The position numbers and the translations under genes are program-made. Of a stretch of 64,000 nucleotides of DNA, positions 1 through 64,000 are shown in pieces (position 1 is the stretch's first letter; each line of letters opens with the position of its first letter). Location: contig NZ_JAANYN010000002.1 of the NCBI RefSeq assembly GCF_011290685.1, positions 62,001-126,000 on the forward strand, written 5' to 3'. The notes under the pieces are model-generated. The model saw nothing but the letters and a program-made list of their open reading frames with translations. It was not told the origin of the DNA and ran no database searches. This DNA is from Cyclobacterium plantarum. Lineage in GTDB: Bacteria > Bacteroidota > Bacteroidia > Cytophagales > Cyclobacteriaceae.

Positions 1-704
1 TCTAATAATTCGTGTGCTGTCTTAGGTATTACTCTACGGTCGTCTTTGGTTAGTCCATTAACTAAGAATAATTTTTCTTTCAGGTCAATATATATCGGGT
101 GCTTTATACTAGGTACTAAAAGTCCACCTTTATTGAGTTCTTCTGTTATTTCTTTTTTAAGTTTGTCCTTGTCGGTTTGCAATTTGTCGATATATTCAAA
201 ACCGCATTTAACGATTTCATTTGTTTTAAGACTTTCAATTTGTTTGTCAAGGAATGGAAGTCCGTATTTTTTAAAGTCGCCAAAAATTTCCTTCACAGTT
301 TTTGTTGTCGTTTCAACTTGTCCGTTGTGGAAATAGTAAGCGTCTTCAATATTTAATGCACCTGAATTATGTCGCAATACTTTCAAGTCTTTATGTGGAT
401 TTAAAAGTCCTGTATTGTAATGGTTTGAAAAAATGTAATGTGGATTTAGAATTGAAGTAATTGAGCAAGCAAAGTTTTTGTCTTTAAGCGTAAAAATTAT
501 GTGAAGTATTTCATAAACTGTCAAATTGTTTACCTTTCTTAGTCGTTGAAATGAATAGCAACTGTTCTTATATGCCAAAAATTCAAAGTCGGGCAAAACT
601 TCACTTGCTGTCTGAATGAGAATTTGTTTTATCTCTCCTTTTTTCAGTTCGGGTGATTTGTCCTGCTTAGTTGTCAACTCTTTTATTTTGTCTATCCAGT
701 TCAA
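1..704 (-). CDS. Partial AT-rich hypothetical protein (C-terminus beyond left edge)
   Basis: The minus strand is open from an in-frame TAG just upstream (about 731) to the window edge, about 234 codons, with a sensible protein composition (for example YSFQRLRKVNN and LRHNSGALNIEDAYYFHNG). No ATG lies near the front. A TTG at 704 giving MNWIDKIKELTTKQ is the best start, although no clear ribosome binding site precedes it, so the front may instead be truncated. The pattern of a short aromatic/basic strand followed by hydrophobic strands loosely resembles DUF4304-type small proteins, but I do not recognise the family. It is clearly more AT-rich than the genes that follow, which suggests an acquired accessory gene. 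Confidence 0.6.
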   Translation of the reverse strand, partial: MNWIDKIKELTTKQDKSPELKKGEIKQILIQTASEVLPDFEFLAYKNSCYSFQRLRKVNNLTVYEILHIIFTLKDKNFACSITSILNPHYIFSNHYNTGLLNPHKDLKVLRHNSGALNIEDAYYFHNGQVETTTKTVKEIFGDFKKYGLPFLDKQIESLKTNEIVKCGFEYIDKLQTDKDKLKKEITEELNKGGLLVPSIKHPIYIDLKEKLFLVNGLTKDDRRVIPKTAHELL

Positions 705-1576
705 TTTGTCTGTTTGTTTTGCGGTGTCGTTCTACAATTGGCTATAACTCGCATATCTGTTAACCAAAGGTATATATCCTTCATAAGTGTGATAAATCTG
801 CATACCTTATCGGTTCTCACTAGAAAGCATCAACTCCACCAAACCCTCACCTTTCCACTTTCAAATTAATCATTTCGGATTAGGAGGCAAGCCGCATTTT
901 GATATTTTTTTGCATTCCACCTTTGCCTGGTTCCTTCATTTCCCGAGTATAAAGCAATTCCACTCATAGGTGTAATTCCTTATATTGTCCTATAACAACC
1001 CCAAAAATAGCCAAAACTGGCACTTCTAAAGTCCCCAAAGGCTGCTCCGAACCCCAGCTGAGGACTTCAAAAATAAACGCCCGGACTAAAAACTGACAAG
1101 CGTTCACCAAAAACTGACAGCCTTGAATATAAAACATTCAACGTTTCGGTTCGGAAGTCGGCTTTTGAAGCTAAAAACTGAAGATTTTTGTTGAAAACGG
1201 ACTGCTTTCCATTCCATAAAAATTCAGCACTGACATTTTTTTCGATTTCCAAAAAAATGGAGACTTCTGAACCCGAATCATACAGTTCAGAACCTCGCCT
1301 GTCAGTATTTTATATGCAACGTTTCGATTTTGAAGTGAATCGTCGCAGGTTTTTGGCAGCTTTTTGCAGCTTTTTTATGCAAGGTTTCACCTAAAAGGTG
1401 CACCGTTGAATAAAATAAATGAGCGGTTGAAGGTTGGAATCGAACCGTTGCATTGCTGGATTGAAACAGTGTGTTTCTGAACCGGGCCAGCGATGTTTAT
1501 AACCGCCGCATGGGAGGGAAAAAGAGGGATTTTATTGCAGTAACATTTTAAATCAAGCCAGGTTACTATACTTCCT
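705..1576. other. Non-coding gap with degenerate short repeats
   Basis: No convincing gene. Between about 1087 and 1335 there are several copies of a motif around AAAACTGACA (1088-1099, 1108-1120, inverted at 1299-1310, degenerate at 1172-1182). A longer near-repeat starting CAACGTTTCG occurs at 1139-1157 and 1316-1334. The short overlapping ORFs here owe their RLSVF-like peptides to these repeats and are not likely genes. Confidence 0.5.
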
Positions 1577-3859
1577 TCAGGAATAAACCCCTATGCCAAA
1601 CAATCCCGCTGGCACCTTCTTTCCCGGATGCTTTAGCTGAAGGACCAGCTTTATTACCTTGACAGGGGTAGCAAACAGGATTTCATACCTGCTTTGGTGG
1701 TTGTTTTTTTCCTCATAAAGCAGGCTGCCCCGCTCATCGAGCAACCGAAACTCCCGCACACAAAAAGGCATCACCCTTTCATCATGGCCCCTCAGCGTTG
1801 ACTCCAGGGGATGATCAAAGTCGGTATCAAACCAAAGCAAAATTTTCCTGATTTTCTGCTGTTCCGGCCAGGAAAAAGTAAGGGTCGGTTCAGGGTCCGT
1901 TGGATCAGCCAGCCAGGCATTGGTTTGTATGGTTGGGCGAAAGCTGCCATTGAGCAGGTTTTCAGGGCTGTATAGTTGCAGTGATGGAGTACAACTGATG
2001 GCCAGGTTATGTCCACCCGGCCGCCTTTCGGGCAACCAAAAGTCAAAAGCATCCACGCCCAGACCTTCCGGCGGTTCCTGTCGGCTGCCTTTGGCAACGT
2101 CCAGGTTGACCCGGTTAAAAACCGTCAGCAAGCCGGTGAGCCTAAGCTGGCTGATGGCTACCTGTACCAGGGGATTTGCTTCAAAAGCGATAAAATAGTA
2201 GGCAGTCTCATCTAGTAATTGCCCAAAATCCACTGTCAGTTCCTGTACTCCTTTGGAAACCGCAAACTCTTTTTCCGCCAATTGCCTGTCCGGGGTAAAG
2301 TTACCTGGCAAACTACTGGCCCATAAGCGGAGTATCAGATTGGTTGCATTTTTTGCCTTCACCACAAAGGTAAAATCCGGAATCTTGCCTTCTTCCAGTG
2401 GAAGCATTTGCGCCATGCTGCTATCCAGGGCTTTCCATCCGGCGTCTGCAGGTAACTGCTGCAAACTAAAAGTAGAAGAAATAGATAAGGAAGCCCTTTT
2501 GGCCAGGTTGTCGGTATCCCGCAAATGCATGCCAGGCAGGTATTGGCCCATGTCCATCAGGCGCTGCTGCAAATTGTCCATCAGCTCTTCTTCCATCAGA
2601 TCCCGGGGCAAAACTTGTTGTCCTTTGCAAAGGGCGGCAGCCATTCCCACTGCCTGGGCATTGTGGGCACAGGTCGCCATCACCCTCGAGGAACCAAAGG
2701 CCACGTGACTGGCACTGATTATCCTGCCGGCCAGAAACAGGTTATCGATATTTCTGCTGTACAGGCAACGGTAGGGAATGCCGTATACCCCTTTGGCATG
2801 CCATTGGGTACAACCGGGAAGCTCTCCATAGATGCCATCTGCCGGATGCAGGTCCAGGGCCCAGCCCCCGTAGGAAACTTGATCAGGATGGGTCCGCTGC
2901 TCCACCACATCCCGCTGGGAAAGCATGTAATCCCCCTCAAAACGCCGGCTCTCCCGTTTGCCGGGGATCATGCCCACCCATTCCAGGGTATGGGTTTCCA
3001 TCTCAGGATATTCGCCGGAGTTTTTGATATGGTGCCAGATGCCATAAATGATGCGCCAAAGCTCCCATTTGATGGTTTCGGTAGCGTGTATGGTGTCCAG
3101 TCGACCCCCGTATTCCACCCACCACAAGCGGCAACCCCTGTCGTGGAGGTTAAAGGTATGGAAGCAGGGAAGGCTGGACAGGTCGGTGTTGGCAAAGGCA
3201 GGAGGGATAAATTGTACCGGCTTTCCGGAATCCTTGCTGTGGAAATACAGGGAATGACCCAGCAGTTCTCCATAGGCTTTTTCCGGCGCAAAAGCTTCGT
3301 CAAACTCCTCCCTGGATTCCGCTCCAATGCGAAAGGCCGCTCCGGACAAAAATCCGAGGATGCCATCTCCCGACGCATCCACGAACAAGGGTGCCTCCAA
3401 CCGGTACTCCGTACTGTTTTGGCTGCAGAAAGCCAACGCAGCAGCGATCCGGTTGGCTCCTGATTTTTCACACCTGTGAACTGCCGTATTCAGCAAAAGG
3501 GTAATGTTGGGTTCTTGGGTTACTTTTTCCAGCAGCACCGTATCCAGAATCAGGGCATTTCCCTCGGGATTCCGGTATTGATTTTCCAGAAGAATCTCAT
3601 CGATAACACCGCCCTCCCTGGCCCAGCGGTTGTTATTGCCCATGCTGGAAGTGGCACCCAAAATCCAAAGCCGGATTTCGGAGGAGGCATTTCCCCCCAA
3701 CACCGGGCGGTCCTGCACCAAGACCACTTCCAAGCCCTGTCGGGCTGCTGTGATAGCAGCACAAATGCCTGCCATTCCGCCACCAACGACAACCAGGTCG
3801 GCAGAAAGGGATTGGGAAGTAAGGGAACGGTTTCCGGAAAAGGGGGCTTCAACCAGCAT
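1577..3859 (-). CDS. FAD-dependent oxidoreductase with C-terminal beta-sandwich
   Basis: 760 residues. The N-terminal Rossmann motif VVVGGGMAGICAA (23-35), the conserved GGNASSEIR (55-63) and VDASGDG (160-166) are the signature of the FAD_oxidored family (PF12831), whose members oxidise mostly unknown substrates. After the FAD fold (to about residue 440), the last 250 residues are rich in beta strands and end in a discoidin-like stretch (RKILLWFDTDF and following), so a sugar-binding module is possible. No signal peptide is visible, so it is probably cytoplasmic. It stands alone between long gaps. Genes of this family are common in carbohydrate-utilisation regions of Bacteroidota, but the substrate is unknown. 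Confidence 0.85.
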   Translation of the reverse strand: MLVEAPFSGNRSLTSQSLSADLVVVGGGMAGICAAITAARQGLEVVLVQDRPVLGGNASSEIRLWILGATSSMGNNNRWAREGGVIDEILLENQYRNPEGNALILDTVLLEKVTQEPNITLLLNTAVHRCEKSGANRIAAALAFCSQNSTEYRLEAPLFVDASGDGILGFLSGAAFRIGAESREEFDEAFAPEKAYGELLGHSLYFHSKDSGKPVQFIPPAFANTDLSSLPCFHTFNLHDRGCRLWWVEYGGRLDTIHATETIKWELWRIIYGIWHHIKNSGEYPEMETHTLEWVGMIPGKRESRRFEGDYMLSQRDVVEQRTHPDQVSYGGWALDLHPADGIYGELPGCTQWHAKGVYGIPYRCLYSRNIDNLFLAGRIISASHVAFGSSRVMATCAHNAQAVGMAAALCKGQQVLPRDLMEEELMDNLQQRLMDMGQYLPGMHLRDTDNLAKRASLSISSTFSLQQLPADAGWKALDSSMAQMLPLEEGKIPDFTFVVKAKNATNLILRLWASSLPGNFTPDRQLAEKEFAVSKGVQELTVDFGQLLDETAYYFIAFEANPLVQVAISQLRLTGLLTVFNRVNLDVAKGSRQEPPEGLGVDAFDFWLPERRPGGHNLAISCTPSLQLYSPENLLNGSFRPTIQTNAWLADPTDPEPTLTFSWPEQQKIRKILLWFDTDFDHPLESTLRGHDERVMPFCVREFRLLDERGSLLYEEKNNHQSRYEILFATPVKVIKLVLQLKHPGKKVPAGLFGIGVYS

Positions 3860-3967
3860 GGCGAAAGGGGTTTCGGGTGATACTACTTTTTCGCAAGGTA
3901 CACAACCCGATGCAATTCGAATTTCTCAATCCGAAAAAAAATAATCTGTTTGATTCCGAAAATCCGC

Positions 3968-4036
3968 AAACCTGTCAGGTTTTTCTAGCCATGCAAGCCA
4001 AAACAGTTTTTGCGTAGGTAACACCTGACAGATTTA
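3968..4036. repeat. Palindromic CCTGTCAGG repeat pair
   Basis: A perfect 7-bp stem palindrome AAACCTG-T-CAGGTTT lies at 3968-3982. A second partial copy of the core (ACCTGACAGATTT) lies at 4024-4036. It sits between two minus-strand genes (3859 and 4123). There is no clean T-run on the minus strand, so I read it as a dispersed repeat rather than a strong terminator. Confidence 0.45.
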
Positions 4037-4122
4037 ATCCTTTTTCAATCACCAATAGTAGCGAAATGTTCCGTATTAAAGGCAATTAGAAACCAGGGGC
4101 TGGATAAACAAAATTGCTAAAC

Positions 4123-4914
4123 CTACCTGAAAAACGGCTCGTAAACGGAATCGATTTGAAAGGTACGAACGCCCGCCTGTTTTAGGTTTTCGACGACCGT
4201 TTCGGCCGGCTCCCGGATCCGGCCATTTTCAAACACCCAGGCATTCAGGGCGGCTACCACCAAAAAACCCTGTTCGGTGGCCCATTCGAACTCCTGCGGG
4301 GAAATAGCTGTGGAAAACAAGTAGTAATGGTCCGGGCTGAAATCGGCCCGGTTCCGGTTTTCCTTCAGTTGGTCCATACTGCAGCTAAGTTTAATCTTTC
4401 CGGTAAAATACTCCGTGGATGCTTCGGTACCGATCATGAGTGCCCCGGACCGCAGTCCATACGCATCCAGCAAGGCGAGCAGGGATTCAAAAAGAGGCTC
4501 GCTGAATCCGGAGATTTTATTATCGATCATCACCTTGATCTTGCCCCGGCAATGGGCCAAAACGGTTTCCAGTGTAAGTACCTGCTGGCCCTCACTTCCT
4601 CTCAATTCACGTATCTCTTCCCAGCTCATGTCGGATACCTCCCGATTCACCCCGTAATAGCGCTGAAAATCCCGGTCGTGGTGGGTAATCAACAGGCTGT
4701 CTTTGGTCAGCCTGACATCCACTTCCACCCGATCGTATCCTCTCTTTATGGCTTCCTCCAGGGCCGCCAGGCTGTTTTCGGGTAGGGTATCGTTGACCAC
4801 TCCTCCCCTGTGTGCAATAAGTTGAAAGGGAGCAAAGCCTGATTCCTGGGCCAAAAGAGGGGAATGGCAACATCCCGAAAAAAATAGTATCAGTAGCCAT
4901 TTAATTCGCTGCAT
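4123..4914 (-). CDS. Glycerophosphodiester phosphodiesterase family protein, exported
   Basis: About 263 residues from the ATG at 4914, which gives a good signal peptide (MQRIKWLLILFFSGCC...LLAQ); an ATG at 4956 only adds 14 unlikely residues. The Cys after FFSG could be a lipobox. GDPD-family metal and catalytic residues are in place: HRGG (H35, R36), PENS (E46), EVDVRLTKD (E64, D66) and HHD (H79). The family hydrolyses glycerophosphodiesters to glycerol-3-phosphate and an alcohol with the help of a divalent cation. It would act in the periplasm or at the membrane. No operon partner is close. Confidence 0.88.
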   Translation of the reverse strand: MQRIKWLLILFFSGCCHSPLLAQESGFAPFQLIAHRGGVVNDTLPENSLAALEEAIKRGYDRVEVDVRLTKDSLLITHHDRDFQRYYGVNREVSDMSWEEIRELRGSEGQQVLTLETVLAHCRGKIKVMIDNKISGFSEPLFESLLALLDAYGLRSGALMIGTEASTEYFTGKIKLSCSMDQLKENRNRADFSPDHYYLFSTAISPQEFEWATEQGFLVVAALNAWVFENGRIREPAETVVENLKQAGVRTFQIDSVYEPFFR

Positions 4915-4956
4915 TCGTTTATTTATAGGTAAAAAATAGTTCACATTAGCCTTCAT

Positions 4957-5149
4957 TTGTCAATAGATTGATCCTTAGTGTTTGCCTTTCATTTTTTTCA
5001 GGAAGTAATAGCCCAATAGGATGGTCGTTTCTCCACGAAAATTGGGTGTAAAACCATCACCTTCCTGCTTAACGCAAGTACGACAATTTTAGAATTCGAT
5101 AAAAATAAGTAGTTTTAACAAAAAGTTATTTCCCAAAAACCTGATTTAT
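4957..5149. other. Divergent promoter region, nothing further recognised
   Basis: This gap separates the minus-strand GDPD gene from the plus-strand isomerase. TAGTTTTA at 5111-5118 differs from the Bacteroidota -7 element TAnnTTTG by one base, and no matching TTG was found at the right spacing. Confidence 0.25.
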
Positions 5150-5986
5150 ATGAAAACCTTATTCCTTCGCTCCTTAATCCTTTCATTGACCGCCTATCTT
5201 ACCCTCACTGCACATGCGCAGCAGGAAATGCCCTCCGGATGGAAACTGGGCAGTCAGGCCTATACCTTTCGCCTCTTTTCCCTGGAAGAAACCCTTGAAA
5301 AGTTAAACAGCATAGGTGTACGCTATGTGGAGCTGTATCCCGGCCAAAAAATCACCAAAACAGGTGATGCCACGACGCATTTTTCTGCCTCCCAGGCAGA
5401 TAAAGATAAAATCAAATCCTTATTGCAACATTACGATATCGAAGCCGTGGCCTATGGGGTAGCCAGCCCCAGTGATGAGGAATGGCCGGACTTGTTTGCT
5501 TTTGCCAAAGAAATGGGCATTGGCATACTGACAACAGAGCCCCGACCCAATCAGTTTGACCTGATTGAGAAGCTGGCAGTGGAACATCAAATCAAAATCG
5601 CCCTGCACAATCACCCTCTGCCTTCTATGTACTGGCATCCGGAGGTACCCTTGCGCTTTCTGGAAGGCCGTTCCGAACTGATGGGGGTCTGTGCGGATAT
5701 TGGCCACTGGGTACGCTCTGGCCTGGATCCGGTGGCAAGTCTGCGCAAACTGGAGGGCCGTATCATCAGTCTGCACATGAAAGACCTGAACAAAGCTGGC
5801 GTAAGGGATGCCCATGATATCCCCTGGGGTACGGGCAACTGCAATGTAGCGGGAGTCCTGCACGAACTCCACCGGCAGGGATTTGAAGGCGTCTTTTCTG
5901 CCGAATACGAACACAACTGGGAAAACAACCTGCCGGAAGTCAAGGAAAGCATGGAGTATTTCAAGCGGGTAGCGGCACACTTTTAG
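5150..5986 (+). CDS. Sugar phosphate isomerase/epimerase family protein, exported
   Basis: 278 residues. A clear Sec signal peptide (MKTLFLRSLILSL...AHA, cleavage near residue 23) precedes a xylose-isomerase-like TIM barrel (PF01261). Typical barrel and metal-site strands are visible: YVELYPG, IALHNHPLP, GVCADIGHW, IISLHMKDL and FSAEYEHNW, supplying the Glu, His, Asp and Glu expected for the divalent metal site. Exported members of this family accompany Gfo/Idh/MocA oxidoreductases in sugar regions of Bacteroidota; the true substrate is unknown. Confidence 0.88.
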   Translation: MKTLFLRSLILSLTAYLTLTAHAQQEMPSGWKLGSQAYTFRLFSLEETLEKLNSIGVRYVELYPGQKITKTGDATTHFSASQADKDKIKSLLQHYDIEAVAYGVASPSDEEWPDLFAFAKEMGIGILTTEPRPNQFDLIEKLAVEHQIKIALHNHPLPSMYWHPEVPLRFLEGRSELMGVCADIGHWVRSGLDPVASLRKLEGRIISLHMKDLNKAGVRDAHDIPWGTGNCNVAGVLHELHRQGFEGVFSAEYEHNWENNLPEVKESMEYFKRVAAHF

Positions 5987-6559
5987 GGAGGAAAAGGGGG
6001 ATTGGTGGTGATGGGTATAGTAGGTACATTAAGCGTTTCACTTTTGGACAGCCCGATCAAATGACACCTACTCAGCATTCCCGTTGCATTTCAGCAAATC
6101 CCTCAACCGCGGCGGACGGATTTGGCTTCGATCGGCTTACGGCAGCATTGGAAACGGTAAGCGGTACTAGTAATTTGCCACAACCTGCATGTATTTACGT
6201 ACCTAAAAATCCCAACGTAAACAATTCCCCCTTTTTTTAAAGGGGGTTGGGGGGATTTTTTCGAAGATTTCAACTATTCAATATACTGAAATATTGATAG
6301 TTACGTAAAAAAATCCCCCTTGCCCTCCGCCGCGGCGGAGGGATTGGTTCACAATCCAATTAATGTCTACGATATTTAATTATGAGCACGGAAGGAGCTT
6401 TAATTTCCCCAATTCCGTCAATGTCCATCAGCACCAATAGAATCCACTCATTGATAAGGCTAGCGGTCGAGGAGTCGGCTATCCGTCATAAGCCGCTGAA
6501 TAAATCACAGGTATGCATGGCTAAAAAATGTTTAGACGAGTTAAGTGTACAATTGCAGC
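5987..6559. other. Non-coding gap with G/C-run inverted repeats
   Basis: No supported gene. At 6227-6265 a CCCCC-T7-AAA-GGGGG stem is followed by GGGGGGATTTTTT. At 6308-6342 a related block in the opposite orientation carries AAAAAAATCCCCC and then a perfect palindrome. The two blocks face each other across about 40 bp of AT-rich sequence. A 74-codon ORF at 6382-6606 has no family resemblance and overlaps the hydrolase gene, so it is not called. Confidence 0.5.
6323..6342. repeat. Perfect 20-bp palindrome, copy 1
   Basis: CCCTCCGCCGCGGCGGAGGG is a perfect palindrome preceded by AAAAAAATCCCCC. The same 20-mer, also preceded by AAAAAATCCCCC, recurs at 11629-11648, so this is a dispersed genomic repeat. 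Confidence 0.75.
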
Positions 6560-7360
6560 TCATCGATTCAATATTTCCTTTATTTTTAATTGATATTCAG
6601 GGTTAAACGTCATTCCATTGTGCTGCTGACCGTTAAGCATGATCAGGGAGTCCTGCTCTTTAAAATGTGCTTTTAATTTAATGGAAGACCCCGGATAAAT
6701 GACTTCGTCCTGTTCACCATGAAAAATCACCACCGGCATCTTGCATTTTTGGATATGCCGGAAATTTTCAAAAGGGTATTTGTGCAAAAAGGAAGGAAAA
6801 ATAGGGAAATAATGCTTCACCAGATCGGATAAGCTGTAGTAGGGTGCCTGCAAAATCAAAAGTCTGGGTTGATTGACGGACGCCAGTTTTGAAGCCGGAC
6901 CAGTGCCCATAGAATATCCCAAAACGATGATCTCCTGCTCGGGATACCTGTTTTTCAACAAATCGTAGGCCCTTTGAACATCCTGATACATTTGCTTCTG
7001 ATCCTGAATCGTACCTTCACTTTTGCCATAACCTCGGTAATCCAATATAAACAGGTCATAACCCAAATCGGTAAAAACCTCAGCTACCCCACCCCATGTT
7101 CTTAATGATCCGGCATTTCCATGCAGGTAAAAAATAAGGCCTTTTGGATGATCGGTTTTGAATAGCAATGCATTCAATGAAATGCCATCGCTCATCCGAA
7201 TGTTCATCTCTTCAAATTTCTGGTCAAATTGAAAGAGGAAATTGCTTTTCAGTTTTTCAGGAAAGAAAAGCAACTTTTCCTGAAAAGCATATACCAACCC
7301 GTAAGCCATCAAGATCAGCATTAAAAATAATATCATCGGGATCATAAACCTACTTTTCAT
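6560..7360 (-). CDS. Alpha/beta hydrolase with N-terminal membrane anchor
   Basis: 266 residues from the ATG at 7360, placing basic residues just before a hydrophobic helix (IPMILFLMLILMAYGLVYAF). An ATG at 7393 would add 11 residues. The fold is the BEM46/ABHD13-like serine hydrolase type: oxyanion-region HGNAGSLRTW, DYRGYGKSEG, nucleophile elbow GYSMGTG (S150), acid in GEQDEVI and His in QQHNGM. The substrate is unknown; related proteins act on acyl esters at membranes. The gene is isolated by repeat-rich gaps on both sides. Confidence 0.88.
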   Translation of the reverse strand: MKSRFMIPMILFLMLILMAYGLVYAFQEKLLFFPEKLKSNFLFQFDQKFEEMNIRMSDGISLNALLFKTDHPKGLIFYLHGNAGSLRTWGGVAEVFTDLGYDLFILDYRGYGKSEGTIQDQKQMYQDVQRAYDLLKNRYPEQEIIVLGYSMGTGPASKLASVNQPRLLILQAPYYSLSDLVKHYFPIFPSFLHKYPFENFRHIQKCKMPVVIFHGEQDEVIYPGSSIKLKAHFKEQDSLIMLNGQQHNGMTFNPEYQLKIKEILNR

Positions 7361-7526
7361 AAAACAGCTTAAACCAAGTTCCCAAATTAACAATAACCTT
7401 TGAAGGCCGGAAAGGCATGATATAAAATGCTATCCTTGAGAACTTCGATTATCGATAAGAAAATTTCAAATCAGATAAAGCGAGTAGCCTTTTCCTGTCA
7501 TCTGTCCCTTTTTGGAATAGAATAGT

Positions 7527-7575
7527 GTCATCACGAGACCTAACATTTTAAAAAACGCAGAAACCGGGATGACGG
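7527..7575 (+). repeat. ~50-bp dispersed repeat, copy 1 (inverted relative to 8207)
   Basis: The sequence runs GTCATCACGAG...AACATTTTAAAAAACGC...GGGATGACGG. Its reverse complement matches 8207-8256 over almost the full length, sharing GCGTTTTTTAAAATGTTA and the CGTCATCC end. The outer ends (GTCATC / GATGAC) are themselves inverted, as in small MITE- or REP-like elements. Confidence 0.65.
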
Positions 7576-7654
7576 TATTTGTTTATATCTATTGAAAATT
7601 CAACATATTTTATATAATACCTCATCGGTACACCTACCGTCATCGCGAGCACAG

Positions 7655-7685
7655 CGGGCCCCTGAGCCTGTCGAAGGGAGCGATC
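7655..7685 (+). repeat. CCTGAGCCTGTCGAAGGG-type repeat
   Basis: The string CCCCTGAGCCTGTCGAAGGG is a widely dispersed intergenic element in many bacterial genomes (from general knowledge). Here it sits beside CGTCATCGCGAG, which resembles the ends of the neighbouring ~50-bp repeat. Confidence 0.5.
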
Positions 7686-7997
7686 TGATTCGGAGCGGCA
7701 GCATTAATCCATCGGGAAATGGGAATAGGATCGAAAGGTCGTCCACGTACCCCTTCAGACTGCCGCGGGTGGATGGCTATTTTCGATTCCTTTTTATTCC
7801 CGTCTTCACCCTACCGATGACGAGTATATTAAAAAACTGTAAATCAATGTATTAAAAAATCAACACTATCATCCTGTTTGGTGTATTTTCTAAATGCTTA
7901 GCATACCGGTGAAGAAATTGAATCAGCTATTTTTGGTAAAGAAGAAACCCTAAAAAATCTGTTAAATAAAGAAGAGATAAATTTAATTACGCAAAGA

Positions 7998-8117
7998 GCG
8001 CTGGCCCGACAAAAAACCGGGGTGCGCAGGAGGCTTGTGGGAGGAAGGATTTTTTTGTCTTGATTTCCTGCCCTCCGGGAGGCGGGTTTGGTACTTTTTC
8101 ATCAAGGAAAAAGTACA
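7998..8117 (+). repeat. ~120-bp dispersed repeat, copy A, ending in a hairpin
   Basis: It shares with the reverse complement of 11721-11824 the order: GC-rich start, ACAAAA-CCGGGG, GGAAGGATTTTT, CTTGAT, then TTTGGTACTTTT. It ends in a perfect 10-bp stem GTACTTTTTC (8091-8100) / GAAAAAGTAC (8107-8116) with a 6-nt loop. In the other copy the stem sequence differs but pairing is preserved. Confidence 0.65.
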
Positions 8118-8206
8118 GAGAATAAGAGGTTTACCAGATGATGTTAAGATCTAATCCTGATAAAACCAACAATAACCTTATATCCCGTTTATTGCAAAAT
8201 ACCAAT

Positions 8207-8256
8207 CGTCATCCTGATTTCAGCGTTTTTTAAAATGTTAAATCTCGCAGTGACGA
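8207..8256 (-). repeat. ~50-bp dispersed repeat, copy 2
   Basis: Inverted partner of 7527-7575: CGTCATCC, GCGTTTTTTAAAATGTTA, TCTCG and TGACGA appear in the same order. The copies are about 630 bp apart and in opposite orientation. Confidence 0.65.
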
Positions 8257-8445
8257 GCAAACCCGTCATCGGTATACGATCAGAAAATGTCAGCATCACA
8301 CCAGTTGGCTTCTTACCGTTTTTACCCGCCTTCTTAAAACCCGGGGCAAAAAATAATACGAAGGTTAATGGAATGATTTAGATTTTCCCTGGCAGCTCAT
8401 ATTTTGAAAATTTTTCCCAGGTGGATATTTACTCGCAAACAAACC

Positions 8446-11085
8446 TCATTCCCCTACATTGACCTGAATGAAAGTAGCGATACCAAAGCGAATCCCGCCT
8501 CTTTTGTAATTGCCGTTTTCAAAACCGGCACCAATCTCTACCCGAAAAATCCGATACAGGTTGTCCAATGAATAACCCAACTCCCAATAATGGGGTGCGT
8601 TTTGGGTTTTTAAATAATTGAAAAAAAGATTTTCCCGGATGCCTGAAAACCTGAGCACCGGCAATTGGGTAAAAAGAAATTTTCTGAATTGATAATGCAT
8701 GATGCTACTGAAGTAGTGACCTGCGGTGCTGTATTGGTAGTAATCCAAAAACCGGAAATTGCTGGCCGCTCCCATATTACTAAAGATGGTCCGGTTACCC
8801 CCAAAATGTTTGAAGTCCATAAAATAGACCTGAGAATGATTCAGGAAAGTACCTGTTTGTACGTTTACATCCAATTTACCACTTACACCGAAGTTAAGCG
8901 CATGCTCCAGTCCTAGTTCCAGGTGATCGAATTTGCCAGCTCCTGAAAAATTTTTGTTATAGTTAAATTTCACCAGGGGCGCCGTTTCCATAAGCGGAAA
9001 TTTTCTTCCGTTTCTTATCCGGTATTTCAATCCAGGACGCCACTCAATGGAGCCACTAACCAAAACCGCCTCATTTGGTGCAAAGGCCTCGTTCCCTGCT
9101 TCCTGGTTCATTGGTCGATTGGACGTATACCTTCGTTCCGGCTTATTGTAAAAACTATAATCGGAATTGTTCTCCAGATTCACCCGATCCTCGAATCGGA
9201 AATCCACCCTATAGGTGAGGGCATCCGTGATTCTGTGCGCCAGGTATAATCTGGTAAAGGTTTTCTCATACAGTTTCATGTAATTTTGCCTGAAAAACAA
9301 GGAATAAAGGGCATTGACCTGCTCATTGATGGGGTCCTCCCCATTGTATTGGTAAATGTATTTCCCGCCTTCTATACCCCAGGTATGGCCCGGCCTTCCT
9401 TTGGTCACCGACCGCCTGATATGCAGCATTCCATAGGGCTTCTTACTTGCAAAACCATACCTGAATGCTGGTCTGAAATTCCAGGACCGCAAGTGGTTGG
9501 TTACACTGTCTGCCATTTTTGTGTTCTTCTCAGCCCGGTAGTATCCTGAAAATCCGATTTTAAACCCTTCTACTGTATTGAATGACATTTTGGTCCAATT
9601 GGAATGAAAACCTGCAGACCTGCCTTTCCCAAAACTGTAATCTCCACCCGTTAGAAAATCAAGTGGTTGGAATTTTCTTTTGGCTTTTTGGGCCACGGAG
9701 TCAACATCACTTTCACGGGCCGCCTCCACCACAGCCAAACTATCGTCCCTGCGATAGCCTTGTATTTCTTTGGCTGTCAGTTGGACCGGCCGGATGCTAT
9801 CCCAATATACAAGATCTCTTTTGGTGGCCATGGAATCTACCTTATAGTTTCTTTCGGATAGGACTTCCGCCTGCTCTCTTTCCTTCAAGGATTCCTTTTC
9901 ATAGGCATTGACCATTTTTCTGAAATCCTTTCTACTCATCTGATCAGCTGCTGCCAACTGTTCGATGGGGTCTGCGCTTTTGGTAATTTCCGGAAGGTGA
10001 TCGGGAATCTCCTCTACTTTTTCGTCCAGAATCCTGGTATCCACCAGAAGATCGGGATTCAGCGTGATTTGGTAATCCCTGGTTGATGCCAAATACTGGT
10101 ACTCCCCGGCAAAACCAAAAAACTTTCCCCCGAAAGTATAGGTATGGGTCAGGGGCATCCAGATGTTTTCCTCCACCGGAGCATATTGCTGGGTTACCCC
10201 AATATCGAACCCCATGAGGGAAGTTTTCAAATTCAGGCTATGAATGGCCCATAAATCCTCAATAATATAAATATATCCATCGAATACTTTTTCTCCTTTC
10301 GAACGGGGAATAACCCTTATTTTATTTACCAAAACTCCGTTATCAAAAAAACTTCCTTCTAACCTGAACCGGTAATAAACAAAGGCTGACCTGGACAGAG
10401 GGGAAACCACTCCATTGATCTGCTCATCGTAAAAACTGGCCCCAATATAGGGAGCAGGGGAAGTCTGGTTGTTTTCACCAGTGGACCGTATACTGATTAC
10501 CGTCTCAGTTATTTCATCTGGCTGATTAAAGTGAATTTTAGAGACTGATTCTGAAGTATAGGCCTCATTGAGGCCAACTCCCTCCTCTTTCAGTTTCTTT
10601 TTCAGGAAAAAGGGAGCATTGGTCAGTTCTCCCGTTCCTTTAATGTACACCATCATGCTGTATTCCTGAACCTGCAGGCGGTGAAATTTTGCTTTTGCTA
10701 TGGCTTTGCGCATGACGGTAAGTGCCGGATCCTCCTGATCCCCCTTTACCTCTACTTCCTGCAAGGCAAACGTTTGCATTTCCAGACTTACATCCAGTTC
10801 TACCCAGTTATCCTTTACGTCTACGGTCTGCAATTTAGACTGGTAGCCAAGGTATTGGACAATGATATCATAGTTTCCAGGTGGCAATTTCCATTCAAAC
10901 AGCCCATCCTGGTTGGTGGGGATGCCATCATTCAGGTTCCGTGCAAAAACGGTTGCGTAAGCCAGGGGTTCGCCTTCTTCAGAAGTGACCAAGCCTCTGA
11001 TCCCTTGTGATGATCCACTGAAAATAAAAGCTTGAAAAAGCACTAAGCAAGACAACAGCTTTAATTCCCTGGAAAAACCAATCAT
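8446..11085 (-). CDS. DUF5686 outer-membrane protein with carboxypeptidase-like regulatory domain
   Basis: 879 residues. A signal peptide (to about residue 26) is followed by a CarboxypepD_reg-like beta-sandwich (IRGLVTSEEGEPLAYATVFARN, about 28-105). The long DUF5686 region that follows has the alternating aromatic strands of an outer-membrane beta barrel towards the C-terminus (for example HYFSSIMHYQFRKFLFTQLPVLRF). This architecture is common and specific to Bacteroidota. Its function is not established; it resembles TonB-dependent transporters in domain plan but lacks a recognisable plug. It is a single gene bordered by repeat islands. Confidence 0.85.
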   Translation of the reverse strand: MIGFSRELKLLSCLVLFQAFIFSGSSQGIRGLVTSEEGEPLAYATVFARNLNDGIPTNQDGLFEWKLPPGNYDIIVQYLGYQSKLQTVDVKDNWVELDVSLEMQTFALQEVEVKGDQEDPALTVMRKAIAKAKFHRLQVQEYSMMVYIKGTGELTNAPFFLKKKLKEEGVGLNEAYTSESVSKIHFNQPDEITETVISIRSTGENNQTSPAPYIGASFYDEQINGVVSPLSRSAFVYYRFRLEGSFFDNGVLVNKIRVIPRSKGEKVFDGYIYIIEDLWAIHSLNLKTSLMGFDIGVTQQYAPVEENIWMPLTHTYTFGGKFFGFAGEYQYLASTRDYQITLNPDLLVDTRILDEKVEEIPDHLPEITKSADPIEQLAAADQMSRKDFRKMVNAYEKESLKEREQAEVLSERNYKVDSMATKRDLVYWDSIRPVQLTAKEIQGYRRDDSLAVVEAARESDVDSVAQKAKRKFQPLDFLTGGDYSFGKGRSAGFHSNWTKMSFNTVEGFKIGFSGYYRAEKNTKMADSVTNHLRSWNFRPAFRYGFASKKPYGMLHIRRSVTKGRPGHTWGIEGGKYIYQYNGEDPINEQVNALYSLFFRQNYMKLYEKTFTRLYLAHRITDALTYRVDFRFEDRVNLENNSDYSFYNKPERRYTSNRPMNQEAGNEAFAPNEAVLVSGSIEWRPGLKYRIRNGRKFPLMETAPLVKFNYNKNFSGAGKFDHLELGLEHALNFGVSGKLDVNVQTGTFLNHSQVYFMDFKHFGGNRTIFSNMGAASNFRFLDYYQYSTAGHYFSSIMHYQFRKFLFTQLPVLRFSGIRENLFFNYLKTQNAPHYWELGYSLDNLYRIFRVEIGAGFENGNYKRGGIRFGIATFIQVNVGE

Positions 11086-11163
11086 ATCGTAAAAATAAAG
11101 GTAATTTCACCTAAAAAAACGGTATATAAATAAATAAAAAATAGTTTTGACATTTTTTAACTC

Positions 11164-11547
11164 CGCTCCTCGGAATTTGTAATTCCGTGGTATAGATAAG
11201 GGGGATTTGTAATCCCCAAAACTGTCTCTGGGTGTAGTTTGCAACTACATCCCAGGTATCCGATTGGTTACGGATACGAGGCATTTGTAATGCCGGAATC
11301 CAATGACCAACCGTAACGAAAATTGTGCTTTAATATGAACCCCTCTTTGGGTGTGAGTTTGCAACTACATCCCTGCTATTCGTTCGGTTATGTATACGAG
11401 GCATTTGCAATGCCGGAAACCAAAGATCAACCGTAAAAAAAATCGTGCTTTGAAATGCACCGATAAGCCATTACAAATGGCTTTTTGGCAGGTTTTTTCT
11501 GTTTATGATTCCGTAAATAACTGGGTGAAGTGCCATACTTCACCCAG
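11164..11547 (+). repeat. Multi-hairpin repeat element, copy 1
   Basis: A ~384-bp element with about nine hairpins: CGGAATTTGTAATTCCG (11171-11187), GGGGATTTGTAATCCCC (11201-11217), a long GTAGTTTGCAACTAC stem (11228-11255), a GTATCCG/CGGATAC stem (11256-11277), GGCATTTGTAATGCC (11280-11294), another GTTTGCAAC stem (11349-11373), GGCATTTGCAATGCC (11400-11414), AGCCATTACAAATGGCT (11466-11482) and a CTGGGTGAAGT/ACTTCACCCAG stem (11521-11547). Most stems end in TT...AA around a 3-nt TGT, TGC or ACA loop, while the outer stem bases differ and still pair. A ~115-bp unit is tandemly duplicated inside (11228-11336 and about 11347-11457). Confidence 0.85.
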
Positions 11548-11628
11548 TACTAATTAAGTTATTGGGTACCTAAATCCTGGATTACAGAAATGTTAATACG
11601 GTACGCTTGCGAAAAAATCCCCCTATTT

Positions 11629-11648
11629 CCCTCCGCCGCGGCGGAGGG
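11629..11648. repeat. Perfect 20-bp palindrome, copy 2
   Basis: Identical to 6323-6342 (CCCTCCGCCGCGGCGGAGGG) and again preceded by AAAAAATCCCCC. It lies between the two multi-hairpin elements. Confidence 0.75.
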
Positions 11649-11720
11649 ATTTTGTCTTTGCTCACCGATATAAGGGTATTGCAGGACAACCGTAACTATC
11701 TGAATCAAACCGCAGAATCC

Positions 11721-11824
11721 TTTCGTACTTTTGGCTTAGATCCAAAAGTACCAAAAGATCAAGGCACAAAAATCCTTCCCCCCGCATCCCTGCCGCACCC
11801 CCGGTTTTGTGCCAGCCTGCCCGC
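11721..11824 (-). repeat. ~120-bp dispersed repeat, copy B
   Basis: Reverse-complement partner of 7998-8117. Its hairpin is GTACTTTTGG (11725-11734) / CCAAAAGTAC (11742-11751). Compared with copy A, two stem positions have changed on both arms so that all 10 pairs are kept. Confidence 0.65.
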
Positions 11825-11929
11825 TTTCCTTATTTGCCGACATTCCATCAAACCTAGTAGTTGGCTTTAAAATCAAAACAAATGATTGGATAAAGTGGAT
11901 AAGGTGGAAGTGGATATCCGATTGGCTGC

Positions 11930-12312
11930 CCGCTCCTCGGAATTTGTAATTCCGTGGTTCAGATAAGGGGGATTTGTAATCCCCAAAAACCTCTCTGGGT
12001 GGTTTGCAACTACATCCCAGTTATCAGATTGGTTTCGTATACCAGGCATTTGTAATGCCGGAAGCCAATCACCAACCGTAACGAAAATCGTGCTTTAAAA
12101 TAAACCCCTCTCTGGGTGTAGTTTGCAACTACATCCCTGCTATTCGTTTGGTTATGTATACGAGGCATTTGTAATGCCGAAAGCCATAGATCAATCGTAT
12201 ATAAAATCGCACTTTAAAAAGCATACGAGAAGCCATTACAAATGGCTCTTTAGCAGGTTTTATCTGTTTATGATTCCGTAAATAACTGGGTGAAGTAGCA
12301 TACTTCACCCAG
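11930..12312 (+). repeat. Multi-hairpin repeat element, copy 2
   Basis: Direct repeat of 11164-11547 with the same order of hairpins, starting at CGGAATTTGTAATTCCG (11938-11954) and ending with the TGGGTGAAGT stem (12286-12312). Differences are scattered substitutions plus a 2-nt deletion in the third hairpin (about 12000). The first GTATCCG stem is degraded here. Confidence 0.85.
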
Positions 12313-12380
12313 AATTATTATCTGTGCTAATCTGAGTAATCTGTGGTGCACCCTGGCAAGGCGGATTTGGACACATACGG

Positions 12381-13847
12381 CTACTCCTGCGCGATATCCG
12401 ACAACATCTGTTTGACTTTATCGGGTACGGTATCCCTTTCCAGAAAGCCGACTAGTATATAGGTAATAGCAGACGACAGTACCGGCAGGCTTACTTCCAG
12501 GGCCAGGCTGTTTAATTCCACATTTTTAGTGATCACAAAGGCCAGCAGCCCCACCAAAATGGATCCAATGGCTGCCTTTGGCCCGCAGGATTTGAACCAG
12601 GGAATCAGCCCAAAAAGCATGGGGATGGCGATGGGCCCTACCAAAGCACCAAACCAACTGATGATCAATCCCAGTACCCCACCAAACCGTTCAAACTGCA
12701 ACGCAATCACAATGGTCCCCAGGGTAAACAGAAAAGTGGTAATCCTGGCTGTGGTGAGGGAGGTGGCTTCCTTCCGGAATTTTTTATTGACAGCCGGTAA
12801 AATGTCCCGGGAGATCACGGCCGAGATGGTATTGATATCGGAAGAGGTCATGGACATGGTGTTGGCAAACAAGGATGCGATCACCAAACCAATCAAACCA
12901 ACGGGCAACAACTCCATGGTAAGAATACCATAGGATTGGGTAGGGTCTTCCATATCGGGTAGGAGTACGGGGGCAGCCCACATGGGAAAAAACAAAATCA
13001 ATGGCCAAACCAGGTACAAGGCCCCCGACAGCCAGGCTGCCTTGGAAGCCTGTTGTTCCGTAGGGGAAGAAATGTAGCGCGTGGCCAGGTTCCATTGCCC
13101 CCCATTATAGGAAAGGAAATTGATAAACAGGAATGCCAGGGCAAAACCAACCGTGTAGGGATCGTTGAAAGCCTGTGCATTGCCTTCAGGCAATTGATCC
13201 CAAACGGTGAAAACGGATTCCAAACCACCCAGTTTCTGCACGACCACCACAAACATGACCAGTCCGGCAATGATCTGTACAATGAACTGGGCAAAATCGG
13301 TAATGATCACCGCCCACAAGCCTCCAAAGGTGATATAGAGCAGGGATATTCCCCCCGAAATTAAAATCCCCCATGTCAGGGAAATACCGGTAAACACGTT
13401 TAATAAAATGGCTATGGCCGCCCATTTGGCACCGATGTCAAATAATTTCAAAATAACGCCGCTCCAGGCCATCAGTTGTTGGGTAGCCAGGTTGTAACGG
13501 GTTTCCAAAAACTCCAGGGGAGATTGGATTTTGAACCGTTTTCTAAGCCTGACCCAGAATACAGGAAATACCTTCGCCGAAATAATAACCGTCAGGCCGA
13601 TTGTTAATGCCCACCAGATATACACCGAAAAACCATGGGTATAGGCCAGCCCGGCATAGGCCACAAAGACTGCACCGCTGTAACCGGAAACATGATGGGA
13701 AATTCCTGACAACCACCAGGGAAGCTTCCCTCCGGCGACAAAATAATCCTCTGCATCATCATTTCTAAAGTAGGACCAGACGCCGATCAGCAGCATCAGG
13801 ATAAAAAACAGGCCAATCACAAACAGGTCGGTGGTACTCAATTCCAT
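12381..13847 (-). CDS. Sodium:solute symporter (SSS family)
   Basis: About 488 residues from the ATG at 13847 (MELSTTDLFVIG). An upstream ATG at 13913 would translate through a perfect hairpin and is unlikely. Many hydrophobic helices (around 13) and the early motif GGKLPWWLSGISHHVSGYSGA fit the SSS family (PF00474), which couples uptake of sugars, sialic acid or other solutes to sodium. The gene lies downstream of two exported Gfo/Idh/MocA oxidoreductases in the same orientation, so the cargo is probably a sugar or sugar acid handled by them; this is inference. Confidence 0.9.
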   Translation of the reverse strand: MELSTTDLFVIGLFFILMLLIGVWSYFRNDDAEDYFVAGGKLPWWLSGISHHVSGYSGAVFVAYAGLAYTHGFSVYIWWALTIGLTVIISAKVFPVFWVRLRKRFKIQSPLEFLETRYNLATQQLMAWSGVILKLFDIGAKWAAIAILLNVFTGISLTWGILISGGISLLYITFGGLWAVIITDFAQFIVQIIAGLVMFVVVVQKLGGLESVFTVWDQLPEGNAQAFNDPYTVGFALAFLFINFLSYNGGQWNLATRYISSPTEQQASKAAWLSGALYLVWPLILFFPMWAAPVLLPDMEDPTQSYGILTMELLPVGLIGLVIASLFANTMSMTSSDINTISAVISRDILPAVNKKFRKEATSLTTARITTFLFTLGTIVIALQFERFGGVLGLIISWFGALVGPIAIPMLFGLIPWFKSCGPKAAIGSILVGLLAFVITKNVELNSLALEVSLPVLSSAITYILVGFLERDTVPDKVKQMLSDIAQE

Positions 13848-13876
13848 GGGAAACTTTTTTGGGGTTAAATTGAAAA

Positions 13877-13905
13877 GAAGGCCAAACGGTAAAAGTTTGG
13901 CCTTC
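13877..13905 (-). terminator. Perfect 11-bp hairpin between oxidoreductase and symporter genes
   Basis: GAAGGCCAAAC (13877-13887) and GTTTGGCCTTC (13895-13905) form a perfect stem with a 7-nt loop, followed on the minus strand by TTTT. It follows the stop at 13923 and precedes the symporter start at 13847. It may end the upstream operon or partly attenuate read-through into the symporter. Confidence 0.65.
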
Positions 13906-13922
13906 AAAAACACAAAATACTA

Positions 13923-15266
13923 TCAGACGGTTGGTTCCCAACCGGGCTCATACTCCCGTTTCCAGAGTTCCATCGCTGTAGGATCGTATTGAATGTTCCC
14001 GGTTTTTGGGTCGATATCCAATGTCCTCCCCACTCGCTGGGCTATATTTCCCAGTTGAACCAGTAGCGTGCTTTTGTGCGCACCAACGATTTCAGACCTG
14101 ACTTCCGTACCTTTAGTGATGCCGTCAAAAAAGTTCTGAATGTGCATGGCATCCAGGGCCTGTGCCGGATTGGTCCGGTTGGTGGGATCGATTTCCTGAT
14201 CGTTTTTCACATCCTTCACCAATTCATTTTTCAGGTTGAAAATTTTATAGGAATTTCCTCCTTCTATCAGCAGGCTACCTTCTTCCCCATAGAATAAGGT
14301 GCCGACGCTTCCGTTTTCTATGTGTTTGCCATTACAGCTTCTGCCTTCCCAGGTGATGACGGAATTGTTGTCAAATTCCAGGTTGATGATTTGGGTATCC
14401 GGTGTCTCCCAATCGTCATTGTACCGGTAACGGCCTCCGGAGGAATTTACACGATTAGGATAATCCACCTGCAGGCCCCAGCGGGCGAGATCCACCATGT
14501 GCGTTCCGTTGTTCAGGGCTTCCCCGGTGCCCCAGTTCCAGAACCAATGCCAGTTGTAGTGCAGGATATTGTCCCGGTAGGCTTCTCTGGGCGCAGGTCC
14601 CTGCCAAAGTTCGTAGTCCAGCCATTCCGGAACCGGTACCTGCTTTCCTACGCCTATTGGGCCCCTGTTATTGGCATACCAGGTTTTGGCCATATAAGGC
14701 CTGCCTATCACTCCGTTGTGCAATTCCTCAATCCCTTTCATCACATTGGGCCAGGAGCGGCGCTGGTTACCAACTTGAATTACCTTGTTGTATTTCTTTT
14801 GGGCTTCCATCAGGAGTTCACCTTCATGCGGATTATGGCTACAGGGTTTTTCCAGGTACACGTGCTTGCCGGCCTTCAGGGCCATTAGTGCGGCCGGAGC
14901 ATGCCAGTGGTCCGGGGCCGTTACGATCAATACATCCACATCTTTGTCCTCCAATACCTTGCGGATATCTTTTTCAATCTTCGGCTTGCTGCCCTGAATT
15001 TCATTTACGGAACCGGCAAATTTCTCCGCTGCCCGGATATCCACGTCGCAACTGTAAATCACATCACATTGCTCCTGGCTGGCAAAATTGGTCCCCACGG
15101 CATGACCCCGGCTAACCACACCCATGCTGGCGGCATTGATGCGTTCATTGGCACCCATGATTCGTCCATAGCTTTTGGCAGACATACCGGGTAACATGCC
15201 TCCTACCGAGGCCAATGTCGCCCCTGCAATCGCTTTTTTTACGAAGGTTCTTCTATCGTTCTTCAT
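13923..15266 (-). CDS. Gfo/Idh/MocA family oxidoreductase with Tat signal
   Basis: 447 residues. The N-terminus DRRTFVKKAIAGATLASVGG is a Tat-type signal. The Rossmann region begins near residue 47 (MGVVSRGHAV), and the family's EKP motif is at 139-141 (YLEKPCSHN); its Lys normally contacts substrate and cofactor. The C-terminal GFO_IDH_MocA domain carries NWHWFWNWGTGEALNNGTH. Family members oxidise or epimerise sugars and cyclitols with a bound NAD(P). It starts 14 bp after another oxidoreductase gene, so the pair is probably co-transcribed. Confidence 0.9.
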   Translation of the reverse strand: MKNDRRTFVKKAIAGATLASVGGMLPGMSAKSYGRIMGANERINAASMGVVSRGHAVGTNFASQEQCDVIYSCDVDIRAAEKFAGSVNEIQGSKPKIEKDIRKVLEDKDVDVLIVTAPDHWHAPAALMALKAGKHVYLEKPCSHNPHEGELLMEAQKKYNKVIQVGNQRRSWPNVMKGIEELHNGVIGRPYMAKTWYANNRGPIGVGKQVPVPEWLDYELWQGPAPREAYRDNILHYNWHWFWNWGTGEALNNGTHMVDLARWGLQVDYPNRVNSSGGRYRYNDDWETPDTQIINLEFDNNSVITWEGRSCNGKHIENGSVGTLFYGEEGSLLIEGGNSYKIFNLKNELVKDVKNDQEIDPTNRTNPAQALDAMHIQNFFDGITKGTEVRSEIVGAHKSTLLVQLGNIAQRVGRTLDIDPKTGNIQYDPTAMELWKREYEPGWEPTV

Positions 15267-15280
15267 CTTACTGCGTAAAT

Positions 15281-16312
15281 TTATATTTTAATTTCAGCGG
15301 CCTCCCGTCTTGCCTTATCCAAAACGGCCTGAAGGGAAACGGCCTGTCCATTTATTTTTTTACTTTCATCTGCTGCCTGCATAAAGGCAAAGATTTCAAT
15401 AGTTTCTTCTTCTGACACCGGAGCTTTTCCGGAATCGAAAAATTTGGCTATTTCCACCAAAAGAGGGCGGTAGCCTCCGTAGGAGCCCATATCCATAATG
15501 CCTTCCTCACCAAAGGCCCTTCCGCCGTAACCGCTTTTACCAACACGTGTTCCTCTAAACGTCCCGATTCTACCTTCTTCCCAGGTACCCACTACCAGGT
15601 CAGCACCCTCCGTATACGTTCGCTGAACCGTTTCACATCCGGTACCCATAAGGGTATAGAGCGTTTCCACACCATGTATTCCATACCAAAATAAATCCGG
15701 ATGCGTTGGTTCTAATTTTGCCGGACTAAATGCCTCTGCTCCCAGGACCTTTCCAATCTCGCCATTCCGAACAGCGACGGCATTCTCCATATACCGAAGT
15801 GAGCTGCTGGAAAATACCGGTACTTTGTATTTTTTAGCCGCCGCAAAAATGACAATGGCATCAACCAGAGAGGCCGAAATCGGCTTGTCAATAAATACGG
15901 TTTTTCCGGATTTGAATACTTCCAGGGCCTGCTCCAGGTGAAGCCGCCCGTCGTTTGTCTCCAAAAGTACCACATCCACCTTGTCCAGGAGGGAGGCAAT
16001 GGAGTCGACGATTTCCACGCCCAGGGTTTGAATTTCTTCAGTATACCCCGGAATTCTTTCCACTGAGGAAGGAATATCCTGGCTGCCATGCGGGTAGGCG
16101 GCCACTACCTTGTACCCCCCCAAATCTGCTGCGGCATCGGATGCATTAAATGCTTTGGTAAAGGCCAAACTGTGCGAAGTGTCCAGGCCGATGATACCGA
16201 CCTTCTTGTTTCGTCTTACAAGCGGTTTTCCAATGGAAAAAGCTTGCGGCACAAGGCCAAGGCCCAAACCCGCCACAGCGACCTTTCCCATAAATTTTCT
16301 TCTGTTATCCAT
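15281..16312 (-). CDS. Gfo/Idh/MocA family oxidoreductase (second, shorter)
   Basis: 343 residues. The N-terminus (DNRRKFMGKVAVAGLGLGL) is again Tat-like. A Rossmann fold follows (KKVGIIGLDTSHSLAF); the usual GxGxxG is replaced by GLDTSH, and the usual EKP is DKP (FIDKPIS), so cofactor binding may differ from the neighbour. It is first in a minus-strand run with the 447-residue oxidoreductase. The substrate is unknown. Confidence 0.85.
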   Translation of the reverse strand: MDNRRKFMGKVAVAGLGLGLVPQAFSIGKPLVRRNKKVGIIGLDTSHSLAFTKAFNASDAAADLGGYKVVAAYPHGSQDIPSSVERIPGYTEEIQTLGVEIVDSIASLLDKVDVVLLETNDGRLHLEQALEVFKSGKTVFIDKPISASLVDAIVIFAAAKKYKVPVFSSSSLRYMENAVAVRNGEIGKVLGAEAFSPAKLEPTHPDLFWYGIHGVETLYTLMGTGCETVQRTYTEGADLVVGTWEEGRIGTFRGTRVGKSGYGGRAFGEEGIMDMGSYGGYRPLLVEIAKFFDSGKAPVSEEETIEIFAFMQAADESKKINGQAVSLQAVLDKARREAAEIKI

Positions 16313-16578
16313 GTTTTATATCGGAATACTTATGCTATATTAATAAAGAATTATTGGATTAATATTTCGAATATTTGCTAATTCATCCTACAATTTAGTA
16401 AAAAAATCAAAGAAGCAGCGATAAAAATTACATGAAACGCCAATTTCCCCGTACCAATGCAGCGACAAAAATTTTCCGAAATAATAGAATTATCGATAAA
16501 ACCCTAATTATGATTGGTTTACAAAATACCATGGATAATCAGAACCAGGAGTATCCTTTTGATCAATGGAAAAAGTAA

Positions 16579-18855
16579 TCAAGCGCTTTCCCTTACCCGA
16601 TCAGCCGCACTAATCAATACACCCATCAGCTTTTCCATTACAAGGGGTTTGGATATATAGCCGTCCATTCCTGCTGCAAGACACCGCTGTTTGTCCTCCT
16701 GCTGGGCTCCTGCTGTCATGGCAATGATCTGCGGGGTGTTTTCTTTCATTTCGTTTCGAATTTCTACCGCAGCTTGCAGTCCGTCCATGACAGGCATCTG
16801 AACATCCATTAAAACTAAATCATAATCATTTTTTACCGCCATTTCCCTTGTTTGAATACCGTTATTGGCAAATTCAGGTTGATAGCCTAAACGGTGTAAG
16901 ATCATCAGGATAAGCTTTTGATTGATAGCCATATCTTCAGCCACCAAAATGCGCAGGGGATATTTCCTGGAAAATTCCGGGTCCAGATTTTTCCTTGACT
17001 TGTGCTGTAACAAAACTTCTCCTGATTGGCCATTTAAGCCCGCAAGTATGGATTGCATTAGCTGCTGATATTTAACCGGTTTATTCAAAACGGCTGAAAA
17101 TAATCCGGGATTTTTTCTTTTGGATTGATCGCCTATAGAACTCAGTAATATAATGGGTTTATCCCGGTACTTTTTCTGAATGGCTTTTGCCAATTGAAGG
17201 CCATTTTTTTCTGGCATGTCCATGTCTGTGATCACCAGTTCAATCTCCTTTTCCTTAGCTAAAATATCCAGGGCAGCATTAGCTGAAGAAGCTACGCAGG
17301 GTTTCATGTTTAGGTTTTCCAGTTGAAGGCTGAGAATTTTCAGATTTGTAAAATTATCGTCCACTATCAATACCTTTCGGCCAGACAATGCACTTTGGTC
17401 GACCTGGTTTTCCTCTGGCAAATCACCTTTTTCTGATGCTTTCATGGGCAGGGAAAAATAGAAAACACTACCCTTTCCTTCCTTGCTGGCTACTCCTATT
17501 TTCCCTCCCATCTGCTTCACCAAATGACGACAAATGGCCAGGCCCAGGCCTGTTCCTCCATATTGCCTGGTGGTGGACGCATCCACCTGCGAGAAGGATT
17601 TGAATAAACGGGAGATCTTATCAGCGGGAATACCAATTCCGGTATCCTGCACCAAAAATTTAAGCATCCATTCATCTTCTACCTGCGCCTTTGCCTCCAC
17701 TTTTACCAGGACTTCGCCTGCTGAAGTAAATTTTAAAGCATTGCTTACGAGATTTATCAAGATTTGCTTTAACCTCATTCCGTCAGCCCACATGAATACC
17801 GGAAGCTCATTGGGAAGCTGATAAATGAGGTCTACACCTTTTTTTGATGCTTGTCTTGAAAACAGATCCAACACCTCTTCAATGCTGCTTCGCAAATTAA
17901 AATCATGGGGATCAATGGCTACGTCACCGGATTCCAATCTCGAAAAATCGAGTATATCATTGATGACATTCAATAAGGTTTCCCCACTGGTACAGATGAT
18001 TTCAGTAAATTCCCGCTGCTCTTCATCCAAAGTGGTTTCTTTCAGCAATCCTGCCATTCCCAACACACCATTCATAGGGGTCCTGATTTCGTGACTCATG
18101 GTGGCCAAGAAGGTACTTTTTGCCTTATTGGCCAATTCTGCATTTTCTCTTGCCTTTTCTGCATCCTTCCTTTGAAGTTCCAGTGATTTGTTCGCCATTT
18201 CCAATTCCCTGGCTTGGGCCAAAAGGTTGGACCTCTGTTTCTTTAATAAACCGGACTGCTCGGACAAAACCATAATGGATTTTAACAAGGCGTTTTTAAT
18301 CCAAATTAAAGATATAAAAGCCATGACCAATAAATAGGCCAGAACAGATACAAAAACATAGTCTCCACCTTCATAGCCATAAAAAATTTGATGATATAGC
18401 TGGCTGTCATAATTCAAATAGCCCCAAACAACCGGGATAAAACTTAAGATAAAATAGAAAATAGTCCATCGCGGGGAAAGAATTATCAGGCTAAATATCA
18501 AAATGTTAAAAAAGGAAGCAATATCTACCATCAGAATGATGCTATCCTGCATGATGAATAAGTTTAACAATATAGGTGTCAGTAACAAGCCGATCTTCAC
18601 GTGTGCCAATGGGATGAGCCACTCTTTAAAAATAAGAAAATAAAGGAGCAGCAAATGCAGGAACATAAATGGAATGAAACTGATAGAACCATCCTGTATT
18701 TCACCAAAAACCCAAACGAATGTTACACATTGAATAAAACATAGGGCGGTAGATAAATAGGCCCATGACAGTATGGTCAGTCTAGTCCTGAAAATCCGAT
18801 CGTCCGCTTCTTTCAGCCTTTGGTGAAACAAGGCATTTACTAATTTTCCCCACAT
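16579..18855 (-). CDS. Membrane hybrid sensor histidine kinase with two receiver domains
   Basis: 758 residues. About six to seven transmembrane helices occupy residues 25-195, then a coiled coil (200-245), HisKA with [15 protein letters not shown] (phospho-acceptor H255), and HATPase with DTGIGIP and [10 protein letters not shown] first receiver domain ([11 protein letters not shown], acceptor D544 in TDMDMP) and a second ([12 protein letters not shown], acceptor D684 in MDVQMP) follow. No extracellular sensor domain is obvious, so the membrane helices probably sense the signal. No output regulator is adjacent, so it may act on a distant partner. Confidence 0.93.
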
Positions 18856-19155
18856 CTCATTCCGCTTTTAAAAAATCAAATTAAAACTTAAGGTGTTTTT
18901 AAACCTTTGAAATACAAAATCTTGTCTATAAAGGATAAAATCATCTTTTATATGCAAAGATTATTATTTTTTCTGAATTTCCAACCAGATTTATACGTTT
19001 TTTTATGCATGAAAATCCAGCCCTTTGTCGGAAAAAATCTTCCGGTATACCGTCAAAAAACGAATGAGGAGATGTCTTATTATTCCATTATCAAAAGCTA
19101 AAAAAAACCGGCACTTACAAGAGTACCGGTTTTTGAAATTACCGTTGTGAAGTTT
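18856..19155. other. Gap with one bidirectional-looking terminator
   Basis: Nothing gene-like is supported. A 64-codon ORF at 18907-19101 has no recognisable features. The only clear structure is the hairpin near 19104-19134. Confidence 0.4.
19104..19134. terminator. Hairpin terminator
   Basis: AAAACCGGCACT and AGTACCGGTTTT pair across a short loop. A-runs lie on one side and T-runs on the other, so it could work in either direction; in context it terminates the minus-strand SDR gene that stops at 19156. Confidence 0.7.
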
Positions 19156-19878
19156 TTATTTCTTTGGAGGCATGCTGGGCCTGACCTCAATTTTACTGGG
19201 TAGGGTACGGGGGTCTAATTTGAACAGTCCCACAACCATTTCGCCAATATCTTCAATCTGGATTTTCCAGGCATCTTTATCATTTACCTCATGGTCGTTG
19301 AAGCCGGTAGCCACCGAGCCTGGCATGATGGTACTCACCCGCACGCCTTCCTGCCTCAAATCCAGCATGATGGCCTGAGAAAAGCCAGTAAGCCCGAATT
19401 TACTGGCGTTGTAGGCTGACCCCCCTGCGAAAAAGTTGGTACCTGCCAGACTGGAGATGGTGAGAAAAAAACCTTTGGTAGATTTAAGGGCATCCACAGA
19501 CGCTTTGATCCCATAAAATACACCAGTCAAATTGGTATCAATCGTTTCGTGCCATTTTTCCGGTGAAAGTTCCTGAATGGGGGCAAAATGGCCAACACCT
19601 GCATTGGCTACAAAATAGTCCAGCTTGCCCCATTCCTTAAGTACAGCTTGTACGGCTTTTTTTTGGGCATCAAAATCCCTCACATCCACCTCAAGGGGAA
19701 GTACCTCTCCTTTGGAAGTGGACATTTTCTTGATCTTTTCAGCGGCTTCACTGGCCCTCTTCATTGAGCGGCTGGTGATGGCCACATTAACTCCCTCCGC
19801 GACCAGTGCTGCAGCTATGCCAAATCCTATTCCTGTATTACCTCCTGTAATGATGGCGGTAGTATTTACTAATGTCAT
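19156..19878 (-). CDS. SDR family oxidoreductase
   Basis: 240 residues from the ATG at 19878 (MTLVNTTAIITGG). The classical short-chain dehydrogenase set is present: cofactor motif TGGNTGIG (11-18), NAG (92-94), catalytic Ser in ISSLAG (142-143), Tyr156 and Lys160 in YNASK, and MPGSVATGF near the end. It probably reduces a carbonyl with NAD(P)H; the substrate is unknown. It follows the YtxH gene but is separated from it by a terminator. Confidence 0.9.
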   Translation of the reverse strand: MTLVNTTAIITGGNTGIGFGIAAALVAEGVNVAITSRSMKRASEAAEKIKKMSTSKGEVLPLEVDVRDFDAQKKAVQAVLKEWGKLDYFVANAGVGHFAPIQELSPEKWHETIDTNLTGVFYGIKASVDALKSTKGFFLTISSLAGTNFFAGGSAYNASKFGLTGFSQAIMLDLRQEGVRVSTIMPGSVATGFNDHEVNDKDAWKIQIEDIGEMVVGLFKLDPRTLPSKIEVRPSMPPKK

Positions 19879-19901
19879 AATTGTCTTAGTTTTAGGTATA
19901 A

Positions 19902-19933
19902 ACAAAAAAAGGCCAATGAATATTCATTGACCT
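19902..19933 (-). terminator. Terminator after the YtxH gene
   Basis: AGGCCAATGAAT (19910-19921) pairs with ATTCATTGACCT (19922-19933) with one mismatch, and on the minus strand it is followed by seven T. It lies 18 bp beyond the stop of the YtxH gene. Confidence 0.7.
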
Positions 19934-19951
19934 GCAAAATAAGTGTGAAAT

Positions 19952-20230
19952 TTACTTGGTTTTATCTTTTGCTTCTGCCAAAAGTTCCTTTCCCCTGGCT
20001 TTGGTCTCTTCTGCAACGGTAGCAATGTTTTTATTCATCTTATCCATTTTTTCATTCATTCCCTTCAGAAGGCCATCAATCTGACCATTAATGTCTTTCA
20101 AATATTCCTCTCCTTTCTTGGTCAGTTTTTTACGGGTATCAGTTCCCTTCTCCGGAGCGATCAATAAACCAATCTGTACTCCTACTGCTACTCCTGCTAA
20201 TGCGCTTAAAATTATTTTCGCTGATTTCAT
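19952..20230 (-). CDS. YtxH domain-containing small protein
   Basis: About 92 residues from the ATG at 20230. The glycine/alanine-rich N-terminal helix (LSALAGVAVGVQIGLLIAPEKGTDTRKKL) is the hallmark of YtxH/gas-vesicle-like proteins (PF12732). A long charged helix follows, typical of stress-associated membrane-linked proteins of unknown function. An ATG at 20275 adds 15 residues that look non-native. Confidence 0.8.
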   Translation of the reverse strand: MKSAKIILSALAGVAVGVQIGLLIAPEKGTDTRKKLTKKGEEYLKDINGQIDGLLKGMNEKMDKMNKNIATVAEETKARGKELLAEAKDKTK

Positions 20231-20491
20231 AATATCTGATATTAATGGTTTAAAATATGAAAAACTCATCTCCATTTCAGAAGAAATTCTCTACTTAAGA
20301 AACAACAACATTTGTACCAAAGTTGCGATAAAATTTATTTTCTCACATCAAACCCTGCTATTTATACCGATTATCGCCAATAGAAGTAAAAATCCAGCAT
20401 AGTAACTAAAATTTAACCAAAGCCAAACAAGATAATCGTTCCCTTTATGGTATTTTTACGAAAATATACATTCATTACATTGTTCCAACAT

Positions 20492-22318
20492 ATGCATTAC
20501 AAAACCTGTTGTTTCACTGGCATACTGTCATTTTTCCTCATTTTCAGCCTGGCTGCCCAGCAGCCCAAAATTCACAGTCACAACGATTACCTGCAAAATG
20601 TTCCTTTTTGGGAAGCCTATGCCTCCGGAGCGAAGTCCATTGAAGCTGATGTCATCCTGATGAACGACACCTTATTTGTTGCCCATGAAAAGGAAAGCAT
20701 CAAAAATGGCCAAACTTTAACCTCCCTATACCTGGATCCCATATTGAAGGCCAGAGAACTGGGAATTGGTCATCAGGAACCTTTTATGCTATTGGTAGAT
20801 TTCAAAACAGAGGCCTATTCCACCATGGAGCAATTGTTAAAAGACATACAGCCCTATGCAGCTTTATGGGAAAACCGGGAAAACCCATTTGTCAAAATAG
20901 TGGTATCCGGAAATCGTCCTGCCACAGAAGACTACGACAAATACCCTTTCCCAATATATTTTGATTATCAGAGCACAACAGACACGCTGGATTTACCCCT
21001 TGATAAAATCGAGCTATTCAGTTTGAGTTTTGGAAGATTTTCCCAGTGGAACGGTAAGGGAAGGATAACCGATGAAGATGCAGAAAAATTAAAAAAACCC
21101 ATCCAAATCGCACATGGTTTCGGAAAGCCATTCAGGTTTTGGGCTACTCCAGACAGCAAAACAGCCTGGAAGTCATTAAGCGAAATGGGTGTGGATTATA
21201 TCAACACCGATCAACCCTATGCAGCCGGACCCTATTTGAAAAGCCTGCCAAAAAGGCTGTATAAAAGTCCCAATGTCAGCGAAATATACCGACCCACTTT
21301 CGAAACCGATGGCATACCATCAAAGGTTAAAAATGTCATTTTGCTGATTGGTGACGGAAATGGGCTGGCCCAACTATCTGCCACCATGTATGCCAATGAC
21401 AATCAGCTTACCATCACCCAATTGAAAAATATGGGACTGATAAAAACACAGGCTGCCGATGATTTTACCACAGACTCTGCTGCAGCCGGTACTGCCCTGG
21501 CTTCGGGCAAAAAGGCAAAAAACAGAAGTGTCGGAAGCCTTCCGGATGGATCGGCAGCTGAGAATTTACCTGCATATTTAAAATCTCATGGCTTCAATTC
21601 TGGAATTGTGACCAGCGATAATATTACCGGAGCAACACCTGCCGCTTTTTATGCCCAGCAGTCCGAGCGGGACCTTATCAGGGAAATTGCTTCCGATCTG
21701 CCAAAAAGTCCGCTGAATCTATTTATAGGTGGCGGAAAAAATGATTTCCTGAGGTTTGGTACAGATGAAACCAAAACGCTGGAAGCCCATGGGTTTTATC
21801 TGGCCGGCTCCCTGGAGGAACTAGCTGCCAGCAATGCTTCCCGGGTAGGATATTTTGCTTCCAACCATGGTCTTCCCAAAGTCATGCAAGGAAGAAAGCA
21901 TTATCTGAAAAATGCAACCAAAGCCAGTCTGGCCTATTTCCAATCCAAAAAGCAACCTTTCTTTTTAATGGTGGAAGGAGCCTTTATCGATTCCGGAGGA
22001 CATGCCCATGAGGTCAGCACCATCATAGAGGAAGGGATAGATTTTGACCTTGCTGTGGCTGAAGCCCTTCGCTATGCCGATAAGGATGGGCAGACCCTTG
22101 TCATTGTGACGGCTGATCATGAAACAGGGGGCATTAGCCTTCCACAAGGTAACCTGAACCGTCAGGAGGTAGAACTTGAATTTTCTACCGAAGACCATAC
22201 CGGGATAATGGTACCAGTTTTTGCCTATGGCCCACAGTCGGATACCTTCAGGGGTGTTTATGAGAATACTGCGATTTTTGATAAAATCATTGCAGCCATA
22301 CAGCAATACCTCAAATAG
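20492..22318 (+). CDS. Exported fusion of PLC-like domain and alkaline phosphatase
   Basis: About 608 residues from the ATG at 20492, which gives a signal peptide (MHYKTCCFTGILSFF...AAQ); an ATG at 20447 is also possible. The N-terminal ~250 residues start with HSHNDY and SIEADV, as in the PI-PLC/GDPD-like phosphodiesterase family of Bacteroidota. From about residue 275 an alkaline phosphatase domain begins (VILLIGDGNGLAQLS), with the serine signature TTDSAAAGTALASG (nucleophile S329) and later metal ligands in ADHETGG. The fusion could cleave a phosphodiester and then remove phosphate in the periplasm. It precedes a lactonase in the same orientation. Confidence 0.88.
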   Translation: MHYKTCCFTGILSFFLIFSLAAQQPKIHSHNDYLQNVPFWEAYASGAKSIEADVILMNDTLFVAHEKESIKNGQTLTSLYLDPILKARELGIGHQEPFMLLVDFKTEAYSTMEQLLKDIQPYAALWENRENPFVKIVVSGNRPATEDYDKYPFPIYFDYQSTTDTLDLPLDKIELFSLSFGRFSQWNGKGRITDEDAEKLKKPIQIAHGFGKPFRFWATPDSKTAWKSLSEMGVDYINTDQPYAAGPYLKSLPKRLYKSPNVSEIYRPTFETDGIPSKVKNVILLIGDGNGLAQLSATMYANDNQLTITQLKNMGLIKTQAADDFTTDSAAAGTALASGKKAKNRSVGSLPDGSAAENLPAYLKSHGFNSGIVTSDNITGATPAAFYAQQSERDLIREIASDLPKSPLNLFIGGGKNDFLRFGTDETKTLEAHGFYLAGSLEELAASNASRVGYFASNHGLPKVMQGRKHYLKNATKASLAYFQSKKQPFFLMVEGAFIDSGGHAHEVSTIIEEGIDFDLAVAEALRYADKDGQTLVIVTADHETGGISLPQGNLNRQEVELEFSTEDHTGIMVPVFAYGPQSDTFRGVYENTAIFDKIIAAIQQYLK

Positions 22319-22388
22319 TCCGATTTCTCAGGCTTTAAATCAATTGATTATTCTACCTGATATTCACAAAAAAATAGTACCTTAAGCC

Positions 22389-23570
22389 ATGAAGCAAAAA
22401 GATTTCCTGTCATATGATACTTTGCGAATGCTTTCCAGATTTCTGATAGCTTCATTTCCCTTATTGTTTTTCTCTCCAGTAGCCATGACGCAAACCCAAA
22501 ACGAGATATTGTACATCGGAACCTACAGTGAAAATGACAGCAAGGGTTTGTATGTATTGGCCTTCAACCGGGAAAATCTCAGTACCGAAACCATCCAAAC
22601 GGTTCATGATAAAAAAAGTCCCACCTTTTTGGCATTGCATCCAAATGAAAAATTCCTCTATGCCGCCTACCGGGAAGGAAAAGATGAGCATGATCCTGCA
22701 GGTACCATTGTGGCTTATGCCATTGATGACAAAACAGGGAAACTCTCTATGATCAATCAGGTTTCATCGGTGGGAGCCAGTCCCTGCCACATCAGCGTAG
22801 ACCCTTCGGGTCAGGTAGCTTTCGTTTCCCATTACCAGGGGGGTAATCTGAGCAGTTTCAAAATTCTGAAATCCGGGGGTATCAGTGAGGCAGTCTCCTT
22901 TATCCAACACCAGGGCAGCAGTGTTCATCCCAACCAAACCAAACCGCACATGCACGCCATGATTCCATCCTCTGATGGTAACTGGGTATATGCTTCGGAT
23001 TTGGGAATAGACCAGATTCTGAAATACAAGGTTCATTCCAAAAAAGGCAGTGTGGGCCAAAAGCCCGAAATTTTCCCCACAAAACCGGGATCAGGACCCA
23101 GACATTTCTTATTGCATCCTGATTTACCATATGCTTATTCTCTGGAAGAACTGAGCAGCACAGTAGGCATTTATAGGGTAGATCCCAAAAGTGGGAACCT
23201 TTCTTTCATGAACCGGGTACCCATGCTTTCACCTGAAATCCAAAGCGACTACAATGCTGCGGCCGACATTCATTTATCGGTGGATGGCGAGTGGCTCTAT
23301 GCCAGCAACAGAGGTCAGGATAACCTGGCCATATACCATGTCGATCAGGAAACCGGCCTGCTTAAACTTCAGGAACATGTGCCTACAGGAGGTCAGCACC
23401 CGCGAAATTTTAAAGTGGATGAAAAAGGAGATTTACTGTTTGTAGCCAATATGGAGTCAGATAATGTCGTTATCTTCAGGATTCACGACCAATCCGGAAT
23501 CCCTGAGTCAACCGGAACAAGCATTTCCATACCCAGGCCAGTATTTATAGAACAGCTATTTTTAAAATAA
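22389..23570 (+). CDS. Lactonase family protein (seven-bladed propeller), exported
   Basis: 393 residues. A long N-terminus ends in a signal peptide (FLIASFPLLFFSPVAM, cleavage near 36); an internal ATG at 22428 would remove the first 13 residues. The repeated blades (ILYIGTYSENDSKGLYV, FLALHPNEKFLYA, HISVDPSGQVAFVSHYQGGNL, WVYASDLGIDQI, WLYASNRGQDNLA, HPRNFKVDEKGDLLFVAN) match the PF10282 lactonase family, which includes 6-phosphogluconolactonase. Exported members act on unknown sugar lactones. The gene lies 70 bp after the phosphatase fusion and converges with the next gene. Confidence 0.88.
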   Translation: MKQKDFLSYDTLRMLSRFLIASFPLLFFSPVAMTQTQNEILYIGTYSENDSKGLYVLAFNRENLSTETIQTVHDKKSPTFLALHPNEKFLYAAYREGKDEHDPAGTIVAYAIDDKTGKLSMINQVSSVGASPCHISVDPSGQVAFVSHYQGGNLSSFKILKSGGISEAVSFIQHQGSSVHPNQTKPHMHAMIPSSDGNWVYASDLGIDQILKYKVHSKKGSVGQKPEIFPTKPGSGPRHFLLHPDLPYAYSLEELSSTVGIYRVDPKSGNLSFMNRVPMLSPEIQSDYNAAADIHLSVDGEWLYASNRGQDNLAIYHVDQETGLLKLQEHVPTGGQHPRNFKVDEKGDLLFVANMESDNVVIFRIHDQSGIPESTGTSISIPRPVFIEQLFLK

Positions 23571-23573
23571 CAG

Positions 23574-25796
23574 CTAATCTTCAACCCCAAAAGTAAGGGA
23601 ATTTGAGGTTTCACCGGATACCAGGCGTTTTTCATTGCCAACAATAATCCAATATCCTTCCCTAACAATTGAATGTGGATGACGATAGGATTCAAGCAAC
23701 AACTCAGTTTGCCAGCAGCCCTCCTTGTTGAATTCCCCCAGCTCAATGAGCGCGCCACTCTCCTCCTCCACCCGGATGGAGGGCATTGCCTGGGAAGTGC
23801 CCTTCCAAATTACTTTGAGGGGCATCATCCGCTGATAGGAGTGGGCTTGTTTGGTCTGATCAATGCCAAAATCCATTTTATCATAACTATTACCAACAAA
23901 GGTAACCTCTTTGGCATAGCAGCTTCCGCAGGATTCCCAACCCATGCGAAAAGGATGCATGTCCCTTCCACTGGTATTGGTAAATTGATTGAATGCCAGT
24001 CGGGTATTGATTGTTCCTCCATAGCGGGAAGCTATCCAGGCAGCGGGAACATTCGAGAATACCTGATTGCTGCGAAACTCTCCACCAAAACCGCTCAGCC
24101 CTCCTCCAATGTAAAAAGCAGCTGCTTCCGACTGAGAAGATGCATCCGGATGCTTCACCGTAATGTGGTTACCCAAGATCAGATTATTGCCTGCACTGGC
24201 ACTGTAAAAAATTCCCCAGGCCATGGGTGTGTATTCCGGGTATTCCGGAAAAGTACGACCTAATACTTCAATTGTATTGTTATATACTTTGTTCCCATAC
24301 GCTCCTGTTGGAGAACCCGGCTTGTCCCCGTAATCGGCAATTCTAATGGCAGCGGTGCTGAACTCTTCCTTTCCATATTCTGTCGTCGGTGGGGAGGCTG
24401 CTATCCGGATCCTGTTATTGAATATTTCTATGCCTTTGTGTCTGAAAATCTCTATACCGGAACCAATTTCGGGTACAATGTCATTTTCAAAAATCAGGGA
24501 GCTGTCTCCCATAGCCATGATGCTGTAATGGTTGGTAACCCTTTGTTGATTCACAAATGTATTGTGATGTATGGAAGAGCTCACTCCTTTAAACACCAGA
24601 CAGCCCTGCCCTCCATTAAACGCTGAGTAGGCTACTTCTGAAGCTCCTTTACCTCTAAGGTCCACCGCATAATGCTGTGACCCGTGCCTGTGGATCAATT
24701 GGGGGTTGTTCACTTCAAACCTACAATGACTGATATGGGCTTGGGGCACATCAACCGCTGTGGCATTGATCCCCTGATTGATGATGGTCACCCGATCCAG
24801 AATCACCTGCACCTCATCAGCCGTAGATTGAATACCCCAGCTCATTACCCCGCGGGACCCGGATATAATGGTGCCGTTTTTGATCGTGACGGTTCCCCTG
24901 CCGCTTACCTGCGGAATTCCCGGCAAAGGGGTGCCACTTTGAAAATTGGCCGTATAATCATAAAATGCAGCATGTTGATTTTCATACAAATGATCGTAAT
25001 GTCCTTTTGGATGGGTTTTACCAATAATTCCAATACCTACGTCAAAAGCGGGAAAAATACCAACTTCATCTACCAGGCAATCCGTCTCAGCTTTTATCCG
25101 GAGCCTGTACTTTCCTGCCGGAAGACCCTGCAAATGGGCCACAATAAATCCCCCTCCCAACCGGGGACTTTTGTTAAATACAGGACTGCTCTTTGTGGTT
25201 TCTGATCCGTAATCAGTCCATACCTCCACCACTTTCCCTCCTTCGTCCTCCACCAGAAGGCTGATTTTCATTTCATTGTTCAGGTCCCCCGTCATATCCC
25301 TAAATACGTGGCCTGTGATACCACAGATCGCATAATAGGATCTGTTGGCATAGGGTACTTCCATGTAGGAGGAAACAATTTGATCTCCTTTTTTCAAACC
25401 AAGTAATTTTTCACCAATGAATGGGCGCGTTTTACGGGTTTCCAATAATTCGGCCCCTGGTGCTTCTGTAAGATCCCAGCCGTCCAGCCCATCTTCGAAA
25501 CCACCATTTTTAAGGCTGTCATAGGCCCCATTGGCAAAAGTGATGGTATGCCCATTCAGGTCCAGGGTGATATCTTTTCCCAGAAAAAAAGCACTTTTTT
25601 CAGCGTAGATATCCCTGGTGAGCACATAGGTACTTCCCTCCTCTCCATAATAGCCGGGGCGGTCTATGGGGATGACTTCGGGATTCCCGGGAAACTCTGC
25701 AGACTGTCCCGGCAGGTCCAGATCTGGAAATACAAACAACAGCATCGATAAACCGGCTGTTAGCCATTTCCATGAGCCTTTGCCATCCAATATCAT
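23574..25796 (-). CDS. Right-handed parallel beta-helix protein, exported
   Basis: 740 residues from the ATG at 25796, which gives a good signal peptide (MILDGKGSWKWLTAGLSMLLFVF). An N-terminal strand set (TYVLTRDIYAEKSAFFLGKDITLDLNGHTI) starts a pectate-lyase-like coil interrupted by a carbohydrate-binding-like insert (NGGFEDGLDGWDLTEAPG and onward, about 90-220). The main helix then shows repeated GVMSWG, NNRIRIA and GNKVYNNTIEV turns (about 290-600). Such proteins are often polysaccharide lyases or glycosidases, but I cannot assign a family or catalytic residues. It lies downstream of a sialidase in the same orientation. Confidence 0.75.
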   Translation of the reverse strand: MILDGKGSWKWLTAGLSMLLFVFPDLDLPGQSAEFPGNPEVIPIDRPGYYGEEGSTYVLTRDIYAEKSAFFLGKDITLDLNGHTITFANGAYDSLKNGGFEDGLDGWDLTEAPGAELLETRKTRPFIGEKLLGLKKGDQIVSSYMEVPYANRSYYAICGITGHVFRDMTGDLNNEMKISLLVEDEGGKVVEVWTDYGSETTKSSPVFNKSPRLGGGFIVAHLQGLPAGKYRLRIKAETDCLVDEVGIFPAFDVGIGIIGKTHPKGHYDHLYENQHAAFYDYTANFQSGTPLPGIPQVSGRGTVTIKNGTIISGSRGVMSWGIQSTADEVQVILDRVTIINQGINATAVDVPQAHISHCRFEVNNPQLIHRHGSQHYAVDLRGKGASEVAYSAFNGGQGCLVFKGVSSSIHHNTFVNQQRVTNHYSIMAMGDSSLIFENDIVPEIGSGIEIFRHKGIEIFNNRIRIAASPPTTEYGKEEFSTAAIRIADYGDKPGSPTGAYGNKVYNNTIEVLGRTFPEYPEYTPMAWGIFYSASAGNNLILGNHITVKHPDASSQSEAAAFYIGGGLSGFGGEFRSNQVFSNVPAAWIASRYGGTINTRLAFNQFTNTSGRDMHPFRMGWESCGSCYAKEVTFVGNSYDKMDFGIDQTKQAHSYQRMMPLKVIWKGTSQAMPSIRVEEESGALIELGEFNKEGCWQTELLLESYRHPHSIVREGYWIIVGNEKRLVSGETSNSLTFGVED

Positions 25797-25923
25797 TCTA
25801 GCATAAATTATAAAACCGGACATCCATTCCATGCATTCACTTTTTTTTTGAAACATTGTCTTGAGATCAGAGTAGCCTGCATTTCATTTTTAATCCCTGA
25901 TTTTATCGGTCCTGGCTATTGGC

Positions 25924-27075
25924 TTATTGAAAATCATCCAGGCTTAGCCTGACCAAAGATATCTTTTCATAAGGGCTTTGATCCCCTTTTTCGAAGAGAC
26001 AGAGAATTTCGCCATTCGGCATTACAGCCAAGGCAGAATAAGCTGAAGGACCGTCAAAAAGCAGTTGCGAAGCTTCCCATGTTCTTCCACTATCGCGGCT
26101 TAATTTTACGGTCATGTTTTCCCTTTTCGTGCTTGAAGGATTGGCAAATAAAACCAGATCTCCGGTGGGGTCCTCTGGCCAGGAATACCGGATTAAAGCC
26201 GCCTGACAAACCGGTTCCACTAATGCCAGTGCCTCCACCGGATCCGACCAGGAACCTCCCCCATCCTGGCTTACTGATAAAGCCCTTCTGTTTTTTCCGA
26301 AGTAGGATCGCATATTCATCAACAGGGTGCCCTTGCCATCCGCCATTTCAATGAGCTGGCTTTCGTTCATTTTAGGTCTGATCACTCCTCCCAGCTGCCA
26401 GGTTTTGCCATTATCATCACTGTATACCACATGAGCACCATATTCATATTTTCCTCCCCTTACATTTCCTTTCGGATCATCGTAACTGTGGTTGGCCGGA
26501 ATAACCAATCGCCCTTTATGGGGACCGTTTTTAATTTGAATCCCTACTCCCGGACCGGTTGCATACCAGCCCCATTCAGGACGCTTGACGCCAGAAGTAA
26601 TATCCCTGGGTTCAGACCATGTTTTCCCATGATCTGTTGAGGACATGACAAAAACCCTGCGGGTATCCTTGCTGCGTTTTAAAATGATATCACCTTCATG
26701 GTCATCACCCCTGTTCCAGGTTAATAGCAGGTGAATATCGCCTGTAGTTTCATCCAAAACCGGATTGGGATTGCCACAGACATTGTCACCATCATCCCAG
26801 ATGACCTCCTGTTTGGTCCAGGTTCGCCCACCATCGACAGATTTTTTTAATAGCAGGTCTATATTACCCGTGTCTCCACGGCCAGACTTTCTGCCTTCCG
26901 CAAAGGCCAGCAAAGTACCATCCTTTGCCAATAAAAGCGAAGGAATCCGGTAAGTATGGTACCCATCCTCTCCATTAACAAAAAGATCCATTTCTTCATT
27001 ACCTGGAATTATAGAAGTGCGCTCCCCGTCAGGGGATACGCTCAAGCAAAAAACAAGTAAAAAGTACAGTACCAT
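25924..27075 (-). CDS. Exo-alpha-sialidase (BNR-repeat)
   Basis: 383 residues with a short signal-like N-terminus. The YRIPSL motif (R in the arginine triad) is followed by five Asp-boxes: SVDGGRTW, STDHGKTW, SDDNGKTW, SQDGGGSW (degenerate) and SRDSGRTW. This is the six-bladed sialidase fold (GH33 type), which removes terminal sialic acid or related residues from glycans outside the cell. It is 128 bp upstream of the beta-helix gene and may be co-transcribed with it. No sialic-acid catabolic genes (nanA, nanE) occur in the window, so the true substrate is open. Confidence 0.87.
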   Translation of the reverse strand: MVLYFLLVFCLSVSPDGERTSIIPGNEEMDLFVNGEDGYHTYRIPSLLLAKDGTLLAFAEGRKSGRGDTGNIDLLLKKSVDGGRTWTKQEVIWDDGDNVCGNPNPVLDETTGDIHLLLTWNRGDDHEGDIILKRSKDTRRVFVMSSTDHGKTWSEPRDITSGVKRPEWGWYATGPGVGIQIKNGPHKGRLVIPANHSYDDPKGNVRGGKYEYGAHVVYSDDNGKTWQLGGVIRPKMNESQLIEMADGKGTLLMNMRSYFGKNRRALSVSQDGGGSWSDPVEALALVEPVCQAALIRYSWPEDPTGDLVLFANPSSTKRENMTVKLSRDSGRTWEASQLLFDGPSAYSALAVMPNGEILCLFEKGDQSPYEKISLVRLSLDDFQ

Positions 27076-27134
27076 AATGAAAACAACATTAGAAAATTTG
27101 TATGAAATTATTTTTTAACAATAGATCATGAAAA

Positions 27135-29951
27135 CTACTCCTCGTAGCCTTCCGGATACCTTATAATCTGTAATAAATAGGGTTTTTGGAGAAATTCCCT
27201 GGCGATTGACTGCACCTGATCTGCAGTCACCCCCAATACCCTGTCCTCAGCACCCAAAACCGTATCTAATGGCATATCTCCACTAATTGCCGCACTGATT
27301 TGCCCGTGCCAAAATCCGTTCCGCTTCAAATTTTCTTCCAGTGAGATGCGTTTGGTTTCCCTCACTTTTTCAAGGTCCTCCGCATCGGGACCATTTTCCT
27401 GAATTTTCTCAATTTCCTTCCATACCTCATCGGTCAATTCCTGAACCGCATCCGGCCCACAGGGGAAATTTATGGTGAAGGCAAACCGTTCTTCAGGAAC
27501 TCTGCTCAAAGCCCCTCTGGCGCTGACCCCATATACGCCACCGATTTCCTCCCTCAAAGTTTCTATCAATTTGATGGTCAATATTTCACCCAAATAGGAG
27601 AATTGCTGGGATTTTTCCAGGTCGTAGGGAGTTTCACCATTAAAATACAAAATCACCTGACTTTTGTCATCTACTCCTACCTTTATTAGTTCCCTTTGGT
27701 TGCTGGGTGGCCGGATTCCCAGATCAATGAATTCTTCTTCCTCTTCCAAAGGATTTCCCGTCAAGCTTCCCAGGTAAAGTTCTATCAGGGGTATGGCCGT
27801 TTCCAGATCAATATTTCCAGTGAAAAGGAATTCAAAATCGGCAATATCCCCAAACCGCTCCCGGTAGATTTCCAGACTTCTTTCCACTTCAATGGCTTCC
27901 AGCTGTTCCGGAGAATAAATGCCCATCCCCCTAGGATTGCCATTGCTGATGATTTCATTGACTTTTTTATTGAACTGAAAATCAGGATTGACAGCGGCAC
28001 TTTCCAATTGGTTTTTCTGGTTGGTCAAAAAGACCTCCCAAAGATCTTTGTCCATTCTGGGTTCACTGAAATACAGGTGGATCAGCTGCAGTGCCAATTC
28101 GAAATCTCTTGGAGAAGTGTTACCTGAAATATTTTCGGAATAGGTGCCAATATTCGGGGTCACCTGCACATTTTTACCTGCCAATACCTTTCTCAAATCG
28201 GACGGAGAGAAATCTCCAATCCCCATGATATTGACGGCGGTACCTGCATAGGCGGCACTGTAATGATCTTCTTCGGGATAAAGAGAAGTTCCCCCCTCAC
28301 TGGATCCCGTAAAGAGAATCTCTTCATTTTTAAACGTTGTAGGCTTAAAATGGACTTTCAACCCATTTTCCAGCATTACCGTAACAAGCCCCACTGATGC
28401 CAATGTATCCACAGTTTTTATTTTTCCTGGTTCCGGGAAACTAAGTAACAATTCTTCTCTCAATTCCTTTTCCTGATAGGGATCTGTTTCGATCTCCCTT
28501 GCATTTTCCAATAAGGCCAGTAATTCGGATTCGCCTGGAAGGCTTGCCTTATCTTTCTCAGGAGCAGTGATGATCACCACCGTATTGTCATCCCGTATCA
28601 ATTGCGCAGCCAGTTCATTCACTTCACTTAGGGTAATTTGGGGAATAATTTCCTGGTAAATCTCATGCCTTTTCTCCGACCCTTCCGCAAAACTCTGGTT
28701 CAGGAAATGAGAGACATACCTGCCCACCAGGGATCTGGATTCCGCCTTGTCCATTTCCTTGAAACTGCGTTCTGCACTATTTAAGAGTGAGCGTTTCACC
28801 CGCTCCAGTTCACTTTCGGTAAAACCATGTTGCATCAGGCGCTGATTTTCCTCTAAAAAAGATTGCAAGCCAGCTTTGGCTTTGCCCGGGCCTACTACAC
28901 CTGAAGTGGTAAAAAACTCCAGGCCTTTCACCAGACTGCCATACCTGGCCCCTGCAAAAATAAAAGGTGCGTCAGGTTTTTGCCGGATCGCATCCAGCCT
29001 TTGGGTCAGCATGCCCCCAAACATGGTTCTTAACACCCTATCTTTGTAGTCCTGGTAGGTTCGGGTGGGTTCAGGCTGGTGTTTGTAGTACAACTGAACC
29101 TGAATACCTGGTGCCTCCTCATCTGTAACGATCTTCACAAAATTCTCTTCATGCTCCGGAACTTCATGATAGGTCCTCTCGGGTGCATCTACTGGATTTT
29201 CCAGGTCTTCAAAATACTTCATGATCAATGCTTCAACCTTATCGGGAGGCACATCACCGACGGCGACAATAGCCATCAATTCAGGTCGGTACCAATCTTT
29301 GTAAAATGCACGGATTAGGCTATCCGATGCATTTCGAATGATGTCCATATCTCCTATGGGAAGTCTCCTAGCATATCGGCTATCATGAAGCAGTACGGGC
29401 AGATAAGCGTCACGCATGCGCTGATCCACTCCTTGTCCGGTCCGCCATTCTTCCACTACTATCCCCCTTTCCGCATCAATATCCTCAGACTCCAGCAAAA
29501 GTCCTCCAGCCCAATCCCGCATCACCTGAAAACCATTATTCAATTTCTCTTCTTCATCTGTGGGAATGGGCAACATGTAAACCGTTTCATCAAAGCTGGT
29601 ATAGGCATTCAGGTCACTGCCAAAAGCGACACCTATGGATTGTAAATAACTGATCAGTTCGTTTTTCTCGAAGTTTTCGGAGCCATTGAAAGCCATGTGT
29701 TCCACAAAATGGGCCAGACCAAGCTGGTTATCCTTCTCCTGCATGGACCCCGCCTTAATCGCCAGGCGAAGCTCCAATTTGCTTTCAGGTTTGGGATTAT
29801 ACTGTATGTAATACTGCATCCCATTTTCCAACTGCCCAATTTTAACCCTGCTATCCAGCGGCACAATTTGAGAAGAATCGACCTGGGCCAGGTTGGAAAA
29901 AACAATGAAACTAAAACATAGGGTTAATAAAAACTGCTGCCTAATCTTCAT
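27135..29951 (-). CDS. M16 family zinc metallopeptidase, exported
   Basis: 938 residues, the length of tandem M16 proteases (pitrilysin/PqqL type). A signal peptide (1-22) is followed by the inverted zinc motif HFVEH (H81, E84, H85). The second half has no zinc motif, as expected for the inactive paired domain. It would degrade peptides in the periplasm. It converges with nothing and lies upstream of the sialidase, with 59 bp between them. Confidence 0.92.
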   Translation of the reverse strand: MKIRQQFLLTLCFSFIVFSNLAQVDSSQIVPLDSRVKIGQLENGMQYYIQYNPKPESKLELRLAIKAGSMQEKDNQLGLAHFVEHMAFNGSENFEKNELISYLQSIGVAFGSDLNAYTSFDETVYMLPIPTDEEEKLNNGFQVMRDWAGGLLLESEDIDAERGIVVEEWRTGQGVDQRMRDAYLPVLLHDSRYARRLPIGDMDIIRNASDSLIRAFYKDWYRPELMAIVAVGDVPPDKVEALIMKYFEDLENPVDAPERTYHEVPEHEENFVKIVTDEEAPGIQVQLYYKHQPEPTRTYQDYKDRVLRTMFGGMLTQRLDAIRQKPDAPFIFAGARYGSLVKGLEFFTTSGVVGPGKAKAGLQSFLEENQRLMQHGFTESELERVKRSLLNSAERSFKEMDKAESRSLVGRYVSHFLNQSFAEGSEKRHEIYQEIIPQITLSEVNELAAQLIRDDNTVVIITAPEKDKASLPGESELLALLENAREIETDPYQEKELREELLLSFPEPGKIKTVDTLASVGLVTVMLENGLKVHFKPTTFKNEEILFTGSSEGGTSLYPEEDHYSAAYAGTAVNIMGIGDFSPSDLRKVLAGKNVQVTPNIGTYSENISGNTSPRDFELALQLIHLYFSEPRMDKDLWEVFLTNQKNQLESAAVNPDFQFNKKVNEIISNGNPRGMGIYSPEQLEAIEVERSLEIYRERFGDIADFEFLFTGNIDLETAIPLIELYLGSLTGNPLEEEEEFIDLGIRPPSNQRELIKVGVDDKSQVILYFNGETPYDLEKSQQFSYLGEILTIKLIETLREEIGGVYGVSARGALSRVPEERFAFTINFPCGPDAVQELTDEVWKEIEKIQENGPDAEDLEKVRETKRISLEENLKRNGFWHGQISAAISGDMPLDTVLGAEDRVLGVTADQVQSIAREFLQKPYLLQIIRYPEGYEE

Positions 29952-30142
29952 TTTATATATCGTAAAAAGAAAGTTATTTGCTCAATAAGACAGTCAATAT
30001 GCTAAAATAATCTGCCATTTGAAAAAAAATCGGCACAAATGGAGGCAAATTTTGGATGGCTGGTTTAAACGACTAATATTTACAAGTCCAGGATTGGAAA
30101 TCCTGGTTAAGCTTTCGATATTTGATTTCAAATCCGGATTTA

Positions 30143-31354
30143 ATGATGCTGAAAAATATTTTCACAGTAACTTTGGCCGTAACGGTCATGTTTGCCTGTT
30201 CCTCTCCTCCCCTGATGCGTTTTACCCTTGAAAGTGGGGATGTGGAAAGGAAAAACAGCCCTTTATTGATTTCAATCGACAAGGAGCTTTCCGTTGGTAG
30301 TAATTATGAGTTGATCCATGAAGAGAGCGGACAGGCCTATCCTGCCCAGGTTTTAGAATCTGGCCAATTATTGGTTTTTATTGATTCCATGGCAGCTCGA
30401 ACTACAGCAAGTTATGCCCTGAGACAAAATACTGAGGAAAAGGCAACAATTCAAGGTCCGGCGATAAGCAGCTCGGAAGAAGGGCTTGAAATTGCTATTG
30501 ATGGAAATCCGGTGTTGTTTTACCAGACGGCCACTGCTTTTCCTCCGGAGGGATTACCCGATTACTATAAAAGAAGTGGCATGATCCACCCACTTTACAG
30601 TCCCGATGGGCAGGTGCTCACAGATGCTTTTCCTGCCGGGCACACCCACCAACATGCCATTTTCAATGCCTGGGTAAATACCCGATTCAAAGGAGAAAAA
30701 GTCGACTTCTGGAACCAGCATCAGGAGACCGGTACGGTTGAACATGTGGATTTGGTACATACAGAAGAAGGCGTAAACACCGCATTGTTTGAAAGCATAT
30801 TGAGCCACATCAGCCTGAAGGATGGAGAAGTCCTGGAAGAAAAATGGCGGGTCATGGTGTATCCAACTTCTGATTACTATTTATTTGACCTGTATTCAGA
30901 GCAAACCAATACCAGCAACGATACTTTGTTTGTATTGGATTATCATTATGGCGGCATGGGTTTCCGGGGTAGCAGAGAATGGAATGAAGTGGATTCGGTC
31001 CATTTTACCAATTCATGGAATATCATGACCTCGGAAGGCTTTACCAATGAAAATGCCAACCATACGCATGCTGCCTGGGTGGCTGCATTTGGCGAGGTGG
31101 ATGGAAAAACCGCAGGAAGCACAATATTCGGGTTTCCGGATAATTTCCGTTATCCGCAGGCTATCAGGGTTCATCCTACCATGCCCTATTGGGTGTATGC
31201 GCCCATGGTAGATGGAGAATTTTACATTGCTCCCGGAGAAACCTTTAAAAGTAGCTTTAGGTATTATGTGCACCAGGGTGAACCCGATGAAAAGGTGATT
31301 GAAAATATTACCAATGACCTGATGAACCCCATACGGGTAAATGTTTTAGACTAA
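30143..31354 (+). CDS. DUF6807 (PmoA-like) family lipoprotein
   Basis: 403 residues from ATG ATG at 30143; a TTG at 30122 is unlikely. The signal (LKNIFTVTLAVTVMFAC) has a lipobox with the Cys near residue 19. The body matches the DUF6807/PmoA family (PF14100), with the His-rich segment FPAGHTHQHAIFNAWVNT and later YHYGGMGFRG, THAAWVAAFGEVDG and PTMPYWVYAPM. The name PmoA in databases is misleading, as this is not methane monooxygenase; its biochemical role is unproven, although it often sits beside sugar oxidoreductases. A second DUF6807 domain heads the 1274-residue protein downstream. Confidence 0.85.
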   Translation: MMLKNIFTVTLAVTVMFACSSPPLMRFTLESGDVERKNSPLLISIDKELSVGSNYELIHEESGQAYPAQVLESGQLLVFIDSMAARTTASYALRQNTEEKATIQGPAISSSEEGLEIAIDGNPVLFYQTATAFPPEGLPDYYKRSGMIHPLYSPDGQVLTDAFPAGHTHQHAIFNAWVNTRFKGEKVDFWNQHQETGTVEHVDLVHTEEGVNTALFESILSHISLKDGEVLEEKWRVMVYPTSDYYLFDLYSEQTNTSNDTLFVLDYHYGGMGFRGSREWNEVDSVHFTNSWNIMTSEGFTNENANHTHAAWVAAFGEVDGKTAGSTIFGFPDNFRYPQAIRVHPTMPYWVYAPMVDGEFYIAPGETFKSSFRYYVHQGEPDEKVIENITNDLMNPIRVNVLD

Positions 31355-31391
31355 ACGAAAGATGAGGTAAGTGTTTTTGGATGGTTTGGCA

Positions 31392-32276
31392 TTAATTCCG
31401 GAATTTCCCGGACATGGTCAACTGGTGAATCTCCTGCATTTCTGTTTCATCCAGAGCCCGGTCAAAAATGGCAAGTCCACCAATCAAACCATTGAAAAAA
31501 TTACCCATTCCCCTTTGTAATACAACGGCCCCAACCGTAAAATCGGAACCATTGTCCCCTAATCCATCCGGAAAATAGTAGGGGTTTTTGGAATGGACCA
31601 ACCCTTCTGGCAATCCCGGAAATCCTTTGGTGTTTTTGATGGGCTCAGGAGCCCTTTCCTTAAATTCTCCATCCAGATAAGATTTGATATTCTGACCGTC
31701 ATAGGTAAAAGCTATAAAATGCCAATTATCCGTATCTAGTTCTTGTTTGCTGGCAGAATAATCACAACTATACGGAAAAGGAGGGGTAGCTCCACCGGAA
31801 GCGGAAACATGTCCACAAACCTGATTGGCCCCATTGTAGTGTGGAAGATCTACAAATAGTCCATATTGTCTTTTTCCCCCATCGGTATATTCATTCCACA
31901 TCCCTCCTACAAACCCTGTCTTTCCTTGCCATTTCACCCATGCCATTACCGTAATCCCCTGCATTTTTCCATGAATATTCAGAGCACCAGTCTTTTCATG
32001 TGGACGTGCCATAAATGCCTCCTCTTTAAAAACGGCAGAAAAGCCTGACAGAGGTCCTTCCTCGATTCTTGAAATTGGACCATTCATCTCTTTCAAGGAA
32101 AAACTCCCCCTACCTATCGCCTTTCTTTCGTTTCCGGCCGCTTCCTTAAAATCCCAAAGGGCCACCAAACCGTTTTTCTCTGCTAATGTCCGGATTGGTT
32201 CCTGCCTACCAAAAGTGGCCTGTGTAGCAACAAAAACCATCCACATGGTAAACTGAAAAATTCTTTTTCCTATCAT
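31392..32276 (-). CDS. LamG/concanavalin-A-like domain protein, exported
   Basis: 294 residues. The signal peptide (1-24) is followed by one LamG-like jellyroll (LVALWDFKEAAG, ITVMAWVKWQG, WHFIAFTYDGQNIKSYLDGEFKE, FFNGLIGGLAIFDRALDETEMQEIH). These domains bind glycans or act as glucanases; no catalytic pair can be picked out, so a binding or surface role is more likely. It is convergent with the DUF6807 lipoprotein and divergent from the sulfatase. Confidence 0.82.
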   Translation of the reverse strand: MIGKRIFQFTMWMVFVATQATFGRQEPIRTLAEKNGLVALWDFKEAAGNERKAIGRGSFSLKEMNGPISRIEEGPLSGFSAVFKEEAFMARPHEKTGALNIHGKMQGITVMAWVKWQGKTGFVGGMWNEYTDGGKRQYGLFVDLPHYNGANQVCGHVSASGGATPPFPYSCDYSASKQELDTDNWHFIAFTYDGQNIKSYLDGEFKERAPEPIKNTKGFPGLPEGLVHSKNPYYFPDGLGDNGSDFTVGAVVLQRGMGNFFNGLIGGLAIFDRALDETEMQEIHQLTMSGKFRN

Positions 32277-32373
32277 TGGTTCAGATTTCTTTGTGAAAAG
32301 AAATATTTTTATATTGATTGCTTTTCAATTTTGTAAATTTATAAAATATTACCTTTTTACCTGATAAATCTTA

Positions 32374-33954
32374 ATGATGAAACAAGTCAATTTTCTACTG
32401 ACCAATAGCCTTGTCCTTTTATTCACTTTTGCCCTGGCAGCTGCATCCTGCACCAATCAGAAAGCAAAAGAGACATCGGCCCCGAAACCTCCGAATATTT
32501 TATTTATTTTCACAGATGACCATGCCTTTCAGGCGATAAGTGCCTATGAAGACAGGTTGGCAGCCCTGGCCCCCACCCCCAATATTGATAGAATTGCCAG
32601 GGGAGGCATGCGCTTTGACAAAGCATATGTGACCAATTCCATTTGTGCCCCATCAAGAGCTACCATACTTACAGGAACCCATAGCCATGTAAACGGGCAC
32701 CGCACCAATGGAGATATTTTTGACGGAAACCAAATCACTTTTCCCAAACTTCTGAAAGAAAACGGATATACCACTGCCCTGATAGGTAAGTGGCACTTGC
32801 GGTCAGCGCCTACTGGATTTGACCATTGGGAAATCCTTCCCGGTCAGGGGCATTATTACAATCCGGATTTTATTTCTGCCACGGATACCGGAGCTGTGGA
32901 AGGCTATGTTTCTGACCTGATCACAGAAAAGTCCCTGGCCTGGCTGGAAGCCAACAAAAGCGAAGATAAGCCTTTTCTGCTGATGCTTCAACACAAGGCA
33001 CCGCACCGGGAATGGGAAAAAGGTCCGGATCACCTGGATTTGTATGAAGACATCACCTTCCCCGAACCAGACAACCTTTTTGATGACTACAGTACCAGAG
33101 GTACCGCAGCCAGGGAACAGGACATGACCATCGAAAAAACCATGCAAATGGCTTCTGATCTGAAAATATGGACAGCAGATAGCAAAAATCAAGGTAGCTT
33201 TAACCGCACCTATGGCAGGATGAATGAGGAGCAAAGAGCCGCATGGGATGCCGTCTATGATCCCATAATTGAAGAGTTTCAGGAATTGAACCTCTCTGGG
33301 GAAGAATTGGTGAAGTGGAAATACCAAAGGTACATGAGGGATTATCTGGCCACCATCCGATCTGTAGATGATAATGTCGGAAGGGTGCTGGACTATCTGG
33401 AAGAAAACGGGCTGGATGAAAACACCCTGATCGTCTATACCTCTGATCAGGGTTTTTATTTGGGGGAGCATGGTTGGTTTGACAAACGTTTTATGTATGA
33501 GGAGTCGTTCAGAACGCCGCTGTTGATGCAGTGGAAGGGCAAAATACCGGAAGGAAGTGTGAATAAAGATCTGGTGTCCAATCTTGATTTTGCACAGACC
33601 TTTCTTGACATTGCAGGCGTGGAAGCACCTGACCGCATGCAGGGCCGAAGCCTGCTTCCATTGATGATGGGAAATACTCCCGACGACTGGAGGGACTACC
33701 TATATTACCATTACTATGAATTCCCAGGCGTTCATAGCGTCCAAAAGCACGAAGGAGTGACTGGCGAGCGGCATAAACTCATGCATTTTTACGAACTCGA
33801 TGAGTGGGAATTGTATGATCTGGAGAAAGATCCCATGGAGATGAAAAATGTGTATGACCAACCGGAATATGACTCCATCCAGTCAAAGCTTAAGGACCGT
33901 TTGAAAAGGATCAAAACCCAATATGGTGTCATACACCCGAAAAGTGACTATTAA
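32374..33954 (+). CDS. Sulfatase (type I, Cys-type), lipoprotein
   Basis: 526 residues. A lipoprotein signal (LALAAASC, Cys26) leads into [10 protein letters not shown] (metal ligands D48, D49) and the sulfatase signature [11 protein letters not shown], with C91 converted to formylglycine by an anaerobic-type maturase (not in the window) and R95 alongside. Further family motifs are LIGKWHL and [30 protein letters not shown], the latter common in family S1 enzymes acting on N-acetylglucosamine-6-sulfate and similar sugars; that specificity is only a guess. It is 20 bp upstream of the large fusion gene, so the two are probably one operon. Confidence 0.9.
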
Positions 33955-33974
33955 GCAGCATTAAACCCAAAAAC

Positions 33975-36900
33975 ATGCGGATCAGCTATTTCATTATTCT
34001 AAGCCTGCTAGTGTTTGGTTGTGGCCAGAACAAAGGCAGTAACAACGAAATCGATCTTTCAGGACCCGTTCAATTGAAAATTGTGCAGGATGAATCCACC
34101 GGACAAATCAAGGTGATTAGAGCCGATTTGCCGAAAAAACCAATTTTGATTCAGGAAGCCAAAGAAAATTTCAGGCCTTATATCCATCCCATACTTGCCC
34201 CTGATGGCAAGGGTGTTTTGACGGAATACAGTCCCGGGCACCACAAACACCAAACAGGGTTATACTGGGGCTTCACCCAGGTCAATGGCAGGGATTATTT
34301 TCACCATCCTGAGGGCAGCCACTGGCGAAAAATAGCCGCTAACGTATTGCAGACAGGAGGAGAAAAGGTAGCCTGGCAAACGGTATACGAAATGCTGGAT
34401 AGCCTGGGCCAACCCCTCATGACGGAAACCCAAAATTGGTCCTTCACCATCAATGAAGGACAATATTACCTGGACCTGGAATGGGTAGGCCAGGCAGAAA
34501 AAGCAGTAAAAATTGGAAAGTACGATTATGGAGGATTGTTTCTCCGAATGCCCTGGAAGGAAGGAATGGATGCAGCAGTGGTCAATACGGCCAGGCAAAC
34601 AAATGAAATGGCTGAGGGGAAGCCTTCTATGTGGCTCAATTTAGGGATGCAGGTCCCCGATCGCAATGACCGGGTCAACGTTGCTTTGTTTGACCATCCC
34701 GATAACAAGGGCTATCCCCAAAAATGGCGGGTTGATGGACAGTTTGGTGTGGGACCTGCCTACACCCGTGATCAGGATTGGGAAATAGCTTCAGGAGAAA
34801 AATTGGTTTTGAAACACCGCCTGCTAATTTATACAAATGAATTTCAGGACCTGGCATTGACAGAGGCCTGGGGGAAATATACTGGAAATACCGGCATGTA
34901 CAATACCACGGCCCTCTGGAGAATTGCCCAGGAGGAAGGGAGAAATGCTAAATTTCTGAGTCCGGAGGAAGCAGTGGAAGAAATGACTGTCAAAGCCGGT
35001 TTTGAAGTCAATGTCTATGCTGCCGAACCCATGATCACCCAACCCATGGCATTTTGCTGGGATGACAAAGGCAGGCTTTGGGTGGCTGAAAACAGGGATT
35101 ATGAATCCCGCGGTCATGGGTTTTCCAATGCCGGTGACAGCCGGATCCTGATATTGGAAGATAGTAACGGGGATGGTATCGCAGATAAAAAAAAGGTTTT
35201 TATGGAAGGCCTGGCTTTTCCGGCAGCTTTGGCCGTTGGATTTGACGGGGTATATGTGGGGGCACCTCCCAACCTGCTGTTTATCCCCGACAAGGATGGA
35301 GATGACAAGGCAGATGCCGATGACATCGAAGTCTTGCTTACAGGTTGGGGCATAAGAGACCGTCATGAAACCCTTAACAGCTTGCATTGGGGGCCAGATG
35401 GCTGGTTATATGGATTGCAGGGCTTTGCGACCCCATCCAAAATCAGGAAACCAACGATATCGGAAAAAAAGAAGCTTTACGGACACCAGGATCCCTTTCC
35501 TGAAGATTTGCTGGAAGCTGAAGGAGTGGATATCAACGGAGGTGTCTGGCGCTACCATCCCACCAAAGACCAATTTGAGGTAGTGGCACATGGATTCAGC
35601 AATCCCTGGGGTATAGATTATGATTCCAAGGGCCAATTGATCATGAGTGCCTGTGTGATTCCCCATCTTTGGCATGTGGTACCGGGGGGCATTTACCACC
35701 GGCAGGGAGGCCAGCATTTTAACCCATATGTTTATGAAGACATCAAAACCATCACAGACCACAGTCACCGGTCTGCCCATGGCGGAGCCAGGATTTATCA
35801 GTCAGATGCCTTTCCCGAGGAAGAAAAGGGCAAGGTTTTTATGGCCAATATTCATGAGCATGCCGTATTGACAGATAAACTGGTTCCCAAAGGTTCCGGA
35901 TTTAGCGGACAGCATGGAGATGATTTTTTATTGGCCAACAATGCCCAATGGGTAGGTTTCAGCATGGAAATTGGCCCGGAAGGGGGAGTTTATGTTTTGG
36001 ATTGGCACGATGCAGATATCTGTGGCCAGGAAGTGCTTCATGGCGAAACCGGCAGAATATTCAGGATAATGCCAGACCAATCCCAGGCAGAAAACTGGGA
36101 TGGAAGATTTGGAGACCTCAATGAGCTAACGGATTTTGAGTTGGTTGATCTTCAGACCAGTAAAAGTGACTGGCATTCCAGAAGGGCCAGGGGTATTTTG
36201 CAAAAGAGAGCTGCCAAAGCCTCATTAAACCAAGAGAGCATATCCAGAATAAAAAATATTTTTGAAAATAATAAAAATCCCGATTTTCGCTTGCGTGCAC
36301 TTTGGACCTTGCACCAGATCAATGGTTGGCAGGAAGAGGAGTTAATTGCCGTTTTGGAGGATCGGGATCCCTATATCAGGGCCTGGGGCATTCAGTTGCT
36401 ATGCGAAGACCAAAACCCTCCTGAAGCAGCAAGGGAAAAATTTCTGGTGCTGGCGGAGCAGGATCCTGCTGCTGCCGTCAGGCTATACCTGGCAGCTGCA
36501 CTGCAAAGGATTCCGGAGGACTGGAAATGGGAAATTGCAGCTGCCCTGATGCAGCGGGAGGAAGACAAATCGGACCATAATATCCCAAAAATGATTTGGT
36601 TTGGGACAGAACACTTCATGGAGGTGAACCCGGAAAAACTACTTGCTTTGGCTGCTCAGTCCAAAATTCCCCTACTTACCCGATTCATCGCCCGGAGGGC
36701 CGTAGACGAGGATTTGTTGACACCTTTGGTAGCCACCATAAGCCAGGCGAAGGAGAACAAAGAGCAGCTTTTGGAAGGCATGCTCAATGGCATGGAAGGC
36801 CGTACGGACCTGGAAGTGCCCGCCAATTGGAAAGAAACTGCGGAACAACTCGATCGGGGTAGCGGGCTGCGCGACCTTGCTGCTCAAATTTCTGCCCGGT

Positions 36901-37799
36901 TTGGAGATGCCGAAGCTACCCAGAAAGCATTGGCAGACATACAAAATAAGTCAGAAAGCAAAGAAGTTAAAGTCAGGGCCATACAGATGCTTGCAGCTCA
37001 GCAGAAAGCAGTATTGATTCCTCTGCTTCCCGGTCTTTTAGATGACAGGCAATTGAGATCAGCGGCCATTCACGCAGTAGCAGGCTATAACAGGGAAGCA
37101 TTGGGGAAAAACCTGATCGATTTGTATCCCCGGGCGTCTGAAGAAGAAAAAACCGCCATCCTTCAAAGCCTGTCCTCCCGCCCTGTCTATGGAAACCTGT
37201 TGATGGAGGAAATCAAATCGGGCAACATACCAAAGAAAGAAATTCCCGTTACCCTTGCCAGGCAGTTGCACCGGGTAATCGGTAGTGGTTTTGTGGAAGT
37301 CTGGGGCCCTATAGAGCATGTTCCCAACGATAAGGCAGCCTATGAGAATTACAGGAGTATCCTGACAGCAGATGCCCTGAAACAAGCCAACCTTCAAGCC
37401 GGCAAGAAATTGTTCCTGCAATCCTGCGGAAGCTGCCATAAAATGTTTGGTGAAGGGGCAGACATTGGACCGGACTTAACGGGGTCCAACCGGCAGGATC
37501 CGGATTACATTCTTTTGAATGTACTGGAACCAAGTGCTGAAATTCAGGATGCCTACCGACTGGTAATCATCACCACGCTGGATGGCAGAACATATACCGG
37601 GAATGTAGTAGCGGAAAGCCCCAGGCAAATCACCTTAAAAATTGCCGGGCAAGATCCCGTTCAAATCAATAAGTCCAACATTCAAAACAAAGAAATTACA
37701 GATCTTTCCCTGATGCCTCCGGGTTTGTTTGAGCCTTTATCCAATCAGGAAGTGGTGGATTTGATGGCTTACCTGCAAACCCAGAGGCAGATAAAATGA
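33975..37799 (+). CDS. DUF6807 - PVC-type dehydrogenase propeller - HEAT - cytochrome c fusion, lipoprotein
   Basis: 1274 residues. A lipobox (LLVFGC, Cys16) is followed by four parts. A DUF6807/PmoA domain (about 25-320) has SPGHHKHQTGLYWG and YDYGGLFLRMPW. A Pirellula-type membrane-bound dehydrogenase propeller (about 335-690) has VNVYAAEPMITQPMAFCWDD, GRLWVAENRDY, NSLHWGPDGWLYGLQG and YVLDWHDADICG. HEAT-like helical repeats cover about 710-1110. A C-terminal haem domain has CGSCH (C1151, H1155) and MPPG as a possible distal ligand. The order suggests an outer-membrane-anchored sugar oxidase passing electrons to haem c. It starts 20 bp after the sulfatase. Confidence 0.88.
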   Translation: MRISYFIILSLLVFGCGQNKGSNNEIDLSGPVQLKIVQDESTGQIKVIRADLPKKPILIQEAKENFRPYIHPILAPDGKGVLTEYSPGHHKHQTGLYWGFTQVNGRDYFHHPEGSHWRKIAANVLQTGGEKVAWQTVYEMLDSLGQPLMTETQNWSFTINEGQYYLDLEWVGQAEKAVKIGKYDYGGLFLRMPWKEGMDAAVVNTARQTNEMAEGKPSMWLNLGMQVPDRNDRVNVALFDHPDNKGYPQKWRVDGQFGVGPAYTRDQDWEIASGEKLVLKHRLLIYTNEFQDLALTEAWGKYTGNTGMYNTTALWRIAQEEGRNAKFLSPEEAVEEMTVKAGFEVNVYAAEPMITQPMAFCWDDKGRLWVAENRDYESRGHGFSNAGDSRILILEDSNGDGIADKKKVFMEGLAFPAALAVGFDGVYVGAPPNLLFIPDKDGDDKADADDIEVLLTGWGIRDRHETLNSLHWGPDGWLYGLQGFATPSKIRKPTISEKKKLYGHQDPFPEDLLEAEGVDINGGVWRYHPTKDQFEVVAHGFSNPWGIDYDSKGQLIMSACVIPHLWHVVPGGIYHRQGGQHFNPYVYEDIKTITDHSHRSAHGGARIYQSDAFPEEEKGKVFMANIHEHAVLTDKLVPKGSGFSGQHGDDFLLANNAQWVGFSMEIGPEGGVYVLDWHDADICGQEVLHGETGRIFRIMPDQSQAENWDGRFGDLNELTDFELVDLQTSKSDWHSRRARGILQKRAAKASLNQESISRIKNIFENNKNPDFRLRALWTLHQINGWQEEELIAVLEDRDPYIRAWGIQLLCEDQNPPEAAREKFLVLAEQDPAAAVRLYLAAALQRIPEDWKWEIAAALMQREEDKSDHNIPKMIWFGTEHFMEVNPEKLLALAAQSKIPLLTRFIARRAVDEDLLTPLVATISQAKENKEQLLEGMLNGMEGRTDLEVPANWKETAEQLDRGSGLRDLAAQISARFGDAEATQKALADIQNKSESKEVKVRAIQMLAAQQKAVLIPLLPGLLDDRQLRSAAIHAVAGYNREALGKNLIDLYPRASEEEKTAILQSLSSRPVYGNLLMEEIKSGNIPKKEIPVTLARQLHRVIGSGFVEVWGPIEHVPNDKAAYENYRSILTADALKQANLQAGKKLFLQSCGSCHKMFGEGADIGPDLTGSNRQDPDYILLNVLEPSAEIQDAYRLVIITTLDGRTYTGNVVAESPRQITLKIAGQDPVQINKSNIQNKEITDLSLMPPGLFEPLSNQEVVDLMAYLQTQRQIK

Positions 37800-37807
37800 G
37801 TCTTTGA

Positions 37808-38428
37808 TCAGTAAATTTTTATCCTTAAACCTGCGGCATTGGTCAACAAATGATTCCATTTTGAGGAGGGAGATCCCCAAAGAGGCTGCTCCCCAAAATA
37901 TTTACCCACTTCATATTGGAGTTTGTAGTAAACAGCCACATATGGATTGAACTCGAAATTGACACCCACATTAGGTGCTACTACGGCTCTGGTAAAAATC
38001 CTGGTGCCGTTATTGGCTGGAACGGTCATTGGCTGTTCTGATTTGGGAGTAATAAACTGAAATCCTGCATCAGCCCCATAAAAAAAAGAAAAGAAATCAT
38101 TGTAATAATAATCGTAGCGATAAGTCCCTTTGGTGGTTATTAATTGTTGGTATTGTCCGGTAGAATCCTCCTCTCCTGCACTTATTCTGTTCATCCGGAA
38201 AATTCCTACATTCAGGCCCCAGGTGATCATATCAGCAGAAAAAGGAGCCAATTCCTGTCGACCGGCAGCCAATTCAATACCTAAAGCCGGGGAATAAAAA
38301 TCGTTTTGTTTGCCCATTAAAAATTTATGGGTGATTCCTGTGCTCAGTTCGAGTTCCTGTGCCAAGCCCTTTTCGCTAAACAAAGCCAAAAAGATTACTG
38401 CAATTAAGACAATTGGTTTGGTTTTCAT
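37808..38428 (-). CDS. Hypothetical outer-membrane beta-barrel-like protein
   Basis: 206 residues. A signal peptide (1-23, ending GLAQ) precedes short amphipathic strands rich in Tyr and Phe (TYRYDYYYNDFFSFFYGADAGFQFI, FNPYVAVYYKLQYEVGKYF) and a terminal aromatic (KIY). This fits a small outer-membrane barrel. I do not recognise a named family. It converges with the large fusion gene with an 8-bp gap. Confidence 0.65.
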   Translation of the reverse strand: MKTKPIVLIAVIFLALFSEKGLAQELELSTGITHKFLMGKQNDFYSPALGIELAAGRQELAPFSADMITWGLNVGIFRMNRISAGEEDSTGQYQQLITTKGTYRYDYYYNDFFSFFYGADAGFQFITPKSEQPMTVPANNGTRIFTRAVVAPNVGVNFEFNPYVAVYYKLQYEVGKYFGEQPLWGSPSSKWNHLLTNAAGLRIKIY

Positions 38429-38552
38429 TTTTAAGGAATTATTTCCGTTTCCATGGCCCGTTTTTTCAGTTCATGGGCTTTCAAATGTTCTTTGAGTCGG
38501 GAGGCAATTTCTATACCAAAAAGCTTACCTTTGTATAAAATTTTGACGAGGA

Positions 38553-39236
38553 TTGAATAGCTTTACAGACGGTAGACATATTTGGCAACATGGGGATCAG
38601 CGGGTTCACCTTTTAAAGGAAAAAGCCATTTGGGTGGAGGAAGAAAAAGCCATTTTGGTGGCAGATACGCATTTTGGAAAGGCCGGACATTTTAGAAAAT
38701 CAGGGATTCCCATCCCGGAAACTGTCCATGTAAACGATTACCTCAAAATCCATCAACTGATTTTAAAATTAGGTGCCCGGAAAGTTTATTTTTTAGGGGA
38801 TCTATTTCATAGTGATCATAATGATACATGGACAGAGCTTCTGGATTTTCTGGACAATAATCAAGAGGTAAGCTTTTATCTGGTCTTGGGAAATCATGAT
38901 GTAATGCCAGCAAAAATATATGCAAGCAGTAGATTAGAAATCATTCCGGAATCATACATGATGGGCAGCTTAATTTTGAGCCATGAGCCTTTAAAAAAAG
39001 TGGCAGAGGGAAAACTGAACGTTTGTGGGCATTTGCATCCTGGACTTCTCATCAAGGGTAAAAGCAAGCAATTTTTAAAGTTACCTTGCTTTTATTTCAG
39101 TAAGCAGCACTTGATCATGCCTGCATTTGGCAGTTTTACCGGGTTGATGAAAATGTCAGCTGCTGCAGCTAAAACCGTAATGGTAACCACCCCAGAGTCG
39201 GTGATCCCGATCAAATTAAAAAATAAGGTTTGTTAA
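38553..39236 (+). CDS. pdeM: PdeM-type metallophosphoesterase (ligase-associated)
   Basis: 227 residues starting at a TTG; an in-frame TGA lies three codons upstream and no ATG follows before the conserved core, so TTG with the adjacent GAGGA is the only good start. Calcineurin-like metal motifs are DTHFGK, GDLFHSD, GNHD and GHLHPG. The order and length match PdeM, the DNA-damage-associated endonuclease/phosphoesterase usually found with a ligase and helicase set. Those partners are not in this window, so the name rests on sequence only. The 3' end overlaps the proposed ftsX promoter. Confidence 0.82.
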   Translation: MNSFTDGRHIWQHGDQRVHLLKEKAIWVEEEKAILVADTHFGKAGHFRKSGIPIPETVHVNDYLKIHQLILKLGARKVYFLGDLFHSDHNDTWTELLDFLDNNQEVSFYLVLGNHDVMPAKIYASSRLEIIPESYMMGSLILSHEPLKKVAEGKLNVCGHLHPGLLIKGKSKQFLKLPCFYFSKQHLIMPAFGSFTGLMKMSAAAAKTVMVTTPESVIPIKLKNKVC

Positions 39237-39259
39237 GTTAATATACCTGATTAATTTTG
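39230..39259 (+). promoter_or_regulatory. Bacteroidota-type promoter of the ftsX operon
   Basis: TTG at 39230-39232, a 19-nt spacer, and TAATTTTG at 39252-39259 match the -33/-7 consensus TTG-N19-TAnnTTTG exactly. The ftsX ATG is 21 nt downstream. The -33 element lies inside the end of the pdeM gene. Confidence 0.65.
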
Positions 39260-39279
39260 ATGCGAATAAATACCATATA

Positions 39280-40170
39280 ATGGCCAAATTGCAGAGAAAA
39301 AAAACAAAACTGGGAAGCTATAAGTTTGCCAGCGTGCTATTTAGTATCACCCTGTCTTTGCTAATGATGGGTTTATTTGGTGTGATCGTCATTCAGGCCA
39401 AAAAACTAACCTCCCTGATAAGAGAAAACATCGAAATACAAGTATTCCTCAATAAAGACCTGGGTCAATCTTCTATTGACAGGCTACTTGAACAAATGGA
39501 CTCTAAGCCCTATGTGCTCCAAAAGGAAAGTGGGCAGGTGATACAATATACTTCCAAGGAAGATGCAGCAAGTATTTTTTTGGAGGAAGTAGGTGAAGAT
39601 TTCACGGCTTTTCTGGACGAAAACCCACTCAGGGACTCATTTACTTTTTCCGTGAAAGATGAATTTCAAACTTCAGAAGAAATAGCTGTAATTGTTGCTC
39701 AGTTGGAAAAGATGCCAGGGGTTTTCGAAGTGACATACATGCAGGACATGGTGGCCTCCATCAACGAAAACCTGTTGAAAGTCAGCATAGTGTTGGGAAC
39801 CCTAATCTTAATTTTGCTGGTTACGGTGGTAATTCTCATAAGTAACACCATAAAGCTGGCCTTGTTTTCCCAGCGATTTTTGATCAGGAGCATGCAGTTA
39901 GTCGGTGCCACAAAGGGTTTTATCCGGCGGCCTTTCCTTTGGCGGTCTTTTCTGTATGGGGCTTTGGCCGGTATAATCGCCTCATCCATTATTTTCACCC
40001 TATTGGAATATGGTAAAAATTTCATTGAAGGACTTCAGTTGTTGTACGACACAGAATTACTCATCATGCTTTTTGGGGGCTTGATTTTGCTGGGTGCCCT
40101 GATGTCCTGGCTAAGCACTTATCGATCTATAAATAAATACCTGAATATGTCCCTGGACGAACTTTATTAA
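39280..40170 (+). CDS. ftsX: Cell division protein FtsX
   Basis: 296 residues with four transmembrane helices in the FtsX pattern: one near 20-40, a periplasmic domain (about 45-165) and three at about 175-290. The conserved region SQRFLIRSMQLVGATKGFIRRPFLWRSFLYGALAG is diagnostic. FtsX is the membrane partner of the FtsE ATPase and controls peptidoglycan hydrolases at the septum. It heads a compact operon in which the next three genes follow within 0-5 bp. Confidence 0.93.
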   Translation: MAKLQRKKTKLGSYKFASVLFSITLSLLMMGLFGVIVIQAKKLTSLIRENIEIQVFLNKDLGQSSIDRLLEQMDSKPYVLQKESGQVIQYTSKEDAASIFLEEVGEDFTAFLDENPLRDSFTFSVKDEFQTSEEIAVIVAQLEKMPGVFEVTYMQDMVASINENLLKVSIVLGTLILILLVTVVILISNTIKLALFSQRFLIRSMQLVGATKGFIRRPFLWRSFLYGALAGIIASSIIFTLLEYGKNFIEGLQLLYDTELLIMLFGGLILLGALMSWLSTYRSINKYLNMSLDELY

Positions 40171-40174
40171 AATT

Positions 40175-40378
40175 ATGAAAAACAATCCACTACCTTTCAC
40201 CAGAAAGAATTACCAATTGATGCTGATAGGCATTGCCATTATTGTTTTGGGATTCACCATTATGGGCATGGATCAACAATTACATGGTTTTGGGTTTATG
40301 GGGCTTACCCTGGGCCCAGTCATCGTGCTTTTTGGTTTTCTTTTTCAATTTTATGCCATCTTTTATAACAAGAAATAA
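40175..40378 (+). CDS. DUF3098 membrane protein
   Basis: 67 residues with two transmembrane helices separated by a short polar loop (MGMDQQLHGFGFMGLTLG). DUF3098 (PF11297) is a Bacteroidota family regularly placed between ftsX and uppP, as here (4 bp after ftsX, 3 bp before uppP). The function is unknown; the position suggests a link to envelope growth. Confidence 0.9.
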   Translation: MKNNPLPFTRKNYQLMLIGIAIIVLGFTIMGMDQQLHGFGFMGLTLGPVIVLFGFLFQFYAIFYNKK

Positions 40379-40381
40379 TAA

Positions 40382-41173
40382 ATGACTTTTTTTGAAGCAA
40401 TAATTCTGGGAATAGTCCAGGGATTAACGGAATTTTTACCCGTATCTTCCAGTGGTCATTTGGAAATCGCTGCCGCCTTGTTGGGAAGCAAAAATTTACC
40501 TGAAGAAAGTTTGATGTTTACGGTGGTGGTTCATTTCGCAACAGCCCTTAGTACCATCGTCGTGTTTAGAAAAGATGTATACGAAATAATTAAGGGACTT
40601 TTTCAATTCAAAGACAACGAAGAAACCAGATTTTCCCTCAAGGTAATCCTTTCTATGATACCTGCCGTGGTCATAGGTTTGCTTTTTGAAGAGCAGTTGG
40701 AACAACTTTTTGGAGGTAAGGTAGTTTTCGTTGGATTTATGCTATTGGTTACCGCAATACTTCTTTTTCTGGCTGACAGGGCAAAAAATACCGGGAAGCC
40801 GGTTTCTTTTTCACATTCGGTCATCATTGGCCTGGCGCAGGCAGTTGCCATGTTGCCCGGAATTTCCCGGTCCGGAGCCACCATTTCTACTTCCGTCTTA
40901 TTGGGTATTGATAAAAACAGGGCTGCGAGATTTTCCTTTCTTATGGTAGTACCACTGATTTTGGGTAAAATAGGAAAAGATATATTAGATGGTGCGCTTA
41001 CCTACCAAAACGAACAATTTACCACCATGCTTGTGGCATTTATTGCGGCATTTATTGCGGGCTTACTTGCCTGTACCTGGATGATTCAACTGGTAAGGAA
41101 AAGTAAGCTGAGTTATTTTTCTGTTTACTGTTTGGTCGTTGGCTTATTGGCCATATTATCAGCATGGTTTTAA
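40382..41173 (+). CDS. uppP: Undecaprenyl-diphosphatase UppP (BacA)
   Basis: 263 residues, normal for the family. Both signature regions are present: QGLTEFLPVSSSGHLE near the N-terminus and LPGISRSGATISTSVLLG. It recycles undecaprenyl diphosphate to the monophosphate lipid carrier used for peptidoglycan and polysaccharide synthesis. Its 3' end overlaps truB by 10 bp. Confidence 0.96.
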   Translation: MTFFEAIILGIVQGLTEFLPVSSSGHLEIAAALLGSKNLPEESLMFTVVVHFATALSTIVVFRKDVYEIIKGLFQFKDNEETRFSLKVILSMIPAVVIGLLFEEQLEQLFGGKVVFVGFMLLVTAILLFLADRAKNTGKPVSFSHSVIIGLAQAVAMLPGISRSGATISTSVLLGIDKNRAARFSFLMVVPLILGKIGKDILDGALTYQNEQFTTMLVAFIAAFIAGLLACTWMIQLVRKSKLSYFSVYCLVVGLLAILSAWF

Positions 41174-41862
41174 TGGACAGGCCGGAAAAACCATATGGAG
41201 CTGTATTTCTGGTAGACAAACCTTATCAATGGACTTCATTTGATGTGGTAAAAAAAATCAGAAATGCCCTGAAAGTGAAAAAGGTGGGGCATGCCGGGAC
41301 CCTGGACCCATTGGCAACCGGCTTATTGATCATCTGTGCAGGAAAGGAAACAAAAAATATAGAAAAATATCAGGCGAGGGAGAAGGAATATGTGGGTTCT
41401 TTTGTACTTGGTAAAACCACTGAATCCTTCGACCTGGAAAGAGAAGTAAAGCAAATAGCCGATCCTTCCCACTTAAAAAAAGAGGAGATTTTACAGGCTG
41501 CCCAATCCCTGACAGGTGACATCATGCAAATCCCCCCCCATCATTCTGCCATCAGGAAAGATGGGAAAAGGGTATATGAATCAGCCAGAAAAGGCTTTGA
41601 AGTAAAACTGGATCCCCGGCCGGTAACTGTAAAAACCTTTGAAATAACCGGTATTGATTTGCCTGAAATCCATTTTAAAATTGTTTGTTCCAAAGGAACA
41701 TATATCCGAAGCATTGCAAGGGATATGGGAGAGCTGCTTGGGGTGGGTGCCTATCTTTCTGCATTAAAAAGGACAGCCATAGGAGAGTTCAGGCTGGAAA
41801 ATGCCTGGAAACTGGAATTACTGATAGACAAAATTAAAAGTGAGCAGCATGAAAATCTATAA
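41164..41862 (+). CDS. truB: tRNA pseudouridine(55) synthase TruB
   Basis: 232 residues. The motif [12 protein letters not shown] holds the catalytic Asp (D48). [11 protein letters not shown] and [14 protein letters not shown] are further family blocks. It converts U55 of the tRNA T-loop to pseudouridine. An alternative ATG at 41173 would avoid the overlap with uppP. It overlaps ribF by 14 bp, so translation is probably coupled through the operon. Confidence 0.96.
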
Positions 41863-42802
41863 ATCTCTTGCTGATTTACCCAATTTTAAAAACCCGGTAG
41901 TAACTATTGGAACCTTTGACGGTGTACACCTTGGACACCAAAAAATTCTCAAAAGATTGCAGGACATTGCCCATACCATCCAGGGAGAAACCGTATTGGT
42001 TTCCTTTTGGCCCCATCCCAGAATGGTTTTATCTCCTGAAAATCACGGCATACAATTGCTAAATACATTTTCGGAAAAAACAGTTTTGCTGGAGCATTTC
42101 GGAATTGATCATTTGATCAGCATTCCATTCACCCCTGAATTTGCGGCACTTACATCGGATGAATTTATCCAGGGCATATTGGTCCAAAAAATTAAAACCA
42201 GAAAACTGGTAATAGGTTATGACCACCGGTTTGGCAAAGGCAGGGCTGGAAGTTTTGAACATTTAAAAGCCCAACAAGAAAAATACAATTTTGATCTTGA
42301 AGAGATCCCCCGTCAGGACATTGATGATGTTGGCATTAGCAGTACCAAAATAAGAAAAGCCCTGAACAAGGGCAACATTGCCATTGCCAATGAGTTTTTA
42401 GGGAGGCCTTACCAATTGGAAGGAACCGTAGTTCAGGGGGATAAAATCGGTCGCTCCTTGGGATTCCCCACGGCCAATATAAAAGTGGAGGAACCGGATA
42501 AACTGATTCCGGCAGATGGGGCTTATCTGGTAACTGTTGAAATAGGAAATGAAAGCTTGGATGGTATGCTGAATATAGGCAACAGACCTACCGTAAGCGG
42601 AGCCAAAAAAAGTATAGAAGTCCATATACTCCACTTTCAGAAGGAAATTTATGGTGAGAACATTCGGGTCTTTCTTCTTGACTTTTTGAGGGCACAAAAA
42701 AAATTCGCAAATTTAGAGGACCTGAAAGCCCAACTAGAAAAGGACCGGCAAGTTGCAGGGGATTTTTTTGATAAAAGAAAAAAGGATACGCATGATAGAT
42801 AA
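41849..42802 (+). CDS. ribF: Bifunctional riboflavin kinase/FAD synthetase
   Basis: 317 residues from the ATG at 41849 ([11 protein letters not shown]); a GTG nine bases upstream is possible. The N-terminal FAD synthetase part has GTFDGVHLGHQ and DHRFGKGRAG. The C-terminal riboflavin kinase has GRSLGFPTANI and LNIGNRPTV. It makes FMN and FAD from riboflavin and ATP. It is co-transcribed with truB and overlaps the following CoA-transferase gene by 11 bp. Confidence 0.95.
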   Translation: MKIYKSLADLPNFKNPVVTIGTFDGVHLGHQKILKRLQDIAHTIQGETVLVSFWPHPRMVLSPENHGIQLLNTFSEKTVLLEHFGIDHLISIPFTPEFAALTSDEFIQGILVQKIKTRKLVIGYDHRFGKGRAGSFEHLKAQQEKYNFDLEEIPRQDIDDVGISSTKIRKALNKGNIAIANEFLGRPYQLEGTVVQGDKIGRSLGFPTANIKVEEPDKLIPADGAYLVTVEIGNESLDGMLNIGNRPTVSGAKKSIEVHILHFQKEIYGENIRVFLLDFLRAQKKFANLEDLKAQLEKDRQVAGDFFDKRKKDTHDR

Positions 42803-43487
42803 AAGGGTAGCCAATGCTTCGGAAGCCACAAGCGATATCGCTGACGGGGCAGTATTGTTATTGGGTGGTTTTGGTCTTTGCGGGATACCGGAGGCTTCCA
42901 TTCAAGCCCTTATCCATCGCCATCTGAAGAACCTGACATGTATATCCAATAATGCCGGAGTGGATGATTTCGGAATCGGCCTTTTATTGAAAAAAAGAAT
43001 GATCAGAAAGTTAATTGCCAGCTATGTTGGAGAAAATGAAGAATTCGAAAAACAATATACCGCAGGAGAACTTGAATTGGAACTTATTCCACAAGGAACC
43101 CTTGCTGAGCGAATAAGGGCAGGAGGTGCTGGTATTCCCGCATTTTTTACCCCTGCAGGAATAGGGTCTGATGTGGCCAAAGGCAAAGAGATCAGGGAGT
43201 TTGATGGCAGGTTATATTTATTGGAAAGATGGATCAAAGCAGATTTTGCCTTGATTAAGGCCTGGAAAGGAGATACGGCAGGTAACCTGATTTACAGGGG
43301 TACTGCCAGAAACTTCAATCCCCTGATGGCTGCTGCGGGTAAAATCACCATTGCTGAAGTGGAGGAATTGGTGCCTGCTGGTGAATTGGACCCCAACCAC
43401 ATCCACACGCCGGGAATTTACGTGCAGCGTATATTTCAGGGAGAAACTTATGAAAAAAGAATTGAGAACGTCACTGTTTCCGCCTAA
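42792..43487 (+). CDS. 3-oxoacid CoA-transferase subunit A
   Basis: 231 residues from the ATG at 42792 (MIDKRVANASEA). GGFGLCGIPE near the start and FFTPAGIGS are conserved in subunit A of the SCOT/AtoD-type transferases. With subunit B it moves CoA between succinyl-CoA or acetyl-CoA and acetoacetate or similar acids. The start lies within the end of ribF, so the pair is expressed with the housekeeping operon unless an internal promoter exists. Confidence 0.92.
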   Translation: MIDKRVANASEATSDIADGAVLLLGGFGLCGIPEASIQALIHRHLKNLTCISNNAGVDDFGIGLLLKKRMIRKLIASYVGENEEFEKQYTAGELELELIPQGTLAERIRAGGAGIPAFFTPAGIGSDVAKGKEIREFDGRLYLLERWIKADFALIKAWKGDTAGNLIYRGTARNFNPLMAAAGKITIAEVEELVPAGELDPNHIHTPGIYVQRIFQGETYEKRIENVTVSA

Positions 43488-43499
43488 TCCTCCCTACAA

Positions 43500-44168
43500 A
43501 TGCTAAGCAAAACCCAAATCGCCCAGAGGATAGCCAAAGAGATCAAAAACGGCCAATACATCAATTTAGGTATTGGTATCCCTACGCTGGTAGCCAATCA
43601 TATACCTGATCACCTGCAGGTGGTCTTGCAATCCGAAAATGGCTTGCTCGGCATAGGGCCTTTTCCAAAATCGGACAACACCGATCCAGACCTGGTCAAT
43701 GCCGGCAAAGAGACGATCACCATGGTCAAAGGCTCCTCTTTGTTCGATTCCGCCGAAGCATTTGCCATGATAAGGGGAGGCCATATAGATATTGCTATCC
43801 TGGGTGCCCTTGAAGTATCGGAAAATGGGGATATCAGCAATTGGAAAATTTCTTCCGGATTAATTAAAGGCGTAGGAGGTGCTTTGGATTTGGTGGCTTC
43901 TGAGGCCAGGCTTTTTGTAGCCATGCACCATTGCCACAAAGACGGGAGCTCCAAATTATTAAAGGATTGCAAATTGCCCATAACCGGAGTAAAATGTGTT
44001 CATAAAATTTTCACCGATCTCGGTGTATTCAGTATACTTCCGGAAGGAGGATTTAAACTACTTGAAAGGGCGCCGGGAGTTACGTTGGAAGAAATCAAAA
44101 GTAAAACAGAAGGCAAATTGGTGATTAAAGGAGAAATTCCGGAAATGGAAAGTTTTGATTTGGGTTGA
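43500..44168 (+). CDS. 3-oxoacid CoA-transferase subunit B
   Basis: 222 residues, 12 bp after subunit A. The catalytic Glu lies in the SENGLLGIGPFP motif, preceded by YINLGIGIPTLVANH. GGHIDIAILGALEVSENGDISNW is also typical of subunit B. It carries the covalent CoA-thioester intermediate of the two-subunit enzyme. Confidence 0.93.
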   Translation: MLSKTQIAQRIAKEIKNGQYINLGIGIPTLVANHIPDHLQVVLQSENGLLGIGPFPKSDNTDPDLVNAGKETITMVKGSSLFDSAEAFAMIRGGHIDIAILGALEVSENGDISNWKISSGLIKGVGGALDLVASEARLFVAMHHCHKDGSSKLLKDCKLPITGVKCVHKIFTDLGVFSILPEGGFKLLERAPGVTLEEIKSKTEGKLVIKGEIPEMESFDLG

Positions 44169-44209
44169 TGCCGACTGTTTCATGTGTTATAATTGTTTCT
44201 TGATGGCCA

Positions 44210-44225
44210 CCCCGTTTAGTCGGGG
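44210..44225. repeat. Small CCCCG/CGGGG hairpin
   Basis: CCCCG (44210-44214) and CGGGG (44221-44225) pair across TTTAGT. There is no T-run, so it is unlikely to be a good terminator; it resembles small GC hairpins dispersed in Bacteroidota genomes. Confidence 0.4.
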
Positions 44226-44313
44226 CAGGCTATGGAATCTTTGACGATTAAGATATTCATTGCCCTATATGTTTAATGATGATGTTAATCGTGTCGATTT
44301 CATCATTCTTTGT

Positions 44314-44321
44314 TAGTTTTG
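44314..44321 (+). promoter_or_regulatory. Candidate -7 element for gldC
   Basis: TAGTTTTG matches TAnnTTTG, 20 nt before the gldC ATG. No TTG is present at the ideal -33 position, so this is a partial match. Confidence 0.4.
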
Positions 44322-44340
44322 CCTCCTCAAAACAAAAAAA

Positions 44341-44679
44341 ATGAAAAAATCCGAAATCAAATTTGCAGTATCCCTTGACGATAAAAATTTGCCCAAAAGC
44401 ATAGAATGGGATGCCTCAGATAAAGAAGCTGAGGGTATGGAATCAACCAGAAGTATCAGTCTGAACGTCTGGGACAACCTCAATCAAAGCACTTTGAGGA
44501 TTGACTTGTGGACCGATGACATGTCTGTTGCCGAAATGAAGCGTTTTTACATCGATATTCTTGGTGGCATGGGCCAAACCATCTTGAACAGCACCGGCGA
44601 TGAATATTTTTCTGAAGAAATAAAATCCCTCTGTGACCGGCTGGTAACCCATGTCAATGAGGAAAATAAATCCAAATAA
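44341..44679 (+). CDS. gldC: Gliding motility protein GldC
   Basis: 112 residues, normal for GldC. The conserved start (KSEIKFAVSLDDKNLPKSIEWDASD) and the middle (LRIDLWTDDMSVAEMKRF) identify it. GldC is a cytoplasmic protein conserved across Bacteroidota; it is linked to gliding but also present in non-gliders, and its precise role is unclear. It is a single gene with its own terminator. Confidence 0.93.
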   Translation: MKKSEIKFAVSLDDKNLPKSIEWDASDKEAEGMESTRSISLNVWDNLNQSTLRIDLWTDDMSVAEMKRFYIDILGGMGQTILNSTGDEYFSEEIKSLCDRLVTHVNEENKSK

Positions 44680-44693
44680 TTTTCAAACTTATG

Positions 44694-44718
44694 GCCCATA
44701 TTAACATGGGCTTTTTTA
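44694..44718 (+). terminator. Terminator after gldC
   Basis: GCCCAT (44694-44699) and ATGGGC (44706-44711) form a stem followed by six T, 15 bp after the gldC stop. Confidence 0.8.
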
Positions 44719-44916
44719 TATCCTACCTATCCAAACAGGAAATTTTTTAATTCTTCCCCCCCCCTTGCAGATCCAAAAGGATTGATTGGTTCGTAAGTGA
44801 TTGACGGAAACCATTTAGTGTTGCTCATCCCCTTAGACTAAGCCTTGGTTTACTATAAAAATGAGCCATGCTAAAGGTTTGCTTCAATAATTTATTAACC
44901 AATAACCAACAGTATC

Positions 44917-45651
44917 ATGTCAAAAACCAGTAAATCAAAAGTGGAAACCCCTTTGGTTTCCCGACTTAATGGTTCACGAAGATCTTTTATCAAATACGGA
45001 GGAGCCACACTTGCGGCCTCCGGATTGTTGATTTCAGGTTGTGAACACCTGGAGCAAATTCTCCCAGACAAGGGAAAGGGTAAACCCGAAGGTCACCCAC
45101 GTCCGGTAAATCTGGGCAGGGGTGACACAGGCATTTTGAACTATGCCTATGCACTTGAACAGCTTGAAGCTGCATTTTACATTGAAGTGGTCAACATGCC
45201 TTACGATGGCATATCTGATGAAGAAATGGTGATCATGGAGGATTTACGGAAGCATGAAGTAGCCCACAGAGATTTCTTAAAGGCAGCCTTAGGTGATAAG
45301 GCCATTATTTCCCTGACTTTCGACTTCAGTACGGTGGATTTTTCCAACCGGCAAAGTGTCTTAAGTACTGCAAAAACCTTTGAAGATCTTGGCGTTGCTG
45401 CTTACAATGGTGCCGGCAGGTTATTTGAAAGTGCTGATTTGCTTTTGATTGCCGGGAAAATTGTTTCTGTAGAGGGAAGACATGCAGCAGCTATCAGAAG
45501 TGTTTTGGACGAGGATCCCAGGTCATTTGCAGGAAGCGATGTCATCGATGGCGATGGATTGGACAGGGCGTTTAAACCCGGGAAAGTCCTGGAAGCAGCA
45601 TCCCCGTTTATCCTAAATAAAATAAATGCAAATCAATTACCAAAATCTTAA
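44917..45651 (+). CDS. Ferritin-like domain protein with Tat lipoprotein signal
   Basis: 244 residues. The N-terminus has SRRSFIKYGG (Tat motif) followed by a lipobox-like LLISGC. The body is a Ferritin_2-type (PF13668) four-helix bundle: ILNYAYALEQLEAAFYIEV, DLRKHEVAHRDFL, ARTFEDLGVAAYNG-like helix 3 and IVSVEGRHAAAIRS. The paired E and E-x-x-H residues suggest a di-metal site. The role is unknown; it may be a periplasmic metal- or oxidant-handling protein. It is followed at once by a paralogue. Confidence 0.85.
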   Translation: MSKTSKSKVETPLVSRLNGSRRSFIKYGGATLAASGLLISGCEHLEQILPDKGKGKPEGHPRPVNLGRGDTGILNYAYALEQLEAAFYIEVVNMPYDGISDEEMVIMEDLRKHEVAHRDFLKAALGDKAIISLTFDFSTVDFSNRQSVLSTAKTFEDLGVAAYNGAGRLFESADLLLIAGKIVSVEGRHAAAIRSVLDEDPRSFAGSDVIDGDGLDRAFKPGKVLEAASPFILNKINANQLPKS

Positions 45652-45667
45652 AACGGAGGAAGCAATC

Positions 45668-46477
45668 ATGAACATATTTAAATTATTAAAAAATTATGAT
45701 GTGAAGCCTGAAGGAATGGAAAACTTCATATCAAGAAGAGACGCCTTTGAAAAACTGGTTGGATTAGGTAAAAAAGCGGCTTTTGCAGCAATACCCCTTT
45801 CACTTGCCGGTGTAGCAGCAAATAACAAGGCTTCTGCTCAATCTGCGACTACCGAAGATCTGGCTGATGTGCTTAATTTTGCATTGACACTGGAATATCT
45901 GGAAGCGGAATTTTATACAATGGGATTGGATACAAATGGTCTTATTCCTAGCGGTAAGGACCATTCTATCATTGAGTTGATCAAATTTCATGAGGCCCAC
46001 CATGTAGACTTACTGAAAATTGTCATCGATTCACTGGGAGCCACTCCGGTTTCCAAACCCCATTTCGATTTTACCGCCGGAGGAGCCTTCAATCCATTTG
46101 GGGATTACCAACAGTTTTTGGCTTTAGCACAAGCTTTTGAAGATACAGGCGTCAGGGCTTACAAGGGTCAGGCGGGGAACTTGATTTCTAATGGAGACTT
46201 ATTGACCGCTGCGCTGCAGATTCATTCAGTGGAGGCCAGACATGCATCAGAAGTGAGGAGACTGAGGGGTTTGAAAGGCTGGATTCTTCAGGACCAAAGG
46301 GGTGAAGGCATGCCCGCACAAACACAGGCTGTGTATAATGGCGAGGATAACTTGGTGCAGGGAGGAGTAGATGTCACCACAGTTAGCCTTGTTGGTGCAG
46401 ATGGGGTGACAGAATCCTTTGATGAGCCCCTTAATAAGCATGAAGTACTTACTATAGCTGGTTTATTTATAGTCTGA
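45668..46477 (+). CDS. Second ferritin-like domain protein with Tat-like signal
   Basis: 269 residues from the ATG at 45668, which has a GGAGG motif 9-13 bp upstream; an ATG at 45626 lies inside the previous gene and lacks this. SRRDAFEKLVGLGKKAAFAAIPLSLAG is a Tat-like leader. Helices again carry LEYLEAEFYTMGL, LIKFHEAHHVDLL and IHSVEARHASEVRR. It is paralogous to the upstream gene and separated by only 16 bp. Confidence 0.85.
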   Translation: MNIFKLLKNYDVKPEGMENFISRRDAFEKLVGLGKKAAFAAIPLSLAGVAANNKASAQSATTEDLADVLNFALTLEYLEAEFYTMGLDTNGLIPSGKDHSIIELIKFHEAHHVDLLKIVIDSLGATPVSKPHFDFTAGGAFNPFGDYQQFLALAQAFEDTGVRAYKGQAGNLISNGDLLTAALQIHSVEARHASEVRRLRGLKGWILQDQRGEGMPAQTQAVYNGEDNLVQGGVDVTTVSLVGADGVTESFDEPLNKHEVLTIAGLFIV

Positions 46478-46593
46478 ATCCTTTAATCCGGACCTGCATC
46501 AGAAAGGTTTCTTCATACCATCAATGGTCTGGATTTGACCTGGTACTGAAACAGGTCTGCAGATTTTAGGTCCAAGTAAATGCCTGAAACAGA

Positions 46594-46638
46594 AACAGGA
46601 GTAATTATCCACAGCGGATGAATTGCTCCTGTTTTTTT
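46594..46638 (+). terminator. Terminator after the ferritin-like pair
   Basis: AACAGGAGTAATT and AATTGCTCCTGTT pair with one bulge on each side and are followed by a run of T. It closes the two-gene ferritin-like operon. Confidence 0.75.
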
Positions 46639-46875
46639 ATTAGCACTAATCGCATTTTCAAATAAAACCCACCAAACCCTACAGCAATTCATTGGAATAA
46701 TGGTGCAAATAAATTAAATTTTCATTACCTTAAATTAAAATTAACCGTTTAAAAATAAAATGCTGTTTCATCATTTATCTATGAAGTATCAAAATCAATT
46801 CTATAATATAAATAATGATTATGAAATTTTGACTGACAAATTAACCCATTTTGTTAACCTAAACCCAAATAAATC
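46639..46875. other. AT-rich upstream region of the TonB receptor gene
   Basis: About 240 bp, very AT-rich, with no gene and no exact TAnnTTTG match. It probably carries the receptor promoter, but I cannot place it. Confidence 0.3.
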
Positions 46876-49764
46876 ATGAGCATCTCTATAAAGGCATACA
46901 GGTTATCCTTCTGGATGGCAATTCTGGGGTTTTTTCTTTTTAGTGCTCAGATCAAAGGCCAGAATACGGTATCCATCTCAGGAAAAGTAGTTGAATCCGA
47001 AACCAATGAGCCTTTAATCGGGGTCAATATTTTGGTTAAGGGTAAAGTTATCGGAACCATTACGGATGTGAATGGTAACTACAACCTTACTGTCAGCCAA
47101 GCCCCACCACTGACTTTGATTTTTTCCATGATTGGCTTTGCCAGTAAGGAAGTAGAAATAGCGGATAATGAGGTAAGCGGGCTACAGGTAATTCTGGAAG
47201 AACAAACCATGCTGGGTCAGGAGGTGGTAGTCTCGGCTTCCAGGGTGGAAGAAAGTATTCTGCAATCACCGGTAACTATTGAAAAAATGGATATCCTGGA
47301 TATCCGGGAAACAGCCAGCGATACGTATTACAAAGCAATTGCTAACCTGAAAGGGGTGGATGTGACCAGCACATCCATAAATTTTCAAATTTTAAACGCA
47401 AGAGGTTTTAATTCTACTGGCAATACCCGTTTTGTACAATTGACAGACGGAATGGACACCCAGGCCCCTGCCCTGAATTTTCCTATAGGTAACCTCAATG
47501 GCCCATCTGAATTGGATGTGGAAAGTGTGGAATTCATTCCCGGAGCTTCCTCAGCCCTTTATGGGCCCAATGCATTTAATGGAATTCTCCTGATAAACAG
47601 CAAAAGTCCCTTTGAATACCAGGGATTAAGTGCCTTTTACAAGCAGGGCATTAACCATGTTGCTGGAAGGGCAGGTGAGCCAGTTTCTCCTCAACCCATG
47701 TTTGAAGGATCCCTCCGCTATGCCCATGCATTCAACAATAAATTTGCCTTTAAGGTAAGTGCGACATTTATGGAAGCTGAAGACTGGTATGGAACCGACC
47801 AAACGGATCTCAATGCCGGAGCACAGGGAGATTTGTCATTTAATCCGGGTGAAAACAGGGTGCATGTTTTTGGAGATGAGGTTTCCAATAATATAGGTCT
47901 GCTGAGAAATGTCGGCGCCATACAACAACAAGCCAATGCTTTTGGACTGGGTGGTTATATTGCCAGTATTCCAGATCAGGTGGTTTCACGAACAGGCTAT
48001 GACGAGCGGGATCTGGTCGATTACGGGGCAAAAAACTACAAAGTAAGCGGTGCACTTCATTACCGGCTAAATGACAGCGCAGAATTGTCCTATACCCTGA
48101 ATTATGGTTCCGGCACATCGGTCTATACCGGGGCCCAACGCTACTCATTAAACAATTTCAATATTACCCAACACAAACTGGAGCTAAAAACAGACAATTA
48201 TTTTTTGCGGGCGTATACGACCAGGGAAAATTCGGGAGACTCCTACATTGCCGATCTGACAGGAGTGAATATCAATGATGAATGGAAGGGAAATGCCCAA
48301 TGGTTTGGGGAATATACATTGAATTACATGGGTGCACTGGCCCTTCAGCAAGTCTCTCCGGGAACCTTGGGGTCCATTGAGCAGCAAGCGGAGGCACATC
48401 GCTTCGCAAGGACTCAGGCAGATCAGGGCAGATACCTGCCTGGAACGAGCGAATTTCAAAATGCGGAACGAAATATCAGAGCTGATTTTATTCCCCAGGG
48501 TTCTTTGTTCAATGACCGGTCCAGAATGTATATGGCAGAAGGCCAATATGATTTTAAGAATGAAATTGATTTCATAGACCTTCAGGTTGGTGCTTCCTAC
48601 CGGATTTATGACTTGAGGTCCAATGGAACCATTTTTGCAGACGTGGAGGGAAATGATATTTCTGTTACGGAATTCGGAGGTTATACCCAGGCTTCAAAAC
48701 GAATTTTGGACGAAAAACTAAAGATCACCGGATCTGTCAGGTATGACAAGAATGAAAATTTTGAAGGACAGTTTAGTCCAAGAATTTCCGGGGTATTTAC
48801 AGAAGGGAACAATAATTTCAGACTATCTTATCAGACAGGATTCCGTATGCCCACTACCCAGGCCCAACACATCGATTTAAATGTGGTGTCAGCCAGGTTG
48901 ATTTCAGGGCTGCCCTACTACAGGGAAAAATACAATGTGTTTGAAAATGCCTTTTCCCTGGCTTCCGTACAACAGTATTCAGAAGCTGTAGCCGCAGGAG
49001 CCAGTCCCGTAGCAGCTTCTGCCACCAATCTTTTGGAACAGGTGGAGGACTTACCCGCATTAAGACCGGAACAGGTTAACTCCATAGAAATCGGGTACAA
49101 GGGTTTGCTTGCCGATAACCGGCTGCTGATTGACATGGCTTACTATTACAATATTTATAACGATTTTATTTCTCAAACAGCGATTAGAAAAGCACCTGGC
49201 CCTGTTTATCCAGGTGCCTCCCCAGCCACAGACCAGGGAGCCATCAATGCTGTGAATGCCCCTACCCTATTGACTCCGGTAACAATCCCGGGCCAGGAAA
49301 ACACCTTCCAGACCTATACCAATATTGTGGACAGGGAAGTCCGGGCACATGGTGCTGTGATTGGTATCACTTATAGCCTGCCCAATAATTACACCATAGG
49401 TGGAAATTACAACTTTAACCGCTTGATCACTGCGTTTGAAGAGGGTTTCCTCTCAGAATTCAATACCCCCGAACACAAATACAATATCAATTTCGGGAAT
49501 AGAAAAGTCGCCAAAAACATGGGATTCAACCTGAGCTACAGGTACCAAACGGCATTTCGCTGGGAATCCTCCTTTGCGCGGGGAGATGTACCAGAGGTAC
49601 ATAATGTGGACGCACAGGTATCCTACAAGCTGAGAAGTCTCAAATCAGTTGTAAAACTGGGAGGTTCAAATATCTTCAACAACAGGTATTTCCTGAATTT
49701 CGGGGGGCCCACTATAGGTGCCATTTATTACCTATCCATAACCTTTGATGAGTTGTTAAATTAA
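46876..49764 (+). CDS. TonB-dependent receptor with CarboxypepD_reg-like domain
   Basis: 962 residues. A signal peptide (1-28) is followed by a beta-sandwich extension (VSISGKVVESETNEPLIGVNILVKG, about 32-110), a plug with EEVVVSASR-type TonB region, LNARGFNS and VEFIPGASSALYGPNAFNG, and a 22-strand barrel ending in YYLSITFDELLN. It transports a ligand across the outer membrane using TonB energy. It is not of the SusC length or partner type (no SusD); instead it is followed after 11 bp by an SGNH-hydrolase lipoprotein, so the cargo may be an ester-linked or lipid-like molecule. Confidence 0.92.
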   Translation: MSISIKAYRLSFWMAILGFFLFSAQIKGQNTVSISGKVVESETNEPLIGVNILVKGKVIGTITDVNGNYNLTVSQAPPLTLIFSMIGFASKEVEIADNEVSGLQVILEEQTMLGQEVVVSASRVEESILQSPVTIEKMDILDIRETASDTYYKAIANLKGVDVTSTSINFQILNARGFNSTGNTRFVQLTDGMDTQAPALNFPIGNLNGPSELDVESVEFIPGASSALYGPNAFNGILLINSKSPFEYQGLSAFYKQGINHVAGRAGEPVSPQPMFEGSLRYAHAFNNKFAFKVSATFMEAEDWYGTDQTDLNAGAQGDLSFNPGENRVHVFGDEVSNNIGLLRNVGAIQQQANAFGLGGYIASIPDQVVSRTGYDERDLVDYGAKNYKVSGALHYRLNDSAELSYTLNYGSGTSVYTGAQRYSLNNFNITQHKLELKTDNYFLRAYTTRENSGDSYIADLTGVNINDEWKGNAQWFGEYTLNYMGALALQQVSPGTLGSIEQQAEAHRFARTQADQGRYLPGTSEFQNAERNIRADFIPQGSLFNDRSRMYMAEGQYDFKNEIDFIDLQVGASYRIYDLRSNGTIFADVEGNDISVTEFGGYTQASKRILDEKLKITGSVRYDKNENFEGQFSPRISGVFTEGNNNFRLSYQTGFRMPTTQAQHIDLNVVSARLISGLPYYREKYNVFENAFSLASVQQYSEAVAAGASPVAASATNLLEQVEDLPALRPEQVNSIEIGYKGLLADNRLLIDMAYYYNIYNDFISQTAIRKAPGPVYPGASPATDQGAINAVNAPTLLTPVTIPGQENTFQTYTNIVDREVRAHGAVIGITYSLPNNYTIGGNYNFNRLITAFEEGFLSEFNTPEHKYNINFGNRKVAKNMGFNLSYRYQTAFRWESSFARGDVPEVHNVDAQVSYKLRSLKSVVKLGGSNIFNNRYFLNFGGPTIGAIYYLSITFDELLN

Positions 49765-49775
49765 ACCCTGAAAAA

Positions 49776-51248
49776 ATGCATCGGAATATACAATACCTTT
49801 CTTTATTGCTCCTTTTGATATTGGGATCTTGTGATGGATTTTATGATTTTCCGGAACCAACTGATGCCAATCCCGATCCCGGACAGGCCGATTATAGCAA
49901 AGTTATTGCTATAGGCAGCTCGGTTACTGCCGGGGTAATGGATGGAGCTTTATACAATCGTGGTCAACAAAATTCATTTGTTGCTATTTTAGCAGAACAG
50001 CTCAAACAAGTCGGAGGAGGAGATTTTAACCTGCCTGATGTGAATGCAGAGGTAGGAGCTTATGTGTTGAGCCCTCCGGGTAGCAATATCGGAAGGCTGA
50101 TACTTAGGGTGGATCCCAATTCAGGATCCGTAATCCCTGCCCCTATTGTCCCGGGAAACCCATTGCAACCCTTTGAAGGAAACCGTGCTGAGATCAATAA
50201 CTTTGGGGTAAATGGAATGAATCTCGCAGCGGCATTATCCCCTCAAACAGGAAACATCAATGCCCCAGAGCATCCCCTATTTAACTTGCATTATGCACGT
50301 TTTGCCAGTAATCCGGGATCCTCTACATTGATTGGGGATGCTTCGGCCGCTTTGGCTGACGGAGGGACATTTTTTGTATTCTGGTTGGGAAAAAACGATG
50401 TTCTCCCCTACGCCCTTCAGGGAGGTGCCAATGACCTGTTGTTACCCAGTGATGAAGATTTTGAGCAACTTTACAATACGGCTCTGAACAGCATGCTACA
50501 GGCCAATACCCAGGCAAAAGGTGCCGTTGGAAATATCCCTGATTTGAATAGCCTTCCTTTTTTCAGCACCATTAGTTGGAATGCGTTGCCCCTGAACCAG
50601 GCTTTTGCCATTTTGGCAAATGGGGCCTTTGAAGATTACAATCTGGCACTAAATCAGGCGCAACAAGAAGGATTAATTTCAGCGGAAGAAACCAACCTAC
50701 GCAGCATAAGCTTTCAGCCTGGTCTGAATGGGTTTGTCATGGAAGACAAAACCCTGACCGATCTCAGTGGTATGGGAATCCCGTCCATACGTCTGAGCCG
50801 GCAAAATGACAAAGTAGCTTTAACCCTGGCTACGGTGCTTGGCGAAACGGTAGGCGGTAACCAAACATCCATCATAGGAGTTACCGTTCCTGTAGGTGAT
50901 GAGTTTGTACTTTTGCCTCAGGAACAGGAATTTTTGGAGGAAAAAATCAATACCTTTAATGGCATCATTCAAGCAGCAGTAGCTGCTCAAAGCGAAAGGT
51001 TGGTGCTTGTGGATGTCAACGACTTTTTAGACAAGGTAGCGTCTGGAAGCATCAATGCAGGATCGGTACCTTTGACCAATTCCATCATTCCTCCCAATGG
51101 CGGGTTTTCTGTGGATGGGGTGCATACCAATGCCAGGGCAAATGCATTTCTGGCCAATTACTTTATAGATGCGCTGCAAGCAAAGTGGGGAAGCAGCATT
51201 CCAAAAGTTAATCCAAATGCCTTTATCGGCAATGATCTTCCGAGGTAA
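49776..51248 (+). CDS. SGNH/GDSL hydrolase lipoprotein
   Basis: 490 residues. The lipobox LLILGSC puts the acylated Cys at 19. SGNH blocks are AIGSSVTAG (nucleophile S49; the usual GDSL is GSSV), FGVNGMNLA, WLGKNDV (GxND) and DGVHTNARA (catalytic Asp and His). The protein is longer than a minimal SGNH hydrolase. It is presumably on the outer membrane, hydrolysing an acyl ester of the ligand taken up by the upstream TonB receptor; that coupling is inferred from the 11-bp spacing. Confidence 0.88.
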   Translation: MHRNIQYLSLLLLLILGSCDGFYDFPEPTDANPDPGQADYSKVIAIGSSVTAGVMDGALYNRGQQNSFVAILAEQLKQVGGGDFNLPDVNAEVGAYVLSPPGSNIGRLILRVDPNSGSVIPAPIVPGNPLQPFEGNRAEINNFGVNGMNLAAALSPQTGNINAPEHPLFNLHYARFASNPGSSTLIGDASAALADGGTFFVFWLGKNDVLPYALQGGANDLLLPSDEDFEQLYNTALNSMLQANTQAKGAVGNIPDLNSLPFFSTISWNALPLNQAFAILANGAFEDYNLALNQAQQEGLISAEETNLRSISFQPGLNGFVMEDKTLTDLSGMGIPSIRLSRQNDKVALTLATVLGETVGGNQTSIIGVTVPVGDEFVLLPQEQEFLEEKINTFNGIIQAAVAAQSERLVLVDVNDFLDKVASGSINAGSVPLTNSIIPPNGGFSVDGVHTNARANAFLANYFIDALQAKWGSSIPKVNPNAFIGNDLPR

Positions 51249-51261
51249 CCTGACAAACCCA

Positions 51262-51867
51262 ATGGAAAATACAGCAGCCATTATCCTATCTGCGGGAAAT
51301 TCCAGTAGGCTGGGAAAACCAAAGCAACTTCTGAAATATAAGGGAAAGACTTTAATTGAAAGGGCCATCCTAACTGCTCAAAATACAGGTTTCCATCCCA
51401 TAATTGTGGTAACCGGTGCCTACAAAAATGAAATAGAGCAGCAAATCAGCCATTTAGGAACTGTGATCGTTGAGAATCCAGATTGGAAGCTGGGAATGGG
51501 CACTTCTGTGAGTCTTGGGATAAAAATGCTTCAAAAATCAGCGAAGGCGAAGCTGGCTCTCATTATGTTGTCCGATCAGCCTTTTGTTGAGAAAAAGCAC
51601 CTGGATGAGCTGATAAGGGTAAAAAACCAGCATGAAAAGAAAATAGTTGCCTCCCTGTATAAAAACAGGCTTGGAGTCCCGGTCTTATTTGATCAAAGCT
51701 GTTTTGCCAGCCTTGAAAAACTTAAAGGGCCCGAAGGTGCCAGAAAAATCATCAATTCGGAAGACGATCATACTGCTTCGGTGCCATTTGACCTTGGAAA
51801 TATCGACATTGATACCTTAAAAGACTATGAAGCTTTGCTGGCTGGTAATCTGGCCCATTTTGATTGA
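51262..51867 (+). CDS. MobA/MocA-like nucleotidyltransferase
   Basis: 201 residues from the ATG at 51262 (an ORF from 51169 would overlap the hydrolase gene). The signature IILSAGNSSRLGKPKQLL is the NTP-binding loop of the NTP_transf_3 family, followed by LIMLSDQPFV with the metal-binding Asp. Members transfer CMP or GMP to molybdopterin (MocA, MobA) or act on other small molecules. No molybdenum-enzyme genes are in the window, so the substrate is uncertain. Confidence 0.85.
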   Translation: MENTAAIILSAGNSSRLGKPKQLLKYKGKTLIERAILTAQNTGFHPIIVVTGAYKNEIEQQISHLGTVIVENPDWKLGMGTSVSLGIKMLQKSAKAKLALIMLSDQPFVEKKHLDELIRVKNQHEKKIVASLYKNRLGVPVLFDQSCFASLEKLKGPEGARKIINSEDDHTASVPFDLGNIDIDTLKDYEALLAGNLAHFD

Positions 51868-51868
51868 T

Positions 51869-53185
51869 TCAGGCCCACTTTTTAATGGAATGGCCTTTAA
51901 AGGCATAAAACATCAGGTAAAGATAGCAGGGAACCAGTACCCAGTATGCTTCTCTTAGTCCAATTTCATCGGCAAAATAACCATAAATCATTGGCAAAAT
52001 AGCATTTCCGCAAAGCCCCATTATCAAAATGGAAGCTCCCAGTTTGGTAAATTTGCCCAGACCATCCAAAGCCAGTGGCCAAATCCCTGCCCAAACTAAT
52101 GAATTAGCCAATCCAAGGAGTACCACAAACCAAATGGAGATATCCACCTGCATGCCCAAAAAATCTACTCCTCCCTGTATCCATAAGATAGCAAAAGTAA
52201 AAATCAGGCCCATAGTGGTGAATGCTTTCAATACAGTGACCTGAGAAAGAAACCTGGGAATGACAATGATTCCGAAAATATAACCGGCAATCATCGCCGC
52301 AAGGGTGTAGGACGGAAAAACCTTGGCATCCAATAATGAGATATTCATAGAGATGGCGTAACTCATGATCGTATCGATGGCGATCACCTGTGTACCCACA
52401 TGAAGGAAAATGGCCAGGGCTCCTAATATCAAGTGGGGAAACTGCAGGATATATGACTTATTGGCATTGGCCTTGGAAACTGTTTCCGTTTCATTCTCCG
52501 TATTGATCTCGGGTAAAGGTGAAATTCTGACCAAAATCCCCAAAATAACCAAGACTGTTCCCACGATGGCGTAGGGAATGATCACCCTACTGATCAACTC
52601 ATCCAGGAATATGTTTTTTTCCAGTTCACCCATGGCTGGCAGCTGAGAGATGACCTCATCATCCGATACCCTTAGTATCACAGCAGCAAAAATCAAAGGA
52701 GCCAATATCCCGGCTCCCTTATTCAAAATGCCCATGATGCTGATCCGCTGCGCCGCACTTTCCTTTGGGCCAAGAATGGTTATGTAGGGGTTAGCTGCCG
52801 TTTGCAAAACCGCCAATCCTGCGCCTATCATAAACAGTCCCAAGAGGAATAATTCATAAGTTCTACCCATGGCAGCAGGTACGAAAACGAAAGCACCAAG
52901 AGCCATGACCCAAAAACCAACCATCATCCCTTTTTTAAATCCTACATTTTTCAACAAGTAAGAGGCTGGGACGGAGAAAATGAAGTAGGAAATATAAAAT
53001 GCAAAAGCAACCAGATAAGACTGAAAATTATTCAGTTCACAGGCTATTTTAAAATAAGGAATCAAAATAGCATTGACCCAGGAAACAAATCCAAAAATAA
53101 AAAACAAACCACCAATTATGGCGATGGATATATAGGTTTGTTTTGGGTTTAATGAACCAATTTCAACGGTCTGGGTCTTCTGCAT
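51869..53185 (-). CDS. Sugar MFS permease (FucP/NagP-like)
   Basis: 438 residues with 12 hydrophobic helices and the FucP-family features FGFVSWVNAILIPYFK, QTAANPYITILGP and ANSLVWAGIWPLAL. This family imports fucose, glucose, galactose or N-acetylglucosamine with protons. It is 15 bp downstream of nagB and in the same orientation, so an N-acetylhexosamine is the most likely cargo (inference). Confidence 0.88.
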   Translation of the reverse strand: MQKTQTVEIGSLNPKQTYISIAIIGGLFFIFGFVSWVNAILIPYFKIACELNNFQSYLVAFAFYISYFIFSVPASYLLKNVGFKKGMMVGFWVMALGAFVFVPAAMGRTYELFLLGLFMIGAGLAVLQTAANPYITILGPKESAAQRISIMGILNKGAGILAPLIFAAVILRVSDDEVISQLPAMGELEKNIFLDELISRVIIPYAIVGTVLVILGILVRISPLPEINTENETETVSKANANKSYILQFPHLILGALAIFLHVGTQVIAIDTIMSYAISMNISLLDAKVFPSYTLAAMIAGYIFGIIVIPRFLSQVTVLKAFTTMGLIFTFAILWIQGGVDFLGMQVDISIWFVVLLGLANSLVWAGIWPLALDGLGKFTKLGASILIMGLCGNAILPMIYGYFADEIGLREAYWVLVPCYLYLMFYAFKGHSIKKWA

Positions 53186-53200
53186 TTTCTATTCAAACGA

Positions 53201-53953
53201 TCAATTAAAAGATACTTTTTGACTTAAAAGCGAGGCTGATGCTTCATCCAGGTAAAGGGCACAATCAGGATGCTGCTGAAGAATACTGGCCGGAAATTCA
53301 GGACTTACCTTATTTTCCAGGCAGGATTTTACAGCATGCGCCTTTCTTTCATCAGGAACAGAACAAATGATTTTGTTTGACTTCATGATTTGCTGGATAG
53401 ACATACTGATGGCTTGCTTTGGCACTGCCTCCAGGTTAGGAAACCACCCTTCGCCCAATTGTTGTTTACGGCAGTCCTCATCGAGATCTACCACCAGATA
53501 AGGCACTTCAGTAGAGAAATTAGCAGGTGGGTCATTGAATGCCAAATGTCCGTTTTCTCCAATACCCACCAATGCCACATCTATGGGTTGTGCTAAAATC
53601 AGCTTTCCCAATCGCTCTGTTTCTTCTTGTGGATCTTTTTCTCCATCAATCAGGTGATAGGCCTTTAACTGCTTCACTTCATCCAAAAACCTTTCCTTAA
53701 GGTATTTCCGGAAACTGGCCGGATGGGTAATGGGCAATCCCAGATATTCATCCAGGTGAAACATGGTTACTTTGCTCCAATCTATTTCCTGATGGGTCAA
53801 TAAAGTTTTGATCGTTTCAAATTGACTGGTTCCGGTGGCAAGAATAATATTGGCAGACCCTTTACTATTAATGGCTGCGAGGATGGCCTTAGCAGCATGG
53901 TCTCCTGCCAATTTACCCATTTCCAGCGGATTTTTTCGCTTATAAATTTTCAT
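53201..53953 (-). CDS. nagB: Glucosamine-6-phosphate deaminase (NagB-type)
   Basis: 250 residues. Catalytic regions are present: [12 protein letters not shown] (general base D68) and [14 protein letters not shown] (H136; E133 and D141 take the places of the enterobacterial Asp and Glu, a conservative change seen in other phyla). The enzyme turns glucosamine-6-phosphate into fructose-6-phosphate and ammonia. It sits between the GH109-like gene and a sugar permease. No nagA deacetylase gene is in the window, so GlcNAc-6-P deacetylation must be encoded elsewhere. Confidence 0.9.
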
Positions 53954-54056
53954 TCAAATGGTTTATTGATGATAATAAATCTTAAAAGTGGTGGAAAAAG
54001 GGGGCAAAAGCAAAATCTTTTTTAGGATTGGCTGGTTTTCCCTTCCAGACCTGTGT

Positions 54057-55454
54057 TCATCTCGTCAAAATATTGGTATTTCCGCCTTTGCTCAATTCCA
54101 CATCTACAGGCTGATTGTTTCGCCAGGCACCTCTAGTAAAATCGGGTACATCAATGTTTTCACTTCTGTTGGCTACAGACCATTCACTCAAAGGGGCGAT
54201 AGCGCTCCAGCTAGCAGCATCATAAACATCCATATCCAGAGGGATGCCATTTCTAAGGCAATCTATCAAACGCCAATCCATCAAAAAATCCATACCACCA
54301 TGGCCGCCAATTTGTTTGGCAAATTCACCGATTTTTTTTACAATAGGAGGATAAAAACCCTCTTCCAATTCCTTCATGGCTTCTTCAGACAACCAGCCTT
54401 CATGACCGGTTGATATTTTGCCCGGTTCCGGATATTTTTGAGCATAGGCTTTTGTGCCACTGATGGTATGCAGCCTGGAATAAGGCCTGGGAGAAGTGAC
54501 ATCATGTTGCAACATAATGGTTCGTCCCCGATGCGTTTTAATGGTTGTGGTATTCATATTGCCCCGAAAGCTTTTTCCCGCAAGTTCCTTGTAAAAATCG
54601 TCCTCAGCGGCAAGTGCTTTGGCTTTTTCTCCCATCATGAAGTCATCGCTTGAAACGGCTACCAGATAATCCATTTGATCACCCCGGTTGATATTCATGA
54701 TCTGGGCTACAGGGCCCAAACCATGGGTGGGGTAAAGGTTTCCGTTGCGCAGGTTTTGCTTTAGCCGCCACATATCGTAATACTTGGTCTTGGAAAAATT
54801 ACCCTCCAAAATATCGTGGATATAGGCCCCTTCTCCGTGAATGATCTCCCCAAAATAACCTTGCCTGGCAAGATTTAGGGTGAGCAACTCAAAAAAATCG
54901 TAGCAGGTATTTTCCAGCATCATGCAATGCTTTCTGGTTTTTTCGGAAGTTTCTACCAGCTGCCAGCATTCATCCAGGCTTATGGCTGCAGGAACTTCCG
55001 TAGCCGCATGTTTGCCCTGCTCCATGGCATATACCGCCATAGGTGCATGCAGGTACCAGGGAGTAGCGATATAGATCAGGTCTAAATCCTCGGATTCACA
55101 CATTTTCTTCCAGGCCTCTTCTGACCCGGTATAAACTGCAGGTTTATGGGGGGTATCTTTTATCCTATCCTTTACATGTGCTATTCTTTCCGGTCTGAGA
55201 TCACACAAAGCTTTGATCTCTACCCCTTCGATTTTGCTCATTCGCACCACTGCTCCCGGCCCCCGGTTTCCAAGACCTACAAAACCTATCCTTACTTTTT
55301 CCAACGGCGGTGCTGCAAAACCACTCATATTGAAATTGGCTAAAGCCGCCCTTCTCTTCGTAGGGGCAGCCTTTACTTCTGAAGACCAGCCAGATAAACC
55401 CGCCAAGCCAAGCAAGCTTCCAACTTTTAGAAAATCTCTTCTATTCTTTTTCAT
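54057..55454 (-). CDS. GH109-type Gfo/Idh/MocA protein (alpha-N-acetylgalactosaminidase-like)
   Basis: 465 residues from the ATG at 55454 (MKKNRRDFLKVG, a Tat signal); another ATG lies at 55463, and longer upstream readings are not credible. The Rossmann motif VRIGFVGLGNRGPGAV and the family-specific NGNLYPTHGLGPVAQIMNI and HGGMDFLMDWRLIDCLRNG segments match GH109, glycosidases that use a bound NAD to cleave alpha-N-acetylgalactosamine. Clustering with nagB and a sugar permease supports amino-sugar release. Specificity for GalNAc rather than another sugar is not shown here. Confidence 0.87.
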   Translation of the reverse strand: MKKNRRDFLKVGSLLGLAGLSGWSSEVKAAPTKRRAALANFNMSGFAAPPLEKVRIGFVGLGNRGPGAVVRMSKIEGVEIKALCDLRPERIAHVKDRIKDTPHKPAVYTGSEEAWKKMCESEDLDLIYIATPWYLHAPMAVYAMEQGKHAATEVPAAISLDECWQLVETSEKTRKHCMMLENTCYDFFELLTLNLARQGYFGEIIHGEGAYIHDILEGNFSKTKYYDMWRLKQNLRNGNLYPTHGLGPVAQIMNINRGDQMDYLVAVSSDDFMMGEKAKALAAEDDFYKELAGKSFRGNMNTTTIKTHRGRTIMLQHDVTSPRPYSRLHTISGTKAYAQKYPEPGKISTGHEGWLSEEAMKELEEGFYPPIVKKIGEFAKQIGGHGGMDFLMDWRLIDCLRNGIPLDMDVYDAASWSAIAPLSEWSVANRSENIDVPDFTRGAWRNNQPVDVELSKGGNTNILTR

Positions 55455-55468
55455 CTTGATCATTAACA

Positions 55469-55476
55469 CAAATTTA
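55469..55476 (-). promoter_or_regulatory. Candidate -7 element for the GH109-nagB-permease operon
   Basis: On the minus strand TAAATTTG matches TAnnTTTG, 14 nt before the ATG at 55454. No matching -33 TTG was seen. If real, the leader is very short, and it argues against longer upstream starts. Confidence 0.35.
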
Positions 55477-55625
55477 CAAAAACCAACCATTGGCACTTCA
55501 TACCAGTATCCAATGCAAGGAATAAAAATACTTTTTAAATTCAGAAAAATAAAATATATTGGAAGCAATCCTTTAAATCAAAGGAGATTTACAAGTAAAA
55601 ACCCATTTTACCTAATATATTAATC

Positions 55626-56792
55626 ATGAATAAAACCACTCAAGAAGGCCTCAAAAAAGATCCGGAACTGGAGTCCCCTATTTCTGCAGACCCGACAAAA
55701 TCCAGGCGATTACTATCCATTGATGCCCTGAGAGGCTTTGATATGTTGCTGATTGCAGGAGGGGGTACATTTCTGGTCTTGTTAAAAGGTAAAACAGGAA
55801 TAGCGGCGCTGGACTGGATAGCAGATCAACTTACCCATCCGGAGTGGAACGGTTTTACTTTTTATGATTTTATCTTTCCCTTATTTTTATTCATTGCCGG
55901 GGTGTCCCTGACTTTTTCATTAAATAAGGGCAGATCTATGGGTTTTTCGAAATTCAACCTCTACAGGAAAACATTTATCAGAATGCTGATTTTGATTTTA
56001 TTAGGCATTCTCTATAAAAATGCCCCCATCCCATTTTTTGAACCGGATCAGATAAGGCTGGGCAGTGTACTGGGCAGGATTGGATTGGCCACTTTTGTAT
56101 CTACCCTTTTGTTTTTAAACCTTGACTTTACCAAACGACTTGTCACAGGCCTGGGCATACTGTTGTTGTATTACGCGGCTTTATATTTAATCCCTGTACC
56201 TGGTTTTGGCGCAGGAGACCTGAGCATAGAAGGAAACCTGGTAGGCTGGTTTGACAGGACCTTCCTTCCGGGAAGAATGTTACAGGGGAACTATGACGAA
56301 TTGGGAATTTTAACCCAAATACCAGCCTTATGCCTTACCCTTTTTGGCACACTGGCCGGGGAAATTCTGGGTAAAGCCTGGCTGGATAACCGAAAAATTA
56401 AATACCTTGCCCTGGCGGGAATTTTGGGAATCGCTGTCGGTTTACTTTGGAGCCTGCACTTCCCGATCAACAAACACCTTTGGACTAGCTCATTTATCCT
56501 TCTGACTTCAGGAATAGCGTTCTTGTTTCTATTGATGTTTTATTTGGTCATTGATGTTTGGAAAATCAGAAAATGGGCCTTTTTTTTCCAGGTTATTGGT
56601 CTGAATTCGCTCACGGTTTACTTTGCCTACAGCTTTATCAATTTCAATTACACCAGCACCAAGTTATTTGGTGGCCTATATGCTCCACTTCCAGAGGATT
56701 GGCATCCCGTATTTCAGGCATTTGGTGCATTTATGTTGGTTTGGATTTTTCTTTACATCCTTTATCGCCTTAAAATATTTGTTAAAGTGTAA
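55626..56792 (+). CDS. DUF5009/HGSNAT-like membrane acyltransferase
   Basis: 388 residues with about ten transmembrane helices. RRLLSIDALRGFDMLLIAGGG and FTFYDFIFPLFLFIAGVSLTFSL are the conserved blocks of the bacterial relatives of heparan-alpha-glucosaminide N-acetyltransferase (COG4299). The human enzyme acetylates terminal glucosamine across a membrane using cytoplasmic acetyl-CoA; the bacterial role is unproven. Its divergent position next to the amino-sugar operon fits a glucosamine-related substrate. Confidence 0.87.
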   Translation: MNKTTQEGLKKDPELESPISADPTKSRRLLSIDALRGFDMLLIAGGGTFLVLLKGKTGIAALDWIADQLTHPEWNGFTFYDFIFPLFLFIAGVSLTFSLNKGRSMGFSKFNLYRKTFIRMLILILLGILYKNAPIPFFEPDQIRLGSVLGRIGLATFVSTLLFLNLDFTKRLVTGLGILLLYYAALYLIPVPGFGAGDLSIEGNLVGWFDRTFLPGRMLQGNYDELGILTQIPALCLTLFGTLAGEILGKAWLDNRKIKYLALAGILGIAVGLLWSLHFPINKHLWTSSFILLTSGIAFLFLLMFYLVIDVWKIRKWAFFFQVIGLNSLTVYFAYSFINFNYTSTKLFGGLYAPLPEDWHPVFQAFGAFMLVWIFLYILYRLKIFVKV

Positions 56793-56796
56793 GTAA

Positions 56797-57252
56797 TTAA
56801 ACCGCCTTTGCCATGGCGGAAGCTATTTGCATCAAGGCATGGGTCTCCTCATCGGAAAATTCGTATGGATCCTTTTTGGCTATGCCAAGTGTGCCATAGA
56901 GAACCCCATCCAGGAGCATAGGAGCGGTAATGGCTCCTTCCACTTTGGTGTCTTTGGCTCCAGGCCGTACGACTCCTGAGGCATCAGTTTGCAGGTTGCA
57001 AACCTGCACAGCTTCTTTTCTTTCGGCGGCAATACCCGCCATCCCTTTCCCCACAGGGATCTGGGACATTTTTGGCAATAAAAAATCCGGTATACCTACC
57101 TGGGCCTTTAATTCCAAAAGATCACTTTCTTTGCCCAGCACATGCACCGTGCCCGTTACACAATCAAATGCTGCAAGCGTTTCCTCCAACCAATGCTGCC
57201 AATCGGGATCAGGACTGGTTTTAATTAAATCTATGAGAGTTTTGGCCTTCAT
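56797..57252 (-). CDS. GAF domain-containing protein
   Basis: 151 residues from the ATG at 57252 (57261 is also possible). A single GAF domain covers almost the whole protein (VTGTVHVLG, MSQIPVGKGMAGIAAERKEAVQV, GAITAPMLLDGVLYGTLGIAKKDPYEFSDEE). There is no output domain, so it may bind a small ligand as a stand-alone sensor, as in free methionine sulfoxide reductase-type proteins; the catalytic Cys set of that enzyme is not evident. Confidence 0.82.
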   Translation of the reverse strand: MKAKTLIDLIKTSPDPDWQHWLEETLAAFDCVTGTVHVLGKESDLLELKAQVGIPDFLLPKMSQIPVGKGMAGIAAERKEAVQVCNLQTDASGVVRPGAKDTKVEGAITAPMLLDGVLYGTLGIAKKDPYEFSDEETHALMQIASAMAKAV

Positions 57253-57319
57253 ATATGACAAATTTCTTTGGTAAATAAATATCTGCTACAATAAGGAATT
57301 ACTACTTACATTTTCAGGT

Positions 57320-57327
57320 TATATTTG
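57320..57327 (+). promoter_or_regulatory. Candidate -7 element for rsmE
   Basis: TATATTTG matches TAnnTTTG, 27 nt before the rsmE ATG at 57355. It also supports the ATG start over a TTG at 57325 that would lie inside the element. Confidence 0.45.
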
Positions 57328-57354
57328 CGACAAGAAAAAACAAAAATCCGGCAA

Positions 57355-58059
57355 ATGCAATTGTTTTTTGAAGAACACATCAGTGGAGAATCTTTTGAGT
57401 TGGAAGGAAAGGAATCCAATCATTTGGTAAAGGTTTTAAGAAAAAATATTGGGGATACAGTCCTTTTCACCAATGGCAAGGGGTCATTCTTTACTTGTAT
57501 GGTTGAGGACAACCATCCCAAGAGATGTAAATTAAAGATTATCGCCCAGGATTTCTCCCCTTTGGAAAAATTCCATATTCATTTGGCCATAGCTCCAACA
57601 AAGAATCTGGATCGCATGGAGTGGATGCTTGAAAAAATCACAGAGATGGGCTTCAATGAGATTACCTTTCTCAAAACCAACCACATTGAAAGAAGCCAGG
57701 TCAATTTTGATCGCCTGACCAAAAAACTGATTGCTGCCTGCAAGCAAAGCTTTAAAGCATGGCTGCCTGTATTGAATGAAATCACTGAATTTGAAGATTT
57801 TATTTCAGACAACGCTTTTACCAACCACGAACGTTACATCGCCTACCTGGACAAGGAAAACACCAAACATTTATTCCAATTGGCCAAACCCAATCAATCC
57901 TATCTGGTTTTGGTTGGCCCGGAGGGTGATTTCAGTCCAGGCGAAGTAGCTATGGCCCTGGAAAAAGGCTTTAAACCTTGTTCGCTGGGCAAACATCGCT
58001 TGAGAACAGAAACAGCGGGACTAGCTGTCGTGCATACCCTTAATTTACTTCATGTTTAA
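57355..58059 (+). CDS. rsmE: 16S rRNA (uracil(1498)-N(3))-methyltransferase
   Basis: 234 residues from the ATG at 57355 (MQLFFEEHISG). An N-terminal PUA-like part (HLVKVLRKNIGDTVLFTNGKG) precedes a SPOUT knot with LAIAPTKNLDRMEWMLEKITEMG, LVGPEGDFSPGE and LGKHRLRTETAG. It methylates U1498 of 16S rRNA using S-adenosylmethionine. Confidence 0.95.
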   Translation: MQLFFEEHISGESFELEGKESNHLVKVLRKNIGDTVLFTNGKGSFFTCMVEDNHPKRCKLKIIAQDFSPLEKFHIHLAIAPTKNLDRMEWMLEKITEMGFNEITFLKTNHIERSQVNFDRLTKKLIAACKQSFKAWLPVLNEITEFEDFISDNAFTNHERYIAYLDKENTKHLFQLAKPNQSYLVLVGPEGDFSPGEVAMALEKGFKPCSLGKHRLRTETAGLAVVHTLNLLHV

Positions 58060-58101
58060 AACTAAATTCAGTTTTCTGGCAAACGGATCTCCCTGGAGCT
58101 A

Positions 58102-58836
58102 TCATTGCCCAAAAAAGGCATCATAGTAGGCAAGGGCCTTATCAAGGTCTTCAGGTACATCGATGGCCACGGCCTGGTGATTGGTCTTCACCATTTTGAT
58201 CTTATATCCATTTTCGAGCAACCTCAACTGTTCCAACATTTCTGTTTTTTCCAATGTGGATTTCTCCCACCCCGTGAATGCCATTAACAATTCCTTTTTA
58301 TAGGCATAAATCCCAATATGCCTGTAATATTCAGGGGTGCTGTTTTCATTTCGTTGAAAAGGAATTGCTGATCGACTGAAATAAAGGGAAAAATTATTTG
58401 CATCAACCACCACCTTGACGATGTTTGTGTTTTGAATGAGCTCATGCCCTTTAATTGAACTCATCAATGAGGCTACTTTTACCTGGGGATCAGCGAAAAC
58501 GGCTATTAAATCCGAAAGAGAACTTTTGTCTTGAAAGGGTTCATCACCCTGAACGTTTACAATGATATCTGCCTCAATGGATTCTGCTGCTTCGGCAATC
58601 CTATCCGAACCACTTTCATGCTCTTTTCGGCTAAAAAACACTTTACCACCTTCATTTTCTATCGCCCTGGCAATGTCTTTATGATCAGTTACCACCATGA
58701 CCTCATCAAAAACACCGGTTGCCAGGGTGCTGAGATAGGTTCTTGCAATCAAAGGTTTTCCCCTTAAATCTGACAAAAGCTTGGCCGGGAACCTGGTAGC
58801 CCCAAATCTTGCAGGAATTAATGCAATGGTCTTCAT
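58102..58836 (-). CDS. kdsB: 3-deoxy-manno-octulosonate cytidylyltransferase
   Basis: 244 residues. The nucleotide-binding start IPARFGATRFPAKLL, the catalytic HESGSDRIAEAA and NVQGDEPF blocks, and YRHIGIYAYKKELL are diagnostic. It activates Kdo as CMP-Kdo for lipopolysaccharide core synthesis, as expected in a Gram-negative envelope. It converges with rsmE. Confidence 0.96.
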   Translation of the reverse strand: MKTIALIPARFGATRFPAKLLSDLRGKPLIARTYLSTLATGVFDEVMVVTDHKDIARAIENEGGKVFFSRKEHESGSDRIAEAAESIEADIIVNVQGDEPFQDKSSLSDLIAVFADPQVKVASLMSSIKGHELIQNTNIVKVVVDANNFSLYFSRSAIPFQRNENSTPEYYRHIGIYAYKKELLMAFTGWEKSTLEKTEMLEQLRLLENGYKIKMVKTNHQAVAIDVPEDLDKALAYYDAFFGQ

Positions 58837-59008
58837 TTATTGGAAATACTGTTTTAACTTTAACGGTTACCAGCTTCAATCGAAAAATTGGTTTTGTTCT
58901 TCCGGAAGCCGTAAAATATTGAGTTGTAAAACTAATGAAAATTACTTCAAAATAGGGAAATAAGCTTTGGTATTACCGGAATGTACCCAAGCTGCTAAAA
59001 AATGTCTT

Positions 59009-60895
59009 ATGAAAAATCATGTAAATAGCCTTTGGCTGATGTCCTTGCTCCTGGTGTTATCCTTCCAACCAACTTTTGGGCAGGAGCAAGCCGATTATGT
59101 GGTACAAAATTACGAGAAAAAAGAATATACAATCCCCATGCGGGATGGCACCCAGCTGCATACGGTGGTTTACAGCCCCCTGGATACATCCAGAACTTAT
59201 CCGATGTTAATGCAAAGAACCCCTTACAGTGCAGGACCTTACGGAGAGGGAAACCTGAAAAACAGCCTGGGGCCGTCCCCTTTTCTAATGGAAGACGGGT
59301 ATATATTTGTCTATCAGGACGTTCGTGGAAGGTGGATGTCTGAAGGAAGCTATGACAACATGCGGCCCACATTAACCGAAAGAAGTGGTGATCCGCAAGA
59401 TATCGACGAAAGTACAGATACCTATGATACCATAGAATGGTTGTTGGCCAATGTGGACAACCACAATGGCAAAGTGGGTCAATGGGGCATCAGTTACCCC
59501 GGATTTTACAGTGCTGCGGCCTTGCCCTATGCCCATCCCAGTCTTAAGGCTGTATCTCCCCAGGCACCAATAGGAGACTTCTATTTTGATGATTTTCACC
59601 ATAATGGCGCTTATTTCCTAAGTTATTGGTTGGCCACTTCCGTATTTGGTTATCAAAAGGAAGAGCCGACGACAGAAGCCTGGTACGACATGGTCAATCC
59701 CGGTACCAATGATGGCTATCAATTTTTCATGGACATGGGACCATTAAAGAATGCTGACAAATACTATGGTGCCGACAATTTCTTTTGGCAGCAATTGAAG
59801 AACAATCCCGACTACAATGAATTCTGGCAAAAAAGGAGCATTATTCCGCATTTGAACGATGTCTCACCCGCTGTGATGGTCGTTGGAGGCTGGTTTGATG
59901 CAGAAGATTTATATGGGCCATTGACAATTTACAAGACCATAGAAAAAAATAATCCCGATACTTACAACAGCCTGGTAATGGGTCCCTGGTCGCACGGGGA
60001 CTGGTCAAGAGAAACGGGTCCGCAAGTAATATCCAACATGTATTTTGGGGATTCCATCTCCACCTGGTACCAAAAAGAAGTGGAACGGAAATTTTTCCAT
60101 CATTTTCTTAAAGCCGAATCAACAGGTAAGCCAGGCTTGCCCGAAGCGTACATGTTTGATACGGGATTGAATAAATGGGAAGCCTTTCAGGAATGGCCTC
60201 CAAAGGAAAGTGAGTGGAAAAGCTTTTACTTTCAGGAAAAAGGAGGGCTTTCACCTGAAAAACCAACGGGAAACAGGTTTTCATCTTTTGAATCAGACCC
60301 TGCCAATCCCGTACCTTACAGCCAGGATATCAAAATTACATTTACCCCCAGGAAATACATGGCCGACGACCAGCGCTTTGCGGCAAGGAGACCCGATGTA
60401 TTGACCTTCGAAACCCCGGTGCTCGAAGAAGACCTGACACTTGCAGGAGAAATCATGGCCCAATTAAAAGTCGCCACCTCCCAGACAGATGCTGATTGGG
60501 TTGTGAAGCTCATTGATGTTTTTCCGGGAGATCATCCCAACCACCCATATGTCCTGGATGGAGTAGACATGGGAAATTACCACCTAATGGTACGATCGGA
60601 GGTAATCAGAGGCAGGTACAGGGATAGTTTTGAAAAACCAAGCCCCTTTATTCCCGACCAAATTACCGATGTAGACTTTCAATTACAGGATGTTTATCAT
60701 ACCTTTAAGAAAGGGCACAAAATACAGATACAGGTTCAAAGTACCTGGTTTCCATTAATAGACAGAAATCCTCAGAAATATGTGGAGAATATCTTTGAAG
60801 CCTCAGAAGAAGATTTTGTGAAGGCTTTGCATAAAGTATTTCACACGGAAAATTTTCCGAGCAAAATAAATGTTATGGTATTACCAAAAGAATAA
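59009..60895 (+). CDS. CocE/NonD family hydrolase (S15-type), exported
   Basis: 628 residues from the ATG at 59009, which gives a signal peptide (MKNHVNSLWLMSLLLVLSF...FGQ). The alpha/beta-hydrolase core has QDVRGRWMSEG, the nucleophile GQWGISYPG (S162), the acid in GGWFDAED and the His in GPWSHGDW. A C-terminal jellyroll (PepX_C) follows. Family members hydrolyse acyl or peptide bonds, such as Xaa-Pro peptides, cocaine or alpha-amino acid esters; the substrate here is unknown. It is 16 bp upstream of a ferritin gene. Confidence 0.9.
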   Translation: MKNHVNSLWLMSLLLVLSFQPTFGQEQADYVVQNYEKKEYTIPMRDGTQLHTVVYSPLDTSRTYPMLMQRTPYSAGPYGEGNLKNSLGPSPFLMEDGYIFVYQDVRGRWMSEGSYDNMRPTLTERSGDPQDIDESTDTYDTIEWLLANVDNHNGKVGQWGISYPGFYSAAALPYAHPSLKAVSPQAPIGDFYFDDFHHNGAYFLSYWLATSVFGYQKEEPTTEAWYDMVNPGTNDGYQFFMDMGPLKNADKYYGADNFFWQQLKNNPDYNEFWQKRSIIPHLNDVSPAVMVVGGWFDAEDLYGPLTIYKTIEKNNPDTYNSLVMGPWSHGDWSRETGPQVISNMYFGDSISTWYQKEVERKFFHHFLKAESTGKPGLPEAYMFDTGLNKWEAFQEWPPKESEWKSFYFQEKGGLSPEKPTGNRFSSFESDPANPVPYSQDIKITFTPRKYMADDQRFAARRPDVLTFETPVLEEDLTLAGEIMAQLKVATSQTDADWVVKLIDVFPGDHPNHPYVLDGVDMGNYHLMVRSEVIRGRYRDSFEKPSPFIPDQITDVDFQLQDVYHTFKKGHKIQIQVQSTWFPLIDRNPQKYVENIFEASEEDFVKALHKVFHTENFPSKINVMVLPKE

Positions 60896-60911
60896 TATAA
60901 ACGAAAAGTAT

Positions 60912-61460
60912 ATGAAAACCAAAGAAAAAGAAATAGTAACCTTAAAAAGGTCACTGCTCATGGATACGGAAAATAAACTCAACAAGCAGGTAGAAATGGA
61001 GGGAAAATCTTCCGCTTATTATCTTTCTATGGCTTCATGGGCTGAAATGCAGGGTTTTTCCAATTCTGCCAGCTTTCTCTATGACCATGCGGAAGAAGAG
61101 CGGGGTCACATGTTAAAATTGTTCCGGTATATCAACGAGGCAGGAGGACATGCCATCCAACCAGAAATCACCAATATCCGGCAACATTTTAATTCTCTCA
61201 GGGAGGTCTTTGAACTTATCCTGGAGCATGAAATTGCAGTGACGAAATCCATCAATAGCATCGTAGACCATTGTTTCAATGTAAAAGATTTTGCAACCTT
61301 TAGCTTTATGCAATGGTTTGTTACCGAGCAAAGGGAAGAAGAGACATTAGCCAGAAGAGCCCTGGAGATTTTTGAAATCATAGGGGAAGAAGGCATTGGA
61401 CTTTGGACAATTGATCAGGAAATGGGTAAATTGCATTCTGCCACAGCAACCAAGGAATAG
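60912..61460 (+). CDS. Ferritin
   Basis: 182 residues from the ATG at 60912 (MKTKEKEIVTLKRSLLMD); a later ATG at 60960 is also possible. It is a four-helix bundle with ferroxidase ligands: E in NKQVEMEGKSSAYYLSMASW, E and H in HAEEERGHMLKL, E in ELILEHEIAV, and FVTEQREEE. It forms an iron-storage cage in the cytoplasm. It may be read through from the CocE gene; a strong terminator follows. Confidence 0.93.
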   Translation: MKTKEKEIVTLKRSLLMDTENKLNKQVEMEGKSSAYYLSMASWAEMQGFSNSASFLYDHAEEERGHMLKLFRYINEAGGHAIQPEITNIRQHFNSLREVFELILEHEIAVTKSINSIVDHCFNVKDFATFSFMQWFVTEQREEETLARRALEIFEIIGEEGIGLWTIDQEMGKLHSATATKE

Positions 61461-61483
61461 CACAAAAATTATTCTCTCAACAG

Positions 61484-61520
61484 AAACCCTTCAAGATCAA
61501 ATTTCTTGAAGGGTTTTTTT
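61484..61520 (+). terminator. Strong terminator after ferritin
   Basis: AAACCCTTCAAGA (61484-61496) and TCTTGAAGGGTTT (61504-61516) form a perfect 13-bp stem with a 7-nt loop, continuing into a T-run. Confidence 0.88.
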
Positions 61521-61631
61521 ATTAAGGAACATCCTCTAATCGAGAATTGGTTTATGGCTTAATTTTTGAGTAATTTATTTTATTCTTATCAATTAATCCT
61601 TATATTTCCTTTGACAATAAACCCTACACTC

Positions 61632-62162
61632 ATGAAAAAATTATTTTCCATTTGGATGGTTTTATTTTTCCTAATAGCAGGCTTGGGTTTTTCCCAGATT
61701 CCCGATACCATTGAAGTAGAACCTTTTCCTGAAAAATCGAAAAAAACAACCTCTCAGAAAGAACTGGAGGGTTTGTGGGAATTGAGCTATATCTATGACA
61801 AATTCAAGCCATTTGATGAGCTCTTTCCCGATAAAAAACCTACCCTTTACTTTGACACGGTCAATAAAACAGCCTTTGGCCACACGGGTTGTAATATTTT
61901 TAGCATCCTCACCTACCTGGAAGGAAACGGTATTGATGTGCTGGGGTTCATGGGAATGACAGAAAAGTTGTGTGAAGGAAATGGGGAAGACATTTTTCTT
62001 ACCGTCTTAAAATCAGCTCATACTTTTGAAATAGATGAGGAAGGAACACTTTCCTTTTCCTGCGGTAATTTAGAAATCATGAAAATGAAAAAACTGGAGA
62101 ATGATAATAACAATCCCTTTGAAATACCAAAGATTATGGCCTGGATTCCAGTTGGATTTTAA
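61632..62162 (+). CDS. META-domain (HslJ-like) protein, exported
   Basis: 176 residues from the ATG at 61632, which starts a signal peptide (MKKLFSIWMVLFFLIAGLGFSQ). The core shows the META/HslJ pattern: LEGLWELSYIYDK, LYFD, FGHTGCNIF, MGMTEKLCEGNGEDIFL and a final strand pair. META proteins are small periplasmic or surface beta-proteins linked to stress or motility; the exact role is unknown. Confidence 0.75.
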   Translation: MKKLFSIWMVLFFLIAGLGFSQIPDTIEVEPFPEKSKKTTSQKELEGLWELSYIYDKFKPFDELFPDKKPTLYFDTVNKTAFGHTGCNIFSILTYLEGNGIDVLGFMGMTEKLCEGNGEDIFLTVLKSAHTFEIDEEGTLSFSCGNLEIMKMKKLENDNNNPFEIPKIMAWIPVGF

Positions 62163-62240
62163 CCTAAATCTGAAAGATTAACGCCTACCCTATTTTTTTC
62201 AGGTCTGAACCAATACATCATTATTATTTTTCAGTTCTAT

Positions 62241-63722
62241 TTAAATCCCATTTTCCAAGGATTTAGCCTTCAATACCAGGTTAGTCCTGAATTCATACAA
62301 ACTGGCCTCCAGGCCCACGGGATAAATATGTGGATTGATCAATCTTTTGTGTGTTTTATCAAAAGCAGCCAACCTGTCCTGAGTTCTTTGCCTGATTTGA
62401 TGAATAGTCGGTCTGTGATATACTTTTTCTCCTTTTGAAAAAATAGGTTTAAGCAAAATCTCAGCTTCCGCATTCTCCACAGCTATTTTTTTTCTCCTGG
62501 TTGGATCGTTTGGATCGATGATCGTAACTTTGTGTCCCTGGTCTACCCCTTCCAAATAAATCATGTCCGCAATGGCTTTTCCCTGTGCGGTGAACCTCAA
62601 TACATTATGATAACCGGGGATATTTATTTTTATCGATTGCTGGGACAACTTGATCTTCGGAATCCATTCCTGATCAGCATTTTTCAAGGCAGAAAGCTTG
62701 TATACAGCCCCCAGGGCAGGCTGATCGAAAGCGGTCACCAACTTGGTACCTACGCCCCAGATGTCTATAGCCGCTTCCTGCATTTTAAGTGAGGTAATGA
62801 TGTGTTCATCCAGATCATTGCTTGCTACTATTTTCACTTCGGGGAATCCAGACTTATCCAACATTTCCCTGGCCATAATACTGAAATAGGCCAAATCTCC
62901 TGAATCAATACGAATCCCCTTCAGTTGTCTTCCCTTTTCTCTCAACCTTTGGGCAATGACTATGGCATTCCTTACACCCTGTGTAATGTCATAAGTGTCT
63001 ACCAACAATATGGTATCGTCGGGAAAGGTGGCTGCATATGCTTCGAAAGCTTCCATTTCATTGTCGAATGACATGATCCAACTATGGGCATGGGTGCCAG
63101 AAACCGGAATATCAAAAAGTTTACCTGCCATTACATTGGAGGTAGAGGAACAACCTCCTATGTAAGAAGCCCTGCTTGCAGCCAGGGCCCCATCTATGCC
63201 CTGAGCTCTCCTTAATCCAAATTCCATCACCGGATCCCCGTTGGCAGCCAGTACAATCCTTGCCGCTTTTGTGGCAATTAAAGTCTGGAAATTAATGATA
63301 TTCAGTAATGGTGTTTCCAGAAGTTGGCACTGGATCAATGGTCCCTTTACCCTAACAATAGGCATATTGGGAAAAACCACCTCACCTTCCTCAACCGCAT
63401 CTACATCACAACTAAAAGTAAGGTTTTTTAAATAGGTAATAAATTCAGGATCGAATTCCTTATTTCCTTTGGCATCCTTCATATCTGCCAGGTAAGCCAG
63501 ATCTTGATCCGTAAACTTCATGTTTCGGCAATAATCAATGACATAATCCAATCCTGCGGCAATGGTAAAACCACTTTGAAAGGGATTTTTCCTGAAAAAA
63601 AGATTGAAAACTGCTTCTTCCTCTGCTTTTCCCGATTTCCAATAGGCATATGCCATGGTAAACTGGTAAAAATCAGTCAACAAGGTCAGTGAACTTTGGT
63701 AAAGATCTTTTGTGATTTTCAT
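62241..63722 (-). CDS. pncB: Nicotinate phosphoribosyltransferase
   Basis: 493 residues, normal for the longer bacterial form. LLTDFYQFTMAYAYWKSG is the N-terminal signature. GIDGALAASRASYIGGCSSTSNV, VSGTHAHSWIM (catalytic His) and GIRIDSGDLAYFS are the PRPP/nicotinate sites. It makes nicotinate mononucleotide in NAD salvage. A -7-like element lies just upstream. Confidence 0.95.
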   Translation of the reverse strand: MKITKDLYQSSLTLLTDFYQFTMAYAYWKSGKAEEEAVFNLFFRKNPFQSGFTIAAGLDYVIDYCRNMKFTDQDLAYLADMKDAKGNKEFDPEFITYLKNLTFSCDVDAVEEGEVVFPNMPIVRVKGPLIQCQLLETPLLNIINFQTLIATKAARIVLAANGDPVMEFGLRRAQGIDGALAASRASYIGGCSSTSNVMAGKLFDIPVSGTHAHSWIMSFDNEMEAFEAYAATFPDDTILLVDTYDITQGVRNAIVIAQRLREKGRQLKGIRIDSGDLAYFSIMAREMLDKSGFPEVKIVASNDLDEHIITSLKMQEAAIDIWGVGTKLVTAFDQPALGAVYKLSALKNADQEWIPKIKLSQQSIKINIPGYHNVLRFTAQGKAIADMIYLEGVDQGHKVTIIDPNDPTRRKKIAVENAEAEILLKPIFSKGEKVYHRPTIHQIRQRTQDRLAAFDKTHKRLINPHIYPVGLEASLYEFRTNLVLKAKSLENGI

Positions 63723-63742
63723 AAAAGTAGTATTGTGAAGCC

Positions 63743-63750
63743 CAAATTTA
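63743..63750 (-). promoter_or_regulatory. Candidate -7 element for pncB
   Basis: The minus strand reads TAAATTTG, matching TAnnTTTG, 20 nt before the ATG at 63722. No good -33 TTG was found. Confidence 0.4.
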
Positions 63751-63783
63751 CAGGTTTCAACGGCTTAATCCATCATTTAACCC

Positions 63784-64000
63784 TTAATTTATCCTACCTC
63801 TTCTCGAATTGAACAAATTCATGATCACTCCTGAAAGTACCAGTAACATGCCAGCATATGTCCAGATATTGTAGGTTTCATTGAAAAGAACAAAACCAAA
63901 ACCCAGGGCATAGATGATCCCAATGTAATTCAAGCTGGCCACTTTGGCCAAATTGGCATTTTGATAGGCCATGGTCATGAAATATTGCGCAAATTGGGTC
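63784..64000 (-). CDS. EamA/DMT family permease, C-terminal part (cut by right edge)
   Basis: The reading frame stays open to the window edge (preceding residues TQFAQYF), so the gene begins outside. The visible 72 residues hold the last two helices and the conserved pattern of the EamA domain: ANLAKVASLNYIGIIYALGFGFVLFNE and IWTYAGMLLVLSGVIMN. These permeases export or import amino acids, sugars or other metabolites; the substrate is unknown. An internal ATG at 63978 is not the true start. Confidence 0.8.
   Translation of the reverse strand, partial: TQFAQYFMTMAYQNANLAKVASLNYIGIIYALGFGFVLFNETYNIWTYAGMLLVLSGVIMNLFNSRRGRIN

Follow-up and report, generated by a model that had tools for sequence, protein, structure and literature searches.

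Two hairpin arrays in one intergenic gap

What kind of element places the same run of hairpins twice in one intergenic gap, and keeps the hairpins paired while their sequences differ? The window analysed here, a 64,000-nucleotide stretch of the Cyclobacterium plantarum genome, holds two direct copies of such a run, at 11163-11552 and 11930-12317. Each is about 390 bp long, slightly more than the 384 bp given in the original prediction, which had correctly recognized both. Both copies fall in one gap of 1.3 kb, flanked by a gene for a sodium:solute symporter (12381-13913) and one for a DUF5686 protein. As these two genes are read on the minus strand, the copies follow the symporter gene and precede the DUF5686 gene. 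Repeats recur at a distance of 765-767 nt and comprise a 72-nt block (93%), a 92-nt block (91%) and a unit of about 120 nt. This unit is present in four copies, three of them 73-88% identical to the reference copy. A tandem unit had been predicted and does exist, but its period is 119-120 bp and not 115 bp.

Each copy contains eight hairpins, where about nine palindromes had been counted: seven have a TTTGYAA core, and the terminal one, of 12 bp, does not. The apex, TT-TGY-AA, is constant and is enclosed by different four-base, paired stems. The stems first described (GGAA, GGGA, GTAG, GGCA and GCC(A) inverted) are all present. At least four further perfect pairs surround the core in 12 of the 14 cores of the copies, versus 1 of 21 in the rest of the window (Fisher P = 1.3e-6), bearing out the claim that the core is constant and the outer stems vary yet pair. 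The two decayed cores are at 11358 and 12003.

The spacer between the copies (11553-11929) carries another inverted repeat, 11717-11734 with 11742-11759, which looks like a different intergenic repeat.

Two hairpin families and their junctions

With copy 1 as BLAST query, 67 matches were obtained in the same genome (6.17 Mb in 37 contigs), including the two in the window; further copies, which the original prediction had proposed to look for, are thus plentiful. The matches sort into two families, A and B. Family A units have the order 1+ 2+ 3- 4-, with stems GGAA and GGGA followed by inverted AGGA and GACA. Family B units have the order a+ b+ c- d-, with stems GTAG and GGCA followed by inverted GCCA and GAAG. 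A full unit opens with GCT, an outer hairpin, a linker and an inner hairpin; a spacer or a RAYT gene comes next, and the hairpin pair then returns in inverted orientation, with AGC at the end. Our counts of cores, unit orders, foot types and open reading frames cover the window and 20 genome stretches picked for matches or Y1 genes, and are not genome-wide.

Both window copies consist of a family A left end (1+ 2+) joined to family B units, and the A right end is absent. The same junction is found twice at C22:798.4-798.9 kb and once at C31:515.1 kb; because it recurs at other sites, it represents a recurrent composite. The features of the two copies are as follows, R1 being a hairpin model introduced below.

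11163-11552, plus strand: mosaic copy 1, family A left end followed by family B units
11165-11190, plus strand: GCT foot (11165-11167) and family A outer hairpin 1 (11168-11190), apex TT-TGT-AA; R1 match by construction, as this row was used in building the model
11201-11217, plus strand: family A inner hairpin 2 (GGGGATTTGTAATCCCC); core pairing
11230-11253, plus strand: family B hairpin a, GTAG stem
11280-11294, plus strand: family B hairpin b, GGCA stem
11350-11373, plus strand: second family B hairpin a, decayed, 2 outer pairs
11400-11414, plus strand: second family B hairpin b, TGC apex
11465-11483, minus strand: family B hairpin c, GCCA stem, inverted
11520-11548, minus strand: family B terminal hairpin d, GAAG stem; apex no longer TTTGYAA, core kept in the copy at C2:76.3 kb; inverted repeat I13
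11930-12317, plus strand: mosaic copy 2
11932-11957, plus strand: GCT foot (11932-11934) and family A outer hairpin 1; R1 match
11968-11984, plus strand: family A inner hairpin 2; core pairing
11996-12019, plus strand: family B hairpin a, decayed, 1 outer pair; core pairing
12045-12059, plus strand: family B hairpin b
12117-12133, plus strand: family B hairpin a
12164-12178, plus strand: family B hairpin b
12231-12247, minus strand: family B hairpin c, inverted; core pairing
12286-12312, minus strand: family B terminal hairpin d; inverted repeat I14

The sequence ATCTGTG.TAATCTGAG.(T)AATCTGTGGTG(C)A, or a near variant, follows B units in the window (12319-12349), at C22:798.3-799.3 kb and at C5:38.0-38.6 kb (L037, L038), and seems to be a third repeat riding with the element.

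A RAYT gene inside a family A array

Six Y1_Tnp matches occur in the genome, all of them outside the window, in agreement with the predicted absence of a transposase there. One of these genes, C22:895144-895668, is a RAYT with an open frame, scoring 108 bits against the RAYT model NF047646 (cut-off 80) and 30 bits against the Y1 domain PF01797 (cut-off 23). It is located within a family A array, with hairpins 1+ 2+ before the gene and 3- 4- after it. The RAYT gene that was expected elsewhere in the genome is therefore found within an array of the same hairpins. The HUH Y1 domain is related to that of IS200/IS605 elements, which also have hairpins near their ends (described in PMC2817692). Unlike those elements, however, the gene reaches 23.3 bits against the IS200 model, with a cut-off of 55, and its ends are inverted hairpin pairs.

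Residues N59, H60, H62 and Y137 are invariant among 15 aligned RAYT proteins. In this alignment the family A protein has NHCH, W-E and YIHFNP motifs and an SS pair, which vary among its relatives, and it is 7 columns shorter in one region than the other RAYTs. A profile of the 15 proteins gave E. coli TnpAREP (4er8) as best PDB match, with a modest E value of 3e-4 over 44 residues. RAYT relatives are present in 41 of 59 genomes, its own included. Among the matches listed, the closest (97%) comes from a Cyclobacterium MAG, with C. salsum, C. roseum and C. lianum next, and relatives reach through Cytophagales into other Bacteroidota orders.

The other Y1 genes of the genome were set apart from this one. 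Four pass the IS200 model NF033573 and were set aside. The sixth encodes a weaker RAYT-like protein (L036 1309-1869, C31:548.4 kb) that scores 71.7 bits, below the cut-off of 80; no paired TTTGYAA core was found around it in a 10-kb locus (L056), where two cores have one pair each.

Hairpins accompany RAYT genes in other genomes

All nine RAYT loci examined at 59% identity or more are flanked by hairpins; a tenth place, in G028:C13, was left out. For the best 80 of 279 loci, we asked whether a hairpin with four or more outer pairs lies within 400 bp of the gene. One does in 49 of the 66 loci at 55% identity or above (17 have none within that distance), versus 3 of the 14 below this value. Hairpins occur on both sides of the gene in 35 of the 66. 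The layout of hairpins relative to the gene could be placed for 24 of 30 RAYT genes, with strand taken into account. This recurrence in other genera upholds the REP/RAYT half of the original prediction.

A model of 26 positions, R1, was built from the window and 39 RAYT-adjacent hairpins. It has matches in 24 of 60 family genomes, and 11 of the 60 carry a close RAYT (E up to 1e-55). At least five hairpins were found in 9 of the 11 genomes with a close RAYT versus 6 of the 49 without (Fisher P = 1.5e-5), a comparison that leans towards RAYT genomes because R1 was built mainly from hairpins beside RAYTs, and in which counts are lower bounds, 150 or, under stricter filters, 128 candidates having been scored per genome. 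The correspondence has exceptions in both directions. One genome (G092) has a close RAYT and yet no R1 match, while two of the same genus (G001 and G004) have 57 and 53 R1 hairpins and only fragments of a RAYT or weak matches to one. We read these hairpins as possible orphan populations after RAYT loss, or as a possible effect of assembly gaps.

Stems covary around a constant apex

Every TTTGYAA within 400 bp of the RAYT genes at the best 80 loci was collected, paired or unpaired (317 cores, 261 distinct), a sample without selection for pairing. Stem offsets 1-8 pair in 46-82% of cases versus 26-62% after shuffling (z = 5.6-16.2), whereas offset 9 shows no covariation (z = -1.2); in distant-core controls (265 distinct), z ranges from -0.3 to 3.3. 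Covariation, for which a test had been proposed, is thus present and strong. A separate alignment of 40 chosen hairpins (A3; 33 distinct) leans towards pairing, as a hairpin needed at least 7 of 8 pairs to be included. In this alignment 7 of 10 pairs changed on both sides, and pairing, double-side-changed cells and the covariation score lie above all 500 shuffles, the two other of the five measures being reached by 14 and 6 of 500.

Covariation by itself cannot separate RNA from single-stranded DNA, and the copies do lie between two minus-strand genes, behind the symporter gene and ahead of the DUF5686 gene. The hairpins could be kept as a structured RNA or an mRNA 3' end that acts in the transcript beyond the symporter gene, perhaps in termination or in stabilizing the mRNA. 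We consider this improbable. Rfam gave 0 matches in the window at gathering scores. Single stem mismatches are G.T in 9 cases, A.C in 7 and other in 20, with no clear wobble excess in what is a weak test on small numbers; the near-equality of G.T and A.C fits a DNA hairpin better than RNA, small as the numbers are. The hairpins are also clustered at RAYT genes and their unpaired tag is one-sided, and both observations speak against this reading. The structured-RNA half of the original prediction was thus not borne out, although the hairpins may have a secondary role in transcripts.

An unpaired GCT foot precedes the outer hairpin

Directly 5' of the outer hairpin is an unpaired GCT. Counting one row per locus, over 62 of the 80 loci, G is found in 38 of 42, C in 38 of 42 and T in 41 of 42, with no consensus one base further out. 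The foot goes with the paired stem. Near RAYTs, GCT precedes 94 of 130 cores with 7-8 pairs, 13 of 123 with 4-6 and 4 of 61 with 0-3 (314 cores, as opposed to 317 in the covariation set, owing to the use of one standard gene end for most loci). At far cores the corresponding values are 6 of 15, 2 of 45 and 1 of 209. Foot and apex also occur together, a loop-blind scan finding TT and AA at the apex in 113 of 114 GCT-footed hairpins.

In the window and the 20 genome stretches, the outer A hairpins (types 1 and 4) have GCT in 36 of 38 cases and the inner types 2 and 3 in 6 of 66. The outer B hairpins are mixed (GCT 3, ACT 2, TCT 2, GTT 1; n = 8). Both A ends in the window carry GCT. Classical REPs have an unpaired GTAG in the foot position, and E. 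coli TnpAREP is described as cutting at C|T (PMC8266576). The GT[AG]G tag of REPs is not found here, GCT occupying its place, and by analogy we read GCT as the probable counterpart of the classical tag. It could serve as a guide or as a cutting site.

The foot also bears on whether the hairpins are instead sites for a double-strand DNA-binding protein, their symmetry being kept for a dimer. A protein site could well combine a constant centre with symmetric flanks. Here, however, the apex is constant and the symmetric stem variable. Near RAYTs, GCT precedes 92 of 129 TGY hairpins on the 5' side only, and the 3' side of the 129 shows no AGC preference. The closeness to RAYT genes is specific as well. 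We regard a dimer site as extremely unlikely.

Placement, turnover and the state of family B

Paired hairpins are mostly intergenic. In the window and the 20 stretches, where open reading frames of at least 150 aa cover 72%, 10 of 157 paired hairpins lie within such frames, versus 74 of 151 unpaired cores. The sites themselves differ between species. At the window's site, the A end is missing in one sister species, which has a single B unit (L088). In three others the site holds, respectively, an A end with a single B unit (L090), an additional A set (L089) and little besides the A end (L094). At the RAYT site a relative (L209, in G008) has 122 bp versus 1.1 kb here, a short unit without RAYT or arrays. 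These differences show turnover at both sites.

Family B is numerous in the window's genome, with 39 matches versus 1 to 16 in the others of 12 genus genomes, a comparison that favours this genome because the B query came from it. No family B RAYT was found in it by Y1_Tnp and RAYT-relative searches. Stop-free RAYTs flanked by B-type hairpins (GTGTAG stems) are present in two sister genomes, G003 and G006 (L099-L101), and one, likewise free of stops and flanked by such hairpins, occurs in another genus (L077); a copy containing stops is found in G010 (L084). On the best reading, the B units here are orphans that persist, some of them placed behind the left end of a family A unit, as they are in the window.

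Could the window copies then be inert relics that spread long ago and have since undergone only decay and local duplication by recombination, with no RAYT involved? Two of the 14 window cores are decayed, B units are found in local tandem series and have no detected RAYT, and many hairpins persist in G001 and G004, where no intact close RAYT was found. On the other hand, 32 of 38 outer A stems (types 1 and 4) in the window and the 20 stretches retain 7-8 of their 8 pairs, and the A RAYT is an open frame. We consider a wholly inert system possible, if rather unlikely; the B units may be in a relic state even with family A active.

Relation to REPs, REPINs and RAYTs

Very probably, the two copies are mosaics made up of non-autonomous, REPIN-like mobile elements belonging to the Bacteroidota RAYT class (subclass 2.6 / group 5). 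Their hairpins are short palindromes in many copies, mostly intergenic and RAYT-adjacent, as in REPs. Inverted hairpins surround a short spacer, as in REPINs, with two hairpins per side in both 1+ 2+ 3- 4- and a+ b+ c- d-. The gene between the inverted palindromes has a Y1 domain of the RAYT kind and NH.H and Y motifs. The short palindromes, the unpaired 5' tag, the inverted pairs around a spacer or RAYT gene, and the occurrence both in arrays and dispersed resemble gammaproteobacterial REPINs and BIMEs as portrayed in PMC2817692, PMC8266576 and PMC3116915. Unlike in those elements, the tag is GCT and not GTAG, each end has two hairpins, and the apex is constant with a freely varying stem. Constant and important apex positions are nevertheless reported for some RAYTs (PMC8266576).

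Bacteroidetes RAYTs were classified as TnpAREP subclass 2.6, which includes 40 Bertels group 5 sequences and whose flanks are called 'atypical', without GT[AG]G, in the available text of PMC6006769. The protein motifs listed there are NH[LIV]H, WQ, YIH[QN]NP, SS and a 21-aa insertion. The present system agrees with that account in its Bacteroidota host, in RAYT-flanking hairpins without GT[AG]G, in its further genomic copies, and in the NH.H and YIH.NP motifs and C-terminal SS pair of the protein. It differs in that the W-Q motif reads W-E in most of the present clade. Because some of the listed motifs differ, we regard membership of subclass 2.6 / group 5 as likely but short of proof. Four features go beyond the description in that text, namely the foot (GCT), the apex (TT-TGY-AA), the doubling of hairpins at each inverted end and the joining of two families in one mosaic. 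We saw no consensus for Bacteroidota REPs in the open-access literature searched. The foot, the doubled inverted ends and the mixing of two REP families were not part of the original prediction.

How might such units spread? As a single-strand-specific HUH Y1 transposase, the RAYT would read the unpaired 5' GCT foot and the TT-TGY-AA apex of a DNA hairpin of about 10 bp. If recognition rests on foot and apex, any stem that pairs would do, and stem sequences could drift freely. The enzyme would cut and rejoin single strands close to the foot, which could carry units to other intergenic sites and build tandem arrays. Family A would be moved by its own RAYT, C22:895144-895668. More speculatively, this may be a RAYT class with its own code, in which the GCT (or CT) foot is itself the C|T cutting site or guide, accompanied by a constant apex and two hairpins per end, and in which orphan B units that have lost their own RAYT are now carried by A ends. 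One RAYT would then spread another's REPs as composites, such as the two in the window. This extended scheme is doubtful, and we put it forward tentatively.

As REPIN-like elements of a RAYT, the copies are largely explained, and their interest lies in the defined recognition features. With a defined tag, apex and end structure, REPs of this kind become searchable, as the reach of R1 across the family illustrates. The way in which a RAYT recognizes its REP also becomes testable with oligonucleotides, through the constant apex, a different foot and the freely varying stem. The window mosaics show the hairpin form of a poorly described transposase class.

Other apices at deeper RAYTs

We inspected 39 loci of deeper RAYTs with few or no TTTGYAA hairpins. 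Many carry hairpins with other apices; the TTTGYAA code is therefore not that of the whole class. Four loci whose RAYTs have 46-50% identity (L185, L190, L196 and L198) have another common apex, AGCT around a gga/gaa or tcc/ttc loop, which suggests that apex and RAYT clade change together. At a further locus (L067, in G021), about a dozen CAAGTT-nnn-AACTTG hairpins with a spacing of 57 bp lie on one side of a RAYT with 51% identity.
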